NCBI GenBank assembly: GCA_017534115.1
Contig: JAFWDD010000029.1
Span: forward strand, 1 to 64,000
Source of the DNA: Bacillota bacterium
GTDB lineage: Bacteria; Bacillota; Clostridia; Lachnospirales; Anaerotignaceae
Length of the DNA stretch: 64,000 nt
Reading direction: 5' to 3'
In this document: positions 1 to 64,000 of the stretch, piece after piece
Position numbering within the stretch: position 1 is the stretch's first letter
How the letters are laid out: each line of letters opens with the position of its first letter
The notes under the pieces: model-generated
The model's database searches: none
The model's input: only the letters and a program-made list of their open reading frames with translations
What the model was told of the DNA's origin: nothing
Made by a program: the position numbers and the translations under genes

Positions 1-671
1 CCGCCAAGTTCCTTCTGCTGGCTTACGAAGTATTTCTGTGAATGAGACACAACGGCCATCATAATTGCGAATCCTATCAAAGCCGCGCCAATACCGCAAA
101 CAGCTATAAGCGGATTGGACATAAACATCATGAATACCGAACCTATAAGCATCGCCGCAGAAGTAACCAGAGATGAAAATGTCTGGTTCATTGTCTGACC
201 CACCGTATCAACGTCATTTGTCACGCGGGAAAGAGTATCTCCCGTTGAATTCGTATCAAAATAATTCAGGGGAAGACGGTTTATCTTTTTGGATATATCC
301 CTTCTCATGTCCCTTGTAAGTTTCTGAGCTACTGTAGCCATAAGCTGACCCTGAGTAAAATTAAGGCCAAAGCCTATTAAATAAAGCACAGCCAGTGTAA
401 TGCAGATTTTAACTATTGCATTAACATCTATATTCCCACCATTCAGTCCTGATGTAATCAGATTGGTGACCTGAGAAAGTTTACTTGGACCTATTAAGTT
501 GAGCACACAGCCTGCAATGGACAAAATTGCCGCACAAACAAGCATTATACGCCATTTCTTCATATAGCGAAGCAAATTGAGATATGCCTTTTTCAGATCC
601 TTGCTTTTTTCAAAGGACCTTCCTCTCATACCGGGCATACCGGGATTTTGTCTTTGTATCTTTTCAGCCAT
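1..671 (-). CDS. ABC exporter subunit, permease-ATPase (N-terminal part only)
   Basis: The N-terminal 223 or so residues of an ABC exporter half-transporter; the gene runs off the left edge, so the ATPase domain is outside the window. After a basic start come the first membrane helices (about residues 42-62 and 86-105), then the RDMRRDISKK coupling region and the conserved NYFDTNSTGD segment typical of type IV ABC exporters. The ATG at 671 lies 13 bases after the stop of the partner subunit and has a GAGGAGG ribosome binding site inside the end of that gene, so the two are translationally linked. With the partner it should form a heterodimeric multidrug/lipid-type exporter in the plasma membrane. 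Substrate is unknown. Confidence 0.9.
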   Translation of the reverse strand, partial: MAEKIQRQNPGMPGMRGRSFEKSKDLKKAYLNLLRYMKKWRIMLVCAAILSIAGCVLNLIGPSKLSQVTNLITSGLNGGNIDVNAIVKICITLAVLYLIGFGLNFTQGQLMATVAQKLTRDMRRDISKKINRLPLNYFDTNSTGDTLSRVTNDVDTVGQTMNQTFSSLVTSAAMLIGSVFMMFMSNPLIAVCGIGAALIGFAIMMAVVSHSQKYFVSQQKELG

Positions 672-684
672 CTGTTACACCTCC

Positions 685-2460
685 TCACGCAGATTCCAGT
701 TCTTCACGGGTTAACTGAGACCGGGCAATCTCCTGATATACTGAACAGGTTTTTAAAAGTTCAGAATGCGTACCTATGCCAACTGCCCTGCCATGTTCCA
801 AAACTATGATCTTGTCGGCATCCTTGATTGTACCGATTCTCTGTGCTACTATGAACAATGTTGTGTTTTCCGCTTCTTTTTTAAGCGCGGAACGCACAGC
901 TTTGTCCGTTTTATAATCCAAAGCCGAAAAAGAATCGTCAAATACAAGAATTTCAGGTTTTCTTGCAACAGCCCTCGCAATGGAAAGCCTCTGCCTCTGT
1001 CCTCCGGAAAAATTGGTCCCGTTCTGAGCTACATGAGCTTCAAAAGCGCCTTCCTTCTTCATTATGAATTCAGTGCTTTGTGAAACGGCTGCCGCTTCTT
1101 CTACTATACCTTCCTGCATTTCGTTTCCGTTGTTACCGTATCCGATATTACTTTTTACAGTGCCCGAAAACAGTATTGCCTGCTGAGCTGCATATCCGAT
1201 CCTGTCCCTGAGGGCTTCCTGTGAATATTCCTTTACATCTATTCCGTCTACAAGGACCTGCCCTTCAGTTGCATCGTATAATCTGGGAATCAGAGAAATA
1301 AGCGTGCTTTTTCCCGAGCTTGTAGCTCCGATAATCGCTATGGTTTCTCCCTGATTTGCCTTGAAACTAATATCTTTAATTACATCATCACCGCCGTCCG
1401 GATATCTGAACGAAACGTTTCTGAATTCCACAGTACCCTTTTCAACAGGCTTTTCAGATGTATTACGGGTAATTCTGATGCCGTCCTTTATTCTTGCCTT
1501 TGTTTCCAGAACCTCAAGGATCCTGTTTGCTGAGACCTGAGCTCTCGGCAGAATTATCAATATCATGTTAAGCATCATGAATGCCATAATGACCATCATT
1601 GCGTAATTTGAGAAAACTACCATATCCGAAAATATGGATAATCTGCTCCCTGCTCCTGCCGCCGCAATTATAAATGTTCCGGCCCAGTAGACCGAAAGAG
1701 TAAGTCCTGAGCTTATAAGTGTCATTCCGGGACCCATAAGAGCCATTACCCTGTGAGCCGCAAGATTGTTCTCCGTAATTTCATCATTAGCGTCTGAAAA
1801 CTTCTTTTCCTGATAATCCTCTGCGTTATAAGCGCGGACTACACGAATTCCCGTCAGCTGTTCTCTTGTTACACGGTTGAGCTTGTCTGTAAGGTCCTGC
1901 ATTTTCTGAAATCTGGGCATTGCATATCTCAGTATGAATGCAAGCATAATTACGAGAACTATTACTGCAATTCCCGTAGCCGTTGTCCATTGCCAGTTCT
2001 TTCCGGCAATCTTGAGTATTGCCCATACCGCCAGTATAGGAGCCTTTACAATCGCCTGAAGCCCCATGGCAACCAGATTCTGTATCTGGGTTATATCGTT
2101 GGTATTTCTGTTAATAAGGCTGGCAGTAGAAAAATGATTGATTTCCTCCATGGAAAAATCAAGTATCCTGTCATATACCTTTTCCCTCAGCGTCTTTGCA
2201 ACTCCGGAAGCCACTCTCGCCGCAAAGAATCCTACGATCATCGAAGTCCCCATACTTCCCAGCGCACAGATTATCATATATATTCCGTGCCGAACAATGT
2301 CGCTTACAGCCGAACCTTCCGTTTCAACAAGCGTTGTTATTGCCGACATATATCCGGGCAGTCTCAGATCCAGCCAGACCTGAAATACAATAAATATTAC
2401 ACAAACAGCCGCATATCTTTTCTGTGTGCCGCTCATGTTATTCTTAAGAATTTTCCACAT
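685..2460 (-). CDS. ABC exporter subunit, permease-ATPase with degenerate catalytic site
   Basis: A full half-transporter of 591 residues: about 320 residues of six-helix membrane domain followed by an ATP-binding domain. Walker A reads GATSSGKST, the signature is FSGGQ, and Walker B is LVFDD, so the usual catalytic glutamate is aspartate. That substitution is known from one subunit of heterodimeric exporters (TM287 or BmrC type), which fits the second subunit encoded just downstream. The MarR gene lies 89 bases upstream on the same strand. The order MarR-ABC-ABC is a common drug-responsive efflux operon in Bacillota. The start ATG at 2460 follows an AGGAGG. The exported compound cannot be told from sequence. 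Confidence 0.93.
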   Translation of the reverse strand: MWKILKNNMSGTQKRYAAVCVIFIVFQVWLDLRLPGYMSAITTLVETEGSAVSDIVRHGIYMIICALGSMGTSMIVGFFAARVASGVAKTLREKVYDRILDFSMEEINHFSTASLINRNTNDITQIQNLVAMGLQAIVKAPILAVWAILKIAGKNWQWTTATGIAVIVLVIMLAFILRYAMPRFQKMQDLTDKLNRVTREQLTGIRVVRAYNAEDYQEKKFSDANDEITENNLAAHRVMALMGPGMTLISSGLTLSVYWAGTFIIAAAGAGSRLSIFSDMVVFSNYAMMVIMAFMMLNMILIILPRAQVSANRILEVLETKARIKDGIRITRNTSEKPVEKGTVEFRNVSFRYPDGGDDVIKDISFKANQGETIAIIGATSSGKSTLISLIPRLYDATEGQVLVDGIDVKEYSQEALRDRIGYAAQQAILFSGTVKSNIGYGNNGNEMQEGIVEEAAAVSQSTEFIMKKEGAFEAHVAQNGTNFSGGQRQRLSIARAVARKPEILVFDDSFSALDYKTDKAVRSALKKEAENTTLFIVAQRIGTIKDADKIIVLEHGRAVGIGTHSELLKTCSVYQEIARSQLTREELESA

Positions 2461-2549
2461 AGTTTAAACTCCTCCTTTTATAAACTACATGCAAAAGCTT
2501 TTCCTTAAATAATCGCTGATTTTTAATTTATTCAGCTCACTCTTATAAA

Positions 2550-2975
2550 TTATTCAATACCGTTTACGATCCTCGATAAATAGGTCATAAATTGTTTCTT
2601 TTCCTCGTCTGTCAAAGGGCTCAAAATCCCGTTTTCTACCTGCCTCATAAGCAATCTGGCCTCTGCGCAATATTCTCTGCCCTTTTCGGTTATGCCGATT
2701 ACACGAATCCTTTTGTCCGTCGGGTCTGTACAGGCGGCAACCAGATTTTTCTCCTCCAGTCTTGCAGTCAGCCCGTGAACCGTTGATTGCGCGCACATAA
2801 GAGCCTTTTCTATCTCCTTCATGGTCAGCATACCCTCTGAATTGAAATTTAGAAGCAGAAGAACTCTAAACTGCGACATTGTAAGCCCCTTATCCCGCAG
2901 ACTGTTATTGGCATTTTTTTCAAACACTTCGTTTATCTGCTTAATCATTCCTCCTGCCGTGAATCTTGCTTTCAT
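2550..2975 (-). CDS. MarR-family transcriptional regulator
   Basis: A 141-residue winged-helix regulator of normal MarR length. The recognition helix region (LTMKEIEKALMCAQSTVHGLTARLEEKNLV) and the wing ending in DKRIRVIGITEKG are clear. It is the first gene of the operon with the two ABC exporter subunits, and its promoter is overlapped by two copies of a 10-bp element, so it very probably represses itself and the exporter until a ligand is bound. The single cysteines give no strong sign of redox sensing. Ligand unknown. Confidence 0.9.
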   Translation of the reverse strand: MKARFTAGGMIKQINEVFEKNANNSLRDKGLTMSQFRVLLLLNFNSEGMLTMKEIEKALMCAQSTVHGLTARLEEKNLVAACTDPTDKRIRVIGITEKGREYCAEARLLMRQVENGILSPLTDEEKKQFMTYLSRIVNGIE

Positions 2976-3011
2976 ATTTTGCCCATCTCCTGATTAATTT
3001 TTTACAGGGTG

Positions 3012-3050
3012 ATAATAGCATGCGAACGAATCTTTGTCAATAGCATGCGA
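3012..3050 (-). promoter_or_regulatory. Promoter and probable operator of the MarR-ABC operon
   Basis: On the minus strand TTGACA (3035-3040) and TATTAT (3012-3017) are separated by 17 bases, a near-perfect housekeeping promoter. The element TAGCATGCGA occurs twice on the plus strand at 3016-3025 and 3041-3050, each containing the palindrome GCATGC; one copy sits between the -35 and -10 and the other just upstream of -35. The 25-bp period puts the two sites on nearly opposite to slightly offset faces of the helix. Inferred binding site of the MarR protein encoded immediately downstream. Confidence 0.75.
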
Positions 3051-3060
3051 TTAAAATTTG

Positions 3061-3098
3061 CAAAAAAATATAGCAGACTGAATCAAATCAGTCCGCCA
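3061..3098 (-). terminator. Terminator after the gua/phosphorylase operon
   Basis: On the minus strand a stem of about nine pairs (GCGGACTGA with TCAGTCTGC) is followed by a run of seven T just after the phosphorylase stop codon at 3123. Confidence 0.8.
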
Positions 3099-3122
3099 TC
3101 TTTTAAATATCAATGTTATAAA

Positions 3123-4120
3123 CTATTCTGCATCCGGCATTTCCTCGATCAATCCGGAAATAAGCTCTACAAAGTTTTCAGCCGTATCCAAGGTTGCCGC
3201 CTGTATATCCTCATGAGAAAGCTTTACGTCCTCCATGCCCGCTGCCATGTTTGTAACCTGACTTATTCCGATTACTCTCATGTTCATATGTCTTGCGGCA
3301 ATAGCCTCTACAGCTGAGCTCATTCCAATCGTATCAGCTCCTAATTGACGGAACATTCTTATTTCCGCAGGTGTTTCATATTGAGGTCCCGGCACTTGAA
3401 TATAAATTCCGCTGTGCACTGTTATACCCTTATCATCTGCTACTTTCTGCGCTATCTCACGGAGCTCTGCATCATATACATCGGTCATATCTACGAATCT
3501 TTCTCCAAGCTGATCAATGTTTTGGCCTATAAGAGGCGAATGCATAAAGCTTGAAATATGATCGCTTGTAATTACAAAATCACCTACCGTATAATCTGCA
3601 TTGATTGCTCCTACAGCATGGGTCAGGATTAAGGTATTTGCTCCATAATATGAAGCACTCTTATGGGAAGGACTACATCCTGTATATCATAACCTTCATA
3701 ATAATGAACTCTTCCCTTCATTATTGCAAGCTTTTTACCTTTATATGTACCAAAAACAAGTGTTCCGTCATGCCCCTGAACGGTGGATCTGGGGAATCCT
3801 TCTATTTCAGAGTATTTAATCTCTGCTACAACATCTATATTGTCGGCAAAATATCCCAAACCGCTTCCGAGTACAAGCACTATATCTGGAACAAAATCTG
3901 TTCTTTCCTGAATCTGTTCCACACAATAGAGCAGACTATTATAATATTCATCTACATTAAAATCATTAAATTCGCCTGTATATACTGCATCTTCAGTTGA
4001 TTCTGAAGCCTGTTCGGATAAAACCTCCTTTTTTTTGGTGCATCCTGCAAAGGAAAGTATTAGTATACTTACAAGGAAGATAGTAATTGTTCTTTTATTA
4101 AATGCATTTCCCAAACCCAT
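3123..4120 (-). pseudogene. Purine nucleoside phosphorylase with lipoprotein signal, frameshifted
   Basis: The two halves together give a complete trimeric-type purine nucleoside phosphorylase (phosphorolysis of inosine/guanosine to base plus ribose-1-phosphate). Motifs in order: GSGLG, GFPRSTVQGHDG, GRVHYYEGY, then after the break GANTLILTHAVGAIN, VPGPQYETPAEIRMF and SQVTNMAAG. The reading frame shifts at 3641-3646, where the minus strand reads ATGGAG but the family sequence (HIMGANTL) needs one more G. Unusually the protein begins with a basic stretch, a hydrophobic segment and LSFAGC at about residue 27, a lipoprotein-like signal, so it would be exported and anchored. It lies 39 bases after guaA on the same strand. 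It is either a real recent pseudogene or a one-base sequence error in a G run. Confidence 0.85.
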
Positions 4121-4159
4121 TATATCCCCTTTTCTTAATTAATATAAAATGTTTATTTC

Positions 4160-5698
4160 TTACTCCCATTCCACCGTAGCCGGCGGCTTGGACGTTATAT
4201 CATAAACGATTCTGTTTACATTTTTAACCTCATTGACAATTCTTGTGGAAGCCTTATCAAGAACCTCATATGGTATTCTTGCCCAGTCGGCCGTCATAAA
4301 GTCGCTGGTTGTCACTCCTCTGAGCGCAAGTGTATAGTCATAGGTTCTTCCATCACCCATTACACCAACACTTCTTATATCAGTAATAACCGCAAAATAC
4401 TGGTCTATACTCCGCTCCAGTCCGGCTTTTTTGATTTCCTCTCTGAAAATCGCATCGGCATCACGAAGAATATCAAGTTTGTCCTTTGTTATCTCTCCAA
4501 TAACGCGAATTGCAAGTCCGGGTCCCGGAAAAGGCTGTCTCCAGACAATAGATTCGGGAAGTCCCAACTCAAGACCCATTTTACGGACCTCGTCCTTAAA
4601 CAGAAGCCTCATAGGCTCTATAAGTTCTTTGAAATCAACCACGGAAGGAAGTCCGCCAACATTGTGGTGGCTTTTTATAACAGCGCTGTCACCCAAACCG
4701 CTTTCTATAACATCGGGATAGATGGTTCCCTGAACAAGAAAATCAACTTTTCCTATTTTTTTTGCTTCGTCCTCAAATACCCGGATGAACTCTTCTCCGA
4801 TAATTTTTCTTTTTTGTTCAGGGTCAGTAACGCCCGAAAGCTTTTTAAGGAATCTTTTCTCAGCGTTTACCCTGACAAAATTGGAGTCAAACATATTTTT
4901 GAATACGTTTTCGACTTCATCACCTTCGTTTTTCCGCATAAGACCATGGTCAACAAATACGCAGGTAAGCTGTCTTTCTATTGCCTTTGACACCAAAGCC
5001 GCCGCAACAGATGAATCCACACCTCCGGACAAAGCGCACAGAGCTTTTCCGTCTCCAATCTGGGTTTTTATTTTTTCAAGCTGACCCTTTATATAATCGG
5101 AAATAACCCAGTCTCCCTTGCATCCGCAAACATTGAACACAAAGTTTCTGAGCATTTCGTTTCCGTTTTCCGTATGGTTTACCTCAGGATGAAACTGAAC
5201 TCCGTAAAGCTTTTTCTCTTCGTTTTCCATTGCCGCCGCAGGGCATGTGTTTGTAAATGCAGTAATTTTAAAGCCTTCCGGAGCTTTGGATATATAGTCC
5301 GTATGGCTCATCCAGCAAATCTGCGTCTTTTCAAACCCTGAAAACAATGTTCCTGTTGTATCAAGAGTAATCGGGGTTTTGCCATACTCGCTTTTTTCAG
5401 AAGCGCTTTCCACGGTTCCGCCCAATGTATATGCCATAAGCTGACAGCCGTAGCATATGCCCAAAATGGGAATGCCCAGCTCAAAAATCTCTTTTCCAAT
5501 ATGAGGTGACTCAGGGTCATATACGCTGTTTGGTCCTCCGGTAAATATAATCCCCTTCGGAGAAAGTTTCCTGATTTCATCAAGCGGAGTTCTGAAGGAT
5601 TTTACCTCGCAGTAAACGCTGAAATCTCTTACTCTTCTTGCTATAAGCTGATTGTATTGTCCTCCGAAATCAAGCACAATTATTAGTTCGTGGTTCAT
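4160..5698 (-). CDS. guaA: GMP synthase (glutamine-hydrolysing)
   Basis: Converts XMP to GMP using ATP and glutamine. The 512-residue protein has an N-terminal class I glutamine amidotransferase with nucleophile Cys82 in GICYGCQ and His170/Glu172 in HPEVN, then the ATP-pyrophosphatase domain with SGGVDSS at 224-230, and the C-terminal dimerisation domain ending ATVEWE as in most bacterial GuaA. Length is normal. It lies 30 bases after guaB in the same direction, so both steps from IMP to GMP are made from one transcript. The start ATG at 5698 is the standard [14 protein letters not shown] start. Confidence 0.98.
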
Positions 5699-5728
5699 CT
5701 ATAGATGTCTCCTTTTAATGTTCTGCTT

Positions 5729-7186
<1,458 letters not shown>

Positions 7187-7258
7187 TCACACTCCTTAAA
7201 TATTCCCATTCAAACTTGAAACAAAATTTACTCTTATAACATTTTAATATTATCTTAG

Positions 7259-7287
7259 ATTATTGCATTTTTATATCGAAAAGTCAA
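7259..7287 (-). promoter_or_regulatory. Promoter of guaBA
   Basis: Minus strand TTGACT (7282-7287), 17-base spacer, AATAAT (7259-7264), about 75 bases before the guaB start. Housekeeping-type promoter by match to the -35/-10 consensus and spacing. Confidence 0.65.
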
Positions 7288-7312
7288 ACTTGGTTTCTTC
7301 GGTATTAAAGGG

Positions 7313-7356
7313 ATAAAAACGCCTCTTTTTTTAACTTTTGCATACAAAGGGCGGCT
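7313..7356 (-). terminator. Orphan terminator-like hairpin
   Basis: On the minus strand GCCGCCCTTT pairs with AAAGAGGCG, one mismatch, around a long A-rich loop, followed by TTTTTAT. No protein gene precedes it on this strand since the SDR gene already ends at its own terminator (7511-7543). It could end a small RNA or insulate guaB from read-through. Confidence 0.4.
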
Positions 7357-7510
7357 TTTTTTCGGATATAAAAAATAACATTTACAATTAAGATTCGTTT
7401 TTTTCGAAAAATATGATAAATTGTTATATGTTGTAAATAAATAAACCTGAAATTTTCAAAAAATTTTTTATATCATACATATTTTTTATACTTATAAATT
7501 TATTCTGCAT

Positions 7511-7543
7511 AAAAAAACCTCCCGGAAGAAATAATCCGAGAGG
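7511..7543 (-). terminator. Terminator of the SDR gene
   Basis: Minus strand CCTCTCGGA pairs with TTCCGGGAGG around TTATTTC, followed by seven T. It lies about 20 bases after the SDR stop codon. Confidence 0.88.
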
Positions 7544-7564
7544 AATCTTTTATTTAATCATTTA

Positions 7565-8338
7565 TTACATACAAGTGTATCCGCCGTCAACAGGAAGATT
7601 TACTCCGGTCACGTAGCTTGCGCTGGGTGATGCGAGGAAGATTGCCGCAACATCAAGCTCACCTGTATTTCCATATCTTTCTTCCGGAATCATAGTTCTT
7701 GCGTTCTGCTGGAAGAAATCCGAATCCAAAGTTTCTCTGGTAAGATCTGTATAGAAATATCCGGGACAGATGGAATTTACGGTAATACCGTATTTACCCC
7801 ATTCTGCAGCAAGGGCACGGGTAAGGTTTACAACTCCGCCTTTAGCCGCATGGTAAGGAGCAGAACCGGCAACCTTGTTTCCAACCAATCCATACATGGA
7901 AGCAATGTTTATGATCCTTCCGTATTTTGCTTTGATCATGGCTTTTTTTGCAACAGCGCGGGATACTTTGAATGTTCCGAAAAGGTCAATATCCATTTCG
8001 TTGCGGAACTGGTCGTCTGTAATATCCTCTGCGGGAGCAACAGCTCCTGTTCCCGCATTATTTATAAGAATATCTATGCGTCCGCATTTTTCAAGAACTT
8101 TGTCGACCATGGCTTCAACCTGTTCTGTACTGGTAATATCGCATTTCACAGGGAAGGTTTCAACACCAAATTCCTCATTAATCTCTTTTGCTACTTTTTC
8201 TATCATTTCCTGTCTGCGGGCAACGGGTACGATAGCCGCACCTTGATTCGCAAGAGCTTTTGCCATCTGAACTCCGAGTCCTGTGGAGCATCCTGTAACA
8301 ATGGCAACCTGTCCTTTTAAGTCAAAATAATTTTTCAT
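7565..8338 (-). CDS. SDR family oxidoreductase (gluconate 5-dehydrogenase-like)
   Basis: A classical short-chain dehydrogenase/reductase of 257 residues that should reduce or oxidise a keto/hydroxy group with NAD(P). Cofactor loop TGCSTGLG at 15-22, NNAG at 93-96, catalytic Ser147, Tyr162 and Lys166 (YHAAK), and the C-terminal ending YVTGVNLPVDGG. The sequence looks closer to gluconate 5-dehydrogenases than to fatty-acid FabG, but the substrate is not certain. It stands as a single gene after the groESL operon with its own terminator. Start ATG at 8338 follows an AAGGAGG. Confidence 0.9.
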   Translation of the reverse strand: MKNYFDLKGQVAIVTGCSTGLGVQMAKALANQGAAIVPVARRQEMIEKVAKEINEEFGVETFPVKCDITSTEQVEAMVDKVLEKCGRIDILINNAGTGAVAPAEDITDDQFRNEMDIDLFGTFKVSRAVAKKAMIKAKYGRIINIASMYGLVGNKVAGSAPYHAAKGGVVNLTRALAAEWGKYGITVNSICPGYFYTDLTRETLDSDFFQQNARTMIPEERYGNTGELDVAAIFLASPSASYVTGVNLPVDGGYTCM

Positions 8339-8376
8339 CCGAATTACCTCCTTGTTACTTTATCGTTAATAAAACT

Positions 8377-8413
8377 AAAGGCTATAGTAATTATATAAAC
8401 TACCATAGCCTTA
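8377..8413 (-). terminator. Terminator-like hairpin after groEL
   Basis: Minus strand AAGGCTATGGTA pairs with TACTATAGCCTT around an 11-base loop, followed by TTAGTTTTATT. It lies about 80 bases after groEL and just before the SDR start, so it separates the two units. Confidence 0.6.
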
Positions 8414-8492
8414 AAATAATTTTTCTTATTATACTATATGTTTTTTAAGTTTTCAATCTGATTTAGAAGCAAATCACTCCAAAAAGACTAAA

Positions 8493-10154
<1,662 letters not shown>

Positions 10155-10165
10155 TTAATTCAAAA

Positions 10166-10456
10166 TTAGTCTTCAACGATTACAGCCATTACATCGCTTA
10201 ATTTGATTACGCGGAATACTTCATCGTTAAACTTAAACTCAACGCCTGCCATTGTAGGATAAATAATTCTGTCGCCGGGTTTAACTGTCATTTCGATTTT
10301 TGTGCCTGCTACTTCGATTCCGGGGCCTACTGCGATAACCTCGGCAATCTGGGGTTTTTCTTTTGACTGGGTTGAAAGAATAAGTCCGCCTTTTGTTGTA
10401 GCCTGTGCTTCTGCCTGTTTAATAACGATTTTGTCAGCTAAAGGAACAAGTTTCAT
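10166..10456 (-). CDS. groES: Co-chaperonin GroES
   Basis: The 96-residue lid of the GroEL chamber. It begins MKLVPLADKIVIKQ, has the mobile loop around residues 18-33 (ATTKGGLILSTQSKEK) and ends with the usual short acidic tail. It precedes groEL in one operon behind a CIRCE operator. ATG at 10456 follows AAGGAGG. Confidence 0.98.
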   Translation of the reverse strand: MKLVPLADKIVIKQAEAQATTKGGLILSTQSKEKPQIAEVIAVGPGIEVAGTKIEMTVKPGDRIIYPTMAGVEFKFNDEVFRVIKLSDVMAVIVED

Positions 10457-10554
10457 AATGTATTTCCTCCTTAAATATTATCTTTCGATATTATATATTT
10501 TGTTTGAATTTCGTTCGTCCAAAGGACGCAAATCTGTATAGATAAATAAATCTG

Positions 10555-10581
10555 TTAGCAATCGTCCTTCATGAGTGCTAA
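10555..10581 (-). promoter_or_regulatory. CIRCE operator (HrcA site)
   Basis: TTAGCAATC, nine bases, GAGTGCTAA. The consensus is TTAGCACTC-N9-GAGTGCTAA, so only one position differs. It covers the start of the groES transcript, where HrcA would repress until heat or misfolding titrates GroEL. Confidence 0.93.
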
Positions 10582-10585
10582 TTAT

Positions 10586-10614
10586 ATATTACACCATTTT
10601 TTGAAAAACTGCAA
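10586..10614 (-). promoter_or_regulatory. groESL promoter
   Basis: Minus strand TTGCAG (10609-10614), 17-base spacer, TAATAT (10586-10591), immediately upstream of CIRCE as expected for HrcA-controlled chaperone genes. Confidence 0.75.
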
Positions 10615-10778
10615 GAATAATTTTATATTAATTTTTAACACTTGTAAAGGATTATTTTAAAAAATCGCCTCTGAATCAAAAAAATCCGGCTTTCACCAAC
10701 CAATTCTGCTTTTTTATAAAATAAATCCGTCAAAATCCAATTTCAGTCCGGCGGAAAAACGATTTTTGAAAAATCATG

Positions 10779-10807
10779 TTGTTTTTTCTTGATTTTCAGA
10801 GTATCAT
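10779..10807 (+). promoter_or_regulatory. Promoter of the 93-aa membrane protein gene
   Basis: TTGTTT (10779-10784), 17-base spacer, TATCAT (10802-10807), 36 bases before the start codon. Confidence 0.45.
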
Positions 10808-10843
10808 TATTCCATAAAAAAAGTTTTTTAAGGAGATGTTTTT

Positions 10844-11125
10844 ATGAGCATACTTGAAGTTACCATGCTTGTATGTTTCGGCATATCATGGCCTTTTTCC
10901 ATCAGAAAATCCTATGTATCACGTACCGCAAAAGGCAAAAGCGTTGTCTTTTTAATCTGTCTTATAATAGGCTATGCCGCCGGGATTTTGAATAAATTTC
11001 TAATTAGGTATGACAATGCGGTAGTTTTCTATATAATAAACTTAGTTATGGTTTGCATAGACACCTCTCTTTATTTCAGAAACTGCAAACTGGACAAACT
11101 TGCTGAGGTACAAAATAAAGGTTGA
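10844..11125 (+). CDS. Small three-helix membrane protein, PQ-loop/SemiSWEET-like
   Basis: A 93-residue protein with three likely membrane helices (about residues 4-20, 34-52 and 58-78). The first helix ends in WPFSIRKSYVSRTAKGKS and the second begins FLICLIIGYAAGI, a layout that resembles the three-helix PQ-loop/SemiSWEET proteins, with WP in place of PQ. If so it would act as a dimer and move a small solute across the plasma membrane; this is inference from topology. TAAGGAGATG precedes the ATG. It stands alone in front of tRNA-Ser. Substrate unknown. Confidence 0.7.
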   Translation: MSILEVTMLVCFGISWPFSIRKSYVSRTAKGKSVVFLICLIIGYAAGILNKFLIRYDNAVVFYIINLVMVCIDTSLYFRNCKLDKLAEVQNKG

Positions 11126-11149
11126 TTTTAGTGTTTTTTATGTTATAAT
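11122..11149 (+). promoter_or_regulatory. tRNA-Ser promoter
   Basis: TTGATT (11122-11127), 16-base spacer, TATAAT (11144-11149), 17 bases before the mature tRNA. The -35 overlaps the stop codon of the preceding gene. Confidence 0.6.
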
Positions 11150-11166
11150 ATCATAGACTTTAAGAT

Positions 11167-11252
11167 GGAAGCGTATCGAAGTGGTCATAACGGGCTTGAC
11201 TCGAAATCAAGTAGTCCTCACGGGCTCGTGGGTTCGAATCCCACCGCTTCCG
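11167..11252 (+). tRNA. tRNA-Ser (CGA)
   Basis: An 86-base class II tRNA. Acceptor GGAAGCG pairs with CGCTTCC; the anticodon stem CTTGA/TCAAG encloses the loop CTCGAAA with anticodon CGA (reads UCG); a long variable arm and the T-arm GGTTCGAATCC follow. CCA is not encoded. Confidence 0.96.
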
Positions 11253-11263
11253 GATAATTTTTT

Positions 11264-11299
11264 AAACTCCTGCAAATTTTTGGTTCGCAGGAGTTTTTT
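11264..11299 (+). terminator. Terminator after tRNA-Ser
   Basis: AACTCCTGC pairs with GCAGGAGTT around a 13-base loop, followed by a T run. It starts 12 bases after the tRNA. Confidence 0.9.
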
Positions 11300-11347
11300 C
11301 TATGCGAAAAACTTTAATATTATTTTAATTTTAACAGGAAATAAGAA

Positions 11348-11376
11348 TTGTCATTCTTATAATTATATGGTAAAAT
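11348..11376 (+). promoter_or_regulatory. Promoter of the SLH surface protein gene
   Basis: TTGTCA (11348-11353), exactly 17 bases, TAAAAT (11371-11376), about 47 bases before the chosen start codon. Confidence 0.7.
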
Positions 11377-11422
11377 ATTTGCGTAAATTTTTTAAATTAT
11401 AATGAAAAGAGGTATCTTAATA

Positions 11423-14400
11423 ATGAAAAAAGGCAAACTACGTATTTTGTCAGCAATTCTTGTATTTGCAATGACAATGAGTCTCTGCGTTTTCCCCGCA
11501 TTGGCGGCAAGCGCAAGAGTCACAATCAGAGGCGGCAGCAGTATGACTGAAGGAGAATCTATGGATCTTACAGCTACTGTTACAGGCGACTTTGAACCAG
11601 TAAGTTATGACTGGAGCTCAAGCGACAACAGCGTTCTTTCCGTATCCGGAAGCGATTATGAAACATCTGTTTACGCTAACGGTTCAGGAACAGCAACAGT
11701 TTATGTGGAGGTTGAATGTTATGATTATGAAAATGATGAATATGTATATGCCTCCGGAAGCAAAAGAATAACTGTAAAAGCTGCTCAGGAAGAAGAAGAA
11801 GATCTCAATATTAGAATCTCCACCAGTAGCGTTAGACTGGATGCAGGCGAAAGAACAACTGTATCCGCTTATGCAGTATCCGGCGACTCAGGAAGAATCA
11901 GCTACCAATGGGGCAGTTCGGATACATCTGTCGCAACTGTAAGAGGCAGCGGAGAAAACTGTACAATAACCGCTGTAGGCTCCGGTACGACAACTGTCTA
12001 TGTTAACGCAACAAGAGGCAGCGGCGGATATGGCAACGAAGACGGAGACAGTTTAACCGTTACCGTAACGGATACAAGCACACCTTTGAAAGTAACCAGA
12101 GGAACATCAAAATCATCATATACCATTAAGACCGGAGAAAGCATGGATGTCAGCGTAAAAGCATCCGGCGGCAGCGGAAGCTACCGTTATGAATGGATAA
12201 GCGATGGTTCTGCTTCTGCAAGCGGTTCATCTGCTTCCGCAACTGTTTATGGCAGATACGAGGGTTATTCAGAAATAATCTGTACCGTATATGACGCAAA
12301 GGATTCAAGTCAGGCTCCTATCAGCATCGCATGGACATTTGAAGTTACCGGCGGCAGAATGTCAGCCAGTCTTGACAAAACAAGAATGACACTTTCACCC
12401 GGTGAAACAGATACGCTTACTATGAGCGTTTCGGGAGGTAGCTCTCCTTACACATATTATTGGTCAAGCGACAATGAAAACGTTGCAACCGTAAGCGGCA
12501 GAGGAAGCACTGTAACAATCCGCGGCGGCAACGCACTGGCAGGAAACAACCGCTGCGTTATAAGCGCATGCGCAGTAGACGCGTCAGGAACCACATCCGA
12601 AACATTAACCTGTATTGTAACTTTAGACGGCAAAATCGTTAACTATAATGCAAGCGCTTCTGCAACCGTAGGTTCAACACTTAATATGAACAGCATCGCA
12701 AGATCAATCGCCAGCGAATATCAGAGACAGTTTGGCACATCACTTGGTTACGGCGCAAATGTAACAATTGACGCTCCCGGCAGCAGCTATGGTGAAATAA
12801 GACTTCAGGACGGCTCATCCGTAGTTTCCGGAAGAACTTACAGCTACGCTATAATGCAGGATATGTACTATACTTCAAAAAATGCAGGTTCATTCTCAAC
12901 ATCATATATGATTTCCGAGAACGGCAACATTATAATGGGTAGGATTAACATATCAAATTCAGGCGGCGGAGCTTCCGTCAGAAACGTTGATATTAACAAA
13001 ACACGTGTTTATCTGGATACATATTCCAGCCAGACACTCAGAATCACAGTAACTCCTTCCAACGCTTATTACACAGTATCATGGTCAAGCAGCAATAGCA
13101 ATATTGCATCTGTATACAACAGCAATGACGATTCCACTACTGTAAATACCCACGGACGTGAAGGCTCGGCAACCATAACAGCTACTGTAACAGATTCAAC
13201 AGGAGCACGCACAACAGCTAAATGTGTTGTAGAGGTAGAACATGAATCATCAAGCACATACAATCCTACTTTAACCTGGACTTTAGGCTCCGATTATTAT
13301 GGAACAACCACATCCGAAGGTATGGCAAAACAGTTCAAAAAAATATATGGATACAGCCTTAACTATGACAGAGCTACAATCCGTTTCTCAGACACAGGAA
13401 ATTCACGTTACGGAATCATGCATCTTAAGAACGGACGTTCTATAAGCGCAAACACAAACTACTACTTCTATGAATGGGTAGATATGTATTTTGAACCCGT
13501 AGCAGTAGGAACATGGAAACTGCCTTATACAATAAACTATCAGGGCGACACATTAAAAGGTACACTTACTATTACAATTAACGGTGCTAACATTAACGTA
13601 AAGATGGATCCTACATCTATTAATCTGTCAACATATTCAAGCGTATACGTTAATCTGACCGTATCACCCAAAAATTACCGCAGCATAACATGGACAAGCA
13701 ACAATACAAATATCGCAACTGTAAGCGGCAACGGACTTACAGGAACAGTAACATCAAAAGGCACAGCAGGCACAGCTACTATTACTGCAGCTGTAGTTGA
13801 TAACAACGGCAACCGCGTTACCAAGAACTGCACAGTTAAAGTAGCAAGCAGCTCCGCATTCAATCCCAGCGTAGCTACAACATACGGCAAAGACTATACC
13901 GGAATCGGCACAAGCGAAGCTATGGCAGCTCAGTATCAGAACCTTTACGGAACATCACTTAACAATGACAGAGCTACAATCCGTTTCTCAAGTCTTGGCG
14001 ACAATAACATCGGTGTTCTCCGTCTCGCTAACGGATCTGCCGCTCAGGCAAACAAAGACTACACATTCGCAGAATACATCAAAATGAGCACAGAGACAAA
14101 AGCATCCGGCACATTTACATTCCCTTATGTGCTTACATATAACGGAAAAACACTTAACGGTAATGTTGTTGTTAACATTGCTCCCGCAACACTTAATATC
14201 AGCCTGTCAACAGACAGCACAGAACCTAAAACATTATCAGAAATTCAGGTAAACGGTACAAGCGCAACAGCATATATAAATGACTGCCTCAGAAACGCTG
14301 TAGGCGGATGGAGTTACATTACATTCAGCAACGCTACAGTTTCTTCCGGCACAATGTATAAGAATTCAAGCAGAAGCACATTGAATTCCTCAGTACATGT

Positions 14401-15034
14401 TACATCATCTGATCTTGCAAACCTGTACTACGTTCCCAACAATTCCGGAACAGGCAACCTGAGCTTCAGCGTATACAATTCAACAAATAATCTGCTTGGA
14501 AACGGAATTCTCAGCATGAACTTCGGAAACAAATCCGCAAGCGAAACATTTGTTGACGTTCCCGCAAACAGCTATTATGCAGACGCTGTATCATGGGCAG
14601 TTAAAGCCGGCGTTACAAGCGGTATGACCCCTACTACATTCGAACCCAACGGCACAGTAACACGTGCTCAGGCAGTATCATTCCTGTGGCGTTCAGTAGG
14701 CGAACCCGCACCTTACCGCGAATACAATCCTTTCATCGATGTACCTTCAGACACATGGTACACCAAAGCAGTTTTATGGGCAGTTGAACAGGGTATTGTA
14801 TACGGCACAACAGAGACGACATTTGCTCCCAACTCACCTGTAACACGCGAGCAGATGCTTACATTCCTCGCTCGTACAGAAGGCGTTGAAGCTGTCGGCC
14901 CCGATGTATATAAGATTGCAGTAGCATGGGCAGAAGGCAGAGGATTACTTAACGGTATTCCCGGAACATTTGTTTCAAACGCTCCTTGTCCTCGCTGTGA
15001 GGTTGTATACTACATTTGGAAATTACAGCCCTAA
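11423..15034 (+). CDS. Large SLH-anchored surface protein with Ig-like and repeated modules
   Basis: A 1203-residue exported protein. A signal peptide (KKGKLRILSAILVFAMT..., cut near ALAASA) leads to a Ser/Thr/Gly-rich ectodomain of bacterial Ig-like (Big_2-type) domains marked by WSSSD/WTSNN and IATVSG motifs. Between and after them sits a module of about 105 residues occurring four times (DNA about 12640-12965, 13259-13595, 13858-14190, 14205-14545) that I cannot assign to a family; copies 2 and 3 share DRATIRFS. The C-terminus has three SLH repeats (FVDVPANSYYADAVSWAV, FIDVPSDTWYTKAVLWAV and a divergent third) that bind pyruvylated cell-wall polymer. I chose the ATG at 11423 because AGAGGT lies ten bases upstream; an in-frame ATG at 11402 lacks a site. 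Likely an adhesin or S-layer-associated protein. Confidence 0.92.
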   Translation: MKKGKLRILSAILVFAMTMSLCVFPALAASARVTIRGGSSMTEGESMDLTATVTGDFEPVSYDWSSSDNSVLSVSGSDYETSVYANGSGTATVYVEVECYDYENDEYVYASGSKRITVKAAQEEEEDLNIRISTSSVRLDAGERTTVSAYAVSGDSGRISYQWGSSDTSVATVRGSGENCTITAVGSGTTTVYVNATRGSGGYGNEDGDSLTVTVTDTSTPLKVTRGTSKSSYTIKTGESMDVSVKASGGSGSYRYEWISDGSASASGSSASATVYGRYEGYSEIICTVYDAKDSSQAPISIAWTFEVTGGRMSASLDKTRMTLSPGETDTLTMSVSGGSSPYTYYWSSDNENVATVSGRGSTVTIRGGNALAGNNRCVISACAVDASGTTSETLTCIVTLDGKIVNYNASASATVGSTLNMNSIARSIASEYQRQFGTSLGYGANVTIDAPGSSYGEIRLQDGSSVVSGRTYSYAIMQDMYYTSKNAGSFSTSYMISENGNIIMGRINISNSGGGASVRNVDINKTRVYLDTYSSQTLRITVTPSNAYYTVSWSSSNSNIASVYNSNDDSTTVNTHGREGSATITATVTDSTGARTTAKCVVEVEHESSSTYNPTLTWTLGSDYYGTTTSEGMAKQFKKIYGYSLNYDRATIRFSDTGNSRYGIMHLKNGRSISANTNYYFYEWVDMYFEPVAVGTWKLPYTINYQGDTLKGTLTITINGANINVKMDPTSINLSTYSSVYVNLTVSPKNYRSITWTSNNTNIATVSGNGLTGTVTSKGTAGTATITAAVVDNNGNRVTKNCTVKVASSSAFNPSVATTYGKDYTGIGTSEAMAAQYQNLYGTSLNNDRATIRFSSLGDNNIGVLRLANGSAAQANKDYTFAEYIKMSTETKASGTFTFPYVLTYNGKTLNGNVVVNIAPATLNISLSTDSTEPKTLSEIQVNGTSATAYINDCLRNAVGGWSYITFSNATVSSGTMYKNSSRSTLNSSVHVTSSDLANLYYVPNNSGTGNLSFSVYNSTNNLLGNGILSMNFGNKSASETFVDVPANSYYADAVSWAVKAGVTSGMTPTTFEPNGTVTRAQAVSFLWRSVGEPAPYREYNPFIDVPSDTWYTKAVLWAVEQGIVYGTTETTFAPNSPVTREQMLTFLARTEGVEAVGPDVYKIAVAWAEGRGLLNGIPGTFVSNAPCPRCEVVYYIWKLQP

Positions 15035-15089
15035 GATAATACAAGTTTGTTAAAAGAATATATAAAGCCTTGATTTAAAGGTAAAAGCT

Positions 15090-15122
15090 AAGCAGGCATC
15101 GAAATTTCGGTGCCTGCTTTTA
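15090..15122 (+). terminator. Terminator of the SLH protein gene
   Basis: AAGCAGGCATCG pairs with CGGTGCCTGCTT (one wobble pair), small AAATTT loop, then TTTTAAAAA. Located 56 bases after the stop codon. Confidence 0.88.
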
Positions 15123-15165
15123 AAAATTGTATTTCTACTCCTATAAAAAGTTAAGATCTAATAAT

Positions 15166-15194
15166 TTGCAATAAAAATGATTATTTTGTATAAT
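15166..15194 (+). promoter_or_regulatory. Promoter of the putative nuclease gene
   Basis: TTGCAA (15166-15171), 17-base spacer, TATAAT (15189-15194), 57 bases before the start codon. Confidence 0.7.
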
Positions 15195-15218
15195 TTATAT
15201 ATCTATAACAAACCATTA

Positions 15219-15237
15219 CTATATAATCATTATATAG
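15219..15237 (+). promoter_or_regulatory. Perfect 19-bp palindrome before the nuclease gene
   Basis: CTATATAAT, a central C, ATTATATAG: nine perfect pairs. It sits in the leader between promoter and ribosome binding site, 14 bases before the ATG. A position like this suits a repressor site or an mRNA hairpin that masks translation; which one is not known. Confidence 0.5.
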
Positions 15238-15251
15238 AAAGGAAAAACATC

Positions 15252-16328
15252 ATGGATAAATCAAAACTTAATTCTGCAATAAAATCATTTACAAAGAATA
15301 TAAAAACAAATGCAAAATATTATGAAGATGCTTGGTTAGAACGTGTAGAAAGAAAAGCCTATTACCAGTCTTTTACGAAAGATAAACTCTTATCTATGAC
15401 TGAGGATGAGTTCTTTGAATACATAAGCAGATTATGGTCTATGTTGATTTGGGGCAACAAAAAATATATTGTAGATAAACTTATAGCGGATAATGGTTTT
15501 GAAAATCTTAAAAATCAGTTAGCAAAAGTTATTTTTAGCACTTTACCACTAGAACAACGTTGGAATACGTTTTTAAAAAGTGTAAAAGGCATGGGGCCAG
15601 CTACAATAAGCGAACTTCTTATGTATTCCAATCCTGATGAATACGTAATCTTTAACAAAACAACCATCAACTGTTTTAACTATCTCAATATACCTGATAT
15701 GCCAAAATATAACTATCAGTATACTGGGAAAAAATATTTAGAAGTTTGTTCAATTGCCAAAGAAATATCTAATAGTCTTAAAACTACAAGTATAAAAGAT
15801 TATGACCTTTTGGCCGTTGACTATTTCCTGTGGGACGAAATTTTGCCTCTCGCAGAAAGGAAAACATCTGTTGATAAAATATCTGTATCCACTAATCCAA
15901 AAACAGAAATTGATTCTAAATCACTACATGACGAAATAAAGGAAAAATTAGTTGCAATAGGCGAATTGCTTGGATTTGAAAGCCGTTCTGAAGTTAAAAT
16001 CACAACTGGTGCTGTTGTTGATGCTGTTTGGGAAGCCAAAATAGGTAATATGGGAAAAGCTATTTATGTGTTTGAAGTACAGTCAAAAGGTTCTATTGAC
16101 AGCTTAATTTTAAATCTTAGAAAAGCTCAAAGCAATCCTGCTGTTCAAGCCGTTGTTGCCGTTGCAGATGAAAAACAACTCGCAAAAATAAAGAAAGAAA
16201 GCGCAGGTGTTATAGACGAAAAAGCTCTTAGAACATGGGAATCCGATGATGTTCTCGCTGTTTATGACTCATTAGTAAGGGCTCATGAATCAATTAATAA
16301 TTTAGCTCTTGTTCCAGAAAGTTTTTAA
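15252..16328 (+). CDS. Putative HhH plus PD-(D/E)XK nuclease
   Basis: A 358-residue cytoplasmic protein I cannot place in a named family. Residues 108-124 (LKSVKGMGPATISELLM) look like a helix-hairpin-helix DNA-binding element, followed by YSNPDEYVIFNKTTIN. The C-terminal part has TGAVVDAVW (Asp257) and, 18 residues on, FEVQSKGS (Glu275, Gln277, Lys279), which fits the D...ExQ/K core of PD-(D/E)XK nucleases, here inside an alternating strand/helix region. Together these suggest DNA binding and cleavage, so repair or defence. It is monocistronic, AT-rich, and lacks a methylase or other partner next door. The ATG at 15252 with GAAAGG upstream is preferred over an earlier in-frame ATG at 15177 that overlaps the promoter. 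Confidence 0.75.
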   Translation: MDKSKLNSAIKSFTKNIKTNAKYYEDAWLERVERKAYYQSFTKDKLLSMTEDEFFEYISRLWSMLIWGNKKYIVDKLIADNGFENLKNQLAKVIFSTLPLEQRWNTFLKSVKGMGPATISELLMYSNPDEYVIFNKTTINCFNYLNIPDMPKYNYQYTGKKYLEVCSIAKEISNSLKTTSIKDYDLLAVDYFLWDEILPLAERKTSVDKISVSTNPKTEIDSKSLHDEIKEKLVAIGELLGFESRSEVKITTGAVVDAVWEAKIGNMGKAIYVFEVQSKGSIDSLILNLRKAQSNPAVQAVVAVADEKQLAKIKKESAGVIDEKALRTWESDDVLAVYDSLVRAHESINNLALVPESF

Positions 16329-16407
16329 TGCATTTATATTTTTCCGGTTTTAATTATGGAGATTAATTATTCTGTAGCTATAACCTTAAATTAGTTCATG
16401 AACAACC

Positions 16408-16436
16408 TTGTCTTTTCCCCGTTTATCGTGTATAAT
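16408..16436 (+). promoter_or_regulatory. Promoter of the 108-aa orphan gene
   Basis: TTGTCT (16408-16413), 17-base spacer, TATAAT (16431-16436). A small hairpin (GCGGAT...ATCCGC, 16446-16469) follows in the leader. Confidence 0.65.
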
Positions 16437-16506
16437 AATCCCATTGGCGGATATTATAAAAAATCCGCGTTCATATCAAAATTTATCTGAAAGGTCTTGA
16501 TTATAA

Positions 16507-16833
16507 ATGAAAATAAAAGATATCCGCAAAGAGTTTTATGGAAGATTCAGAGATATGGAGATTTATGTCCTCACAAAAAATATACCTACATTCGCTGAAG
16601 GGTACAGGGAGAAAATAGAGTTTGAACCGGAGGATATTCCCGCTCTTGACGAGCTTAATTCCGAGTTTTATCTTGATGTGGATTCCGGCGGATACAACTC
16701 CACGGTTATGGTCGGCACAGGCACCACAATCGAAAAGATAATTCATCCCGATGAGCTTAAATTCCATTTCCCCTGCCTTATCATCGGAATCAGCCCTGAG
16801 GAATATGAAAAATTCCAGGCATCAAAAAAATAA
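16507..16833 (+). CDS. Hypothetical protein, 108 aa
   Basis: A soluble acidic protein that I do not recognise. It has no signal peptide, membrane helix or cysteine motif; the middle contains a glycine-rich turn (DVDSGGYNSTVMVGTGTTIE), and the end FPCLIIGISPEEYEKF looks like a strand then a helix. It is probably real: own promoter, AAAGGTC before the ATG, and a strong terminator ten bases after the stop codon. No functional hint from neighbours. Confidence 0.75.
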   Translation: MKIKDIRKEFYGRFRDMEIYVLTKNIPTFAEGYREKIEFEPEDIPALDELNSEFYLDVDSGGYNSTVMVGTGTTIEKIIHPDELKFHFPCLIIGISPEEYEKFQASKK

Positions 16834-16842
16834 TCTGAACAC

Positions 16843-16879
16843 AAACTGCAGTATAATTCTTTTATGCTGCAGTTTTTTT
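16843..16879 (+). terminator. Terminator of the 108-aa gene
   Basis: AAACTGCAG pairs with CTGCAGTTT around a 15-base loop, then a T run. Confidence 0.9.
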
Positions 16880-16928
16880 GCGGAAAAATACCGGCGGATG
16901 AAATTTTGCTTTAAACAGCGGTAATTTG

Positions 16929-16937
16929 TGGTATAAT
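16929..16937 (+). promoter_or_regulatory. Extended -10 promoter of the flavodoxin operon
   Basis: TGGTATAAT: perfect TATAAT (16932-16937) preceded by the TGn extension, with no good -35 at normal distance. Confidence 0.55.
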
Positions 16938-16975
16938 AAATATAATAATTAAAATATATTACAGGAGGTTACATC

Positions 16976-17410
16976 ATGAAAACTTTGATAATATATTATT
17001 CATTTACCGGAAACACAAGAAGACTGGTTTCCAGACTGAAAGAAGAAAACAACGCTGACCTTGTAGAGGTTTTCGAGGAAGGCAACAGAAGCAAAGCAGG
17101 CGCGTTCACAGGCGGCGTTATGAAATCCAGAAAAATGAAACCCGCTAAATTACAGCCTGTTAAAGTAGATTTTTCATTATATGACAGAATAATTGTGGCG
17201 GCTCCCATTTGGGGAGGCTACCCTGCACCCGCTTTCAACAGTATTATAGATATGATTCCGGAAGGATCAAAAATCGAAATTCTTTTAACTTCCAGCTCAG
17301 GAAAAGTACAAAAAGGCGAAGGTGAAGTAAAAGCCCGCATCGTAAGCAAAGGCATTGAGATTGTAAGCCTTCAGAACATCAAAACAAAGAAGAAAGACAA
17401 TATTGAATAG
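16976..17410 (+). CDS. Flavodoxin-family protein
   Basis: A 144-residue FMN-binding fold. It starts with strand KTLIIYYS followed by the phosphate-binding loop SFTGNTRRL (residues 9-17), and has the APIWGGYPAPAFN loop that stacks on the flavin. It resembles the short flavodoxin-like NAD(P)H-quinone or electron-transfer proteins of clostridia. AGGAGG lies seven bases before the ATG. First of three genes in one direction, with the thioesterase 27 bases downstream. Exact redox partner unknown. Confidence 0.85.
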   Translation: MKTLIIYYSFTGNTRRLVSRLKEENNADLVEVFEEGNRSKAGAFTGGVMKSRKMKPAKLQPVKVDFSLYDRIIVAAPIWGGYPAPAFNSIIDMIPEGSKIEILLTSSSGKVQKGEGEVKARIVSKGIEIVSLQNIKTKKKDNIE

Positions 17411-17437
17411 ACAAAACATAACAAAAGGTGGAAGAAT

Positions 17438-17848
17438 ATGTTAACTTTGGAAGAAGCAAGAAAATTTTTCAAAAAAGACGCATTTGCAAGCAAATTCGCA
17501 GGCGCGTGTATAGAAGACGTGAGCTATGAATTCTCCAGATGCAGTATGACTATCGAAAAAAAACATCTGAATGCCGCAGGACTGGTTCATGGCGGCGTAA
17601 TTTTCACACTGGGCGATTTCGCTTTCGCGGTTGCGGCAAACTCCTCATACGGGCTCACTGTATCATTATCAAACCAGATCACGTTTCACCGCTCTTCCAG
17701 CGGCAGCAAGCTCTATGCTGAGGCAAGTATTTTAAACAGAGGCAAAACTACCTGCTTCTATTATATTAAAGTATACGACGATCTGGGCGCAAACATCGCT
17801 ACTATGACTATTAACGGATACATCAAAAAAGACCCCTTGGTTATATAA
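17438..17848 (+). CDS. PaaI-family hotdog thioesterase
   Basis: A 136-residue single hotdog domain that should hydrolyse acyl-CoA thioesters in the cytoplasm. The family signature LNAAGLVHGGVIFTLGDFAFAVAAN (residues about 46-70) with HGG and the downstream Asp is clear, followed by SNQITFHRSS. The likely substrates are aryl- or short acyl-CoAs, as for PaaI and YbgC relatives; this is inference. It follows the flavodoxin gene and precedes a zinc-ribbon protein gene by 20 bases. Confidence 0.92.
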   Translation: MLTLEEARKFFKKDAFASKFAGACIEDVSYEFSRCSMTIEKKHLNAAGLVHGGVIFTLGDFAFAVAANSSYGLTVSLSNQITFHRSSSGSKLYAEASILNRGKTTCFYYIKVYDDLGANIATMTINGYIKKDPLVI

Positions 17849-17868
17849 TTAGTTTGGAAGGTATTTTT

Positions 17869-18264
17869 ATGGCTACTTGTGTAAAATGCGGTAAAAAAGG
17901 CGTTTTTTTGAAGCTCAGAGACGGATTGTGCAGAGAATGCTTTGTGGAAAGTATTTTAGAGACAAAAAGCGCGGACAATCCCATGAATGACGAAGAGTTT
18001 TTCAACGAAAATATCGAAATGATCAGGACAATTGAATATGAAATCGAAAACAACCGGAAAAGAATCGAGAATACCCGGTCTGATGAGGAAAAAATCAGGT
18101 TCCTCAACACAAATATTGATTTATATAAAGAATTAGAGGCGTACTGTGTATCCAAAGGAGAAGACGGAGACGCGTTTTTCGAGAGGAATTTTCGGCATAT
18201 TGGTAATGAGGACAGCTCGTATGTTCAGTATGAATTGGATATGCTGAAGAAGATCGGGGACTGA
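17869..18264 (+). CDS. Zinc-ribbon protein, 131 aa
   Basis: The N-terminus holds two CxxC pairs (CVKCGKKG at about 4-7 and CREC at about 22-25), a typical treble or zinc-ribbon knuckle; the rest is charged and helical (EIENNRKRIENTRSDEEK), possibly coiled coil. No enzyme motif is visible. The ATG at 17869 is used because GGAAGG is nine bases upstream; an in-frame TTG lies 15 bases earlier. Third gene of the flavodoxin-thioesterase run. Function unknown; nucleic-acid or protein binding is possible. Confidence 0.75.
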   Translation: MATCVKCGKKGVFLKLRDGLCRECFVESILETKSADNPMNDEEFFNENIEMIRTIEYEIENNRKRIENTRSDEEKIRFLNTNIDLYKELEAYCVSKGEDGDAFFERNFRHIGNEDSSYVQYELDMLKKIGD

Positions 18265-18324
18265 AAACGCATAAATATACGGACGTTAAATCACAAAAAA
18301 TCTTGAAAATAAGCAAAAAAATAA

Positions 18325-18408
18325 TGCGGATAGTGGGAATCGAACCCACACGGTATCGCTACCGCTGGATTTTGAGTCCAGTGCGTCTGCCAGTTCCGCC
18401 ATATCCGC
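18325..18408 (-). tRNA. tRNA-Leu (CAA)
   Basis: An 84-base class II tRNA. Acceptor GCGGATA pairs with TATCCGC, anticodon stem CTGGA/TCCAG encloses CTCAAAA with anticodon CAA (reads UUG), and the T-arm is GGGTTCGATTCCC. Discriminator A; CCA not encoded. Confidence 0.96.
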
Positions 18409-18419
18409 ATAGCTATTAG

Positions 18420-18448
18420 ATTATAGCATATGAATTTTTAAATTGCAA
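18420..18448 (-). promoter_or_regulatory. tRNA-Leu promoter
   Basis: Minus strand TTGCAA (18443-18448), 17-base spacer, TATAAT (18420-18425), 11 bases before the tRNA 5' end. Confidence 0.8.
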
Positions 18449-18529
18449 CAAATTAATTTTTATATTTTTGTATTTTCAAATGAACAAAACACACATTATA
18501 AAGCGGATTATCAGATTATATAAATGCAG

Positions 18530-18568
18530 ATAATAAACAAAGAAGCAGGTCAAACTGGCTTGCTTCTT
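18530..18568 (-). terminator. Terminator of the macrodomain-sirtuin operon
   Basis: Minus strand AAGAAGCAAG pairs with CCTGCTTCTT around a roughly 10-base loop, then TTGTTTATT, 24 bases after the sirtuin stop. The plus strand also has a T run, so it may work both ways. Confidence 0.75.
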
Positions 18569-18591
18569 GATTTTTTAACTATTTTATACTT

Positions 18592-19524
18592 TTACCTGTT
18601 CATGCCCAGCAATTCATCAATAACCTTATCCGCTTCCCCTTCTACTAAAATGGATTGCTTTCTAATTTCTTCGGGGCAAATTGAATTATCATAATTAACA
18701 CATGCATAAACGGCCTTCGGATTATCCATTGTCATCTGCCAAAACGGGAACTTTATTATTCCCGGGGTATTATAGCCCACTCCTATTTCCAAAAACAGTA
18801 TTCTTCCGTTTTTACTTGATTTCAAGAATGTTTTGTATCTTTTCGCGGCTTCATCCCAGCCCACATCCTCTACAAATGTATCGTCAGACCTAAGATTCAT
18901 ACTCATAGGTTTTCCGCATATGGGACAATGAGGAATTAACTCAGTCGGCACGCTCATTTTCAGGGTTACTCCTTCCGGCTTGATAAGACTGCCGTTATTG
19001 TCTATGGAAAAGCCCTGAGATTCAATCATTTTCCTGACAGTTATCTCATTATCATAGGTCTTCTGATGGCAAGGCTCACTGCATTGGAAAAGCCCATAAT
19101 CTCCCTGAGTGTAAAACATCCTTTTCTTATCAATTCCTGCTTTCTGAAAGCAATGATCAACATTTGTCGTAAGTACGAAATAATCCTTATTATTAACTAA
19201 ATCCAGCAGCTTTTCATATACAGGCTTTGGCGTTGGCATATAGCGGTTTATGTATATATACCGACTCCAGTATGCCCAGAACTCTTCCTGGGCAGAAAAT
19301 GGGAAAAAGCCTCCCGAATACATATCCGTAAAGGCATATTTATCTATAAAATCATGAAAATACTTTTCAAAACGCTCTCCCGTGTATATGAATCCAGCCG
19401 CTGTAGAAAGACCCGACCCTGCTCCTATCAGGACAGAATCCGCATTATCTATTGCTTTCTTCAGCTTTTTAATATTATCCGAGCAATTTTCTATAGATTT
19501 CAAGGTCTTTTTCTTTCCAAACAT
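18592..19524 (-). CDS. Class M sirtuin (SirTM), putative protein ADP-ribosyltransferase
   Basis: A 310-residue Sir2-fold protein. The NAD loop is GAGSGLSTAAG (34-44). In place of the classical TQNID...HG it has TTNVDH (Asn121, Asp123) and a glutamine (Gln140 in YTQGDY) where deacetylases have the catalytic histidine. The same Asn/Asp/Gln set is known to be needed in SirTM enzymes of staphylococci and streptococci, which ADP-ribosylate a lipoylated GcvH-like carrier instead of deacylating. Cysteines C148/C152 and HCPIC are candidate zinc ligands. It overlaps the upstream macrodomain gene by 50 bases. The usual GcvH-L and lipoate ligase genes are not in this window. Confidence 0.88.
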   Translation of the reverse strand: MFGKKKTLKSIENCSDNIKKLKKAIDNADSVLIGAGSGLSTAAGFIYTGERFEKYFHDFIDKYAFTDMYSGGFFPFSAQEEFWAYWSRYIYINRYMPTPKPVYEKLLDLVNNKDYFVLTTNVDHCFQKAGIDKKRMFYTQGDYGLFQCSEPCHQKTYDNEITVRKMIESQGFSIDNNGSLIKPEGVTLKMSVPTELIPHCPICGKPMSMNLRSDDTFVEDVGWDEAAKRYKTFLKSSKNGRILFLEIGVGYNTPGIIKFPFWQMTMDNPKAVYACVNYDNSICPEEIRKQSILVEGEADKVIDELLGMNR

Positions 19525-20248
19525 CGAATATCACCTCGATTTCTGATTTTGTTGTCTTTCTGTATTTGTTAACAGCCTCTACCGCAATCTGCGCAGCCCT
19601 TTCGTTCGGAAAATGAAATTCTCCTGTTGAGATACAGCAGAAAGCAATGCTTTTTATCCCGTTTTTTTCTGCCAGTTCAAGGCACGAATTATAGCAGGAT
19701 GCAAGAATATCCTCATCGAGTTTTGTAGGCTCTCCTCTGACTATCGGACCGACAGTATGAATGATATAATCACAGGGAAGATTGTAAGCTGGAGTTATTT
19801 TAGCTCCGCCTTCAGGCTCCGGATACCCCTGCTCCTCCATGATTTCATTGCATTTCATACGAAGCTGTATGCCTGCATAGGTATGTATGGCATTATCAAT
19901 ACATCCGTGGCAGGGTACGTAGCACCCTGTCATACCTGAATTAGCCGCATTAACTATGGCACCGCAACGGAGAGTTGTTATATCACCCTGCCACAAATAA
20001 ATCCCCTTCCGAATTGGGTTCAGATCGGATAAACAAGTAATTCCTTTCGCCTCAGTTTCCTGCTGAAGGTATTTATCCTGGATTTTGAGAAAATCTTCGC
20101 TGATTTCGGAAGGCATACGTATATTCATAAGCCCTCTCAAGAAAGTCTTCTGATCCTCAACATTTGAAGGAATTCCGGCTTTTCTAAACTCACGGTTTTC
20201 TTTTATTAATTCATTTATAAGATATATTCTTCTTTCTGACTGGTCCAT
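19475..20248 (-). CDS. Zinc-type macrodomain, protein-ADP-ribose hydrolase
   Basis: A 257-residue protein: a helical N-terminal extension of about 80 residues followed by a macrodomain with QGDIT (87-91), NAAN (100-103) and the metal-binding stretch CYVPCHGCIDNAIH (109-122), which matches the zinc-dependent macrodomains that accompany SirTM. These remove ADP-ribose from the modified carrier, so with the sirtuin it forms a write/erase pair. The C-terminus ends in DVWKEKDLEIYRKLLG. The gene is first in the operon and its 3' end overlaps the sirtuin gene, showing tight coupling. Confidence 0.9.
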   Translation of the reverse strand: MDQSERRIYLINELIKENREFRKAGIPSNVEDQKTFLRGLMNIRMPSEISEDFLKIQDKYLQQETEAKGITCLSDLNPIRKGIYLWQGDITTLRCGAIVNAANSGMTGCYVPCHGCIDNAIHTYAGIQLRMKCNEIMEEQGYPEPEGGAKITPAYNLPCDYIIHTVGPIVRGEPTKLDEDILASCYNSCLELAEKNGIKSIAFCCISTGEFHFPNERAAQIAVEAVNKYRKTTKSEIEVIFDVWKEKDLEIYRKLLG

Positions 20249-20282
20249 TTTCTCTCACTCCGGCAATAATTATTCTGTACTT

Positions 20283-20311
20283 TTAAAAAAGCAGCCATTA
20301 CGACTGCTTTT
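20283..20311 (-). terminator. Terminator of the alarmone synthetase gene
   Basis: Minus strand AAAGCAG pairs with CTGCTTT around nine bases, then a T run, 14 bases after the stop codon. Confidence 0.85.
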
Positions 20312-20324
20312 ATTTCCGTATTAC

Positions 20325-21122
20325 TCATACATGATACATATTTGTCATCACTTCAAGCTGTTCATTAAACGACCTGAGCTCTTCCAGATTTCCGTCCTCC
20401 CACAGCTTTGCGAAATCCGTATTAATCTTGTCCATGTCGTCAATCTTAAGGACAAAATAAAGCTTGTGCATATTCTCGATTATGTCCGTAACCAGATTGT
20501 TTTTAATCTCATTAAGACGCTCGGCGTGCATAATTTCCTCTCGTATCGTACTCATTTCCTTATCAAGGTTAAAAGCCGCCTCTGCGCAATACACCAGTCT
20601 TTCCTGAAGCTCTTCAGGGATATTGCCGCTGTATTTGTATTTGAGGGTATGCTCTGTTGTTGCCCAGAAATTCATCGCCAGAGTCCTTATCTGAATCTCC
20701 GCAAGGATCTCTTTGGGACCGCAAACCGTATGTATGGGATATTTGACTATTATGTGATAACTTCTGTATCCAGAGGGTTTTATATTTGTTATATAGTCCC
20801 TCTCCTCCTCGATTTTCATATCTTTTCCGTCTCTCGCACGGATAAGATTTATAACCTTTTCAATATCTTCTACGAAAGGACAAAGTATTCTTATACCCGC
20901 TATGTCTTCAATCTCGTATTCGATGCGGTTCATGGGAATATTTTTCTTGGCAGCCTTTTCAAGTATGCTGGAAATGGATTTTACGCGTCCCGCAACCGAC
21001 TCTATGGGCGAATACATCCCACGCCTTACATATTCTTCGTTAAGGCTGTTGAACTTTACCAAAAGCTCCGCTACGACCTGTTCATAAGGATATAAGAATT
21101 CCTTCCAATTCATGTCTAACAA
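20325..21122 (-). CDS. Small alarmone synthetase (GTP pyrophosphokinase, RelQ/YjbM-like)
   Basis: Transfers pyrophosphate from ATP to GDP/GTP to make (p)ppGpp. The 265-residue protein has only the synthetase domain: DIAGIRILCPF, the G-loop GYRSYHIIV, and AEIQIRTLAMNFWATTEHTLKYK, with no HD hydrolase, TGS or ACT domain, as in RelQ/YjbM. The C-terminal helices are those used for tetramer formation in relatives. TTG at 21122 with GAGGACG upstream is the likely start; an in-frame ATG follows at 21113. Single-gene unit between gatB and the macrodomain operon. It would lower GTP synthesis, for which guaBA in the same window is a known type of target. Confidence 0.93.
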   Translation of the reverse strand: MLDMNWKEFLYPYEQVVAELLVKFNSLNEEYVRRGMYSPIESVAGRVKSISSILEKAAKKNIPMNRIEYEIEDIAGIRILCPFVEDIEKVINLIRARDGKDMKIEEERDYITNIKPSGYRSYHIIVKYPIHTVCGPKEILAEIQIRTLAMNFWATTEHTLKYKYSGNIPEELQERLVYCAEAAFNLDKEMSTIREEIMHAERLNEIKNNLVTDIIENMHKLYFVLKIDDMDKINTDFAKLWEDGNLEELRSFNEQLEVMTNMYHV

Positions 21123-21165
21123 GTTAAATCACGTCCTCAAAAATATTTATTATTCTCATCTTTAT

Positions 21166-21194
21166 ATAATAATATTTTTGGATAAAAATTTCAA
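21166..21194 (-). promoter_or_regulatory. Promoter of the alarmone synthetase gene
   Basis: Minus strand TTGAAA (21189-21194), 17-base spacer, TATTAT (21166-21171). Confidence 0.65.
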
Positions 21195-21241
21195 TACATT
21201 TTATCTAAATACTGATTCAAACATAAAAATTGTATAATATT

Positions 21242-22675
21242 TCACAGTTTTTCTATCTCTTTTTTCATAATTTCGATAATTTTGCGAGGATCCCCTTTAC
21301 CCTTCAATTCCTTCATTGTCATGCCGATTAAAAACTTCTCTACTTTGTTTTTGCCGGCTTTCAGTTCCTCAACGGATTTTTCGTTTTCTGAAAGAACTTT
21401 TCTTACGGCTTCCTCTATGCTGGAATCATCGTTTATTATCTCCAGACCCTCTTCTTTTATAATTATTTCCGGATCCGCGTCGTCCAGAAATACTTTCTCG
21501 AAAAGCTCTTTTGCCGTATTCCGGTTTATTCCTCTGTCAGCAAGCTTATTTATTATAAACGCAAGCTTTTCGGCGGAAAAACTGTAATCCTCCGGCTCTT
21601 TCCCTATTACGGAATACAATCGGGAAACCTCTCCCAGAATCCAGTTTGAGCTTTCTTTCGGATTTTCCGTCAGAACACAGAGCTTTTCAAATACATCGGA
21701 CAGAGCCTTTGAGGCGCAAATGATTTTTGCTTCATATTCAGTCAGATTATACTCATTTATATATCTGTTTTCCCTCTGTGAAGGCAGCTCTGGTATAGAT
21801 TTTCTTATTTCCTCAGCCCATTCCCGTGAAATCAACTGCTTCGGCAGGTCAGGATCATTAAAATATCTGTATTCCTCGATGCTTTCCTTTGGACGCATTA
21901 CGAAACCTATGCCTCTTGCGTCATCCCAGTGGATTGTGTCGCAGGAAATGATATTTCCTTTCAATATTTCGTTTTTCTGGCGGCTTTCCTCAAATTCTAT
22001 TGCCCTTTTCACTGCTTTGAATGAATTCAGATTTTTTGTCTCCGTGCGTTCACCTAATGATTCAGCGTTTTTCTCCTTCACGGAAAGATTTACGTCAACC
22101 CTCAGCGAGCCTTCCTGCATTTTGCAGTCGGAAACGCCTGTATAAAGAAGAATCGCCTTTAATTTCGTGAGAAAGTCCAGAACTTCTTCAGCACAGGAAA
22201 AATCCGGATAGGTCACTATTTCTATAAGAGGCACTCCTGCCCGATTATAATCAATTAATGTTCGTTCATCCTCGCTGCTGTGAATGAGCTTTCCTGCGTC
22301 CTCCTCCATATGGATTTCGCGAATTCGAATTTTTTTATTGCCCTTTTCGGTGTTTATATTTATATAACCCTCTCTGCACAAAGGAGCGTAAAGCTGTGAT
22401 ATCTGATATGCTTTGGGCAAATCGGGATAGAAATAATTCTTTCTGTCAAATACGATGGTTTCCGCAATTTCACAATTTAACGCAAGACCGGCTTTTATGG
22501 AATATTCCAGAACTTTCTTATTAAGAACGGGAAGTACTCCCGGAAATCCGGTACATACGGGACAAATATTTGTGTTTGGTTCCTCTCCGAAGCTGGTTTT
22601 ACAGGAGCAGAATATTTTGGTTTCGGTGGAAAGCTCGCAATGAACTTCCAAACCTATTACAGTCTCAAAATCCAT
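21242..22675 (-). CDS. gatB: Asp-tRNA(Asn)/Glu-tRNA(Gln) amidotransferase subunit B
   Basis: The 477-residue tRNA-binding and kinase subunit of GatCAB, which phosphorylates and amidates mischarged Glu-tRNA(Gln) and Asp-tRNA(Asn). Features are the N-terminal VIGLEVHCEL, the zinc-type C-x-C and C..C pairs in IFCSCKTSFGEEPNTNICPVC, RAGVPLIEIVT, and the C-terminal YqeY-like helical domain ending DPRKIIEIMKKEIEKL. The start overlaps the gatA stop by one base (TAATG type), so the subunits are made in step. Length is normal. Confidence 0.98.
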   Translation of the reverse strand: MDFETVIGLEVHCELSTETKIFCSCKTSFGEEPNTNICPVCTGFPGVLPVLNKKVLEYSIKAGLALNCEIAETIVFDRKNYFYPDLPKAYQISQLYAPLCREGYININTEKGNKKIRIREIHMEEDAGKLIHSSEDERTLIDYNRAGVPLIEIVTYPDFSCAEEVLDFLTKLKAILLYTGVSDCKMQEGSLRVDVNLSVKEKNAESLGERTETKNLNSFKAVKRAIEFEESRQKNEILKGNIISCDTIHWDDARGIGFVMRPKESIEEYRYFNDPDLPKQLISREWAEEIRKSIPELPSQRENRYINEYNLTEYEAKIICASKALSDVFEKLCVLTENPKESSNWILGEVSRLYSVIGKEPEDYSFSAEKLAFIINKLADRGINRNTAKELFEKVFLDDADPEIIIKEEGLEIINDDSSIEEAVRKVLSENEKSVEELKAGKNKVEKFLIGMTMKELKGKGDPRKIIEIMKKEIEKL

Positions 22676-24045
22676 TATATTCCCTCCTTTTCCGCATTTT
22701 TGTTTTTCAAATAAAAGTCTGCCGCATCCAGAAGAAACTCATCCGTAAACTTTTCCGACATCATATGAAGTCCCGCAGGCATATTGTCACAGCCCATTCC
22801 GCAGGGCACGGAAACCGCAGGGAATCCGCAAATATTCGCAGGCATCAGACTTTTCTCATATTTATTTTTACTGAAAAACTTATTTCCCGCACCATTATCG
22901 TTTAAATCTTCCGTTTTTCCCAAATATGTGGGAGAAATGATAATATCATATTTTTCGAAAAGTTTTTTGTATTCACTGAAAATCAGTTTTCTGCACTTCT
23001 GAGCTTTTTCATAAATGGAAACGGGATTGCCCTGTGTAAGGAAGTAATTTCCCGCCAGAATACGCCTTTTTACTTCTTTGCCGAAACCTGCCGTTCTGTT
23101 CTTTATATAAACCTCTTCGGAATTCTTTATGCTCTCGTCATAGAATCCGTATCTTAATCCATCGAATCTGGAAAGGTTCGATGCCGCCTGAGAATATGCC
23201 GTTACAAAGTAAACAGGTATTAAAAGTTCCGAATACGCAAAATCAAAATATTCGCATTCCGCGCCCGATTTTTCGAAAACTCCTATTCCCTTTTCCACAG
23301 CCTGTCTGATTTCCGACTCGGATTCCTCCATAAGCTTTTTATCTATGCCTATTTTTAAAGCTTTCGTATCGAAAACCTTCTGTTTTGCCGGGTGTTTTGA
23401 CGAGGTAGAATCCTTGGGATCAAAACCCGATATACATTTATATACACTTTTTATTTGTTCAGTAGTTTTCGCCATAATGCCAATAGTATCAAAAGATGAG
23501 GCATAGGCAATAAGTCCGTATCTGGAAATCCTGCCATAGGTTGGCTTGAATCCAACTATGCCGCAGATTGCAGCAGGCTGGCGTACAGAACCGCCTGTGT
23601 CGGTACCCAGAGCTATATCAACAAGTCCCGATGCTACTGCCGCCGCGGAGCCTCCGCTGCTTCCTCCCGGAGTTTTGTTTGTATTAAGCGGATTTTTAGC
23701 CTGGCTGAAAAAAGAATTGCGTCCAGTGCTTCCCATGGCAAATTCATCCATATTGGTTTTTCCCACTATGACGGCTCCGCTTTCCTTCAGGCGTTTTACC
23801 GCCGTGGCGTCATAGGGAGAAACGAAATTCTCAAGCATTCTTGAACCACAGGTTGTTCTTACGCCTTTTGTGCATATGTTGTCCTTGACACCGGCAATCA
23901 TACCTTCCAACGGAAATTCTTTGCCTGATAATTTCTTTTTTTCGATTTTTCCCGCCTGGGCATAAGCATCATCTTTACAAATTGTTATAAACGCGTTCCA
24001 TTCATCTTTTTTATTAAAAAATTCATTGAGTTTATTCTCTATCAT
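22675..24045 (-). CDS. gatA: Asp-tRNA(Asn)/Glu-tRNA(Gln) amidotransferase subunit A
   Basis: The glutaminase subunit of GatCAB, 456 residues. The amidase-signature triad is in place: Lys54 (AGVKDNIC), Ser129 in the GGSSGGSAAAVASG motif and Ser153 in GTDTGGSVRQPA. Ammonia released here is channelled to GatB. It starts four bases before the gatC stop (ATGA overlap) and ends on the gatB start. Slightly shorter than the usual 480-490 residues. Confidence 0.98.
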   Translation of the reverse strand: MIENKLNEFFNKKDEWNAFITICKDDAYAQAGKIEKKKLSGKEFPLEGMIAGVKDNICTKGVRTTCGSRMLENFVSPYDATAVKRLKESGAVIVGKTNMDEFAMGSTGRNSFFSQAKNPLNTNKTPGGSSGGSAAAVASGLVDIALGTDTGGSVRQPAAICGIVGFKPTYGRISRYGLIAYASSFDTIGIMAKTTEQIKSVYKCISGFDPKDSTSSKHPAKQKVFDTKALKIGIDKKLMEESESEIRQAVEKGIGVFEKSGAECEYFDFAYSELLIPVYFVTAYSQAASNLSRFDGLRYGFYDESIKNSEEVYIKNRTAGFGKEVKRRILAGNYFLTQGNPVSIYEKAQKCRKLIFSEYKKLFEKYDIIISPTYLGKTEDLNDNGAGNKFFSKNKYEKSLMPANICGFPAVSVPCGMGCDNMPAGLHMMSEKFTDEFLLDAADFYLKNKNAEKEGI

Positions 24046-24338
24046 GATTTCATATCTCCATCAAATACTGTGGGAATTGAGAAATATTTTCCGTATTTTT
24101 CATGAGCTTCCCGCAAAAGAGCTTCCTTGTTGTCGAAATCTTCGGGAGCATCCTCTCTGAAAATGTCATCGGAGATGTCCGCAAGAAGGCTCATTTCATC
24201 AATATGAACTTCTTTGAGTTTGTTCAGATATTTTTGTGCCTCATCAAAATAATCAACCATTTCGCCCTGTTCCTCTTCAGAAACATCTATCTTTGAAAGC
24301 TTTTTTATATAATCCATTGTTTTATCATCTATATCCAT
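24042..24338 (-). CDS. gatC: Asp-tRNA(Asn)/Glu-tRNA(Gln) amidotransferase subunit C
   Basis: The 98-residue linker subunit that wraps around GatA and GatB. It begins with the typical TMDYIKKLSKIDVSEEEQ and has the LREDAP-like FREDAPEDF. First gene of gatCAB. AGAGGAAAAG precedes the ATG. Confidence 0.93.
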   Translation of the reverse strand: MDIDDKTMDYIKKLSKIDVSEEEQGEMVDYFDEAQKYLNKLKEVHIDEMSLLADISDDIFREDAPEDFDNKEALLREAHEKYGKYFSIPTVFDGDMKS

Positions 24339-24374
24339 AATCTTTTCCTCTCTCGTTCAAGGTCATTTTTAAAA

Positions 24375-24403
24375 ATCATAGCATACCGGACGCAGTTTTT
24401 CAA
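24375..24403 (-). promoter_or_regulatory. gatCAB promoter
   Basis: Minus strand TTGAAA (24398-24403), 17-base spacer, TATGAT (24375-24380), about 37 bases before gatC. Confidence 0.65.
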
Positions 24404-24435
24404 TGAACCAAATTCCCAAAAAACTCTCATTTTTG

Positions 24436-24464
24436 TTGACACTCCGCAATTTATGGGTTATTAT
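24436..24464 (+). promoter_or_regulatory. Promoter of the T-box-proS unit
   Basis: TTGACA (24436-24441), 17-base spacer, TATTAT (24459-24464): strong consensus promoter, divergent from gatCAB. Confidence 0.85.
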
Positions 24465-24471
24465 ATTTCTT

Positions 24472-24728
24472 AACTGAAAACTAATATGAGGATTAGTAGA
24501 AAAGAACTATGTTCACAGAGATAGGATTGCCGCTGAGAGATCCTTACAAAAGCTTTTCGAACCTGCCTCTTGGAAATATTAAGAATAGATTTCCAGATCC
24601 GATTTCTGATAAATTTCGGCGTATGACTGCGTTAAGGTTTAAAGAGGGTATAGTATAAAATATGCCAATTAAGGTGGTACCGCCGGTTTCCGGTCCTTTT
24701 TGAGGATGCGGGAGCCTTTTTTATTTTA
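24472..24728 (+). promoter_or_regulatory. T-box riboswitch controlling proS
   Basis: A leader of about 280 bases. The conserved T-box AAGGTGGTACCGCC lies at 24671-24684; its UGGU-type bulge pairs with the uncharged tRNA 3' end. Downstream, GGTACCGC can pair with GCGGGAGCC ahead of a T run (to 24724), the terminator that the antiterminator competes with. In stem I, GAACCTG at 24559-24565 has the layout of a specifier loop with codon CCT (24562-24564) for proline, matching the gene behind it. The specifier choice is inferred from spacing and context. Confidence 0.88.
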
Positions 24729-24752
24729 AACGATTTGAAAGGAGAACATATT

Positions 24753-26189
24753 ATGGCAAAGGAACAGAAAAAAGTAGAAGCTATTACAGCTATGGACGTG
24801 GATTTCGCCCAATGGTATACAGATATAGTAAGAAAGGCTGATTTGGCCGATTATTCGGGAATTAAAGGATGTACAATTTTGAGACCCTATGGCTACGCTA
24901 TATGGGAAAACATTCAAAGACAGCTTGACGCACGATTCAAAGAAACAGGACATGAGAATGTTGCAATGCCCTTATTTATCCCCGAAAGCCTTCTTCAGAA
25001 GGAAAAAGATCATGTAGAAGGTTTTGCTCCCGAGGTAGCATGGGTAACTCACGGCGGCTCCGAAAAGCTCCAGGAACGCATATGTGTGCGCCCTACTTCC
25101 GAAACACTTTTCTGCGAGCATTACGCAAACATTATTCAGTCTTACAGAGACCTTCCCAAGCTTTACAATCAGTGGTGTTCTGTTGTGCGCTGGGAAAAAA
25201 CCACACGTCCCTTCTTAAGAACTACCGAATTCTGGTGGCAGGAAGGACATACTGCTCATGCAACGGCTGAAGAGGCAGAAGAAGAAACAGTAAGAATGCT
25301 CAATGTATACGCGGACTTTTGTCAGGATGTGCTTTCCATTCCAGTAATCAAAGGTGAAAAAACAGAAAAAGAACGTTTCGCAGGCGCTAAATCCACATAC
25401 ACAATCGAAAGCCTTATGCACGACGGGAAAGCCCTTCAGTCAGGCACAAGCCACAACTTCGGAGACGGTTTTGCCCGTGCGTTCGGTATCCAGTATACAG
25501 ATAAGGACAATCAGCTTCAGTATGTTCATCAGACATCATGGGGTATGTCAACACGTATAATCGGCGCAATCATTATGGTTCACGGAGATGACAACGGCCT
25601 TGTGCTTCCTCCTAAGATCGCTCCCACACAGGTTATTATCGTTCCCATTATGATGAATAAACCCGAAGTTCAGGAAAAAGCGCTTGAACTCAATGAGCTT
25701 CTGGGCAAAAATCTGAGAGTTAAAACTGACTTAAGCGATCATACTCCCGGATGGAAATTCAGCGAGTATGAAATGAAGGGAGTTCCTCTTCGTCTTGAGA
25801 TCGGACCTAAGGATATCGAGAAAAACCAGGCCGTTCTCGTACGCAGAGACACAGGCGAAAAAGAATTCGTTTCCCTTGACGATATCGAATCCAGAGTTAA
25901 TGCGCTTATGGACGAGATTCAGGCAAACCTTCTTGAAAAAGCACGCATATCCAGAGACAGCAAAACATATTCCGCAAAAACAATGGAAGAGTTCGAAAAA
26001 ACTCTGGACGAAACACCCGGATTTGTAAAAGCAATGTGGTGCGGAGACAGAGCATGCGAGGACGAAATAAAGGAAAAAACAGGAGCAACATCCAGATGCA
26101 TTCCTTTTGAACAGGAAGAAATCTCCGATACATGTATCTGTTGCGGCAAAAAAGCCAAAAAGATGGTTTACTGGGGCAGAGCATATTAA
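24753..26189 (+). CDS. proS: Prolyl-tRNA synthetase (archaeal/eukaryotic-type)
   Basis: Class II synthetase of 478 residues that charges tRNA-Pro. Class II motifs include [17 protein letters not shown] and [43 protein letters not shown] precedes the anticodon-binding domain (TQVIIVPI). The chain lacks the bacterial insertion domain and ends in a C-terminal zinc-type domain with [18 protein letters not shown], so it is the short ProS type shared with archaea and eukaryotes and common in clostridia. The ATG at 24753 follows AAAGGAG; an in-frame TTG at 24735 would overlap the ribosome site. Expression is set by the T-box leader. Confidence 0.97.
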
Positions 26190-26213
26190 TTTACAAAAGA
26201 TACAGACTATTAT

Positions 26214-26245
26214 GGGCAGTCAGGATTTTCCGGCTGCCTTAGTTT
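26214..26245 (+). terminator. Terminator after proS
   Basis: GGCAGTCAGG pairs, with a bulge, with CCGGCTGCC, then TTAGTTTTC. Located 25 bases after the stop. Confidence 0.7.
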
Positions 26246-26272
26246 TCATATATTTGATTAGGAGGAAATTTC

Positions 26273-26905
26273 ATGGCATTTGACTTTAAAAAGGAATACA
26301 AAGAATTTTATATGCCAAAGAAAAAACCGGAAATCGTAAATGTTCCGAAAATGAATTACATTGCTGTAAGAGGAAGCGGCGACCCAAACAATGAAAACGG
26401 AGCATATAAACAGACAATAGGTCTTCTTTATGCTGTCGCATATACTCTTAAGATGAGCTATAAAACCGATCATAAAATCGATGGATTCTTTGAGTATGTG
26501 GTTCCGCCCCTGGAAGGCTTCTGGTTTCAGGAAGGCATTGAAGGTGTGGATTATACAAAAAAATCTGAATTTCATTGGATATCCGTTATCCGGCTGCCGG
26601 ATTTTGTAACTGAAAAAGATTTGGAATGGGCAAAAGAAACTGCGGCAAAAAAGAAAAAACTGGACTGTTCCTCCGTTGAGTTCCTCACAATCGATGAAGG
26701 ATTGTGCGTACAGATAATGCACACAGGTTCATATGATAATGAGCCTGAATCAGTGGATTTAATGGACAGATTCATTCACGAAAACGGCTGCGAAAATGAT
26801 TTTGGCAAAAACAGACTGCATCACGAGATATATTTATCAGACCCTCGGAAAACTGCTCCCGATAAGCTGAAAACCGTCATCCGTCATCCTATAAGAAAAA
26901 TCTGA
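26273..26905 (+). CDS. GyrI-like small-molecule-binding protein
   Basis: A 210-residue cytoplasmic protein of the GyrI-like (SHV/AraC effector-binding) superfamily. The N-terminal strand MNYIAVRGSGDPN, the FEYVVPPLEGFWF segment and the C-terminal VQIMHTGSYDNEPESVDLM, then HHEIYLSDPRKTAPDKLKTVIRHPIRK, are the family's usual landmarks; no DNA-binding domain is attached. Members bind hydrophobic ligands and some hydrolyse them. Single gene, AGGAGG before the ATG. Confidence 0.88.
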   Translation: MAFDFKKEYKEFYMPKKKPEIVNVPKMNYIAVRGSGDPNNENGAYKQTIGLLYAVAYTLKMSYKTDHKIDGFFEYVVPPLEGFWFQEGIEGVDYTKKSEFHWISVIRLPDFVTEKDLEWAKETAAKKKKLDCSSVEFLTIDEGLCVQIMHTGSYDNEPESVDLMDRFIHENGCENDFGKNRLHHEIYLSDPRKTAPDKLKTVIRHPIRKI

Positions 26906-26939
26906 ATACACCTCCCATATTTTGATTCGTATAGACAAA

Positions 26940-26980
26940 AAGCATATGGAGACACTTACATAGAGGTGCTTCATATGCTT
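26940..26980 (+). repeat. Inverted repeat enclosing a ribosome binding site
   Basis: AAGCATATG (26940-26948) and CATATGCTT (26972-26980) are perfect inverted arms around a 23-base loop that contains TAGAGGTG. The right arm includes the ATG of the 49-aa gene and is followed by ATTTTTG, so it may also end the GyrI-like gene transcript. Confidence 0.55.
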
Positions 26981-27124
26981 ATTTTTGTTGATGATTCGTC
27001 AAAACGGGTGAAAATCCATATATCCCGAAACACAAATCCTTCTGAAAACCGAAAATATTATTCTGAATTAAAAAAATACAGAGAACAGGATTATTCCGTC
27101 TGGGTATTTCTTGATAAAGATTAA
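26975..27124 (+). CDS. Small protein, 49 aa
   Basis: A 49-residue reading frame, MLIFVDDSSKRVKIHIS at the start and YREQDYSVWVFLDKD at the end: two short strands around a basic, Asn/Lys-rich helix, predicted soluble. It has a TAGAGGTG ribosome site five bases before the ATG and ends four bases into the tail of the convergent topoisomerase gene. No family recognised. The start codon lies in a hairpin arm, so translation may be controlled or the frame may be chance. Confidence 0.5.
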   Translation: MLIFVDDSSKRVKIHISRNTNPSENRKYYSELKKYREQDYSVWVFLDKD

Positions 27125-29274
27125 TTATTGTTTTTGAACGCTTCCGCAAGAGCCTTCGCCAGTGCGCTTTCACCCTTGTCCTCATTTTTCTTCTGAGAGG
27201 CAAGATATTTCTGAACTGTTCTTTTATCGGCTCCGCCGCCGCCCTGTTTCTCGTGGAACTTGTCGCACCTTTCCTTATATCCGCAGGAGCAAACGTACAT
27301 TCTTTTCTCTCCTTCGCCTGTCATTTCCATTTTTTTGTGACAGTTGGGACATTTCACATTTGTGATTCTGCTCAGATATTTTCTTGTATTGCATTCTCTG
27401 TCCTGGCAGACAAGAAGAACGCCGTTTTTGTTTTTCACCTTAAGCATAGGCTTTCCACAGGTCGGGCAAGGTGTTTTTGTGAGATTTTCATGAACATATT
27501 TCAAATCGCTGGAAGCGATTTCCTTTACGATCTCCTTCGTATACTCCCTGATTCCTGAGATAAATTTTTCTTTCTTTTCCTTTCCTTCCTTTATGGATTC
27601 CAGCTCCATTTCCCATTTTGCCGTCAAAAGAGGCTTTTTCAGGTCTTCCGGAGCCAGATTTACCAGCTGGATTCCCTTGGATGTGGGATAAATCACATTA
27701 TTTCGCTTTTCCATATAAAATGCGTTGAAAAGCTTTTCGATAATATCCGCTCTTGTAGCGGGAGTACCCAGACCGCCGCCGATATATCCCTTAAGGGACT
27801 TATCCTCAATGTATTTTGAGGGATTCTCCATGGCAGAAAGCAGGCTTGCCTCCGTATATCTGGAAGGCGGAGATGTTTTGCCGGATTTTATTTTCACATC
27901 AGTGCATTTAAGAATGCTTCCCTTCTTGATTTCCGGAAGAAGCTGGTCATCCTCTTCATCCTCATCCTTTTCCATGTATATTTCTTTCCATCCCTTATTT
28001 ATAATATTTCGGCCCTTTGCGTAAAACTTTTCGCCTTCGCACTCAAATTCCCAGCGGAGATTTTTGTACTCATAATCGGGATAAAAGCAGGACAAAAACC
28101 GCTTTACAACCATTACATATATTCTGCGCTCATCGTTTGTAAGCTTGGAAATATCAGGCCTTTCCTCAGTTGGAATAATTGCGTGGTGGTCAGAAACCTT
28201 GGCGTTATTCACACTGACCTTGGAAATTGTGAGATTGCCCCTGATTATTTTCGATGCCATTTCAGCAAAATCCCCTACGGCGCAGGCTTTGACCCTGTCC
28301 TTGAGAGTGGGTACAATATCGTCTGTTATATATCTTGAATCCGTTCTGGGATATGTGAGTATTTTGTGATTTTCGTAAAGTCTCTGCATTATGTTGAGAG
28401 TTTCCTTGGGGGAATAATTATACATTTTATTGGCATCCCTTTGAAGCTCAGTAAGGTCATACAGAAGAGGCGGAGGCGTTTTTTTCCTGGATTCTTTCAA
28501 GTCTGCTGCCCTGAAACCTCTGCCTTTAACTTTTTCTGCTATAGCTTCCGCTTTTTCCCTGTCGGATATGGCAGTCATATTTTTGCTGTTTATCCATGTT
28601 ACAAAGAAATCACCAAGGTTTGCTTTTATGTTGTAATAATCCTTTGGAACGAATTTTTTTATCTCATTTTCCCTCTCCACAATAAGCGTAAGTGTTGGAG
28701 TCTGGACTCTTCCGGCTGAAAGCTGCGCGTTATATTTGCATGTAAGAGCTCTTGTAGCGTTAAGGCCTACCAGCCAGTCGGCTTCCGCTCTGGACTGAGC
28801 CGATTTGTAAAGATTTACATACTCTTTTCCATCCTTAAGGTTTTTGAAGCCGTCCTTTATGGCTTTATCCGTCTGAGAAGACACCCAGAGACGTTTTATC
28901 GGCTTTTTAAATCCGGCTTTTTCAATTATCCATCTTGCCACAAGCTCGCCTTCTCTGCCGGCGTCCGTTGCAATTATGAGAGAATCCACCTCATTGGAAA
29001 GCATAAGGGATTTGACTACCTTGAACTGCTTGGACGTCTCGGGAATAATTTTCAGATACATTTTCCCAGGAAGCATGGGAAGAGTCTCCATTTTCCATGT
29101 TTTGTATTCCTGGCCGTAATGCTCCGGCTCCGCAAGGGTGACAAGGTGGCCGTATGCCCAAGTAACTATATATTTATCGCCTTCAATATATGCCCCCTTG
29201 GATCTTTTGCATCCCAGGACTCTGGCAATTTCCTTGCCAACTGAAGGTTTTTCCGCTAAAACCAGTGTTTTCAT
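27121..29274 (-). CDS. topB: DNA topoisomerase III
   Basis: Type IA topoisomerase, 717 residues, which passes single strands and decatenates DNA. The TOPRIM domain begins VLAEKPSVGKEIARVLG and has the acidic TDAGREGE (103-110); the catalytic tyrosine is Tyr308 in LTYPRTDSRY. The C-terminus holds zinc-finger-like cysteines (CPTCGKPM, CQDREC, CPNCHKK, CSCGYKERC) and a long charged tail. ATG at 29274, with AAAAGGAG upstream, is chosen over a TTG three bases earlier. Its last bases overlap the end of the 49-aa gene on the other strand. Confidence 0.96.
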   Translation of the reverse strand: MKTLVLAEKPSVGKEIARVLGCKRSKGAYIEGDKYIVTWAYGHLVTLAEPEHYGQEYKTWKMETLPMLPGKMYLKIIPETSKQFKVVKSLMLSNEVDSLIIATDAGREGELVARWIIEKAGFKKPIKRLWVSSQTDKAIKDGFKNLKDGKEYVNLYKSAQSRAEADWLVGLNATRALTCKYNAQLSAGRVQTPTLTLIVERENEIKKFVPKDYYNIKANLGDFFVTWINSKNMTAISDREKAEAIAEKVKGRGFRAADLKESRKKTPPPLLYDLTELQRDANKMYNYSPKETLNIMQRLYENHKILTYPRTDSRYITDDIVPTLKDRVKACAVGDFAEMASKIIRGNLTISKVSVNNAKVSDHHAIIPTEERPDISKLTNDERRIYVMVVKRFLSCFYPDYEYKNLRWEFECEGEKFYAKGRNIINKGWKEIYMEKDEDEEDDQLLPEIKKGSILKCTDVKIKSGKTSPPSRYTEASLLSAMENPSKYIEDKSLKGYIGGGLGTPATRADIIEKLFNAFYMEKRNNVIYPTSKGIQLVNLAPEDLKKPLLTAKWEMELESIKEGKEKKEKFISGIREYTKEIVKEIASSDLKYVHENLTKTPCPTCGKPMLKVKNKNGVLLVCQDRECNTRKYLSRITNVKCPNCHKKMEMTGEGEKRMYVCSCGYKERCDKFHEKQGGGGADKRTVQKYLASQKKNEDKGESALAKALAEAFKNNN

Positions 29275-29389
29275 CAATATTTCTCCTTTTTCTGTTCTTA
29301 TTAGAGTATATCATATAAAAGCTTAATTTAAAATGAATATATTTCCTAATTAATGGCAAAAATAAAAAGAACATAAGGAGGTTTTTATT

Positions 29390-29956
29390 ATGTTCTTAAA
29401 AATCAGGAAGGGTTTTTTATTCGGAATATGTCTGATTTGCTGCGCGGCAGGTCTTGCTGTGGGATATATCAGCTTCAGTGAAAACAGCCCTGAAAACTCA
29501 AACAATCCTAATGCATCCGCAATCACGGAAGCGGCAGCCATTGCAAATATCCCATATAAGATAACACCTTCAACCAAAATGGTATACGAATATTATTACA
29601 CAGAGGATGACATAACCGAGGTATACGAAGAGGCGCCGCCATATTTTCTTATAGGACTGACGCTTGAAGATTTAAAGACGGATTATCCTAATTGGGAAGT
29701 TCTGGATTTCTCTGATACACAGGTAACAATGCGTTCTACTTTGAATACAATGAGCTCCCAGCATTATATAATAGGTGAATACAACGGCCTTATCGCTGTT
29801 TATTATAAAGAAGCCATAGATGGCATAGCTTTGAAGGAAATTACAAATATCCCCATACGCTCACTGCCGGAAAAGGAACAGGAAGCAATACGGGAAGGTA
29901 TTTATGTTGTGGGCAATGACAACCTTGCCCGGGCATTATCGGATTACGGCAGCTAA
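29390..29956 (+). CDS. BofC-like protein
   Basis: A 188-residue protein with one N-terminal membrane anchor or uncleaved signal (residues 7-26, FLFGICLICCAAGLAVGYI). The C-terminal half, HYIIGEYNGLIAVYYKEAIDG...ITNIPIRSLPEKEQEAIREGIYVVGNDNLARAL, resembles the C-terminal domain of BofC, the forespore protein that restrains SpoIVB signalling and so the sigma-K checkpoint. It would act in the space between the spore membranes. AAGGAGG precedes the ATG. A TGAATA at 29334-29339 with a weak CAAAAATA 17 bases on might be a forespore promoter. Assignment is by pattern only. Confidence 0.7.
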   Translation: MFLKIRKGFLFGICLICCAAGLAVGYISFSENSPENSNNPNASAITEAAAIANIPYKITPSTKMVYEYYYTEDDITEVYEEAPPYFLIGLTLEDLKTDYPNWEVLDFSDTQVTMRSTLNTMSSQHYIIGEYNGLIAVYYKEAIDGIALKEITNIPIRSLPEKEQEAIREGIYVVGNDNLARALSDYGS

Positions 29957-29991
29957 AATTCATTTTTTATAATAGATTTTCTCCTTTCACA

Positions 29992-30016
29992 GGCCGGTAT
30001 TTAAAACCGGTCTTTT
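29992..30016 (+). terminator. Terminator of the BofC-like gene
   Basis: GGCCGGT pairs with ACCGGTC around ATTTAAA, then TTTTTAA. Confidence 0.85.
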
Positions 30017-30067
30017 TAATCTCAAACAAAAAGGAGCAGGTTTTATCCCGCTCCGTTCGTTATTTAT

Positions 30068-30553
30068 TCAGATCCCCAGCTCTTTTACCCAGCTTTCAAA
30101 TTCTTCCGGGTCAAATCCGTTTATTGTTCTTCCGTCTTTGATCTCCATTTTATCTCCATAAAGCTTTCTCAAATGCTCCACAGAGCCTCTTATTGTGCTT
30201 CCGCCGGATGTGGCAAAAGGAACTATTGTCTTTCCGCTGAGATCATATTTTTCCAGGAATGTATCTATGATTCTGGGCGTAATATCCCACCAAACAGGGA
30301 AGCCCAGGAAAACAACATCATATTTGGAAACGTCCTTTCCGAACTCAGCCATTGCAGGACGGCATTTGTCATCGTTCATTTCTATTGTGCTTCTGCTTTT
30401 TTTGTCTCGCCAGTCCAAATCCGCCGCTGTATAAGGCTTTTCGGGTACTATTTCTCCTAAATCAGCCTTCAGTACATCTGCTATTTCTTCTGCCGCGCTC
30501 ATGGTAACTCCGCTGCATGAAAAATATGCTACTAATATTTTTTTATCTGCCAT
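30068..30553 (-). CDS. Flavodoxin
   Basis: A 161-residue flavodoxin of the NAD(P)H-dehydrogenase-like clostridial type. FMN phosphate loop YFSCSGVTMSAAEEIA at 10-25; GFPVWWDITPRIIDTFLEKYDLSGKTIVPFATSGGSTIRGS carries the stacking and ribityl loops. It is the third gene of the gpx-ohrR-flavodoxin cluster, 15 bases after ohrR, so probably peroxide-induced; it may supply electrons for repair or reduction. AGGGAGG upstream of ATG. Confidence 0.92.
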   Translation of the reverse strand: MADKKILVAYFSCSGVTMSAAEEIADVLKADLGEIVPEKPYTAADLDWRDKKSRSTIEMNDDKCRPAMAEFGKDVSKYDVVFLGFPVWWDITPRIIDTFLEKYDLSGKTIVPFATSGGSTIRGSVEHLRKLYGDKMEIKDGRTINGFDPEEFESWVKELGI

Positions 30554-30568
30554 TTTTAAATCCTCCCT

Positions 30569-31012
30569 TTATTTTCTCTCTGATAATAAATCCAAAAATC
30601 TGTGAAGCGCTATATAAAGATTTACCGCTTCTGCCTCGCTTAAGCCAATCGCGCAGGACATTTTTTCCGGTATGCTAACGGCGTCTTCTTTTAAAAGCCG
30701 TCCCTTTTCGGTTATTTCAACCTCAAGTATTCTCTCATCGCTGCGGTTTCTTTTCCTCTTCACATATCCGTCCTTTTCAAGCTTTTTCAAAACCGGAGTT
30801 AATGTTCCGGAATCAAGATAAAGGAGCTTTCCCATATCCTTTGCGCTGATTTTTTCATGCTCCCACATGACCATCATTGTAATGTACTGGGTATATGTCA
30901 GCCCGATTTCATCAAGAAAAGGCTTATATTTTTTTATAATTTCTCTGGAACAGGCATACAGAGGAAAGCATATCTGATTTTCCAGCTTAAGCCCGTCATA
31001 TTTATCTGCCAT
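30569..31012 (-). CDS. OhrR-type MarR regulator (peroxide sensor)
   Basis: A 147-residue winged-helix repressor. The N-terminal LENQICFPLYACSREI contains the redox cysteine, which is Cys15 if translation begins at the ATG used here, the same number as in Bacillus OhrR; a GTG three codons earlier (31021) is an alternative start. The helix-turn-helix (KISAKDMGKLLYLDSGTLTPVLKKLEKDGYVKRKR) and wing (RSDERILEVEITEKG) are typical of OhrR. It lies between a glutathione-peroxidase-like gene and a flavodoxin gene and most likely represses all three until oxidised by organic peroxide. Confidence 0.9.
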   Translation of the reverse strand: MADKYDGLKLENQICFPLYACSREIIKKYKPFLDEIGLTYTQYITMMVMWEHEKISAKDMGKLLYLDSGTLTPVLKKLEKDGYVKRKRNRSDERILEVEITEKGRLLKEDAVSIPEKMSCAIGLSEAEAVNLYIALHRFLDLLSERK

Positions 31013-31021
31013 ATCACTCAC

Positions 31022-31564
31022 TCAAATCAATTTGCCTATTAATTCATCTACTTTTTCCATTTTAGCCGTAGGCTCGAAACGAGCGACAACCTCACCGTTT
31101 CTGTTCACTACAAATTTTGTGAAATTCCACTTAATATCAGGATTATTTTTATAATTCTTATCTATTGTTTTAAGAAAACCGTCCATAAACAAAGCTTTGG
31201 GACCCTTTCCGAATCCCTCAAATCCTTTCTGGGATTTAAGATACTTGTAAAGAGGAAGCTCATTTTCTCCGTTTACATCAGATTTTTTCATCTGCGGAAA
31301 TTTTATGTTGAAATTCAATGTGCAGAAATTATGAATCTCCTCATCGTTTTCGGGAGCCTGCTCCTTAAACTGATTGCAGGGAATATCAATAATTTCCAGC
31401 CCCTTGTCATGATATTTCTCATAAATCTCTTCCAGCTCATTGTACTGGGGAGTAAATCCGCATCTCGTAGCCGTGTTCACTATAAGAATAACCTTGCCCT
31501 TGCAGTCCTTAAGCTCTAACGCGCTTCCGTCGGGTCGCATTACAGAATAATCATAAATACTCAT
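31022..31564 (-). CDS. Glutathione peroxidase family protein (Cys type)
   Basis: Thiol peroxidase of 180 residues. Active-site NTATRCGFTPQY has cysteine (Cys35) where mammalian enzymes have selenocysteine; IPCNQFKEQAP and WNFTKFVVNRNGEVV complete the catalytic set. In bacteria such proteins usually use thioredoxin as reductant. The ATG at 31564 is preferred because AGGAGG lies seven bases upstream; another ATG six bases earlier is too close to it. First gene of the ohrR cluster. Together with perR at 40 kb it shows peroxide defence in a probable anaerobe. Confidence 0.95.
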   Translation of the reverse strand: MSIYDYSVMRPDGSALELKDCKGKVILIVNTATRCGFTPQYNELEEIYEKYHDKGLEIIDIPCNQFKEQAPENDEEIHNFCTLNFNIKFPQMKKSDVNGENELPLYKYLKSQKGFEGFGKGPKALFMDGFLKTIDKNYKNNPDIKWNFTKFVVNRNGEVVARFEPTAKMEKVDELIGKLI

Positions 31565-31593
31565 ATTCATACCTCCTGTCTATATAAAATTTT

Positions 31594-31605
31594 ATTAAAT
31601 TTAAT
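31594..31605 (-). promoter_or_regulatory. Possible OhrR operator
   Basis: ATTAAATTTAAT, a perfect 12-bp palindrome in the gpx leader between promoter and ribosome site. AT-rich palindromes are known OhrR targets; assignment here is by position only. Confidence 0.35.
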
Positions 31606-31628
31606 TGCGTTCAATCGTTTACGCTTTT

Positions 31629-31657
31629 ATATTATACTATCAGCGCCAAATTGTCAA
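31629..31657 (-). promoter_or_regulatory. Promoter of gpx-ohrR-flavodoxin
   Basis: Minus strand TTGACA (31652-31657), 17-base spacer, TAATAT (31629-31634). Confidence 0.75.
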
Positions 31658-31738
31658 TCCCATTTTGAAAATTTCAATCCATTTGGACAATAATTTATTA
31701 TCATTTTTAACATTGCTTTATATTTTATTCTATGCAAA

Positions 31739-31777
31739 TAATAAAAAATGCCGGATCCATTTTCAGGAAGCGGCATA
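31739..31777 (-). terminator. Terminator of hflX
   Basis: Minus strand ATGCCGCTTCCT pairs imperfectly with GGATCCGGCAT, then TTTTTTATT. Confidence 0.8.
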
Positions 31778-31780
31778 TAT

Positions 31781-33058
31781 TTATTCCGTAAAATATTTAC
31801 TTAATCTGTTTTCCATTTCTTCATCAAGATATGCTTCTATCAATGTTCCTCCGCCTGTATGCTCCTCGGAAATCATCTCGCATTTTTTGTGTATCATTGC
31901 CACAAGATTTCCTTCTGTATATGGTATAAGGATCTTTCTTACTTTTTTAGATGCTTTTATTATTTCCTCAGCCTTAACGAGAAGGTCCTCAAGTCCGGCT
32001 TTGTTCTTTCCGCAGGCAGTGACCTGAGCTTCGGCGTTTTTATCTCTCGGCAAAGGAAGAGCTACCTCCAGATCGCATTTATTAAATACAGTAATAACAG
32101 GAATATGTTCACATTTCAGGTCTCGAATTGTTTTGTAAACAACCTCCATCTGCTCATCTCTGTGAGGATTTGACGCATCCACAACATGGATAAGATAATC
32201 CGCGAACACGAGCTCCTCCAGCGTCGCCTTGAATGCTTCGATTAGCTGATGTGGAAGCTTTTGGATAAATCCTACCGTATCAGTAAGAAGAATTTCCGTT
32301 CCAGCAGGAAGCTTTACAAGTCTTGTTGTAGGGTCCAGCGTAGCAAAAAGCTTGTCCTCCGCAAGAACACCAGCATCGGTTAATGTGTTCAGAATCGTGG
32401 ATTTTCCTGCGTTTGTGTAGCCTATTAAAGATAGACAGGCAAAATTCTTTTTACGTCTGTTTCTCAAAAGCTCCCTGTGAGCCTGAGCATCTTTCAGGTC
32501 TTTTTTAAGCTCTGAAATCCTTTCTTTTATATATCTTCGGTCAGTTTCCAGCTTTTTCTCACCGGGACCTCTTGTACCTATGCCGCCGCCCAGCCGGGAA
32601 AGAGATGTTCCGATTCCCGCAAGGCGTGAAAGTCTGTATTTAAGCTGAGCAAGTTCTACCTGTATTTTGCCTTCTCTCGAAACCGCTCTTCCGGCAAATA
32701 TGTCAAGAATCAGCATGGTTCTGTCCATAACCTTGGTATCCAGAAGCTTTTCCAGATTTTTAAGCTGATTGGGAGAAAGCTCGTCGTCGCAGATAATGCC
32801 TGTTGCGTCAAATGCGTCTATCATATATTTGATTTCTTCAATTTTGCCTTTTCCCACATAATGAGCACCATTGAAGCTGTCCCGTTTTTGAATCAGCTGA
32901 CCCACAACCTCGGCGCCGGCAGTATCCGCAAGCTGGGCAAGCTCTTCCAGGCAGGCTTCTTCCTCCATATCCCCGGAGCCTTTGTCCACGCCTACCAGAA
33001 TGACTCTTTCCTTCAGCTCTTCCGTACTGTGCAAACTAACATTTTCCTCATTTATCAT
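31781..33058 (-). CDS. hflX: GTPase HflX
   Basis: A 425-residue ribosome-associated GTPase that splits stalled or heat-damaged 70S ribosomes. The N-terminal HflX domain includes GKGKIEEIK-like and LSRLGGGIGTRGPGEKKLE; the G domain has GYTNAGKST (about 211-219), DTVGFIQKLPH and NKCD. A C-terminal extension contacts rRNA in relatives. It lies 63 bases after the nitroreductase gene but is separated from it by a terminator. Confidence 0.97.
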   Translation of the reverse strand: MINEENVSLHSTEELKERVILVGVDKGSGDMEEEACLEELAQLADTAGAEVVGQLIQKRDSFNGAHYVGKGKIEEIKYMIDAFDATGIICDDELSPNQLKNLEKLLDTKVMDRTMLILDIFAGRAVSREGKIQVELAQLKYRLSRLAGIGTSLSRLGGGIGTRGPGEKKLETDRRYIKERISELKKDLKDAQAHRELLRNRRKKNFACLSLIGYTNAGKSTILNTLTDAGVLAEDKLFATLDPTTRLVKLPAGTEILLTDTVGFIQKLPHQLIEAFKATLEELVFADYLIHVVDASNPHRDEQMEVVYKTIRDLKCEHIPVITVFNKCDLEVALPLPRDKNAEAQVTACGKNKAGLEDLLVKAEEIIKASKKVRKILIPYTEGNLVAMIHKKCEMISEEHTGGGTLIEAYLDEEMENRLSKYFTE

Positions 33059-33078
33059 TTTTTATACCTCGACATATA

Positions 33079-33111
33079 AAATATAAAACAGGGTTTTTTA
33101 TAATACCCTGT
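33079..33111 (-). terminator. Terminator of the nitroreductase gene
   Basis: Minus strand ACAGGGT pairs with ACCCTGT around ATTATAAAAA, then TTTATATTTTAT. Confidence 0.8.
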
Positions 33112-33121
33112 CTTAAAGCTT

Positions 33122-33697
33122 TTAAATTATTATGAATCTGTCTTCTTTTCTTCTGGGAGCTTTGGGACTCTGCGCAGGGTATCCAAAGGTTATGGCAGCA
33201 ACAAACTCGCCGTGTCCGGCAGCATATTTTTCCTTGAGCTGGCCGTCCATTCCAACTCTCATAGGAGCTGTCATCCAGCATGAGCCGATTCCTTTTGAAT
33301 GAGCTGTAAGAAGCATATTCTGAATTCCCGCACAAACGCCTTCCATAGCGCCTTTTACATCAGGATAATCGTCCTTGTAAAGGAATGCAAGAATTACAAA
33401 TTTTGCTCCGCCCAGTCCCTTAAGAAAAGCCTTTGTTTCTGCTATTGTAGCAGGGTTGTTTTTGAATCTGTCCAGAAGAACAGGTTCAAATTTATCATAT
33501 ACATCGCTCATAAACTGTTTGAGCTCTTCCATTTTTTCCGGTGATTTTACCACAACATAATACCAATGCTGAAGGTCGATTGCCGAAGGAGCGTATAAGC
33601 CTGCTTCCAGAATATCATTTATATCAGCATCGCTAATGGGCTGATCCGTATATTTTCTAATGCTTCTTCTTTCTAAAATAGCCTGTTTTACATCCAT
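33122..33697 (-). CDS. Nitroreductase family protein
   Basis: A 191-residue FMN-dependent oxidoreductase. It begins with the typical ILERRSIRKYTDQPIS, has YAPSAIDLQHWYYVVV, and GVCAGIQNMLLTAHSKGIGSCWMTAP, and ends with the FGYPAQSPKAPRRKEDRF tail that contributes to the flavin site. Acts as a dimer in the cytoplasm on nitro- or quinone-type substrates; the natural substrate is unknown. Monocistronic; AGGAGG before the ATG. Confidence 0.93.
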   Translation of the reverse strand: MDVKQAILERRSIRKYTDQPISDADINDILEAGLYAPSAIDLQHWYYVVVKSPEKMEELKQFMSDVYDKFEPVLLDRFKNNPATIAETKAFLKGLGGAKFVILAFLYKDDYPDVKGAMEGVCAGIQNMLLTAHSKGIGSCWMTAPMRVGMDGQLKEKYAAGHGEFVAAITFGYPAQSPKAPRRKEDRFIII

Positions 33698-33820
33698 TTA
33701 TTAATCCTCCGTTTATTCGTATTTATTTTTGAGATTATAAAGATCAATTTCAAACCTGAATAACCATTCATATTGTAACACATTATAATTATCAATAGCA
33801 AATATTTTTACCATTTATTT

Positions 33821-33849
33821 TTTACACGCGTGTGCTTAAAAAATATAAT
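33821..33849 (+). promoter_or_regulatory. Promoter of the tetra-cysteine mini-protein gene
   Basis: TTTACA (33821-33826), 17-base spacer, TATAAT (33844-33849). The spacer carries ACACGCGTGT (33824-33833), a perfect 10-bp palindrome that could be an operator. Confidence 0.65.
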
Positions 33850-33902
33850 AATAAACTCATTTTCAGGGAAAAATACCATTAAACCCTAAAGGAGATGATT
33901 TA

Positions 33903-34049
33903 TTGAATATCAACTGTTCTCTGCACTGCATACATCAAAGAAACGGGAAATGCCACCTTAAAAGCCTCGACACAAACCCAACGCTTATAGGATATGATTC
34001 CAACGGAAAGGAATGTCCGTATTTTAATAACACACCCGAAAACATCTGA
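33903..34049 (+). CDS. Cysteine-rich mini-protein, 48 aa
   Basis: A TTG-initiated frame with AAAGGAG nine bases upstream and its own promoter. It encodes 48 residues: MNINCSLHCIHQRNGKC at the start and CPYFNNTPENI at the end. Four cysteines (5, 9, 17, 38) plus histidines suggest a small metal- or cluster-binding fold. Short proteins of the form C-x3-C-x(n)-G-x-C...CPYF are, to my knowledge, widespread in clostridia but uncharacterised. It ends one base before the tail of the convergent protease gene. Confidence 0.75.
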   Translation: MNINCSLHCIHQRNGKCHLKSLDTNPTLIGYDSNGKECPYFNNTPENI

Positions 34050-34050
34050 T

Positions 34051-36477
34051 TTATGCCTCTATTGCTGTGCATCCCTCTGCGTCAGTAGCTTTTCTGTTGT
34101 ATTCCATAAGCTTCTTCATAACAAGTCCGTGAACGGAATTTTCGGGATAGTTTCCGTTTTCGTCCTTAACTCCTGCTTCAACACCTGTTAAAAGCTCGAT
34201 TCCCTCGTTAATATGCTTTATGGGATAAATATGGAACTTTTTCGCTTTAACAGCCTCTATGACCTCATCATTAAGCACAAGGTCTCTAATATTGGATTCG
34301 GGAATTATTACTCCCTGTTCTCCTGTGAGCCCTTTTTTTGCGCACAAATCAAAGAATCCTTCAATTTTATACGTTACTCCGCCAATCGCCTGTATTTCTC
34401 CCCACTGGTTTACGGAACCTGTTACCGCAAGCTGCTGGTTTATGGGAAGCCCGGAAAGACTGGATATGATTCCGTAAAGCTCCGTACTGGAAGCGCTGTC
34501 TCCGTCTATTCCGTTATAATTCTGCTCGAAGCAGACTCTGCATGAAAGGCTTAAGGGGAAATCCTGAGCATAGGTCTGTCCCAGATATCCTGTTATGACC
34601 TGAACACCTTTATTATGAGTAGGTCCGCTCATTTCCGCTTCTTTTTCGATATTTATAATTCCGGATTTGCCCACATATGTAGTTACGGTTATTCTGGAAG
34701 GAATGCCAAATGTGCATTCTCCTGTTTCAAGGACTGCAAGACCGTTTATCTGTCCTACTCTGCTTCCTTTTGTATCTATCATAACCACATCCTGGTCATA
34801 CATTTCGGAATATTTTTCCTTAATAAGAGAATTTCTGTAATCCTTTTCGGCTATGGCTTTCTTTATATGTTCGCCGGTTATTAATTTAGCCTCATCCATA
34901 TCCGCCCAAACCTTGGCCTCACAGAGGATCTCGCCCAGATTATTGAAGCAGGTCGAGAATTTGTCCTGTCTCTCCGCCACTCTGGAAGCGTATTCCGCAA
35001 TGCTTGCCACTGCTGAAGCAGAAAATTCAGCCTCAGGCATTTCCTTCTTGGAATAGGATTTTACAAATCTGGCAAGCTTTGAAAGATTCTCGTTGTCATT
35101 ATCCATTTCATAATCGAAATCTGCGCGGATTTTGAACTGTTTTGCAAACTCTTCATCATACTCTCTCAAAAGGAAATAGTGATATGAGCTGCCTATAAGG
35201 ATTACCTTTATATCTACGGGAATGGGATTTGCCTTGAGGGAAGGCATCGCATAGTTTACCATCTGCTCCCTCATGCTTTCTACGGAGATCTCCTTGGTTT
35301 TCAGAACTCTTCTTAAAATCTCCCATGCATGTGCGTTGGAAAGCACATCCACAGCCTGAAGAATAAGATATCCTCCGTTGGCCTTATGGATAAGACCGCC
35401 TTTTATCTTAAGATAGTCTGTTGTAATGTTTCCCAGCTCGTTATCTATTTCAACCTCACCCATAAGGTTATAAAGTGTGGGATTATAGTCTACTATAACG
35501 GGAGCGCCCTTGGTCTCGGAGTTATCCACTATTAGATTAACTTTGTATTTGTTTGTGATATCCTCTGAGCTTTTTTTGGTTACCATGGGAAGGAGTGACG
35601 CCATTGCGTCTTCTTCCTCAGGCTCCTCTTCCGTAAACTCGGAAATATTGTTAAGAACATCCTCTTTTATGCTGTCCAGATGATTTACTACATCGGGATA
35701 TTTTTTATACTTCTTCTGAAGAGCTATAACATGATGTCCTATCGCAAACATACATACTTTGTAATCATATTCATCCGTAGCTTTTTTGGATTCCTTGTCA
35801 AGATTGCGGATATCCCTCATAGTTGCGGCCGCCTGCTCCTGAATAACGTCGGAAGCATCATTTATGCGGGCTTTTGTCTCATCATCCAGCTGGTCAAAAG
35901 CGTCCTCATCGATTGCCTGGCCGTCTATTACGGGCATGAAATATATGCCTGAGCTTGTAGACCTGAGACTGAATCCGTTTTGATCCGCAAATTCGGTAAG
36001 GTTATTTATAAGCTCTTCTCTTTTATCGTCAAATTTTTTAACAATATTGGCTTTTTCCTTATGATAAGCCTCCGTATTTACAGCTTTAAGTATTTCCGTT
36101 GTAAATATGCCGATAAGCACATCCATATCCTTTTTGAACTTTTTGCCTACGCCGGGAGAAAATCTCAACGCTTTGGGGCATTTGGGATCATCAAAGTTAT
36201 ATACATAGCACCAGTCATCGGGCACAGGCTCATTTGCTGCGATTTTCTGCGTTCTGCTCTTCGCGTAGGTAGTTCTTCCTGTTCCGGACGGTCCGGACAT
36301 ATAGATATTATATCCTGTGAATTTTGCCTTCAGTCCGAAATTGAAGGCTTTGATCCCTCTGTCCTGACCTATTATTCCATCATAAGCCTCGATATCGGCT
36401 GTCGTTTTAAATCCCAACAAAGACTCATCGCAGAAATTTTTAAGCTGAGTGTATTCAAGTTCGTATTTAGGATTCAT
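34051..36477 (-). CDS. Lon-like ATP-dependent protease (AAA_32 type)
   Basis: An 808-residue AAA+ protease distinct from classical LonA. Walker A is GPSGTGRTTYAK, with Arg in the usual Lys position; the middle has a long helical insertion and the ILQAVDVLSNAHAWEILRRVL region in the position of Walker B. The C-terminal S16 protease domain shows the catalytic serine in GDSASSTELYG (about residue 650) and lysine in VTYKIEGFF, then GVIIPESNIRDL. No membrane helix. ATG at 36477 with GGGGGG upstream is used rather than an earlier in-frame start at 36510. It follows rimI by 39 bases. Confidence 0.9.
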   Translation of the reverse strand: MNPKYELEYTQLKNFCDESLLGFKTTADIEAYDGIIGQDRGIKAFNFGLKAKFTGYNIYMSGPSGTGRTTYAKSRTQKIAANEPVPDDWCYVYNFDDPKCPKALRFSPGVGKKFKKDMDVLIGIFTTEILKAVNTEAYHKEKANIVKKFDDKREELINNLTEFADQNGFSLRSTSSGIYFMPVIDGQAIDEDAFDQLDDETKARINDASDVIQEQAAATMRDIRNLDKESKKATDEYDYKVCMFAIGHHVIALQKKYKKYPDVVNHLDSIKEDVLNNISEFTEEEPEEEDAMASLLPMVTKKSSEDITNKYKVNLIVDNSETKGAPVIVDYNPTLYNLMGEVEIDNELGNITTDYLKIKGGLIHKANGGYLILQAVDVLSNAHAWEILRRVLKTKEISVESMREQMVNYAMPSLKANPIPVDIKVILIGSSYHYFLLREYDEEFAKQFKIRADFDYEMDNDNENLSKLARFVKSYSKKEMPEAEFSASAVASIAEYASRVAERQDKFSTCFNNLGEILCEAKVWADMDEAKLITGEHIKKAIAEKDYRNSLIKEKYSEMYDQDVVMIDTKGSRVGQINGLAVLETGECTFGIPSRITVTTYVGKSGIINIEKEAEMSGPTHNKGVQVITGYLGQTYAQDFPLSLSCRVCFEQNYNGIDGDSASSTELYGIISSLSGLPINQQLAVTGSVNQWGEIQAIGGVTYKIEGFFDLCAKKGLTGEQGVIIPESNIRDLVLNDEVIEAVKAKKFHIYPIKHINEGIELLTGVEAGVKDENGNYPENSVHGLVMKKLMEYNRKATDAEGCTAIEA

Positions 36478-36516
36478 ATATGTCCCCCCTATCCTTTTAC
36501 TTTTAATCATAAAATC

Positions 36517-36963
36517 TTAATAGTTAAAATATTTCCACATTATTAAAGCATCCTCATGATTATGCTCATAATAATTTTTTCTTACTCCTTCTTCTTCAAA
36601 ACCCAAGCCTTTGTATAGCTTCTGGGCCGTCAGATTATTAACTCCGACTTCCAGTGTAATGCCTATCATTTCTCTTTTCCGGCATTCCTCAAAAAGAGCT
36701 TCCATGAGCTGTTTTCCAATGCCTCTGTTTCTGAATTCTTCCGAAACGGCCACATTTGTTATATGTCCTTCGTTGACAATGTGCCACATCCCGGCATATC
36801 CGACGATCCTGCTGTCTTCTTCGGCAACAAAATACACCGCCATTTTGTTTTGAGCCATCTCATTCTGGAAATCTTTTTTTGTCCAAGGAACATTGAAGCT
36901 TTCTTCTTCTATGCTCCAGACACCGTCCACATCCTCATAGGTCATGGGTCTTATGTCTGCCAT
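36517..36963 (-). CDS. rimI: Ribosomal protein bS18 alanine N-acetyltransferase
   Basis: A 148-residue GNAT acetyltransferase. The acetyl-CoA loop is EEFRNRGIGKQLMEAL, followed by ITLEVGVNNLTAQKLYKGLGFEEEGVRKNYY, the usual RimI ending. It acetylates the N-terminal alanine of ribosomal protein S18. It lies one base after tsaB, the tsaE-tsaB-rimI order being common in Bacillota. Confidence 0.95.
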   Translation of the reverse strand: MADIRPMTYEDVDGVWSIEEESFNVPWTKKDFQNEMAQNKMAVYFVAEEDSRIVGYAGMWHIVNEGHITNVAVSEEFRNRGIGKQLMEALFEECRKREMIGITLEVGVNNLTAQKLYKGLGFEEEGVRKNYYEHNHEDALIMWKYFNY

Positions 36964-36964
36964 T

Positions 36965-37657
36965 TTAAACTTCCTTTTCTTTTTCCAGTCGTTCTCTTTC
37001 TGCCTGCGGCTTTCTGAGATATTCTATTTCAAGTTTATTTATATTTCCCGATAAAATCATTTCCCTCGCAAGAGAGGCCACGCTGCCTGCCCTAGGCATA
37101 TTGCAGGACGGAGGCGCAACGAAAAATTTATTATTTTGCAGTATTGTCTCTTTATGAACCTTTATGCCGTCGCCAATGAAAATGACTTCTTTATTGTATT
37201 CCGCCGCACGGCGCAGCACTTCATCTATATGGAGAGCTTCGTTTTCGCATAATTTAGCAAGCTTTCCATTTTCCCAAGAATAGAACCCGGTATAAACCTC
37301 GCTTCTTCTTGCATCAATTATGGGACAGATTATTTTATCATTATTAAATACGCCGTATGCCAGTGCGTCCAGTGTAGGAACGCCTATAACAGGCTTATTG
37401 AGAGAAAGGCCAAAGCCCTTAGCCGTAGCGGCGCCTATCCTGAGTCCTGTGAAAGAGCCGGGACCCCGGGAGCAGGCGAAATAATCCACCTCGCTGATAT
37501 CAGTTTCCGCACGGCGCAGAATCTCGTCTACCAGAGGCATAACGGTCTGAGAATGGGTAAGCTTGTTATTCAAAATAAATTCGGATAAAATCATTTCATC
37601 CTCAACAAGAGCCGCTCCTGCCACAGTTCCTGATGTTTCAAGCGCAAGTATTTTCAT
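36965..37657 (-). CDS. tsaB: tRNA t6A biosynthesis protein TsaB
   Basis: A 230-residue ASKHA-fold protein needed for threonylcarbamoyl-adenosine at position 37 of ANN-decoding tRNAs. It begins ILALETSGTVAGAAL and has the typical YFACSRGPGSFTGLRIGAATAKGFGLSLNKPVIGVPTLDALA. It scaffolds TsaD and TsaE; tsaD is not in this window. The start overlaps the tsaE stop by four bases. Confidence 0.97.
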   Translation of the reverse strand: MKILALETSGTVAGAALVEDEMILSEFILNNKLTHSQTVMPLVDEILRRAETDISEVDYFACSRGPGSFTGLRIGAATAKGFGLSLNKPVIGVPTLDALAYGVFNNDKIICPIIDARRSEVYTGFYSWENGKLAKLCENEALHIDEVLRRAAEYNKEVIFIGDGIKVHKETILQNNKFFVAPPSCNMPRAGSVASLAREMILSGNINKLEIEYLRKPQAERERLEKEKEV

Positions 37658-38085
37658 TCTTTTAACCCTCTTATTTTTATAAGACGATAATTATCATCTT
37701 TATCAAAATCCTTTTCTATATTTATAAAAATGGTGTCCTCCGGCAGAATGTCCTCTATGATTTCTCCCCATTCCACAAGACAAACGGCCTCGGAACCAAG
37801 CATTTCATCCAGTCCGATTTCAAAGGCTTCATCAGAATCCGAAAGTCTGTAAACATCCATATGATAAAAGTCGATTTCGCCCTTATATTCATTTACTATG
37901 GTAAATGTAGGACTAACTATTTCATCTGCGTTATAGCCCAGCCCTTCGGCAAAACCCTTCGCGAAAACAGTTTTTCCCGCGCCAAGGTCTCCGTCCAGAG
38001 AATAGACTTGCCCTTTTTCGGCTTCGGAACCAAGCGTTTTTCCTAAATTATATGTTTCTTCACTGCTCCAGCTTTCAAAATTCAT
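37654..38085 (-). CDS. tsaE: tRNA t6A biosynthesis ATPase TsaE
   Basis: A 143-residue P-loop ATPase that resets the TsaBD complex between catalytic cycles. Walker A GDLGAGKTVFAKG lies at about 41-53, followed by SPTFTIVNEY and the Walker B-like FYHMDVYRL, then VEWGE. First gene of tsaE-tsaB-rimI. Confidence 0.97.
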   Translation of the reverse strand: MNFESWSSEETYNLGKTLGSEAEKGQVYSLDGDLGAGKTVFAKGFAEGLGYNADEIVSPTFTIVNEYKGEIDFYHMDVYRLSDSDEAFEIGLDEMLGSEAVCLVEWGEIIEDILPEDTIFINIEKDFDKDDNYRLIKIRGLKE

Positions 38086-38129
38086 TTCAAAACCTCTTTT
38101 TAGAAGAATTTAATTACTTTAGTTAATTT

Positions 38130-38158
38130 ATCTTATCACATATGGCAATGAGGTACAA
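38130..38158 (-). promoter_or_regulatory. Promoter of the tsaE operon
   Basis: Minus strand TTGTAC (38153-38158), 17-base spacer, TAAGAT (38130-38135). Confidence 0.6.
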
Positions 38159-38342
38159 CCGTTTAAAGTTTTACAAAATAGTAAAAATCCTTTGGATTTA
38201 ACATTTTTAAAAACTATGGCAAATTTTTTCAAAACAGCGAAAACACCTTGAAAATCAAGGATAATCAGTCAGTTTTGCTCTATAAATACACGATAACGGA
38301 ATAAAAAATTGTTTAATTGTTTCTTAAAATTTAAAAAATGTG

Positions 38343-38371
38343 TTTACAATGTTAAAATTATGTGTTATAGT
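38343..38371 (+). promoter_or_regulatory. Promoter of the M23 peptidase gene
   Basis: TTTACA (38343-38348), 17-base spacer, TATAGT (38366-38371), 35 bases before the ATG. Confidence 0.65.
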
Positions 38372-38491
38372 TGTAACATAAATTTAACAATTATGGAGGA
38401 TATTAAATGTTCAGATCCAAGAAACCTTATGGCATCAGTGTTGAGACATCTAAGACCGCCTCTGAATATTGTAACACAAATTTAACAACTA
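38371..38491 (+). repeat. 23-bp near-identical direct repeat across the peptidase start
   Basis: Copies at 38371-38393 and 38469-38491 share 21 of 23 bases (core AAATTTAACAA preceded by TTGTAACA). The first is just after the -10, the second inside codons 21-29. The 98-bp period and palindromic core TAAATTTA-like character suggest a regulator site, or chance in AT-rich DNA. Confidence 0.5.
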
Positions 38492-39279
38492 CAGAAAAAA
38501 TATTAAAACACATTACCATTGCAGCTATAGCAGGCATAATTAGCTTTTCAACACTGAGCGCTTCAACAGCATTGGCAGACAACAGAAACACAAAAGATTT
38601 ACACTCTTCCAAAGTTACAAATGAAGTTGTAAACGAATCTATTCAGATTTTATCAACCGATTCATTTAAAGACCCTATTTCAGAAATGATGGAAGAGGAA
38701 AAACGTGCCGCAGAAGAAAAAGCATTCCTTGACAGTATTGAGATAATCGCCAAAGATTATTCAGATACCGAGGAACTTAAAGAAGCTCTTATTAAAATGA
38801 GCAAAGAATTTGACATAAGCAATATCACTTTAACCGCAGCTTTCGAAAAAGTGGATGAAATGGCCTCGATTCCCGACTCCGCTCCCGTAGCAGGGCTTAT
38901 AACTTCGAAATTTGGTTACAGGACGGATCCCTTCTCGGGAAGACAGGCTTTCCACTGCGGGCTTGACATACAGAATGAATTTGACTCGGATGTATGCGCG
39001 ACAGCTTACGGCACAGTAATATTTGCCGATTACTACGGCGGATACGGAAACTATGTTCAGGTAGACCACGGAAACGGTATTGTTACATGCTACGGTCACC
39101 TTAACACTTTCAAATGTAAAGTCGGCGACATTGTTTCAGTCGGCACACCCATCGGAACAATGGGACAGACCGGTCAGGCAACAGGAGTTCACGTACATTA
39201 CGAAGTTTGCGTGGACGGAGAAAAGGTTGATCCATTAGAGTATATTTCCGATTTATCGGAGATGACTTTTTTAGAATAA
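38407..39279 (+). CDS. M23 family metallopeptidase (LytM-like)
   Basis: A 290-residue exported cell-wall hydrolase or activator. It has an unusually long cytoplasmic N-terminus of about 30 residues before the hydrophobic segment (35-57, ending ASTALAD), a helical, charged linker (85-150), and a C-terminal M23 domain from FGYRTDPFSG. Zinc ligands are His183 and Asp187 (HCGLD) and His264 in HVH (262-264), with His231 as catalytic partner, so it should be active on peptide cross-links. GGAGG precedes the ATG. Single gene. In sporulating clostridia such proteins also act in engulfment or germination, but nothing specific is visible. Confidence 0.92.
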   Translation: MFRSKKPYGISVETSKTASEYCNTNLTTTEKILKHITIAAIAGIISFSTLSASTALADNRNTKDLHSSKVTNEVVNESIQILSTDSFKDPISEMMEEEKRAAEEKAFLDSIEIIAKDYSDTEELKEALIKMSKEFDISNITLTAAFEKVDEMASIPDSAPVAGLITSKFGYRTDPFSGRQAFHCGLDIQNEFDSDVCATAYGTVIFADYYGGYGNYVQVDHGNGIVTCYGHLNTFKCKVGDIVSVGTPIGTMGQTGQATGVHVHYEVCVDGEKVDPLEYISDLSEMTFLE

Positions 39280-39328
39280 CTATTCCTTTCTTTAAATGCT
39301 TTAAGCGATAAAATTCGCAAGGCCAAAT

Positions 39329-39363
39329 AAAAATGTGACGTTTTGCCAGCGTCACATTTTTAT
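39329..39363. terminator. Bidirectional terminator between M23 peptidase and trmL
   Basis: AAAAATGTGACG pairs perfectly with CGTCACATTTTT around nine bases, giving T runs on both strands for the two convergent genes. Confidence 0.93.
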
Positions 39364-39381
39364 TTTTATGTTCTTTTTTAT

Positions 39382-39876
39382 TTACTCTTTCCACGTGAGT
39401 CTGTGGAGCTTTCCCTGGGTATTCATTCCTTTAAAACCCTGCTGCCTCAATGCCTCATAGAGAATAATCGCGACTGAATTAGAAAGATTCAGGCTCCGCA
39501 AATCTCCCATCATGGGGATTCTTATGCAGGTTTCCTTATAATCCACAAGAATCTCCTCAGGTATGCCCGCAGTCTCTTTTCCAAACATTATAAAATCGTT
39601 TTCAGAATACTCTACTTCTGTATACATCTGCTCTGACTTTGTCGTCGCCATAAATATTTTAGCTCCGGGATTTTTATCGAGAAAATCCTGAAAATTATCA
39701 TAATAATGTATATCCAGGTATTTCCAGTAATCTAATCCCGCTCTTTTCAGATACTTATCGTCTGTCCTGAATCCAAGAGGTCTTATAAGATGAAGCGATG
39801 AACCCGTAACTGCGCAGGTTCTGGAGATATTCCCTGCATTTTGCGGAATTTCGGGTTCCAATAAAACAATATTCAT
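39382..39876 (-). CDS. trmL: tRNA (cytidine/uridine-34-2'-O)-methyltransferase
   Basis: A 164-residue SPOUT methyltransferase that methylates the wobble ribose of tRNA-Leu. It begins MNIVLLEPEIPQNAGNISRTC and has GKETAGIPEEIL and IPMMGDLRSLNLSNSVAIILYEALRQ, the trefoil-knot SAM site. ATG at 39876 with AAGGTAG upstream is preferred over a GTG three codons earlier. Compact single-domain form of normal length. Confidence 0.95.
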   Translation of the reverse strand: MNIVLLEPEIPQNAGNISRTCAVTGSSLHLIRPLGFRTDDKYLKRAGLDYWKYLDIHYYDNFQDFLDKNPGAKIFMATTKSEQMYTEVEYSENDFIMFGKETAGIPEEILVDYKETCIRIPMMGDLRSLNLSNSVAIILYEALRQQGFKGMNTQGKLHRLTWKE

Positions 39877-39906
39877 AAAATACACTACCTTTTTATGCTT
39901 TTTTTG

Positions 39907-39935
39907 TTGACATATAATTCTTTTTATATTATAAT
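39907..39935 (+). promoter_or_regulatory. Promoter of perR, with possible Per box
   Basis: TTGACA (39907-39912), 17-base spacer, TATAAT (39930-39935). The -10 lies in ATTATAATTAAT, part of the Fur/PerR-type inverted repeat TTATAATNATTATAA, suggesting autoregulation. Confidence 0.7.
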
Positions 39936-39976
39936 TAATGCGAACTAATAATATTTAGCATTGGAGAATTATTATT

Positions 39977-40396
39977 ATGAACGCTAATGTTAGCAAAATC
40001 AAACAAGCCGGTTTGAAGGTTACTCCCCAGCGACTGGCAATTTACGATTATCTTGTAAATACAGACTGTCACCCCAGCGCTGATACAATTTATAAAAATC
40101 TGGAAGAAACAACTCCCGGAATGAGCCTGGCAACCGTATATAAAACTTTGGAAGCATTCAAGAAAAACAACCTTGTTATTGAACTCAATGCCGGAGACGG
40201 TTTTGCCAGATATGACGCTATAACTGAAAATCACTCACATATTGTATGCACAAACTGCGGTCGTGTTTACGACCTTTTCCTTCCGGAAACAATGAATATC
40301 AGGGAGCAGATTTCCAATCTTACCAACTTCAAATTGAATGATGAAAGACTTATATTCTACGGAGTATGTCCTTCATGCCAGGCTGATGAAGAATAA
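39977..40396 (+). CDS. Fur-family regulator, probably PerR
   Basis: A 139-residue metal-dependent repressor. Winged helix KVTPQRLAIYDYLV...SLATVYKTLEAFKKNNLV; the structural zinc site is formed by CTNCG and CPSCQ; NHSHIVC gives the regulatory-site histidines and ARYD the conserved aspartate region. The early histidine in TDCHPSADTIY sits where PerR has its oxidisable His37. Overall the pattern suits PerR (Fe/Mn peroxide sensor) better than Fur or Zur, but the metal cannot be proven from sequence. Single gene with strong promoter and terminator. Confidence 0.9.
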   Translation: MNANVSKIKQAGLKVTPQRLAIYDYLVNTDCHPSADTIYKNLEETTPGMSLATVYKTLEAFKKNNLVIELNAGDGFARYDAITENHSHIVCTNCGRVYDLFLPETMNIREQISNLTNFKLNDERLIFYGVCPSCQADEE

Positions 40397-40421
40397 GCTT
40401 TTATTTAAAATTAACCGCAAA

Positions 40422-40458
40422 TTAAGGGAATGAACAATCATTCCCTTAGTTTTTTTTT
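40422..40458 (+). terminator. Terminator of perR
   Basis: TAAGGGAATGA pairs perfectly with TCATTCCCTTA, four-base loop, then G and nine T. Confidence 0.93.
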
Positions 40459-40471
40459 GCACAATTTTGAT

Positions 40472-41641
40472 TTATTTCAGAGAAGAAACAAACATCGCTA
40501 TTTTGCTCAGCGCCCATTTTATATTTTCTACGGAATACGCATAAGAGCATCTGATATGGCCTTCTCCGCTTTCTCCAAATGCGTGTCCGGGAACAGTGGC
40601 CACCTTTTCCTGCATAAGAAGCTTTTCACAGAACTCTTCGCTGGTCATTCCCGTTGACTTGATTGAAGGGAACACATAGAAAGCGCCCTTGGGCTCGAAA
40701 CACTCAAGACCCATCCTGTTAAATTCACTTACCATAAGCCTTCTTCTTATGTCATAGGCTTCCGCCATTTCTTCTATAAAATCATCTCTGTTTTCACACG
40801 TGAGAGCCTCTACGCCAGCGTACTGGCTTGTTGTAGGCGCGCACATGATTATATATTGATGAATTTTGTTCATGTTATCTATGATTTCCGCCGGTCCGGC
40901 AGCATATCCCAGTCTCCAGCCTGTCATGGCAAATGCTTTTGAAAATCCGTTAAGTACGATAGTTCTTTCCTTCATTCCAGGAAACTCCGCTATGGAAACA
41001 TGTTTCGTTCCATAAGTAAGCTCGGCATAAATCTCATCGGAAATAACCAATAAATCATGCTTGATAATAATAGGAACCAGTTTTTCAAGGTCTTCTCTTT
41101 CCATAATAGCTCCCGTGGGATTGTTGGGATAGGAAATAAGGAGCGCTTTGGTCTTTGGCGTTATTTTCGCCTCAAGCTCCTCCGGCTGAAGTCTGAAATC
41201 ATTTTCCATTTTTGTCGAAATAACGACAGGAATACCGCCTGCCATAGTTACACAGGGTTTATATGACACAAAACAGGGTTCCACAACAAGGATTTCATCC
41301 CCTATTTCAGTTATTGCTTTCATAGCAATATCAATTCCTTCACTGGCGCCTACTGTGCAGACGATTTCTTTTTCGGGATCGTAATTTATATTGAATTTTT
41401 CCGATAAATAGCCGCAGATTGCGCTTCGAAGCTCCATAAGTCCCTGATTGGCTGTATAGGATGTCCTTCCCTTTTCAAGTGTCGATATAGCCGCTTCACG
41501 TATATTCCATGGTGTCTCAAAATCCGGCTCGCCTACTCCCAGAGATACTACGTCATCCATATGGCTTGCTATATCGAAAAATTTTCTTATACCTGATTTT
41601 GGCATATTCAAAATGTCTTTATTTACGTATGATTTACTCAT
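40472..41641 (-). CDS. PLP-dependent aminotransferase, class I/II
   Basis: A 389-residue fold-type I aminotransferase of the PatA/aspartate-aminotransferase subgroup. Landmarks: SLGVGEPDFETPWNI, TVGASEGIDIAM, SYPNNPTGAIM (Asn contacting PLP), SDEIYAELTYG (Asp contacting the pyridine N) and the Schiff-base lysine in NGFSKAFAMTGWRLGYAAG. It shares a four-base overlap with the Lrp-family gene upstream, so that regulator probably controls it in response to an amino acid. The substrate is not certain. Confidence 0.94.
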   Translation of the reverse strand: MSKSYVNKDILNMPKSGIRKFFDIASHMDDVVSLGVGEPDFETPWNIREAAISTLEKGRTSYTANQGLMELRSAICGYLSEKFNINYDPEKEIVCTVGASEGIDIAMKAITEIGDEILVVEPCFVSYKPCVTMAGGIPVVISTKMENDFRLQPEELEAKITPKTKALLISYPNNPTGAIMEREDLEKLVPIIIKHDLLVISDEIYAELTYGTKHVSIAEFPGMKERTIVLNGFSKAFAMTGWRLGYAAGPAEIIDNMNKIHQYIIMCAPTTSQYAGVEALTCENRDDFIEEMAEAYDIRRRLMVSEFNRMGLECFEPKGAFYVFPSIKSTGMTSEEFCEKLLMQEKVATVPGHAFGESGEGHIRCSYAYSVENIKWALSKIAMFVSSLK

Positions 41642-42123
41642 GGAGCAATTATCATCCTTTCATCTTTTATTCGGCTCTCTACAAGAATTTTGCCGTGGTC
41701 TTTGTATTTTTTCAGCACGAAATGTGTGGCTGTGCTGATTACAGAATCTATTGTAGAAAGCTTATCCGATACAAAAAACGCAACATCTTTAAGGGTTCTG
41801 CCTTCTATGTTTACGAGTAAATCATAGGCTCCGGAAATAAGATAAACGCTTTTTACTTCTTTAAATCTGTATATTCTTTCAGCTATTTTATCAAAACCGT
41901 TTCCTCTCTGGGGAGTTACTCTTACCTCGATAAGGGCAGTAACGAAATCCTTCTCCGTTCTGTCCCAGTTTATGAGAGCCGTATATCCGCAGATAACCTT
42001 TTCGTTTTCAAGCATTCTGATTTCGGCTTCAACGTCTTCTTCTTTTTCTCCGAGAATAGCCGCTATGTCAGAAACCGTAAATTTCGCGTTTCTATCTAAT
42101 AATTCAAGAATTTTTGTTCTCAT
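41638..42123 (-). CDS. Lrp/AsnC-family regulator
   Basis: A 161-residue feast/famine regulator: N-terminal helix-turn-helix (ILELLDRNAKFTVSDIAAILGEKEEDVEAEI) and a C-terminal RAM ligand-binding domain (VTALIEVRVTPQRGNGFDKIAERIYRFKEVKSVYLISGAYDLLVNIEG). Such proteins form octamers that sense amino acids. Overlap with the aminotransferase gene indicates co-transcription. It starts 37 bases after the VanW gene. Confidence 0.94.
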   Translation of the reverse strand: MRTKILELLDRNAKFTVSDIAAILGEKEEDVEAEIRMLENEKVICGYTALINWDRTEKDFVTALIEVRVTPQRGNGFDKIAERIYRFKEVKSVYLISGAYDLLVNIEGRTLKDVAFFVSDKLSTIDSVISTATHFVLKKYKDHGKILVESRIKDERMIIAP

Positions 42124-42160
42124 TTAAATACCTCCATGAAATCAGTTAAATTATATAGAA

Positions 42161-43822
42161 TCATTCCACAGGAACATAAACCTCGTTGCCGTCTTCATCG
42201 ACTACAAGCTGGAACTGAGGCGGATTGTTGTCTCCGCCGCCGTTATCGGGTTCAGGTTCAGGTTCGGGAGTGTTATACTCGGGCTCAGGAGTATTGTTCT
42301 CCGGCGCGGGTGTGTTGTTTTCCGGCTCAGGCGCGTTGTTCTCAGGTTCTGCCGTGTTGTTTTCTTCCGGCGTTGTTTCCGCAGGCTCCGCCGCGTCAAC
42401 CTTTTTCTGTCCTATGGTAACCTCATCGGCTGTTGCCGAATAGGTAGATCTGTTGAAATACTCTCTGCTTTCCAGATTTCCGTTTATATAAACCAGTTTA
42501 TAAACATCTATAACGCTTCCCGCGGATCCGGTTTTTGTTACTACTCTCTGGCCTTCGGGAAGATCAGGATCATAGGTTATTTTTTCCGCCGGCTTCGCCA
42601 CAGATGAAACATATACGGACTCAAAGTCTATGGTTCTGTTTGCCGGTCTTGTTTCATATCCGTAAATATTGGCGTAAACTTTGTTGTTCGCTGTATACAT
42701 CTCAACATAAACAGGATATTTTGTATTGTTCTTAAACTTGAAATCTGTGTATGTTCCGGCAATCGCCGCGTCCATTCCGGCAGGAACATATCCGATTTTC
42801 AATGAATGGTTTCTTCTTTCAACAACCTCCAGCTCCGCTCTTATTACAGCGTTGTAAAGGGTTGTGGATACCTGGCATACGCCTCCTCCGACACCGGAAG
42901 TAAGAACACCGTTTTCAATAACTCCGGCGTACTGATATCCATTTGCCAAAGTTTGATCTCCCATAGCGTTATAGCTTGAGAAAATCTCTCCCGGCTGAAC
43001 AACGGAACCGTTGATATTCGCGGAAGCTATGCGCATATTCTCGTTTCTGCCCCAGTCTCCGTTGGAATAGCTTGTATAATATGAACCCAGAACCTTGAAA
43101 TTTCCGTCAAGGTCCGCTTTTCTAACAGCCGGCTCGGTTTTTACCGTATTTATAACATATATGCCGCTGAAGCCGCTGGCGATCATATCCTTGATGTCCT
43201 TAACGGTAGCTTCCTGATTTACCGCGTAGCCGTCGGAATCCTGAGTAATATTTATGCCTGAGTCTGTTCTCTGGATAGACGCATCCACCGCGGGAACATC
43301 GATTACTCCGGCAATTCTTTCAACCGTACTTTCTATTCCGCCGTTTTCCGTCATAAGCTGAAGCTCAAAATCAACAGGATTTTCCTCAAGAGCTTTTACC
43401 GCCTTGTAGTTTTCCTCTGTGCTGCCTGTTCTGGCATATTCGTAAGCTTCCTTCGCGGCACCTTCATAATCGTATGTGGTGCCTAAAAACTCGGGAGTCA
43501 CATTCCACGATTTATCGTTATAGGCCGCCGTAAACATGGGCTCTGTCTCTTTGGAAGCGAACTTTTCCTTTAAGAAAGAAACACATTCTTCTTCAGTCAT
43601 GCCGCTTACATCCGCTCCCTCAATGGTAATTCCCTTATATATAGTATCCCCCGCAAGGGCGTCTTCCATTTTTGTTTCGCTTTTCGTTATGCTTTCCGTA
43701 ACTCCGGAAATTTTGGAAGGCGTTTTGCATCCGCTCAATCCGAATACAAATGCCGCTGACAGTATTGCTGCGGTAATTCTTTTTGTCACAAACAATTTTT
43801 TGTTCCTTTCACCAAAATCCAT
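42161..43822 (-). CDS. VanW-family lipoprotein with peptidoglycan-binding domain
   Basis: A 553-residue surface protein. The signal ends in a lipobox-like GLSGC (Cys32), so it should be lipid-anchored. A tandem PG-binding-type region (ADVSGMTEEECVSFLKEKF..., and a second VDASIQ...GYAVNQEATVKDIKDMIASG) is followed by the VanW/G5-adjacent core (NGDWGRNENMRIASANINGSVVQPGEIFSSYNAMG, GVGGGVCQVSTTLYNAVIRAELEVVERRNHS). The C-terminus is a Pro/Glu/Asn-rich tail built of seven-residue units. Such proteins are common in Gram-positives; the molecular role is not established. It is followed by the lrp gene without a visible terminator. Confidence 0.93.
   Translation of the reverse strand: MDFGERNKKLFVTKRITAAILSAAFVFGLSGCKTPSKISGVTESITKSETKMEDALAGDTIYKGITIEGADVSGMTEEECVSFLKEKFASKETEPMFTAAYNDKSWNVTPEFLGTTYDYEGAAKEAYEYARTGSTEENYKAVKALEENPVDFELQLMTENGGIESTVERIAGVIDVPAVDASIQRTDSGINITQDSDGYAVNQEATVKDIKDMIASGFSGIYVINTVKTEPAVRKADLDGNFKVLGSYYTSYSNGDWGRNENMRIASANINGSVVQPGEIFSSYNAMGDQTLANGYQYAGVIENGVLTSGVGGGVCQVSTTLYNAVIRAELEVVERRNHSLKIGYVPAGMDAAIAGTYTDFKFKNNTKYPVYVEMYTANNKVYANIYGYETRPANRTIDFESVYVSSVAKPAEKITYDPDLPEGQRVVTKTGSAGSVIDVYKLVYINGNLESREYFNRSTYSATADEVTIGQKKVDAAEPAETTPEENNTAEPENNAPEPENNTPAPENNTPEPEYNTPEPEPEPDNGGGDNNPPQFQLVVDEDGNEVYVPVE
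42246..42370 (-). repeat. 21-bp coding repeats in the VanW gene tail
   Basis: About five tandem units coding for variants of NTPEPEN (NTAEPEN, NAPEPEN, NTPAPEN, NTPEPEY). A spacer-like flexible tail; copy number may vary between strains. Confidence 0.75.
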
Positions 43823-43889
43823 ATACTTGTTTTACCCCCTGTATTTTCTCTATCCTAAATTTTATGTAATTAATCCAAATTTATTTGAC

Positions 43890-43991
43890 TCATTTAGAAA
43901 CAAACTGGGAAACTATTCCCAAAATCAGCAGTATTACGATTAAAATCGCAATAACAGCCAATATGTTTTTTCTTGATTTTTTTCTTCTCAT
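43890..43991 (-). CDS. Small membrane protein, 33 aa
   Basis: A frame of 33 residues: a basic start (MRRKKSRKN) followed by a single hydrophobic helix (ILAVIAILIVILLILGIVS) and QFVSK. GAGGG lies seven bases before the ATG. It sits 67 bases upstream of the VanW gene on the same strand with no terminator between, so it may be the first gene of that unit. Positive-inside topology. Function unknown. Confidence 0.6.
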   Translation of the reverse strand: MRRKKSRKNILAVIAILIVILLILGIVSQFVSK

Positions 43992-44319
43992 AATATTTCC
44001 CTCTATTATGGTTATAATATCACATCTTTATTATATATTAATTTTCCAAATAAATATACAAAAAATTTCAAATATCCGCATTTTTATCAAAATTTATATT
44101 TTTATCAGGATTCATTTAAAAATTTTTCCGAAACCCCGAAAAAATTCCCTGTATATAGGGTTTAATTCCCTCTTAATTGGTAAATATGACCCTGCGGATT
44201 CTTATATAGCTTTATTTTATTAATTTTTAAAAACCCGCCCTGCCCCAATCTTGATATTTCTCACTTATTAACCTATAATATCTAAATAGATAATTATGTA
44301 TTTGAAAGGAGTTTTTTCA
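43992..44319. other. Intergenic region before the 44.3-kb aminotransferase
   Basis: 328 very AT-rich bases. Contains a palindrome CCCTGTATATAGGG near 44150 and the downstream promoter at 44251-44279; no gene or recognised riboswitch seen. Confidence 0.55.
44251..44279 (+). promoter_or_regulatory. Promoter of the 44.3-kb aminotransferase
   Basis: TTGATA (44251-44256), 17-base spacer, TATAAT (44274-44279). Confidence 0.75.
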
Positions 44320-45513
44320 ATGATTTCCGAAAAAATGAAAGATCTTGTCAGCAAGAGTTCAGTTATAAGAGCAATGTTCGAAGAAGGAAAACAGATGGCT
44401 AAGATTTACGGCAAAGAAAACGTTTACGATTTCAGTCTCGGCAATCCCTCTGTCGCTCCTCCCGAAACAGTTAAAGAAGCGATTAAAGATATTTTAGACA
44501 ACGAAGAGCCTACATTCGTACATGGATACACCAGCAATTCCGGCTATGAGGATGTTCTCCAGTTTGTCGCTGAAAAATTAAATCAGAAATTCGGCACAGA
44601 CTTTACGCCTCAGTGCATTGCTATGACAAATGGAGCCGCCGGCGGAATTAATGTTATTTTCAAGGTTCTCCTCAATCCCGGAGACGAGGTTATCGCATTT
44701 GCGCCCTTCTTCGGCGAATATCGCAACTATGCTGTTAATTATGACGCAAATCTGGTGGTAGTTGATCCCGATTTTGAAAAAATGCAGATAAACTTCAAAG
44801 ATTTTGAAAGCAAAATTACCCATAAAACAAAGGCTGTTATTATTAATTCCCCCAATAATCCCTCCGGTGTTATTTATTCTGAAGAAACATTAAACACCGT
44901 AGCGGAAATACTGTACAAAAAGCAGAAGGAATTCGGCACAAGCATTTATCTTGTTTCCGATGAACCTTACAGAGAGCTGGCTTATGACGGAGCTGTTGTT
45001 CCTTATGTTACTAAATTCTATAAAAACGCAATCGTTGGTTATTCCTTCAGCAAAACACTTTCTCTCCCCGGCGAAAGAATCGGGTATATTGCAGTTTCTC
45101 CCGAAGCTGATAGTTTTGAGGAAATAATGGCGGGAGTTTCCGTTGCAACGAGAATTCTTGGCTTCGTAAACGCTCCTTCACTTTTCCAGAGAGTTGTTTT
45201 AAAATGCTTTGATGAAAAGTCCGACCTGGATGTTTATGACAGAAACAGAAAATACCTTTACAATATGCTCACATCCTTGGGATTTGAGTGCATTTATCCT
45301 CAGGGAGCATTTTATCTCTTCCCCAAGACTCCCATTGCCGATGATGCCAAATTCTGCAATGACGCAAAGGAATTCCGCATACTTATGGTGCCCGGCTCCG
45401 CATTCGGATGTCCCGGATACGCAAGACTGGCATACTGTGTATCCTTTGATACTATTAAAAATTCAGAGGAAAGCTTTAGAAAGTTAGCCAAAAAATACGG
45501 CATGATCAAATAA
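44320..45513 (+). CDS. PLP-dependent aminotransferase
   Basis: A 397-residue fold-type I aminotransferase. FSLGNPSVAPPETVKEAI at the start, TNGAAGGINVIFKVLLNPGDEV, NSPNNPSGVIY, SDEPYRELAYDG and the lysine in GYSFSKTLSLPGERIGYI are all present, so it should be active. It is only distantly like the 40.5-kb enzyme and lacks partner genes. The ATG at 44320 follows AAAGGAG; an earlier ATG at 44296 would lie upstream of that site. Substrate unknown, probably an aromatic or branched amino acid. Confidence 0.93.
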   Translation: MISEKMKDLVSKSSVIRAMFEEGKQMAKIYGKENVYDFSLGNPSVAPPETVKEAIKDILDNEEPTFVHGYTSNSGYEDVLQFVAEKLNQKFGTDFTPQCIAMTNGAAGGINVIFKVLLNPGDEVIAFAPFFGEYRNYAVNYDANLVVVDPDFEKMQINFKDFESKITHKTKAVIINSPNNPSGVIYSEETLNTVAEILYKKQKEFGTSIYLVSDEPYRELAYDGAVVPYVTKFYKNAIVGYSFSKTLSLPGERIGYIAVSPEADSFEEIMAGVSVATRILGFVNAPSLFQRVVLKCFDEKSDLDVYDRNRKYLYNMLTSLGFECIYPQGAFYLFPKTPIADDAKFCNDAKEFRILMVPGSAFGCPGYARLAYCVSFDTIKNSEESFRKLAKKYGMIK

Positions 45514-45704
45514 ACAGCTTCCTCTCCTAAGGCTCAGGAACTCCGCCCCTAAGAACCCGCAAGGGACTTTGCCCATTGACCCGTATAATTAAGTATCTGA
45601 AGGTTGACGGCTATACTTTATTTTCATGAAATTCAAAATTTCAGCCAAATAACTCTTCTAAATAATGCAATAATTACGAAGCGGCAATACTTTTTTGGAA
45701 AAAC
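45514..45704. other. GC-richer degenerate intergenic stretch
   Basis: Bases 45520-45590 (CTAAGGCTCAGGAACTCCGC and AAGGGACTTTGCCC) are clearly richer in GC than the flanks and contain short inverted pieces (GGG...CCC). Stretches of this look recur between genes in some gut Clostridia. It could be a decayed repeat element; nothing coding is evident. Confidence 0.35.
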
Positions 45705-45738
45705 AAAAATCTCAGCGATAATTCACTGAGATTTTTAT
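45705..45738. terminator. Bidirectional terminator between two aminotransferase genes
   Basis: AAAATCTCAG pairs with CTGAGATTTT around ten bases, with A and T runs on both sides; serves both convergent genes. Confidence 0.88.
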
Positions 45739-45740
45739 TT

Positions 45741-46835
45741 TTATTCTACCAGTTTTTTCAATTCGCGCAGAAAGTTTTCATTATCCTCCGGTTTAAGGAA
45801 TGAAAACCGCAGGAATGTATCATCCAAAAATGTAAAAGTTGATGCGTCTCTGACAAACATTTTCTTTTTTATAAGTATATGGAAAATCTCTCCCGAGGTT
45901 ATCTTATCAGTAAGAAGCTTCAAAAGCACAAAATTGGACTGTGTTTCATAAAACTTTATGTTTTTCCATGTGGAAAGCTCTGCGTAGGCTTTCTTTTTCT
46001 CGTCAGCAACAAATTTTTTTGTCTTGGCAATAAATTCTTTGTCTCTGAAGATATTCTCTCCGGCAAATGCAGCCAGAATATTTACAGACCAAGGGTCTTT
46101 TTTCTCCTTGAGCTCCTCGAAAAATTGCTTATTGCTGCAAATTCCGTATCCAAGCCTGATTCCCGGAGCTGCAAAAAACTTGGATATTCCTCTTATTACA
46201 AAAAGGTTGTCGAACTCGTCCGCAAGAGGAATTGATGTTATATTATCCAGATTTTCGGAAAACTCTATATATGTCTCGTCTATCATCACGCGGATGCCTG
46301 ACGATTTGCAGTGAGCAAGAATTCTGCGCATCTGCTCTTTGTTTATCGCTGTGCCTGTTGGATTGTTGGGGTTGCAGGCTATGAAAAGTCCTACATCCGG
46401 TTTGAGAAAATCCAAAAGTCCGTCTACATCGATCTTAAAATCATCCTCTTCCTTCAACGGGAAATACTCATATGAAGAACCGGCTATTTTAAGCTCTCTT
46501 TCATACTCGGAATATGCCGGACCGAGAATAACGGCTTTTTTTGCATTTGCGCATTTTATATATGAAGATATGAGCTCCGTGGATCCGTTTCCAACTGTTA
46601 TATTTTCCATTTTGGCGCCTGTATACTCACCTATGCTCTCTCGAAGCTTTTCGTAGTTTTTGTCAGGATATACGGAAACCAAATCTATATTTTCAGCCAA
46701 AAGCTTTTTTGCTTTTTCGGGAAAACCCAAGGGGTTTACGTTTCCGGAAAAATCCAGTATCTCGTTTTTAGGTATGCCGAATGTTTTTTCGGCCCAATCC
46801 AAGTCTCCTCCGTGAACTGTATAAGGCTTTTTCAT
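45741..46835 (-). CDS. CobD/HisC-like PLP aminotransferase-fold enzyme
   Basis: A 364-residue protein most like L-threonine-O-3-phosphate decarboxylase (CobD) with histidinol-phosphate aminotransferase as the next best match. The N-terminal VHGGDLDWAEKTFG...ILDFSGNVNPLGFP is the CobD-type opening; ACNPNNPTGTAI, IDETYIEFSE and the lysine in IRGISKFFAAPGIRLGYG follow. CobD makes the aminopropanol linker of cobalamin, yet no cob gene is nearby. The ATG at 46835 with GAAGGG upstream is chosen; the frame is open 14 codons further. Precise reaction uncertain. Confidence 0.85.
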   Translation of the reverse strand: MKKPYTVHGGDLDWAEKTFGIPKNEILDFSGNVNPLGFPEKAKKLLAENIDLVSVYPDKNYEKLRESIGEYTGAKMENITVGNGSTELISSYIKCANAKKAVILGPAYSEYERELKIAGSSYEYFPLKEEDDFKIDVDGLLDFLKPDVGLFIACNPNNPTGTAINKEQMRRILAHCKSSGIRVMIDETYIEFSENLDNITSIPLADEFDNLFVIRGISKFFAAPGIRLGYGICSNKQFFEELKEKKDPWSVNILAAFAGENIFRDKEFIAKTKKFVADEKKKAYAELSTWKNIKFYETQSNFVLLKLLTDKITSGEIFHILIKKKMFVRDASTFTFLDDTFLRFSFLKPEDNENFLRELKKLVE

Positions 46836-47166
46836 ATTAATCCCTTCTTTTTCTTTTTTCTGTTTATATTTTAGCACATTTTCTTTTCAAAAACCGAAAA
46901 AATTTTCCGCGTTCCCGTACTTATATTTATCGTTTTTTACCCGAATTCGTAAAATATTTGTATAAATACACACAAAATATATAAATCTTTTAGTTGTAAG
47001 CGCGCCATTTTAGGTTTATTTCAGCCTTTAAAGTGTTCTTTTTTTAATACAATCCAAAAATTTGGGCTTTTTGTGTTTTTTTGCTATTGCATTAAAGCAA
47101 AAAATATGATAGATTCTATGGTACAGAAACAATTGTACTTCTAAAAAATACACGGAGGCAGTTAAT
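46836..47166. other. Divergent intergenic region
   Basis: 331 AT-rich bases between two divergent genes. The only clear element is the promoter at 47087-47115; no gene or structured RNA recognised. Confidence 0.55.
47087..47115 (+). promoter_or_regulatory. Promoter of the ACT-hom-ask operon
   Basis: TTGCAT (47087-47092), 17-base spacer, TAGATT (47110-47115). Confidence 0.6.
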
Positions 47167-47610
47167 ATGGAAAAGGACAAAAATTTCTTCATCGTTGAAA
47201 AAAGTGTTCTGCCCGAGATTTTTATAAAGGTTATGGAAGTTAAAAACCTTCTGGAAAGCGGAAGAGAAACCGTGGTTCAGGAAGCCGTCGCAAAGGTTGG
47301 AATCAGCCGCAGCGCGTTTTATAAATACAGAAATCACGTTTATCCTCTTTACGAAAACACACGCGGTAAAACAGTTACTTTCGGAATGAATCTTGATGAT
47401 ACGAAAGGCGCTTTATCAAATGTGCTGAATATAATCGCGGAGGCAGGCGCCAACATACTCACAATAAACCAGAATATTCCTATTAACGGTTTAGCAAATG
47501 TTACTATAAGCATAGAAACAAACTCCATGGAATCGGATTTTGAGGAGCTTATGCAGAATCTTTCCGACTTAGTAGGAGTTCATAAATTTAAAATTATTGC
47601 CAGGGAGTGA
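47167..47610 (+). CDS. ACT-domain protein (PheB/UPF0735 family)
   Basis: A 147-residue protein: an N-terminal helix-turn-helix-like segment (ETVVQEAVAKVGISRSAFYKYRNHVYP) and a C-terminal ACT domain (TVTFGMNLDDTKGALSNVLNIIAEAGANILTINQNIPINGLANVTISIET). Members are often placed before threonine-pathway genes, as here, seven bases before homoserine dehydrogenase. It probably senses an amino acid and regulates transcription or the neighbouring enzymes; the mode is not established. Confidence 0.93.
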   Translation: MEKDKNFFIVEKSVLPEIFIKVMEVKNLLESGRETVVQEAVAKVGISRSAFYKYRNHVYPLYENTRGKTVTFGMNLDDTKGALSNVLNIIAEAGANILTINQNIPINGLANVTISIETNSMESDFEELMQNLSDLVGVHKFKIIARE

Positions 47611-47617
47611 ATTTAAT

Positions 47618-48856
47618 ATGATAAATACAGCTATTTTAGGTTACGGCACAGTAGGCTCGGGCATAGCCGAAGTTCTTACCATGAACGGCGAGCTTATTGC
47701 AAAAAGAGCCGGAGACAGGCTTGAAATAAAACATATCCTTGATCTGAGAGATTTTCCCGGAGATCCTTTCGAGAGCATAATAACTCACGATTTTGAGGAT
47801 ATTTTAAACGATGACAGCATAAAGATCGTTGCTGAAGTAATGGGCGGCGTAGAGCCTGCTTACACATTCACAAAAAAACTTCTTCAGAAAGGCGTAAGCG
47901 TTGTTACCTCAAATAAAGAGCTGGTAGCCGCTCACGGACCGGAGCTCATAGCCATTGCGGCAAGCACAAACGCCAATTACAATTTTGAAGCAAGCGTAGG
48001 CGGCGGAATCCCCATCATCCGTCCCATAAACACAAGCTTTACCGCAGATGAAATTCTTGAAATATCCGGTATTTTAAACGGAACCACAAATTTCATACTC
48101 ACAAAAATGACAGCTGAAGGTACAAGCTTTGATGTTGCTTTGAAGGAAGCTCAGGATCTTGGATATGCGGAAAGAAATCCCGAAGCCGATATAAAAGGCT
48201 TTGACCCCTGCAGAAAAATAGCGATCCTCGCATCTCTTGTGCTTGGAAAAACTGTGGATTATAACGATATTTACACAGAAGGTATTGATAAGATAACACC
48301 TGTGGATCTGGAGTATGTAAAAAAACTGAATTGCGCTCTCAAGCTGGTAGCTTCATTGAAGCTTCTTGACGAAGGCGTTTTTGTTAAGGTAACGCCTTTA
48401 ATGATTCCTATGGCGCATCCTCTTTCCATGGTAAACGATTCATACAACGCTGTATTCGTTAAAGGAAACGCCGTGGAAAACACAATGTTTTACGGCAGAG
48501 GCGCAGGAAAGCTTCCCACTGCAAGCGCATGTGTTGCCGATATGGTTGATTCCGCAAGGAACCTCGGCAAAAACGTTAAAATCGACTGGTCAAGCGAAAA
48601 GGTTCAGTTAATGCCTTTGGACAACACACCTGTAAACGCTCTCATAAGAGTTAAATATAATTCTGAAAAGGATGCCAGAAACGCATGCTCAGAAGTTTTC
48701 TCAGGCTGCAAATTCGCGACTCTTAACCACTGCTTCGATGAATTCGCTGTACTTGTTGAAAACGAAACAGAAGGCTCTCTTTCAGAAAAATGCGCAGCTT
48801 TGAAAGAAAAATCAGCTGTAAGCGATATTGCGAACATTATAAGATTTGAAAACTAA
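47618..48856 (+). CDS. hom: Homoserine dehydrogenase
   Basis: Reduces aspartate semialdehyde to homoserine for threonine and methionine. The 412-residue chain has the Rossmann start NTAILGYGTVGSGIAEVL, the VTSNKELVAAHG loop, GGGIPIIRPI, ISGILNGTTNFILTKM and DIKGFDPCRKIAILASL, plus a short C-terminal ACT-like region. The ATG at 47618 with AGGGAG upstream is used. It is the second gene of the ACT-hom-ask operon; feedback control by threonine is expected for the family. Confidence 0.96.
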   Translation: MINTAILGYGTVGSGIAEVLTMNGELIAKRAGDRLEIKHILDLRDFPGDPFESIITHDFEDILNDDSIKIVAEVMGGVEPAYTFTKKLLQKGVSVVTSNKELVAAHGPELIAIAASTNANYNFEASVGGGIPIIRPINTSFTADEILEISGILNGTTNFILTKMTAEGTSFDVALKEAQDLGYAERNPEADIKGFDPCRKIAILASLVLGKTVDYNDIYTEGIDKITPVDLEYVKKLNCALKLVASLKLLDEGVFVKVTPLMIPMAHPLSMVNDSYNAVFVKGNAVENTMFYGRGAGKLPTASACVADMVDSARNLGKNVKIDWSSEKVQLMPLDNTPVNALIRVKYNSEKDARNACSEVFSGCKFATLNHCFDEFAVLVENETEGSLSEKCAALKEKSAVSDIANIIRFEN

Positions 48857-48902
48857 TCAATTTTTTTATAATGATACTTTAAGATCAGAGGAGGAAAAAA
48901 CT

Positions 48903-50123
48903 TTGTTAATTGTACAGAAATTCGGAGGATCATCCGTTGCGGACGCCCAGCGTATTTTCAACGTGGCAAACCGCATCATAGACACAAAAAACGAAGATAA
49001 TCAAGTGGTTGTAGTTCTTTCCGCACAGGGAGACACAACAGACGATTTAATCGACAAGGCAAAGGAAATCAATCCCAAGCCGGCAAAAAGAGAAATGGAT
49101 ATGCTCCTTGCGACAGGAGAACAGCAATCTGTGGCGTTAATGGCTATGGCTTTAAATGCTCTTGGATATAACGCCATTTCATTAAACGCTTTTCAGGTGC
49201 AGCTGACTACTACATCTGATTACAGCAACGCGAAAATAAAAGACATTGACACAGAAAGAATCAAAAGGGAGCTTGCCCGCGACAACATCGTACTTGTGGC
49301 AGGATTCCAGGGCGTCAACATTTTCAATGACGTAACCACTCTCGGAAGAGGCGGTTCCGATACCACAGCCGTAGCAATCGCGGCAGCGTTAAACGCAGAC
49401 GCGTGCGAAATATACACCGACGTTGACGGAGTATACACAGCAGACCCCAGAATCGTAAAAGACGCATCTAAACTTGAGGAGATCAGCTATGACGAAATGC
49501 TGGAGCTGGCTTCTCTGGGTTCAAAGGTGCTTCACAACCGTTCGGTTGAGTTAGCTAAAAAATATCACATACCCCTTGTGGTTCGTTCAAGTTTTAATAA
49601 AGTTAGCGGTACTGTAGTTAAGGAGGACAGCAAAATGGAAAAAATGCTCGTAAGCGGTGTTGCCGCAGATAAGGATATAACAAGAATCTCACTTTTGAAT
49701 ATAGAAGATACCCCCGGCAAGGCATTCGAGGTATTCTCAATTTTAGGAAGAAACGATATCAGCGTTGATATTATTTTACAGTCCATCGGTAGAGACGGCA
49801 CAAAGGATATTTCCTTTACAGTCGCAAAATCCGATGCTGACGCTGCATGCGAAATACTTGAAAAATACAAAGACAAAATCGGCGTAGGAACAATTTCCCT
49901 GGACGACAATGTTGCAAAACTTTCAATCGTAGGCGCAGGAATGGCAACTCACGCAGGCGTTGCAAGCCTTATGTTTGAAGCGCTTTATGATGCAAGAATC
50001 AACATCAGCATGATCTCCACATCTGAAATCAAGATTTCAGTTCTTATAAACAAAGACGATGTTGAGCTTGGCATGAGAGCTATCCACCAGAAATTCAATC
50101 TCGCAGCGTTAAACAGCTTATAA
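48903..50123 (+). CDS. Aspartate kinase
   Basis: First step of the aspartate family pathway (lysine, threonine, methionine). The 406-residue protein begins LLIVQKFGGSSVADAQRI, has the TLGRGGSDTTAVAIAAALNADACEIYTDVDGVYTADPR substrate region, and two C-terminal ACT domains (DITRISLLNIEDTPGKAFEVFSIL and VAKLSIVGAGMATHAGVASLMFEAL), so it is an allosteric LysC-type single-function enzyme. The TTG at 48903 is chosen because GGAGG lies nine bases upstream and the protein then starts exactly at the family's conserved N-terminus. It lies 46 bases after hom. Confidence 0.96.
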   Translation: MLIVQKFGGSSVADAQRIFNVANRIIDTKNEDNQVVVVLSAQGDTTDDLIDKAKEINPKPAKREMDMLLATGEQQSVALMAMALNALGYNAISLNAFQVQLTTTSDYSNAKIKDIDTERIKRELARDNIVLVAGFQGVNIFNDVTTLGRGGSDTTAVAIAAALNADACEIYTDVDGVYTADPRIVKDASKLEEISYDEMLELASLGSKVLHNRSVELAKKYHIPLVVRSSFNKVSGTVVKEDSKMEKMLVSGVAADKDITRISLLNIEDTPGKAFEVFSILGRNDISVDIILQSIGRDGTKDISFTVAKSDADAACEILEKYKDKIGVGTISLDDNVAKLSIVGAGMATHAGVASLMFEALYDARINISMISTSEIKISVLINKDDVELGMRAIHQKFNLAALNSL

Positions 50124-50140
50124 TACCCTATAAAAGAATC

Positions 50141-50172
50141 GGGACCGTTCACAAAATGAGCGGTCCTTATTT
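50141..50172 (+). terminator. Terminator of the ACT-hom-ask operon
   Basis: GGGACCGTTCA pairs with TGAGCGGTCCT around CAAAA, then TATTTTAT. Confidence 0.88.
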
Positions 50173-50735
50173 TATATCTTTTTCTGAACTTTTGCCGGAT
50201 TGCCAAATGCGATTACATTTTCGGGAATGTCTTTTGTTACTACGGAACCGGCTCCGATTATTGAGTTGTCGCCTATGGAAACTCCCGGTAGTATAATGGA
50301 GCCCGATCCTATCCATACACATTTGCCTATATACACCGGCGCAGGTATCAGTGATGCTCTTTTATCAGGTGAAATATCATGATTAAGAGTCGCAATTACT
50401 ACATTATGGCCAATAAGCGCATTGTCGCCTATTCTTATTCCGCCCTGATCCTGAAAACGACATCCGGAATTTATAAATACACCTTTGCCAACGATTATGT
50501 TCTTTCCGCAATCCGTTGTAAAAGGCGGAAAAAGCCCGAATCTTTCGTCAACTTCTCTGCCGGTAAGTATGGAGAACAGTTTTCTTATTTCCTCCGGTTC
50601 ATGGAATTTTCCGTTTATCTCAGATGTTATCTTCATTGCCTCAAAGCTGAGTTTCGTCATATATATATGCAAAGGCGAACCTGCCGGGACATATTCGCCG
50701 TTATTCATTCTTTCCAGAAATTCTTTAGTGTCCAT
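50172..50735 (-). CDS. Sugar O-acetyltransferase (maltose acetyltransferase-like)
   Basis: A 187-residue left-handed beta-helix acetyltransferase. The N-terminal helical domain includes ERMNNGEYVPAGSP; hexapeptide repeats and the catalytic His of ATLNHD follow, then GAGSVVTKDIPENVIAFGNPAKVQKKI. Transfers acetyl from CoA to a sugar hydroxyl. Active as a trimer. It runs toward the ask terminator, with its 3' end abutting it. A second, related gene lies at 59.6 kb. Confidence 0.93.
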   Translation of the reverse strand: MDTKEFLERMNNGEYVPAGSPLHIYMTKLSFEAMKITSEINGKFHEPEEIRKLFSILTGREVDERFGLFPPFTTDCGKNIIVGKGVFINSGCRFQDQGGIRIGDNALIGHNVVIATLNHDISPDKRASLIPAPVYIGKCVWIGSGSIILPGVSIGDNSIIGAGSVVTKDIPENVIAFGNPAKVQKKI

Positions 50736-50793
50736 CGCAAAACCTCCTCTTCATAAGTTGATTATACTCTCATCCATATGTATTTTTCAACAT

Positions 50794-52275
50794 TTAAAGA
50801 AGTATGCAGATAAGTCCGCCCTTTCCTTCATTCACTATTTTATCCAGAGTTATGCCCAGCTTCGTCCGTACGTCTTCTGGTATGGAATAGACCTTCTGAT
50901 TTATGTTTTCGCTCACGATCGTACCCAAAGTTCTTCCGAATATGTTCAGATCCCAAAGCTTTTCCGGCGAATTTTCAAAATCTTTCAAAACATCCTCTAT
51001 AAAGGCCTGAGACTGCTCTTCCGTGCCGACAATAGGGCTTATTTCTGCTTTTACAGGCGATTTTATGAGATGAATCATGTCCCCCTGAGCCTTTATTTTC
51101 ACTCCATATTTCTGACCCTGTTTGTATACGGAAGGTCTTTCCAGCTTTACCTCCTCGAAACCTAAGGGAGAAACTATTCCGTATCCTTTTGTTTCCACTT
51201 CATTCAGCGCGTTTTCAACTTTTTCATACTTGTTTTTAAGCTCAGAAAACTTTTTGATTATGGATACAAGCGCATAGTCATCCTTTATATCCAGATCCAG
51301 CTCTTCACTTAGCACATCATAGAAAAGATTATCCTCTGTATCCGCATATATTTTCGCGCTGCCTTCACCAGAATCTATTCCTTCAACATAGGTCTTTTTT
51401 ATGTATGGGTTCTCCGAAAGAATCCCCGCAAGCTCTTTTATTCCGTTTAATTTATCAGTATTTTCCAGCATCTGTTTCAAAGTCTCAATAAGAGAAGCCT
51501 TGAGCCAGTGGCTGTCTTCAAGAGTGTCCGTCCATTTAGGGAAGTCTATATGTATTTCCTTTACGGGAAACTCATAAAGTATGTTCTCCATTATTCTGTT
51601 TATATCTTCAGTTTTCAGAGACGCCGCATTTACTGTCATTACATTTACATCATATTTTTCCGAAAGCTCCTGCCGCAGTTCTTCTGTTTCATCAGAATAC
51701 GCCTTAGCTGAATTCAGAAGTACAATAAAGGGCTTATTCAGGTTTTTAAGCTCGTTTATTACCCTTTCTTCCGCCTCTATGTAGTTTTCTCTGGGAATAT
51801 CGGAGATTGTTCCGTCTGTCGTGACCACGACGCCTATGGTGGAATGCTCAGAAATCACCTTTTCCGTTCCCTTCTCCGCCGCTTCCTTAAAGGACACAGG
51901 CTCTTTGTCCCAAGGGGTATTTATAAGCCGTGGCTCATCTCCTTCGAAGTCCCCTTCCGCTCCCTCAACCATATATCCTACGCAGTCTATCATCCTTACC
52001 TTTGCGTTTATATTGTCCCCAAAGCCGACTTCAACCGCCTCATTGGGCACAAATTTGGGCTCCGTAGTCATTACGGTTTTACCGTTGGCGCTCTGCGGCA
52101 GCTCATCCTTCGCTCTTTCCTTCGAATATGGATTTTCGATTTTGGGAATTACCAGCAAATCCATGAATTTCTTTATAAATGTGGACTTTCCGGTGCGGAC
52201 CGGTCCCACAACGCCTATGTATATATCTCCGCCCGTTCTTAACGCTATATCCTCATATATTGAAGTGCCTGACAT
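50794..52275 (-). CDS. spoIVA: Stage IV sporulation protein A
   Basis: A 493-residue ATPase that polymerises on the outer forespore membrane as the base layer of the spore coat. It starts with the typical SGTSIYEDIALRTGGDIYIGVVGPVRTGKST, Walker A at about 24-31, has MIDCVGYMVEGAEG and HSTIGVVVTTDGTISDIPRENY, and ends in the amphipathic GLICILL anchor needed for membrane targeting in relatives. The ATG at 52275 has AGGAGG seven bases upstream. A sigma-E-like promoter is seen at 52336-52365. This is the best proof that the organism forms endospores. Confidence 0.98.
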   Translation of the reverse strand: MSGTSIYEDIALRTGGDIYIGVVGPVRTGKSTFIKKFMDLLVIPKIENPYSKERAKDELPQSANGKTVMTTEPKFVPNEAVEVGFGDNINAKVRMIDCVGYMVEGAEGDFEGDEPRLINTPWDKEPVSFKEAAEKGTEKVISEHSTIGVVVTTDGTISDIPRENYIEAEERVINELKNLNKPFIVLLNSAKAYSDETEELRQELSEKYDVNVMTVNAASLKTEDINRIMENILYEFPVKEIHIDFPKWTDTLEDSHWLKASLIETLKQMLENTDKLNGIKELAGILSENPYIKKTYVEGIDSGEGSAKIYADTEDNLFYDVLSEELDLDIKDDYALVSIIKKFSELKNKYEKVENALNEVETKGYGIVSPLGFEEVKLERPSVYKQGQKYGVKIKAQGDMIHLIKSPVKAEISPIVGTEEQSQAFIEDVLKDFENSPEKLWDLNIFGRTLGTIVSENINQKVYSIPEDVRTKLGITLDKIVNEGKGGLICILL

Positions 52276-52335
52276 AAAATTCCTCCTGACAAGGGAATAT
52301 AATAAACTTCCCTTTTTGCAAAACATATTTTTTTA

Positions 52336-52365
52336 TTAATATGTATCTTTGGGATTATTTATGAC
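52336..52365 (-). promoter_or_regulatory. Sigma-E-like promoter of spoIVA
   Basis: Minus strand GTCATAAA (52358-52365), 14-base spacer, CATATTAA (52336-52343). Known sigma-E promoters read close to GTCATATT-N13/15-CATACAAT; the match is partial at both elements. Context (spoIVA is a mother-cell gene) supports it. Confidence 0.5.
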
Positions 52366-52390
52366 AGGTCATAACATAACGAAGTATTTT

Positions 52391-52422
52391 CAAATACAAA
52401 AAGCCGCCCCGAAGGACGGCTG
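52391..52422 (-). terminator. Terminator of the downstream DUF4190-like gene
   Basis: Minus strand AGCCGTCC, TTCG loop, GGGCGGCT, then TTTTGTATTTG. Confidence 0.85.
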
Positions 52423-52442
52423 TAAGTTTTCAAATTCTAAGA

Positions 52443-52709
52443 TTAATGAACAAGCGATATAATTGCTCCGCACGCAACAAGAACAAGCACAAGGACAATG
52501 ATACATAAAATAAGTCCTATCCATGAAAGCACTCTTCCCGCTTTTGCCATTCCGTTGTCATAACCGGATCTTTTAACAGATTTACCAAGATTTACACCAA
52601 TTATCGCAAGGATAATGCCGGCAATGGTACCCATTCCGGTAAAAATAAGAATGAGAGAAACTACTCCTAAAACCAATGATGCTATGGATTTTCCTTTTTG
52701 TTCTTCCAT
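52443..52709 (-). CDS. DUF4190-like two-helix membrane protein (copy 1)
   Basis: An 88-residue protein with two hydrophobic helices (about 9-35, LVLGVVSLILIFTGMGTIAGIILAIIG, and 60-82, WIGLILCIIVLVLVLVACG) joined by a basic loop LGKSVKRSGYDNGMAKAGRVLS. The ATG at 52709 has GAGGAGG upstream. Its neighbour at 52.9 kb is a clear paralog, so the pair arose by tandem duplication. Function unknown. Confidence 0.85.
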   Translation of the reverse strand: MEEQKGKSIASLVLGVVSLILIFTGMGTIAGIILAIIGVNLGKSVKRSGYDNGMAKAGRVLSWIGLILCIIVLVLVLVACGAIISLVH

Positions 52710-52894
52710 GAAAATACCTCCTCTTATTACTCCTTTAAATTGCACTTTCCTCATCCAGCTTCATTTTACAGAATTTGATATTATTGTCAATAATAAATTC
52801 AAATCTTAATAAATAATTAAAGTTTTTTACTGTTATATATAAGAATCATATTTAACATTTTATTTATTATATCATAAAAACCAGCGAATTTCCA

Positions 52895-52927
52895 ACAAAA
52901 AACAATCCCCCGAAATACACGGGGGAA
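52895..52927 (-). terminator. Terminator of the upstream DUF4190-like gene
   Basis: Minus strand CCCCCGTG...CGGGGG hairpin followed by ATTGTTTTTTG. Confidence 0.85.
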
Positions 52928-52940
52928 ATACGTTTTTAAA

Positions 52941-53207
52941 TTATCTTGCGGACATAAGTATTCCTATTCCGACAGCTACAAGAACAACTGCAATAATACA
53001 TAAAATAAGGCCTATCCAGCAAAGAACTCTTCCTACTTTTGCTTTTCCGTTATCAAAACCGGATTTTTTTACCTGCTTGCCGTATACAAGACCAACAATC
53101 GCAAGAATTATGCCGATGATAGAAAGAACTCCATTGGGAATAAACATAAATACAAGTGAAATTATACCAAATGTTAAACACATCGTCGATTTCTTTTCTA
53201 TATCCAT
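52941..53207 (-). CDS. DUF4190-like two-helix membrane protein (copy 2)
   Basis: An 88-residue paralog of the preceding entry with the same plan: helix (about 10-40), loop YGKQVKKSGFDNGKAKVGRVLC, helix WIGLILCIIAVVLVAVGIGI. The loop and the start of helix 2 are the most conserved part. Each copy has its own terminator, so the two are separate units. AGGAGG precedes the ATG. Function unknown. Confidence 0.85.
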   Translation of the reverse strand: MDIEKKSTMCLTFGIISLVFMFIPNGVLSIIGIILAIVGLVYGKQVKKSGFDNGKAKVGRVLCWIGLILCIIAVVLVAVGIGILMSAR

Positions 53208-53300
53208 GTGTAACCCTCCTTTCTTCTACTTAACCACTTATAACTTATATCTATATTTTTACATTTTTCTGAATAAATGTCAATATTTAAAAGACAGATA

Positions 53301-54014
53301 TCAATCCGAAAAAGCAAATGTAATAAACATAACGTCCTTTGCTCCGTTTTCAGAAAGAACCTTGGCACATTCATTTATTGTGGAGCCTGTCGTAAGAACA
53401 TCGTCTATAATCAGAATCCTCTTTCCCTTTATTTTATCCGCACCCATCGCTGCAAACGTGTCCTTTACATTCAGCTTTCTTTCATCTCCTGAAAGACGGC
53501 TCTGAGGCGTTGTATAAATTGTTTTCGCAAGAAGATCTTCACACGGCTTCCCGCATATTTCCGCGAATTGTTCCGCTATAAGCCTTGCCTGGTTATAGCC
53601 TCTTCTGCGCTCTTTTTCGGGAAACATGGGGACAAAGGTCACAATATCAAAATCTGATGAATCAAATTTCCCGCCGGACTGCATATAATCAAACATTATT
53701 TGAGCATAAGGCTTCACATTTATTCTTCCGCCGTAATATTTCAGATTATGCACGGAATTACGGACCTTGGAGAACGGAAATACCGCTAGTCCGCTTGTAA
53801 AATAATTTTCGCCTTCAGCGCATCCCATACACATGCCGTTTCGGGAAAAGCCGTCCCTGAGACTCCTTCCGCAGACTTTGCATCTTTCTTCCGAATCGGG
53901 GTTATTGTTTTTCCTGCAATCTCCGCAAATACAGCCCTTTGAGCCAAACTCAAGTATTTCTCCGCAAATCACGCATCTGTCCGGATAAATAAATTTCAGA
54001 ATATAATCTAACAT
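53301..54014 (-). CDS. ComF family protein
   Basis: A 237-residue protein with an N-terminal four-cysteine zinc motif (CVICGEILEFGSKGCICGDC and a second CKVCGRSL...CMGC pair) and a C-terminal phosphoribosyltransferase-type domain with the PRPP loop ILIIDDVLTTGSTINECAKVL. In Bacillus ComFC serves DNA uptake and transformation; in clostridia the role is less clear. It lies 31 bases after ytaF in the same direction. Confidence 0.93.
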   Translation of the reverse strand: MLDYILKFIYPDRCVICGEILEFGSKGCICGDCRKNNNPDSEERCKVCGRSLRDGFSRNGMCMGCAEGENYFTSGLAVFPFSKVRNSVHNLKYYGGRINVKPYAQIMFDYMQSGGKFDSSDFDIVTFVPMFPEKERRRGYNQARLIAEQFAEICGKPCEDLLAKTIYTTPQSRLSGDERKLNVKDTFAAMGADKIKGKRILIIDDVLTTGSTINECAKVLSENGAKDVMFITFAFSD

Positions 54015-54045
54015 ATAAGATCACCTGATTTATATTATAGCACTT

Positions 54046-54639
54046 TCAGATAAGTTTTCCACCTGTATTCAGTCCTGCAATTCCAATCAAAATCAGAACT
54101 CCTGCTGGCAAAAAATCTCTCCACAAGCAGTTTCCTTTTTGTGTATTGATTTTATTTCCGACGATATATCCCGCATACAGAAAAACTGTTTGAAAAACTG
54201 CCATTAAAACGGGAAGCAGACCTAAATCATTGAAAATCGCGGAAAGGCCGATTCCCGCTCCGAACGCGTCCGCAGACAAAGCCGCGGCAAGGAATATCCC
54301 CTCAACCATTTCTATTGAACCTGAATTATCCATATCACACATTTGGGGAGATTGAAATGCGTTTGCTTCTGTTTGTCTGCTTTTTTCATTTATTTTCTGA
54401 AACAACAGATATATTCCCAAAGCAATGAGTATGCCGGATCCAGTAAAAACCGTAAGCTTTTCAGGAATTATTCTGTCAATGGCTTTTCCCGCGAAAATCG
54501 AAAGCTTCAAAATCAGAAAGGTTATTCCGAAAACTACCGCGTAACACGATCCAGTGATTTTTGTACCTGCCATCCCGAAAGATATTCCAAGACCCAAGCC
54601 GTCTATGCTCAGCGCTATGCTCAGAAATATTTTGCCCAT
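54046..54639 (-). CDS. ytaF: Sporulation membrane protein YtaF (MntP-like)
   Basis: A 197-residue protein with six predicted helices in two repeats; each repeat carries the motif of the manganese-efflux MntP fold (SIALSIDGLGLGISFG near residue 8 and AAALSADAFGAGIGLSA near residue 117). The two Asp residues in helices 1 and 4 fit cation transport. YtaF is known as a sporulation-associated protein in Bacillus and clostridia. It is transcribed divergently from a Ca2+ ATPase, so both may serve cation loading of the developing spore; this link is inference. Confidence 0.9.
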   Translation of the reverse strand: MGKIFLSIALSIDGLGLGISFGMAGTKITGSCYAVVFGITFLILKLSIFAGKAIDRIIPEKLTVFTGSGILIALGIYLLFQKINEKSRQTEANAFQSPQMCDMDNSGSIEMVEGIFLAAALSADAFGAGIGLSAIFNDLGLLPVLMAVFQTVFLYAGYIVGNKINTQKGNCLWRDFLPAGVLILIGIAGLNTGGKLI

Positions 54640-54682
54640 GCTCTGACCTCATCGGATTTCGCTTATTCATACTATGCCGCCA

Positions 54683-54712
54683 GTCATATTTTGGCCACGG
54701 GACAAGTATAAT
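54683..54712 (+). promoter_or_regulatory. Sigma-E-like promoter of the Ca2+ ATPase gene
   Basis: GTCATATT (54683-54690), a full match to the sigma-E -35, then 14 bases and AGTATAAT (54705-54712), a 5 of 8 match to the -10. The embedded TATAAT could also serve sigma-A. Confidence 0.45.
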
Positions 54713-54743
54713 CTTATATAAAACCAATTTAAGGAGGATTTAT

Positions 54744-57386
54744 ATGTACTGGCACAGCCTTGGTATTGATGAAACGGCAAAAATGCTCGGCACGGACAAA
54801 AAGCTGGGATTGAGTGATCTACAGGCCGAAAAATCCCGTCAGAAGCATGGCGGAAACGTAATTATCGAAGAAACCAAACCCAAAGGATTCTTAAGCCGTT
54901 TTTTTGAACAGCTTCGGGATTTTATGGTAGTTGTCCTCATAACCGCCGCCGTTGTTTCATTTTTAGTATCCATAAAAAATGGGGAAGGTTCTTTTTACGA
55001 ACCCATAATCATCATTGCTATAATTGTTGTAAACGCAATAATAGGTGTAATTCAGCAGGAAAAAGCCGAAAATGCTCTGAATTCCATTAAAAAGCTTTCT
55101 GCTCCGACAGCCAGGGTCATTCGGAATGGAAAAATAAAGGAAATACCTTCTGAGGATGTAGTTGTCGGGGATTTGATTACTTTTGATGCCGGAAGCTACA
55201 TACCCGCAGACGGAAGAATTATTGAAGCAAACGGGCTGAAAACAGAGGAATCCTCCCTGACAGGCGAATCATTTCCGGCAGAAAAAAATACTGATATAAT
55301 ACACAAAAAAGAGCTTTCAACCGGTGATATAAAAAATATGGTGTTCGCATCGACATTTGTTTCGGCCGGCAACGGAACAGCCATTGTAACGGAAACAGGG
55401 AAAAATACGGAAGTCGGAAAAATCGCAGGACTTCTGAAAAATGATGACGAGACGGAAACTCCTCTTCAGAAACGACTTGGAAAAACAGGAAAACATTTAA
55501 GCGCCACTATACTTGTTTTCTGTGGAATAATCTTTATTCTTGGAATTTTAAGGCATCGGGATCCCTTCGATATGTTCATGACCTCCATAAGTCTTTCCGT
55601 TGCCGCAATACCGGAAGGCCTCCCAGCCATAATAACAATCGTCCTTGCCATCGGCACGCAAAGAATGTCCGCCAAAAACACAATAATCCGAAAGCTTCCT
55701 GCTGTGGAAACATTGGGTAGCGCTGATATTATCTGCTCGGATAAAACCGGCACTTTGACGCAAAACAAAATGACAGTTATAGAAGTACAGGACATATGCG
55801 GAAAAGAGTTGAGCACAGAAAAATCATCCGAAATACTTAAGTATATGGCGTTATGCTCTAATTCATCTTATTCTTCGGTAAAAATCACAGGTGAACCAAC
55901 GGAGAACGCTATTGTGGAAGCGGCTTTTAAATCAGAATGCGAAAAGCGCGAGTTTGACAAAAAGCATCCTCGAATTCTGGAAATTCCCTTTTCTTCGGAA
56001 ACGAAATACATGATAACCGTGAACAAAGCCGGCGGAAAATATGTTGCAATCATCAAAGGAGCTCCGGAAATTGTAATGGAAAAATGCGGATTTGTATTCA
56101 GGAATAAGGATACTCAGCCAATTTCGCCTTTGGATTTGTCAAGACTGGAAAGCATAAACTCAACCATGGCAAAAAAGGCGCTCAGGGTTATTGCTGCCGG
56201 TTTCAGGGAATTTGACGCTCCGCCGAACAAAAACACCTTGGTAAAATGTGCGGATTTTACTTTTTTGGGTTTTGCGGGACTTCAGGATCCGCCTCGTCCG
56301 GAAGCAGAAAGGTCCGTACAGATGTGTAAAAATGCAGGAATCATTCCTGTAATGATAACGGGCGACCACAAGCTGACGGCTCAGGCTATAGCAGAAAAAA
56401 TAGGAATATTTTCAGTAGGGGACAAAATTATAACCGGAGAAGAGCTCAACAGGCTCTCCGAAAAGGAATTTGAGGAAAATGTTGAGAAATACAGGGTTTT
56501 CGCCAGAGTATCGCCTCAGCATAAGGTAAAAATCGTTAAGGCTCTTCAGAAAAAGAACCACATTGTTGCTATGACAGGCGACGGAGTCAACGACGCTCCG
56601 GCTCTGAAGGCCGCTGACATCGGGTGCGCAATGGGCTTGAATGGAACGGACACGGCTAAAAACGCATCAGATATCATACTTATGGACGACAATTTCGCTA
56701 CCATTGTAGAAGCTATAAAAGAAGGCAGATGTATATTCTCAAATATTCGAAAAACAGTGCATTTTCTCTTGTCAAGCAACATTGGAGAGGTACTTACGAT
56801 TTTTGCCGCAATGCTTTTTGGATGGGTAACTCCCCTGCTTCCGATTCAGCTTCTCTGGGTTAATCTGGTAACGGATTCATTGCCCGCGATAGCTCTTGGG
56901 CTGGAACCTCCGGAGGAAAACATAATGTCACGACCGCCAGAAAAAAACAGCAGAAGTCTGTTCGAAAACGGCATGGGACTGAGAATTTTCGGGGAAGGAA
57001 TCATGATAGGAGTGCTGGCTCTCGCTGCATTCGGAATCGGACACATATTTTTCGATATATCTGAATCCTACGTCACCGGAAGAACTATGGCCTTTGCCGT
57101 TTTAAGCATTAGCCAGCTTTTCCATGCGTACAATATGCGCAGCGAGAAGTCGCTTTTCAGGATAAAGATCCTTTCAAACAGGCATTTGAACACTGCATTT
57201 ATAACAGGACTTATTCTGCAGATTGCTGTAATAACCGTTCCGTATCTGAACAAGGTATTCGGCATATGCTCTCTTGATATTTATCAATGGCTAATTGTGT
57301 TTATTTTGAGTTTTGCGCCAATTCCGGCAGTGGAAGCAGAAAAGCTTTTTACAGTCAAAACTTCAAAAATCAAAATCAACGCATAA
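54744..57386 (+). CDS. Calcium-transporting P-type ATPase
   Basis: An 880-residue P2-type ATPase that exports Ca2+. In order: cation-ATPase N-domain, two helices, actuator loop with TGES, helix 4 with PEGLPA (Ca2+ ligand region, AAIPEGLPAIITIVLA), phosphorylation motif DKTGTLT, nucleotide-binding KGAPE, MTGDGVNDAPALKAADIG hinge, and six C-terminal helices with WVNLVTDSLPAIALG. The ATG at 54744 follows AAGGAGG. Close in plan to the Bacillus YloB enzyme, which is reported to be made during sporulation, and placed divergently to ytaF. Monocistronic. Confidence 0.96.
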   Translation: MYWHSLGIDETAKMLGTDKKLGLSDLQAEKSRQKHGGNVIIEETKPKGFLSRFFEQLRDFMVVVLITAAVVSFLVSIKNGEGSFYEPIIIIAIIVVNAIIGVIQQEKAENALNSIKKLSAPTARVIRNGKIKEIPSEDVVVGDLITFDAGSYIPADGRIIEANGLKTEESSLTGESFPAEKNTDIIHKKELSTGDIKNMVFASTFVSAGNGTAIVTETGKNTEVGKIAGLLKNDDETETPLQKRLGKTGKHLSATILVFCGIIFILGILRHRDPFDMFMTSISLSVAAIPEGLPAIITIVLAIGTQRMSAKNTIIRKLPAVETLGSADIICSDKTGTLTQNKMTVIEVQDICGKELSTEKSSEILKYMALCSNSSYSSVKITGEPTENAIVEAAFKSECEKREFDKKHPRILEIPFSSETKYMITVNKAGGKYVAIIKGAPEIVMEKCGFVFRNKDTQPISPLDLSRLESINSTMAKKALRVIAAGFREFDAPPNKNTLVKCADFTFLGFAGLQDPPRPEAERSVQMCKNAGIIPVMITGDHKLTAQAIAEKIGIFSVGDKIITGEELNRLSEKEFEENVEKYRVFARVSPQHKVKIVKALQKKNHIVAMTGDGVNDAPALKAADIGCAMGLNGTDTAKNASDIILMDDNFATIVEAIKEGRCIFSNIRKTVHFLLSSNIGEVLTIFAAMLFGWVTPLLPIQLLWVNLVTDSLPAIALGLEPPEENIMSRPPEKNSRSLFENGMGLRIFGEGIMIGVLALAAFGIGHIFFDISESYVTGRTMAFAVLSISQLFHAYNMRSEKSLFRIKILSNRHLNTAFITGLILQIAVITVPYLNKVFGICSLDIYQWLIVFILSFAPIPAVEAEKLFTVKTSKIKINA

Positions 57387-57388
57387 CG

Positions 57389-57423
57389 CAAAAAGCACTC
57401 TCTTTTTCAAGAGAGTGCTTCTT
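57389..57423. terminator. Bidirectional terminator, Ca2+ ATPase / LOG protein
   Basis: AAGCACTCTCTT pairs with AAGAGAGTGCTT around TTTC, with an A run before and T-rich bases after. Confidence 0.9.
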
Positions 57424-57431
57424 CTGTCAAA

Positions 57432-58016
57432 TCACTTTTTATTAAAAAATTTATACTCGCCTATCTCATGCTTCTCTTCGTGATAGGTTTCCATGTATAA
57501 AACAACATCCTCGGCAGAATCGAAAACCTTAAAAAGCTCTCTGCATGCCGGTTTCATAAAGCCTTCGGATATGGCTTTTTCCAGAAACACAAGCATTTCA
57601 TCAAAATATCCGTTTATATTGAAAATGGATATAGCTTTTCCATGCAGACCAAGCTGTTTCGATGTAAGTATCTCGAAAAACTCCTCATATGTACCTATTC
57701 CGCCGGGCAGAACAACAAAGCCGTCCGACATATCTTCCATGACCTGCTTTCTCTCCCGCATAGTCTCCGTATATATAAGATCAGTACAGTTTTCAAAGAG
57801 GATGCCGTCAACATTGAAAAAATTTGGGGATACGCCGATAATTTTTCCGTTTTCGGAAAAAACGCCTCTGGCGGCGGCTCCCATAAGGCCGCTGGCTCCT
57901 CCGCCAAATATAAGGGCATGACCTCTTTGAGCCATTAGACTGCCCAGCTTTTCGACTTCCGTTTTATATATTTCGTTTATGTTTTCACTGGATGCGCCAT
58001 ACAAGCATAAATTCAT
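57432..58016 (-). CDS. LOG-family nucleoside monophosphate phosphoribohydrolase
   Basis: A 194-residue Rossmann-like protein (TIGR00730-type). GGGASGLMGAAARG and PGGIGTYEEFFE are the two motifs that form the active site in LONELY GUY enzymes, which split cytokinin or purine nucleotides into base and ribose phosphate. In bacteria the usual substrate is probably AMP or a related nucleotide. It precedes the 3' end of the MATE gene by 10 bases in the same direction, so likely co-transcribed from upstream. Confidence 0.93.
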   Translation of the reverse strand: MNLCLYGASSENINEIYKTEVEKLGSLMAQRGHALIFGGGASGLMGAAARGVFSENGKIIGVSPNFFNVDGILFENCTDLIYTETMRERKQVMEDMSDGFVVLPGGIGTYEEFFEILTSKQLGLHGKAISIFNINGYFDEMLVFLEKAISEGFMKPACRELFKVFDSAEDVVLYMETYHEEKHEIGEYKFFNKK

Positions 58017-58026
58017 AATGATTACC

Positions 58027-59373
58027 TCAAATTTCCAAAATCTTATGTTCTTTCATCTTTTTCCTTACATCAAAATAGAATATAAAGGTTGCAACTGTTG
58101 CTATGGTCCAGCCGTAATTCCATGCCGCCCAGATTCCGTTTGCGCCTTTTGCGGCAGAGAAAACATATGCGAGAATTACTCTCAGAATCAGGTCTATGAA
58201 TGTGGCTATCATGAAATATTTCATGGCTCCGGCGCCTCTGAGCACTCCGTCCACCATTACCTTTAATGATACTACAAAATAAAAAGGAGTAATAGTCCTC
58301 AAAAATATAATACCTGTATTCAGCGCCACACTGCTTTCTTCGTTCATGAAAAGCTTAAGCATTCCTTCCGCGTTGAAGAAAAGTATAAGAAAAAATGGCG
58401 CAGAAAGTATTATAGCCATAAGTATTCCGGATTTCAGGCCTTCGTGGACTCTGTCGAACTTTTTTGCTCCTATATTCTGGGATGTATAGTTGGACATTCC
58501 CGTTCCCATTGTCAGAAAACAGGCTATACCAAAGCCGTTTAGCTTTACTGCCGCCGAATATCCGGCTATAACCGATGAACCATATCCGTTTATAATGCTC
58601 TGGACAAATATATTTCCAACGGAAATGAAGCTCTGCTGAAGAATGCTGGGAACTGCTATCTGTCCTATCTTACTCAGCATATCCCGAGAGAATTTTTTAT
58701 ATTTCTCCTTTACTTCTATTGTTCGAAGCCTTCGGAATACTACCGCAAGGGCAAGGACGCAGGCTATTCCCTGAGCTATAAATGTGGCCCATGCTACTCC
58801 TGCGACACCCACATGCAGATTTTTTACAAAAACTATATCCAGATATACATTTCCCATGGATGAACCGATGAGAAAATACAGCGGCGTCATGGAATCGCCA
58901 AGAGATGTAAAAATTCCGGTGGATATATTGTATAAAAACAGAAATGTAAATCCCGCTACATATATTTTCAGATATATTGAACCGTCAGCAAAAATGTTGT
59001 CAGGCGTATTGATAAGCCTCATAAGGTCTGGTGTAAAAATTATACCGATAACACTCATTATTCCAGCAATTATCAGGGATGCCAGAACAGCCGTGGAAAT
59101 GGCGCTTTTCATGTTCGCGTATTTTTTCGCTCCGAAAAGTCTCGATATTACAACGGAACAGCCGACATTGAAGCCTACGGCCACAGCAAGAAAAATGAAT
59201 GTTATGGGAAAAGAAGCGCCTACTGCAGCAAGAGCCTCTTCACCCGCGTATTTTCCCGCAATCAGACTGTCTGCCATACTGTAGAACTGCTGGAACATTA
59301 CGCTTATAAACATAGGTATGGTAAATTTCCATAAAACTTTCTGGGGATTTCCTACCGTGAGATCTTTTGTCAT
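58027..59373 (-). CDS. MATE family efflux transporter
   Basis: A 448-residue membrane protein with 12 predicted helices in two homologous halves. It starts LTVGNPQKVLWKFTIPMFISVMFQQFYSMADSLIAGKYAGEEALAAVGAS, the typical NorM/DinF-like opening, and the second half has PSILQQSFISVGNIFVQ. It exports cationic drugs or metabolites by Na+ or H+ exchange. The ATG at 59373 with GAAGGAAG upstream is chosen over an in-frame ATG at 59409 that lacks a site. Followed closely by the LOG gene. Confidence 0.95.
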   Translation of the reverse strand: MTKDLTVGNPQKVLWKFTIPMFISVMFQQFYSMADSLIAGKYAGEEALAAVGASFPITFIFLAVAVGFNVGCSVVISRLFGAKKYANMKSAISTAVLASLIIAGIMSVIGIIFTPDLMRLINTPDNIFADGSIYLKIYVAGFTFLFLYNISTGIFTSLGDSMTPLYFLIGSSMGNVYLDIVFVKNLHVGVAGVAWATFIAQGIACVLALAVVFRRLRTIEVKEKYKKFSRDMLSKIGQIAVPSILQQSFISVGNIFVQSIINGYGSSVIAGYSAAVKLNGFGIACFLTMGTGMSNYTSQNIGAKKFDRVHEGLKSGILMAIILSAPFFLILFFNAEGMLKLFMNEESSVALNTGIIFLRTITPFYFVVSLKVMVDGVLRGAGAMKYFMIATFIDLILRVILAYVFSAAKGANGIWAAWNYGWTIATVATFIFYFDVRKKMKEHKILEI

Positions 59374-59586
59374 TTCAATTCTTCCTTCAAAAGTATTTGT
59401 ATTAATCATACTACTTTAAGAAGGAAAAATGAATATATGCACTAAATAAAATATTCTTGGAAAATCAATCACAAATGTACAATTTTTCACATTAAAACTT
59501 CAATTTTTTTTAATATCATGTAAAATTCACAGTACATATAATAAGCCTTCCCTCAACAGAAAGGCCCTTGATAATAAACTATATCA

Positions 59587-60132
59587 TTACTTTTTAAACT
59601 TTTCACCGTCAAGAAACTTTATGATCTTTGCCGGACTGCCTACAACCACAGCGTTGTCCGGAACATCCTTTGTCACGACAGAACCGGCGCCGACTACGGC
59701 GTTTTCGCCTATGGTTACTCCCGGAAGTATGGTCACATTTAGGCCTATCCATACATTTTTCTTTATATGTACAGGTTTGCAGGTCAATACTTCTCTTTCG
59801 TAAAAATCGTGATTATTTGTGGCGATTGTGCAGTTTAGAGAAATCATTGTATTATCCTCAATCACAAGACCTCCCGCGGACATACACTGGAAATTGTTCA
59901 TTATAACAACATTCTCGCCGATTTTTACGTTCTCTCCAAGGTTTACAAACACAGGCGGATTTACCGTGGAGCTTTCACCTATTGCGCCTTTGAAAAGCTC
60001 GGTCACAAGCTCCTTTACTTCCTGAGTGTACGGCATAGCATTATTGATCTTATGACAAATCTGTGCGCTTCTTAAGACTTCGTCCATTATTTCTTTGTTC
60101 GGTATTCTTAAATCTATTCTTACTTCTTCCAT
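59587..60132 (-). CDS. Sugar O-acetyltransferase (second copy type)
   Basis: A 181-residue hexapeptide-repeat acetyltransferase. It has FKGAIGESSTVNPPVFVNLGENVKIGENVVIMNNFQ, the catalytic His in ATNNHDFYE, and ends GAGSVVTKDVPDNAVVVGSPAKIIKFLDGE. Related to the 50.2-kb protein but with a different N-terminal domain, so not a recent duplicate. The ATG at 60132 has AAAGGAG upstream. It starts 34 bases after the SDR gene. Confidence 0.93.
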   Translation of the reverse strand: MEEVRIDLRIPNKEIMDEVLRSAQICHKINNAMPYTQEVKELVTELFKGAIGESSTVNPPVFVNLGENVKIGENVVIMNNFQCMSAGGLVIEDNTMISLNCTIATNNHDFYEREVLTCKPVHIKKNVWIGLNVTILPGVTIGENAVVGAGSVVTKDVPDNAVVVGSPAKIIKFLDGEKFKK

Positions 60133-60166
60133 AATTGTAAAATCTCCTTTCATGAGCAGGTTTTAA

Positions 60167-60946
60167 CTATACTCTTCTCAGAATTTCCCATATTCCCATC
60201 ATAAATTCCGCCGGTATGAATTTTGCAGTTATCCAGTGGGCTGTGCACATAATTCCCGGAGTACATACGGGAAGACCTATTCGGCTTGCGAAAAGAGAAC
60301 GGCTTGCAATGGCTTTTGCCGTGGATGACAGAGGGAAATGTCTGATTCCAACACCGCCGTCTGCTGTTTTCTTTGCTGTGGGAATGAATTCCGTATCCCG
60401 AATCCAATAGGGACATACTGCCGTAACCTTTATTCCCGTGCCAAAAAGCTCAACTCTGAGAGCTCTGGTGTATCTGTAAAGAAAAGCCTTGGATGCCGCG
60501 TAGACGCTCAGGTACTGGAAAGGCTGGAATCCCGCTGTCGAGCAGATTTCCATGATCCGGCTGCCTTTTTTCATGTAGGGTATGGATATGGATGTCATAC
60601 CCACAGCCGCACGGCAGTTTAAGTCTATCATTTTATCGTTGTCCGCTCTGGATACGGTTTTATAATTGCCGATTTTTGCAAAGCCTGCCGCGTTAATCAA
60701 TATTGCTATCTCAGGCCGTTCACTCTCATAAAGCTCTTCTATGCGGTCAATTGACTCCGGACTTGTAAGATCCATGGGAATTGGACGTATAACAGTAGTT
60801 TTTATGCTATTTCTGAGCTCTTCCAAACGTTCTCTTCTTCTGGCAATAACCCATATTTCCTGTATATCGGGTTCAGTTTCCGCAATCTGGCGTACATATT
60901 CTCTGCCCAGACCGCTGGACGCTCCCGTTATGACTGCTATTTTCAT
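60167..60946 (-). CDS. SDR family oxidoreductase
   Basis: A 259-residue short-chain dehydrogenase. Cofactor loop TGASSGLG (7-14), NAAG (85-88), catalytic Ser136, Tyr149 and Lys153 (YAASK), then VCPYWIRDTEF. The long C-terminal helix region after residue 200 differs from FabG types and resembles the DltE/YqjQ-like reductases that act on lipids or steroids. The arginine-rich RRRERL after strand 2 suggests NADP. Co-directional with the acetyltransferase. Substrate unknown. Confidence 0.9.
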   Translation of the reverse strand: MKIAVITGASSGLGREYVRQIAETEPDIQEIWVIARRRERLEELRNSIKTTVIRPIPMDLTSPESIDRIEELYESERPEIAILINAAGFAKIGNYKTVSRADNDKMIDLNCRAAVGMTSISIPYMKKGSRIMEICSTAGFQPFQYLSVYAASKAFLYRYTRALRVELFGTGIKVTAVCPYWIRDTEFIPTAKKTADGGVGIRHFPLSSTAKAIASRSLFASRIGLPVCTPGIMCTAHWITAKFIPAEFMMGIWEILRRV

Positions 60947-61095
60947 AAAAACTCTCCTCTCATCCGATATTATTGCCTGAATCTATCAATATTAAGCGGC
61001 ATATTCTATCAGCTATTTAGAATTTTACCATTTTTTCACTTAAAATTCCAGCTTTGAAGAATTTATCATAGTTCCGTCAATAAAATCACTCCATC

Positions 61096-61125
61096 TTGAC
61101 AAAAAACTCTTTATAATGCTATATT
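61096..61125 (+). promoter_or_regulatory. Promoter of the lipoprotein gene
   Basis: TTGACA (61096-61101), 18-base spacer, TATATT (61120-61125). Confidence 0.7.
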
Positions 61126-61173
61126 TTATTATAGTAAATTGTTAAACTAAAGTATTTTAAAAGGAGTGTTATT

Positions 61174-61776
61174 ATGAAAAAAGCATTAAGAACAATAATT
61201 GCGGCAGCCGTAATCGGCGCAATGGCTCTTGCTTTAGCAGGCTGCGGCGGAAGCGGCTCAGGTGACAGCGGAAGCGCATCAGGCAAATCAGCATCAGCAG
61301 GCGAAACAATCGATAACGGAGTTTTCTCCGCAGTTTGCCCTGACGGATACAGAAATATTACCCAGACAGATGTATTCGGAGAAAAGGACGCAGACGGAAA
61401 TTTCCCTGTATCCCAGGAACTTATGGTGTTCTCTTACGGAGCTGAAAGTGATTACGATATTTTCTCAAAACCTTCCGTATCTATTTTCCTTCTTTCTTCC
61501 AGCATGACCGCAGAATCTTCAATGTCTTCATTTGATATTTTCTACGATTCATATGAAGAAACCACATTCAATGTAAACGGCGAAGATATTCCCGGCGCTA
61601 AAGTCGTTAACGACGACTATACATATGATATTGGATACGTTGAAAAAGACGGCAGAGTATTCCAGATTACGGTTGTTACATCCAATGAAGACGGCGATTC
61701 CGGCATCAGCATGGAAAGCCCTGACGTTCAGGCTGTATGCGACAGCATCACAATTACAGGTGAGCCTACAAAATAA
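61174..61776 (+). CDS. Lipoprotein of unknown function, 200 aa
   Basis: An exported, lipid-anchored protein. The signal KKALRTIIAAAVIGAMALALAGC has the lipobox LAGC (Cys24), followed by a Gly/Ser spacer of about 20 residues and a soluble domain of about 150 residues rich in Asp, Ser and aromatic residues. No catalytic motif is visible. Similar small lipoproteins with a VFSAVCPDGY-type start are frequent in clostridia but not characterised to my knowledge. AAGGAGTG precedes the ATG; single gene with its own terminator. Confidence 0.88.
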   Translation: MKKALRTIIAAAVIGAMALALAGCGGSGSGDSGSASGKSASAGETIDNGVFSAVCPDGYRNITQTDVFGEKDADGNFPVSQELMVFSYGAESDYDIFSKPSVSIFLLSSSMTAESSMSSFDIFYDSYEETTFNVNGEDIPGAKVVNDDYTYDIGYVEKDGRVFQITVVTSNEDGDSGISMESPDVQAVCDSITITGEPTK

Positions 61777-61818
61777 GGTTTGCAAAAAGAAAATGAATAA
61801 ATAGAATAAATATAATAC

Positions 61819-61856
61819 AGGACGCTTAAGTTAATTCTTTTGCGTCCCTTTTTTAT
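61819..61856 (+). terminator. Terminator of the lipoprotein gene
   Basis: AGGACGC pairs with GCGTCCC around a 16-base loop, then a run of T. Confidence 0.8.
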
Positions 61857-61869
61857 GAAAATTTCAAAA

Positions 61870-61908
61870 ATAAAAAGAATCCTGCCGATTTTTAATTCAG
61901 CGGATTCC
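61870..61908 (-). terminator. Terminator of the HD-domain gene
   Basis: Minus strand GAATCCGC pairs with a GGCAGGATTC segment (small bulge), then TTTTTATTTTT. Confidence 0.75.
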
Positions 61909-61976
61909 TTTAATATACTTTTATTGGTCCCAATTTGTTTTGCCTAATGCCGCATCAAATCATAAAACTTCTCTTA

Positions 61977-62633
61977 TCACAATACTTTTTGTCCGTTAAC
62001 GCGCAGAGAAAACTTTGCGTCAAACATTCTTGCAGCACGGGAACACATAGTCATGCGTCCGAGAAAAATCTCGAAATAATCATACATCGTAGAAATATTT
62101 TCATCAACGGACAAGTCAAGTATGATCCTTCTCTTTTCCATGTCATACTCCAGTTTTGTTTTTGTAACGGCATAATTCACACGGTCATGAATATCAAAAA
62201 GTATGGGATCCTTTGTCCGTACGCGATTCCTCCTCACATCCGTTTTATCCGCAATAATTACAGCGGCGGTAATGGGATCTGCCGCAACTCCTGTTGATTC
62301 ATCATGATTGGCGATTGTAGAAACTACCTGTATACGGTCTTTTATGGACATATCTGTCTCTTTGAGTATTTCATTGGCCAGAATAGCCCCATATTCCGCA
62401 TGATGGTTTCGGTTGATTGCATTTCCTATATCATGCATGAAACCGGCGATCTTAGCCAATTCCATTTCTCTTTCGCTGTATCCGAAAGTATGCAGAAGCT
62501 CCGCCGCTTTCTCCGCAACAAGCTTTGTATGGATTATGGAATGGTCTGTATATCCCAGCTCTTCCAGTATTTCTCCGCCTTTTTCATAATACTCCAGTAT
62601 TTCCGGATTTTTTACTATGTCTTTATATTTCAC
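61977..62633 (-). CDS. HD-domain phosphohydrolase
   Basis: A 218-residue metal-dependent phosphohydrolase. The HD core is HTKLVAEKAAELL, the paired GFMHDIGNAINRNHHAEYGAIL and ANHDES, with aspartate in IADKTDVRR, so all metal ligands of the superfamily are visible. A short C-terminal beta region of about 70 residues follows. The substrate (nucleotide or cyclic nucleotide) is not known. It is monocistronic; start ATG at 62633 has AAAGGAT upstream. Confidence 0.9.
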   Translation of the reverse strand: MKYKDIVKNPEILEYYEKGGEILEELGYTDHSIIHTKLVAEKAAELLHTFGYSEREMELAKIAGFMHDIGNAINRNHHAEYGAILANEILKETDMSIKDRIQVVSTIANHDESTGVAADPITAAVIIADKTDVRRNRVRTKDPILFDIHDRVNYAVTKTKLEYDMEKRRIILDLSVDENISTMYDYFEIFLGRMTMCSRAARMFDAKFSLRVNGQKVL

Positions 62634-62861
62634 CGTTTACATCCTTTCATATTCAATCAAAACACTGCTGTCAAAAATTCCGATGCAAAACCATTATGGT
62701 TATGAAATTACATAAATCAAAAACTTAATTTATGGTATCATATTCCGGCCTGTTTTTCAATATATGATACCTTTACAGCCTCCAAACTATAATTTGTCAA
62801 ATCTTAAGCAGTCATCTTTCAGTGATTAATTTATGGTTTATAACTATCTTTAAAAATGTTT

Positions 62862-62916
62862 TTAAAAAAACAAAAACAGAGCATGAAAGACTGACTCGTC
62901 TTATCTATGCTCTGCT
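62862..62916 (-). terminator. Terminator of ssrA
   Basis: Minus strand CAGAGCATA pairs with CATGCTCTG around a roughly 20-base, partly paired loop, then TTTTTGTTTTTTT. It starts six bases after the tmRNA 3' end. Confidence 0.85.
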
Positions 62917-62921
62917 TTTTA

Positions 62922-63279
62922 TGGAGATGAGGAGAATCGAACTCCTGTCCGAAAACCCATCCGCAAGATTTTCTCCCATCACAGTTGATTATTTAAAATT
63001 CCCTACGTTCACGCAAACCAACATGCTTGAATTTCAGTAGCTTCATGTTTCTTCCTGCATGGCAAAGCTTACACACAGGAGTTCCCCGCAAGGTCGATAC
63101 CCGACTCTTCTGCTGCGGGAGACAGAAGGCGGATAAGCAGCTTTAAGCTTAAGCTGCTAAAGCGTAATTGTAATCTTTGTCGATTATTTTTAAAAAATGT
63201 TCCGGCTTTTTAATGCAGTTACCGGCCTGCAGATGGCTTATCTGTACTTCCGAATCCCCGTCGAAACCATTGCATCCCC
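62922..63279 (-). ncRNA. ssrA: Transfer-messenger RNA (tmRNA)
   Basis: 358 bases. The 5' end GGGGATG pairs with CATCTCC at the 3' end to form the tRNA-like acceptor, followed by the conserved GGTTTCGACGGGG at the 5' side and GAGTTCGATTCTC in the T-arm. The tag-reading frame ends ...DKDYNYALAA with stop TAA at 63149-63151; the exact resume codon is not certain. CCA is not encoded. It lies seven bases after smpB, so both partners of ribosome rescue come from one locus. Confidence 0.96.
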
Positions 63280-63285
63280 GTAGTA

Positions 63286-63759
63286 TCAAAGGGTAAGATT
63301 CCTTACCTTGAAATCCTTTGAAGCCTCGCGCATCTGGTCTTTTTTGGCGATGGACTGACGCTTGTCATAAAGCTTTTTGCCTTTAGCAAGGCCTATGTCT
63401 ATTTTGACCAGACTTTTTGTAAAATACACCTTCAGCGGCACTATGGTATATCCTGCCGCGGTCACAGCTGAAGCAAGCTTCCTGATTTCCGACTTATGGA
63501 GCAAAAGTCTTCTTGTTCTGAGAGGATCTTTGTTAAAAATATTTCCCTGCTCATAAGGGCTTATATGCATATTATGGATAAGCGCTTCACCGTTTTCTAT
63601 TTTTATAAAGCTTTCCTTGAGACTGCATTTGCCAAGCCTCATGGATTTGACCTCTGTACCTGTCAAAGCTATGCCTGCCTGATACACGTCTTCTATAAAA
63701 TAGTCATGGTATGCTTTTTTGTTCTGAGCTATTAATTTAATACCTGCACTTTTCGCCAT
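63286..63759 (-). CDS. smpB: SsrA-binding protein
   Basis: A 157-residue partner of tmRNA that takes the place of the anticodon arm on stalled ribosomes. It has the OB-fold start [50 protein letters not shown], and the C-terminal basic tail [25 protein letters not shown] that enters the mRNA channel. The ATG at 63759 with GAGGTG upstream is preferred to an earlier in-frame ATG at 63783. Located directly before ssrA. Confidence 0.97.
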
Positions 63760-63874
63760 AATTTCACCTCTTTGCTCCATCAATCAATTGTAACACAAAA
63801 TCCCCTGAAGTCAAATTACAAAATTATTACAAATTCTATCAGAAAACCTCTTAAATATACCACTATACATACGC

Positions 63875-64000
63875 CTATGCGTCTGCATTACTCTCATAAA
63901 CCGTACACCCGAACGTATCCTTATCCAGGCCGGCATATTCCACGCATTTATTGATTATATCGGCAAGGAGTTTCCACTCCTCAGGCAAATAGCACCAACA
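63875..64000 (-). CDS. C-terminal end of an unidentified protein (partial)
   Basis: An open frame entering from the right edge and ending in TAG at 63875-63877. The visible 41 residues run CWCYLPEEWKLLADI at the start and DTFGCTVYESNADA at the end: an amphipathic helix followed by a short strand and acidic tail, with three cysteines. Too little to assign a family. About 115 bases separate it from smpB with no terminator. Confidence 0.5.
   Translation of the reverse strand, partial: CWCYLPEEWKLLADIINKCVEYAGLDKDTFGCTVYESNADA

Follow-up and report, generated by a model that had tools for sequence, protein, structure and literature searches.

Mrr couples a DNA-binding domain to a PD-(D/E)XK nuclease domain that has Gln in its active site. 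Type IV (modification-dependent) restriction enzymes recognize altered DNA through reader folds, and those named in passages of PMC11037411 are SRA, EVE, YTH and winged helix, while the available part of PMC8565348 describes complementary islands of BREX and type IV systems in which BrxU is a precedent for an add-on enzyme. In the Ogg2 glycosylases, according to sections of PMC5069365, the catalytic pair of MjaOgg is Lys129 and Asp147, 18 residues apart, His133 and Trp198 sandwich the base, and 8-oxoguanine is distinguished from guanine through a C-terminal Lys. In the accessible portions of the open-access literature, we noticed neither a fusion of an Ogg2-type domain with a PD-(D/E)XK domain nor a type IV enzyme that has an Ogg2-type reader. 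Here we describe a gene that encodes a predicted fusion of this kind, and we regard its product as a type IV-like candidate defence nuclease that would read a modified or distorted base, a reading whose chances we put at about even.

The gene lies at 15252..16328 on the forward strand of the window, the whole 64-kb stretch of DNA analysed, and encodes 358 amino acids with an Ogg2-like fold and a PD-(D/E)XK nuclease domain, as delimited from the ORF, its relatives, their alignment and dN/dS. The longest form of the mechanically called ORF opens at 15177; we placed the start at the ATG of 15252 because the Shine-Dalgarno-like AGAAAGG precedes it and the resulting N-terminus agrees with the MNxxKL of the relatives. 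The sequence-only reading had been correct about this ORF and its landmarks, GMGPATISELL (residues 113-123), D257 and E275-V-Q277-S-K279, and also in calling the gene AT-rich and single: its GC content is 32.4% against 40.2% for the window, a value as low being found in only 6 of 630 sampled stretches of the same length, and there is one copy in the window's genome (1.86 Mb, 95% complete). The regulated promoter that had been assigned to the gene is only suggestive. A promoter-like TTGCAA-17-TATAAT occurs upstream (15166..15194, forward strand, hexamer match), and a near-perfect palindrome (15216..15240, an inverted repeat whose 12-nt arms are 92% complementary) sits between this site and the start codon as a possible operator candidate, but the number of promoter-like sites in the region, 10 against 7.7 +/- 2.3 in shuffles, is not above expectation. 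Elsewhere in the window, the Rfam search located a T-box leader at 24477-24701 (forward strand) and a tmRNA at 62919-63279 (reverse strand).

The claim that the protein matches no named family was upheld, as it is named by none of the models in Pfam, NCBIfam or PADLOC. Pfam returned for the window protein only a 14-bit match to ATP-synt_ab, below the cut-off, and this weak match, seen in 17 of 34 members, was taken as chance; NCBIfam had no model for the window protein, and in PADLOC 2.0.0 no model matched it at E <= 1, nor L041, L050, L051 or L054 at E <= 0.01. PHROGs gave three weak matches, of which the best, at E 0.0061, is a family without an assigned function, a PDB sequence search with the single window protein gave no match, and HsdR, HsdM and HsdS domains were absent from the 21 families to which any of the 34 members had a match at E <= 1. 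The family is coherent and widely spread, without a name. Relatives are encoded at 45 distinct loci in the scan of genome contigs, mostly in Clostridia and also in Spirochaetes, Coriobacteriales, Gastranaerophilales, Delta- and Gammaproteobacteria, with a short piece in Lentisphaerae, and their identity to the window protein is 76-79% in 20 of the 33 aligned relatives and 43-72% in the remainder. It is rare and patchy, and reaches archaea: the gene was found in 4 of 299 genomes of the phylum and in 2 of 60 related genomes, the window's own being counted in both, and members occur in 4 of 72,556 plasmid records, three of them archaeal. The second count had initially been three and became two when L048 was dropped as a false match, its frame being a Mfd-like helicase by eye. 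Two genomes hold multiple copies, placed on different contigs (L004 with L005 and the partial L045; L007 with L024). A viral origin is unsupported, since no tblastn match was obtained in 50,697 phage records and 157 pattern matches in viral contigs yielded no confirmed relative. Foldseek against BFVD gave four matches at E <= 0.001, and its best 50 rows, in which the whole-chain TMq is at most 0.27, include named nucleases and an Mrr-like protein.

The alignment used for conservation held 39 sequences, the window protein and 38 relatives. Left out of it were L003 (flanks look the same as those of L002), the partial copies L029, L032-L035 and L042-L046, the copy found as L047 and the split L052; L054 and L055 also lay outside this set and were used only in a wider alignment of 10 rows. 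L027, with an in-frame stop, was retained among the 39 and omitted from alignment A1 and from the dN/dS pairs, from which L050, L051 and L053 were omitted as well. Nine residues, N69, G115, E121, N135, H226, D257, W260, E275 and G280, are invariant in 39/39 sequences. Pairwise comparison of 35 sequences left 14 pairs with dS of 0.1-1.2, whose dN/dS is 0.03-0.08, and both domains are under purifying selection, the nuclease half (0.00-0.03) being more constrained than the N-terminal half (0.02-0.09). The copy of Brucepastera parasyntrophica (L027 8001-9083) is probably broken in its genome because of an early in-frame stop. The nuclease half, otherwise highly conserved, differs in L008 and L022 (for example VGGS in place of SKGS in L008), a C-terminal divergence that possibly arose by recombination. 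In the tree, two copies from Spirochaetes and one from Coriobacteriales diverge basally to the main clostridial group and fall inside L053, another copy from the window's phylum, which is the pattern expected of horizontal transfer; the details of this tree are unsure because several branches are long.

AlphaFold2, run with 34 sequences, predicted two domains connected by a low-confidence linker (residues 205-222) at a mean pLDDT of 84 and a pTM of 0.56, the latter leaving the arrangement of the domains unsure. The N-terminal domain (residues 4-199; 15261..15848, forward strand; AlphaFold2 and VIA-align) has an all-helical Ogg2-type glycosylase fold. In VIA-align it superposed on MjaOgg 3KNT with Z 10.5 and an rmsd of 4.0 over 168 aligned residues (target length 207) and on SsOgg with Z 9.0, and the three best rows of a second AlphaFold model, headed by L041, which is 43% identical to the window protein, were all Ogg2 (Tm1821, Z 10.7; MjaOgg, Z 10.2 and 10.1), a Z of about 10 being not decisive for a helical domain. 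Foldseek against the PDB likewise ranked 3KNT first (E 6e-3), with nothing at E <= 0.001. The kinship to Ogg2 in sequence is weak, and the case for Ogg2 rests on the predicted fold: the Pfam OGG model PF21790 matched 10 of 34 members (best E 2.4e-4), the window protein not among them, HMMER against the Ogg structures gave E 0.28, and hhalign against an Ogg2 gene gave probabilities of 1.6% and 19% in two alignments. The PF21790 search had zero matches in the window's genome, but also zero in 14 control genomes. The helix-hairpin-helix (HhH) element GMGPATISELL (15588..15620, forward strand; HMMER alignment to 9o01/9o02) is present as had been proposed, not as a lone hairpin but as part of a complete Ogg2-type fold in the model and its VIA-align superpositions.

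The Ogg stretch GLGMKEASHFLRNVGREDVAIIN aligned without a gap with residues 113-135 of the window protein in HMMER. Within the printed stretch, the two PDB chains 9o01 and 9o02 are identical except for two positions, K/S and N/D, and these differences are read as catalytic-residue mutants. The counterparts in the window protein are A117 at the catalytic Lys, N135 (15654..15656, forward strand) at the catalytic Asp and E121 at the base-stacking His133. Position 117 is Ala in 34/39 and Ser in 5/39 sequences, and N135 and E121 are kept in 10/10 rows of the wider alignment. In hhalign, A117 stood opposite the Lys in both alignments, and N135 stood opposite the Asp with a one-residue gap in one and was not so aligned in the other. 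Because the positions of the catalytic Lys and Asp hold Ala/Ser and Asn, the glycosylase half looks inactive and, joined to a nuclease, is a candidate for a base-flipping reader. Judging by spacing, the wedge Arg84-Phe85 of MjaOgg may correspond to K/R71-Y/F72 of the family. The discriminating C-terminal Lys of Ogg2 is without a counterpart because the chain runs on into the nuclease, and 8-oxoguanine is for this reason disfavoured as the target.

The C-terminal domain (residues 219-349; 15906..16298, forward strand; AlphaFold2 and VIA-align) has a PD-(D/E)XK core composed of helix 225-239, strands 243-251, 254-264 and 268-276, helix 282-293 and strand 298-305. It superposed in VIA-align on AF1548 (Z 9.2), PaqCI (8.6) and EndoMS (8.4), and also on BspD6I, BamHI, FokI, MspJI (6.7) and AspBHI (6.6); the C-terminus of the L041-headed model again matched PD-(D/E)XK folds, among them EndoMS with Z 7.9. 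The separate nuclease domain suspected from the sequence was thus recovered, with its alpha-beta-beta-beta-alpha-beta order, in two models. Its proposed core of D257...E275-V-Q277-x-K279 held in most of its parts. D257, the predicted metal-binding Asp (16020..16022, forward strand), and E275, which opens the predicted second active-site segment E275-V276-Q277 (16074..16082, forward strand), are each conserved in 39/39 sequences and in 10/10 of the wider alignment, whereas K279 is Lys in only 33/39, so that the conserved motif is D...E-x-Q. A Lys two residues after the second acid is absent from the 39 sequences, where this position is Gln in 37 and His in 2. Gln variants at the Lys position of PD-(D/E)XK enzymes are known in the superfamily.

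The gene neighbourhoods point to defence, as a survey across genomes proposed with the sequence-only reading showed for many relatives. Among the 33 of 44 loci with at least 2.5 kb of upstream sequence, 19 have restriction-modification genes on the strand of the gene in the 6 kb upstream of it, 17 of them identified by seed search and two (L036 and L037) as type III Mod-Res pairs by Pfam. The seed search matched in 18 loci in all, the remaining match, at L026, lying downstream, and the gap to the restriction genes is only 12-96 bp in nine loci (L002, L004, L005, L006, L010, L014, L022, L027 and L041). One BLAST cluster, which holds Pfam-confirmed N6-adenine methylases, occurs at 19 of the 45 loci L001-L045, at 18 of them upstream on the same strand. 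Beside the gene, Pfam recognized N6_Mtase, Methylase_S, HSDR_N_2 fusions and one complete HsdR, and the neighbouring systems differ, with a type I HsdR beside L002 and IIG-like systems beside L010 and L040. Among the matches listed, the 69 near upstream ORFs include Methylase_S 13 times, N6_Mtase 9 times and ResIII 6 times, and the 81 near downstream ORFs ResIII 4 times and N6_Mtase once. The 37 genomes searched contain 62 N6_Mtase matches at E <= 1e-10 in about 94 Mb, and about 0.45 strong N6_Mtase matches would be expected by chance over all loci, a calculation that overstates the significance because several loci are closely related and so do not count independently.

Other defence genes accompany further members. 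At L056 the order is BrxC, an Eco57I/MmeI-type methylase (PglX-like), PglZ, BrxL, the family gene, an AAA protein and a McrBC component, and at L057 HsdR, HsdM, HsdS and an EVE protein (24.0 bits, cut-off 23) directly precede a distant family member. On the archaeal plasmids, genes near the relatives encode an N-6 DNA methylase, a DEAD/DEAH helicase, or a DNA methyltransferase together with a helicase, and the cluster of L017 comprises GmrSD_N, encoded on the opposite strand, along with a Schlafen-type helicase, a NUDIX protein and a 253-aa protein. This last protein, directly upstream of the gene (L017 7075-7833), had no match in Pfam (0.001) or PADLOC (0.01). The PADLOC scan of neighbours, which covered the downstream side, gave SIR2-pAgo, MADS, AriA and mREase_IV among the matches listed, as single models and not complete systems. 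A SIR2-pAgo protein of 1047 aa is encoded directly downstream at L002 (8973-12116) and L020 (5787-8930), and also at L003.

The description of the gene as stand-alone is true of the window's genome and of several others but not of the 19 loci where it follows restriction-modification genes. By eye, the copies of the window, of a Monoglobus plasmid and of others stand alone between unrelated genes, and the DNA upstream of the orphan L007 looks like the end portion of the specificity gene found ahead of the family in L014 and L022, as if copies leave restriction operons. The window's genome has zero matches to PF02384 and to PF00145 (PF01555 only below the cut-off), so that, within its 95% completeness, the gene would need no type I/IIG or C5 methylase system; the genomes of L007/L024 and of L044 also gave no PF02384 match. 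One Dam-like methylase is encoded on another contig of the window's genome, and a 428-aa ORF that overlaps it may be its restriction partner (both at L062 156-2301, reverse strand).

A damaged-purine fold apparently emptied of its chemistry, an intact nuclease and the defence islands together make a sensor and cutter of altered DNA the simplest reading. We infer that the single chain would work like a type IV restriction enzyme, in which the N-terminal Ogg2-type domain would bind DNA and flip out a non-standard or distorted base. The base would be held and not excised, as the Lys and Asp for cutting the glycosidic bond are missing, and the C-terminal PD-(D/E)XK domain would then cut the DNA nearby; host DNA would escape because it is without the base that is read. 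The gene would be a mobile accessory placed after type I, type IIG-like, type III and BREX systems, where its product would intercept invaders that carry DNA alterations to evade them, and the protein may also work alone, as in the window's genome. A fuller version makes the reader a retired 8-oxoguanine glycosylase that recognizes modified purines, for example the 7-deazaguanine of phages, and with its own nuclease serves Bacteria and Archaea as a plug-in behind N6-adenine restriction or BREX against evading phages; taken as a whole, this version is tentative and somewhat doubtful.

Two points count against a plain type IV reading and hence bring in rivals. Passages of PMC11037411 report that 87% of winged-helix type IV fusions are without a methylase gene within three genes, and as methylase genes are far commoner beside the present family, the family may depend on those systems. 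Its protein would then assist the N6-adenine restriction systems next to it as an accessory factor, sensing distortions or breaks and nicking or degrading DNA that a type I, IIG-like, type III or BREX machine has already attacked, so that phage DNA is beyond repair. The position directly behind several kinds of restriction genes, with the short gaps in nine loci and the upstream same-strand order in 17 of 18 seed-match loci, agrees with this, as does the stronger constraint on the nuclease half than on the sensor half, but the lack of PF02384 in the genomes of the window, L007/L024 and L044 and the several copies between unrelated genes make such a dependence unlikely. The second point is that an HhH protein lacking the Asp can stay active, Sis-HhH-GPD working through a Glu instead according to part of PMC11754123. 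The family might accordingly be a still-active glycosylase that uses another residue, with E121 as the candidate, and whose nuclease cuts the abasic site, and base-excision restriction enzymes of this sort do exist (passages of PMC10273834). E121 and N135 are as invariant as such a role would ask, yet the Glu of Sis-HhH-GPD is by spacing at the Lys position (E134 and S152, 18 apart), which here is Ala/Ser, E121 aligns with the base-stacking His133 and with no catalytic residue, and the D172N variant of Pae-AGOG had no detectable activity in the available text of PMC9638937; we consider retained glycosylase activity quite improbable.

The sequence-only reading had left the choice between a repair and a defence nuclease. 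Of these two candidate roles, defence fits better. A host repair nuclease that nicks lesions or mismatches in the manner of EndoMS/NucS, and that occurs in defence islands only by coincidence, would explain the superposition on EndoMS in both models, the use of an Ogg2 fold that recognizes damaged bases and the NUDIX gene near L017 (by Pfam) and L024 (by eye); the patchy spread in related genomes and in the phylum, the multiple copies in two genomes, the four plasmids and the strong link to restriction genes render it very unlikely. An ordinary type II enzyme, with an unmodified recognition sequence and a partner methylase that it requires, is hardly credible, for although the core superposes on BamHI, FokI and PaqCI and methylase genes are nearby in many loci, copies beside the differing systems of L002, L010 and L040 are still 76-78% identical to the window protein, and the window's genome has no PF02384 or PF00145 methylase, its Dam-like one being encoded on another contig, where it has its own overlapping ORF.

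If the type IV-like reading is true, a glycosylase fold with its shape kept and its chemistry lost would be a further reader solution, derived from a switched-off repair enzyme. The family recurs behind four kinds of methylation-based defence and crosses phyla and domains, so that one protein could show their backup against phages with altered DNA. The protein is small and single-chain, and it would also be a tool if the base read is one that no present enzyme reads.

Compared with the Ogg2 glycosylases (MjaOgg 3KNT/3FHF, SsOgg 3FHG and Tm1821 3N0U), the family has the same predicted whole-domain fold, the HhH element and the catalytic positions 18 apart, and it differs in having Ala/Ser and Asn at the Lys and Asp and Glu at the base-stacking His133, and in a sequence match that is not significant. 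An Ogg fold recruited beside defence genes was also seen at L063 (399-3584, reverse strand), where an Ogg2-family gene lies between a TGT-like ORF, whose start looks TIR-like by eye, and ORFs of QueC and TIR type. This defence-like cluster brings to mind the QueC/TGT set of type IV CBASS, of which OGG is a member; unlike the present family, the L063 protein keeps the Lys and Asp and is a 232-aa ORF without a nuclease domain. The nuclease domain superposes on AF1548 (1Y88) and shares its PD-(D/E)XK core with EndoMS/NucS, but the N-terminal domain of EndoMS/NucS differs from that of the family, which is patchy and partly on plasmids. The reader of Mrr is a winged helix, unlike the Ogg2 fold of the family. 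With the type IV enzymes (MspJI, AspBHI, the EVE-HNH enzyme VcaM4I, the winged-helix fusions and BrxU/GmrSD), the family shares the predicted layout of a reader plus a nuclease, a nuclease core that superposes on those of MspJI and AspBHI, and a place in defence islands, including one next to BREX, and it stands far more often beside methylase genes than the winged-helix fusions described in passages of PMC11037411.
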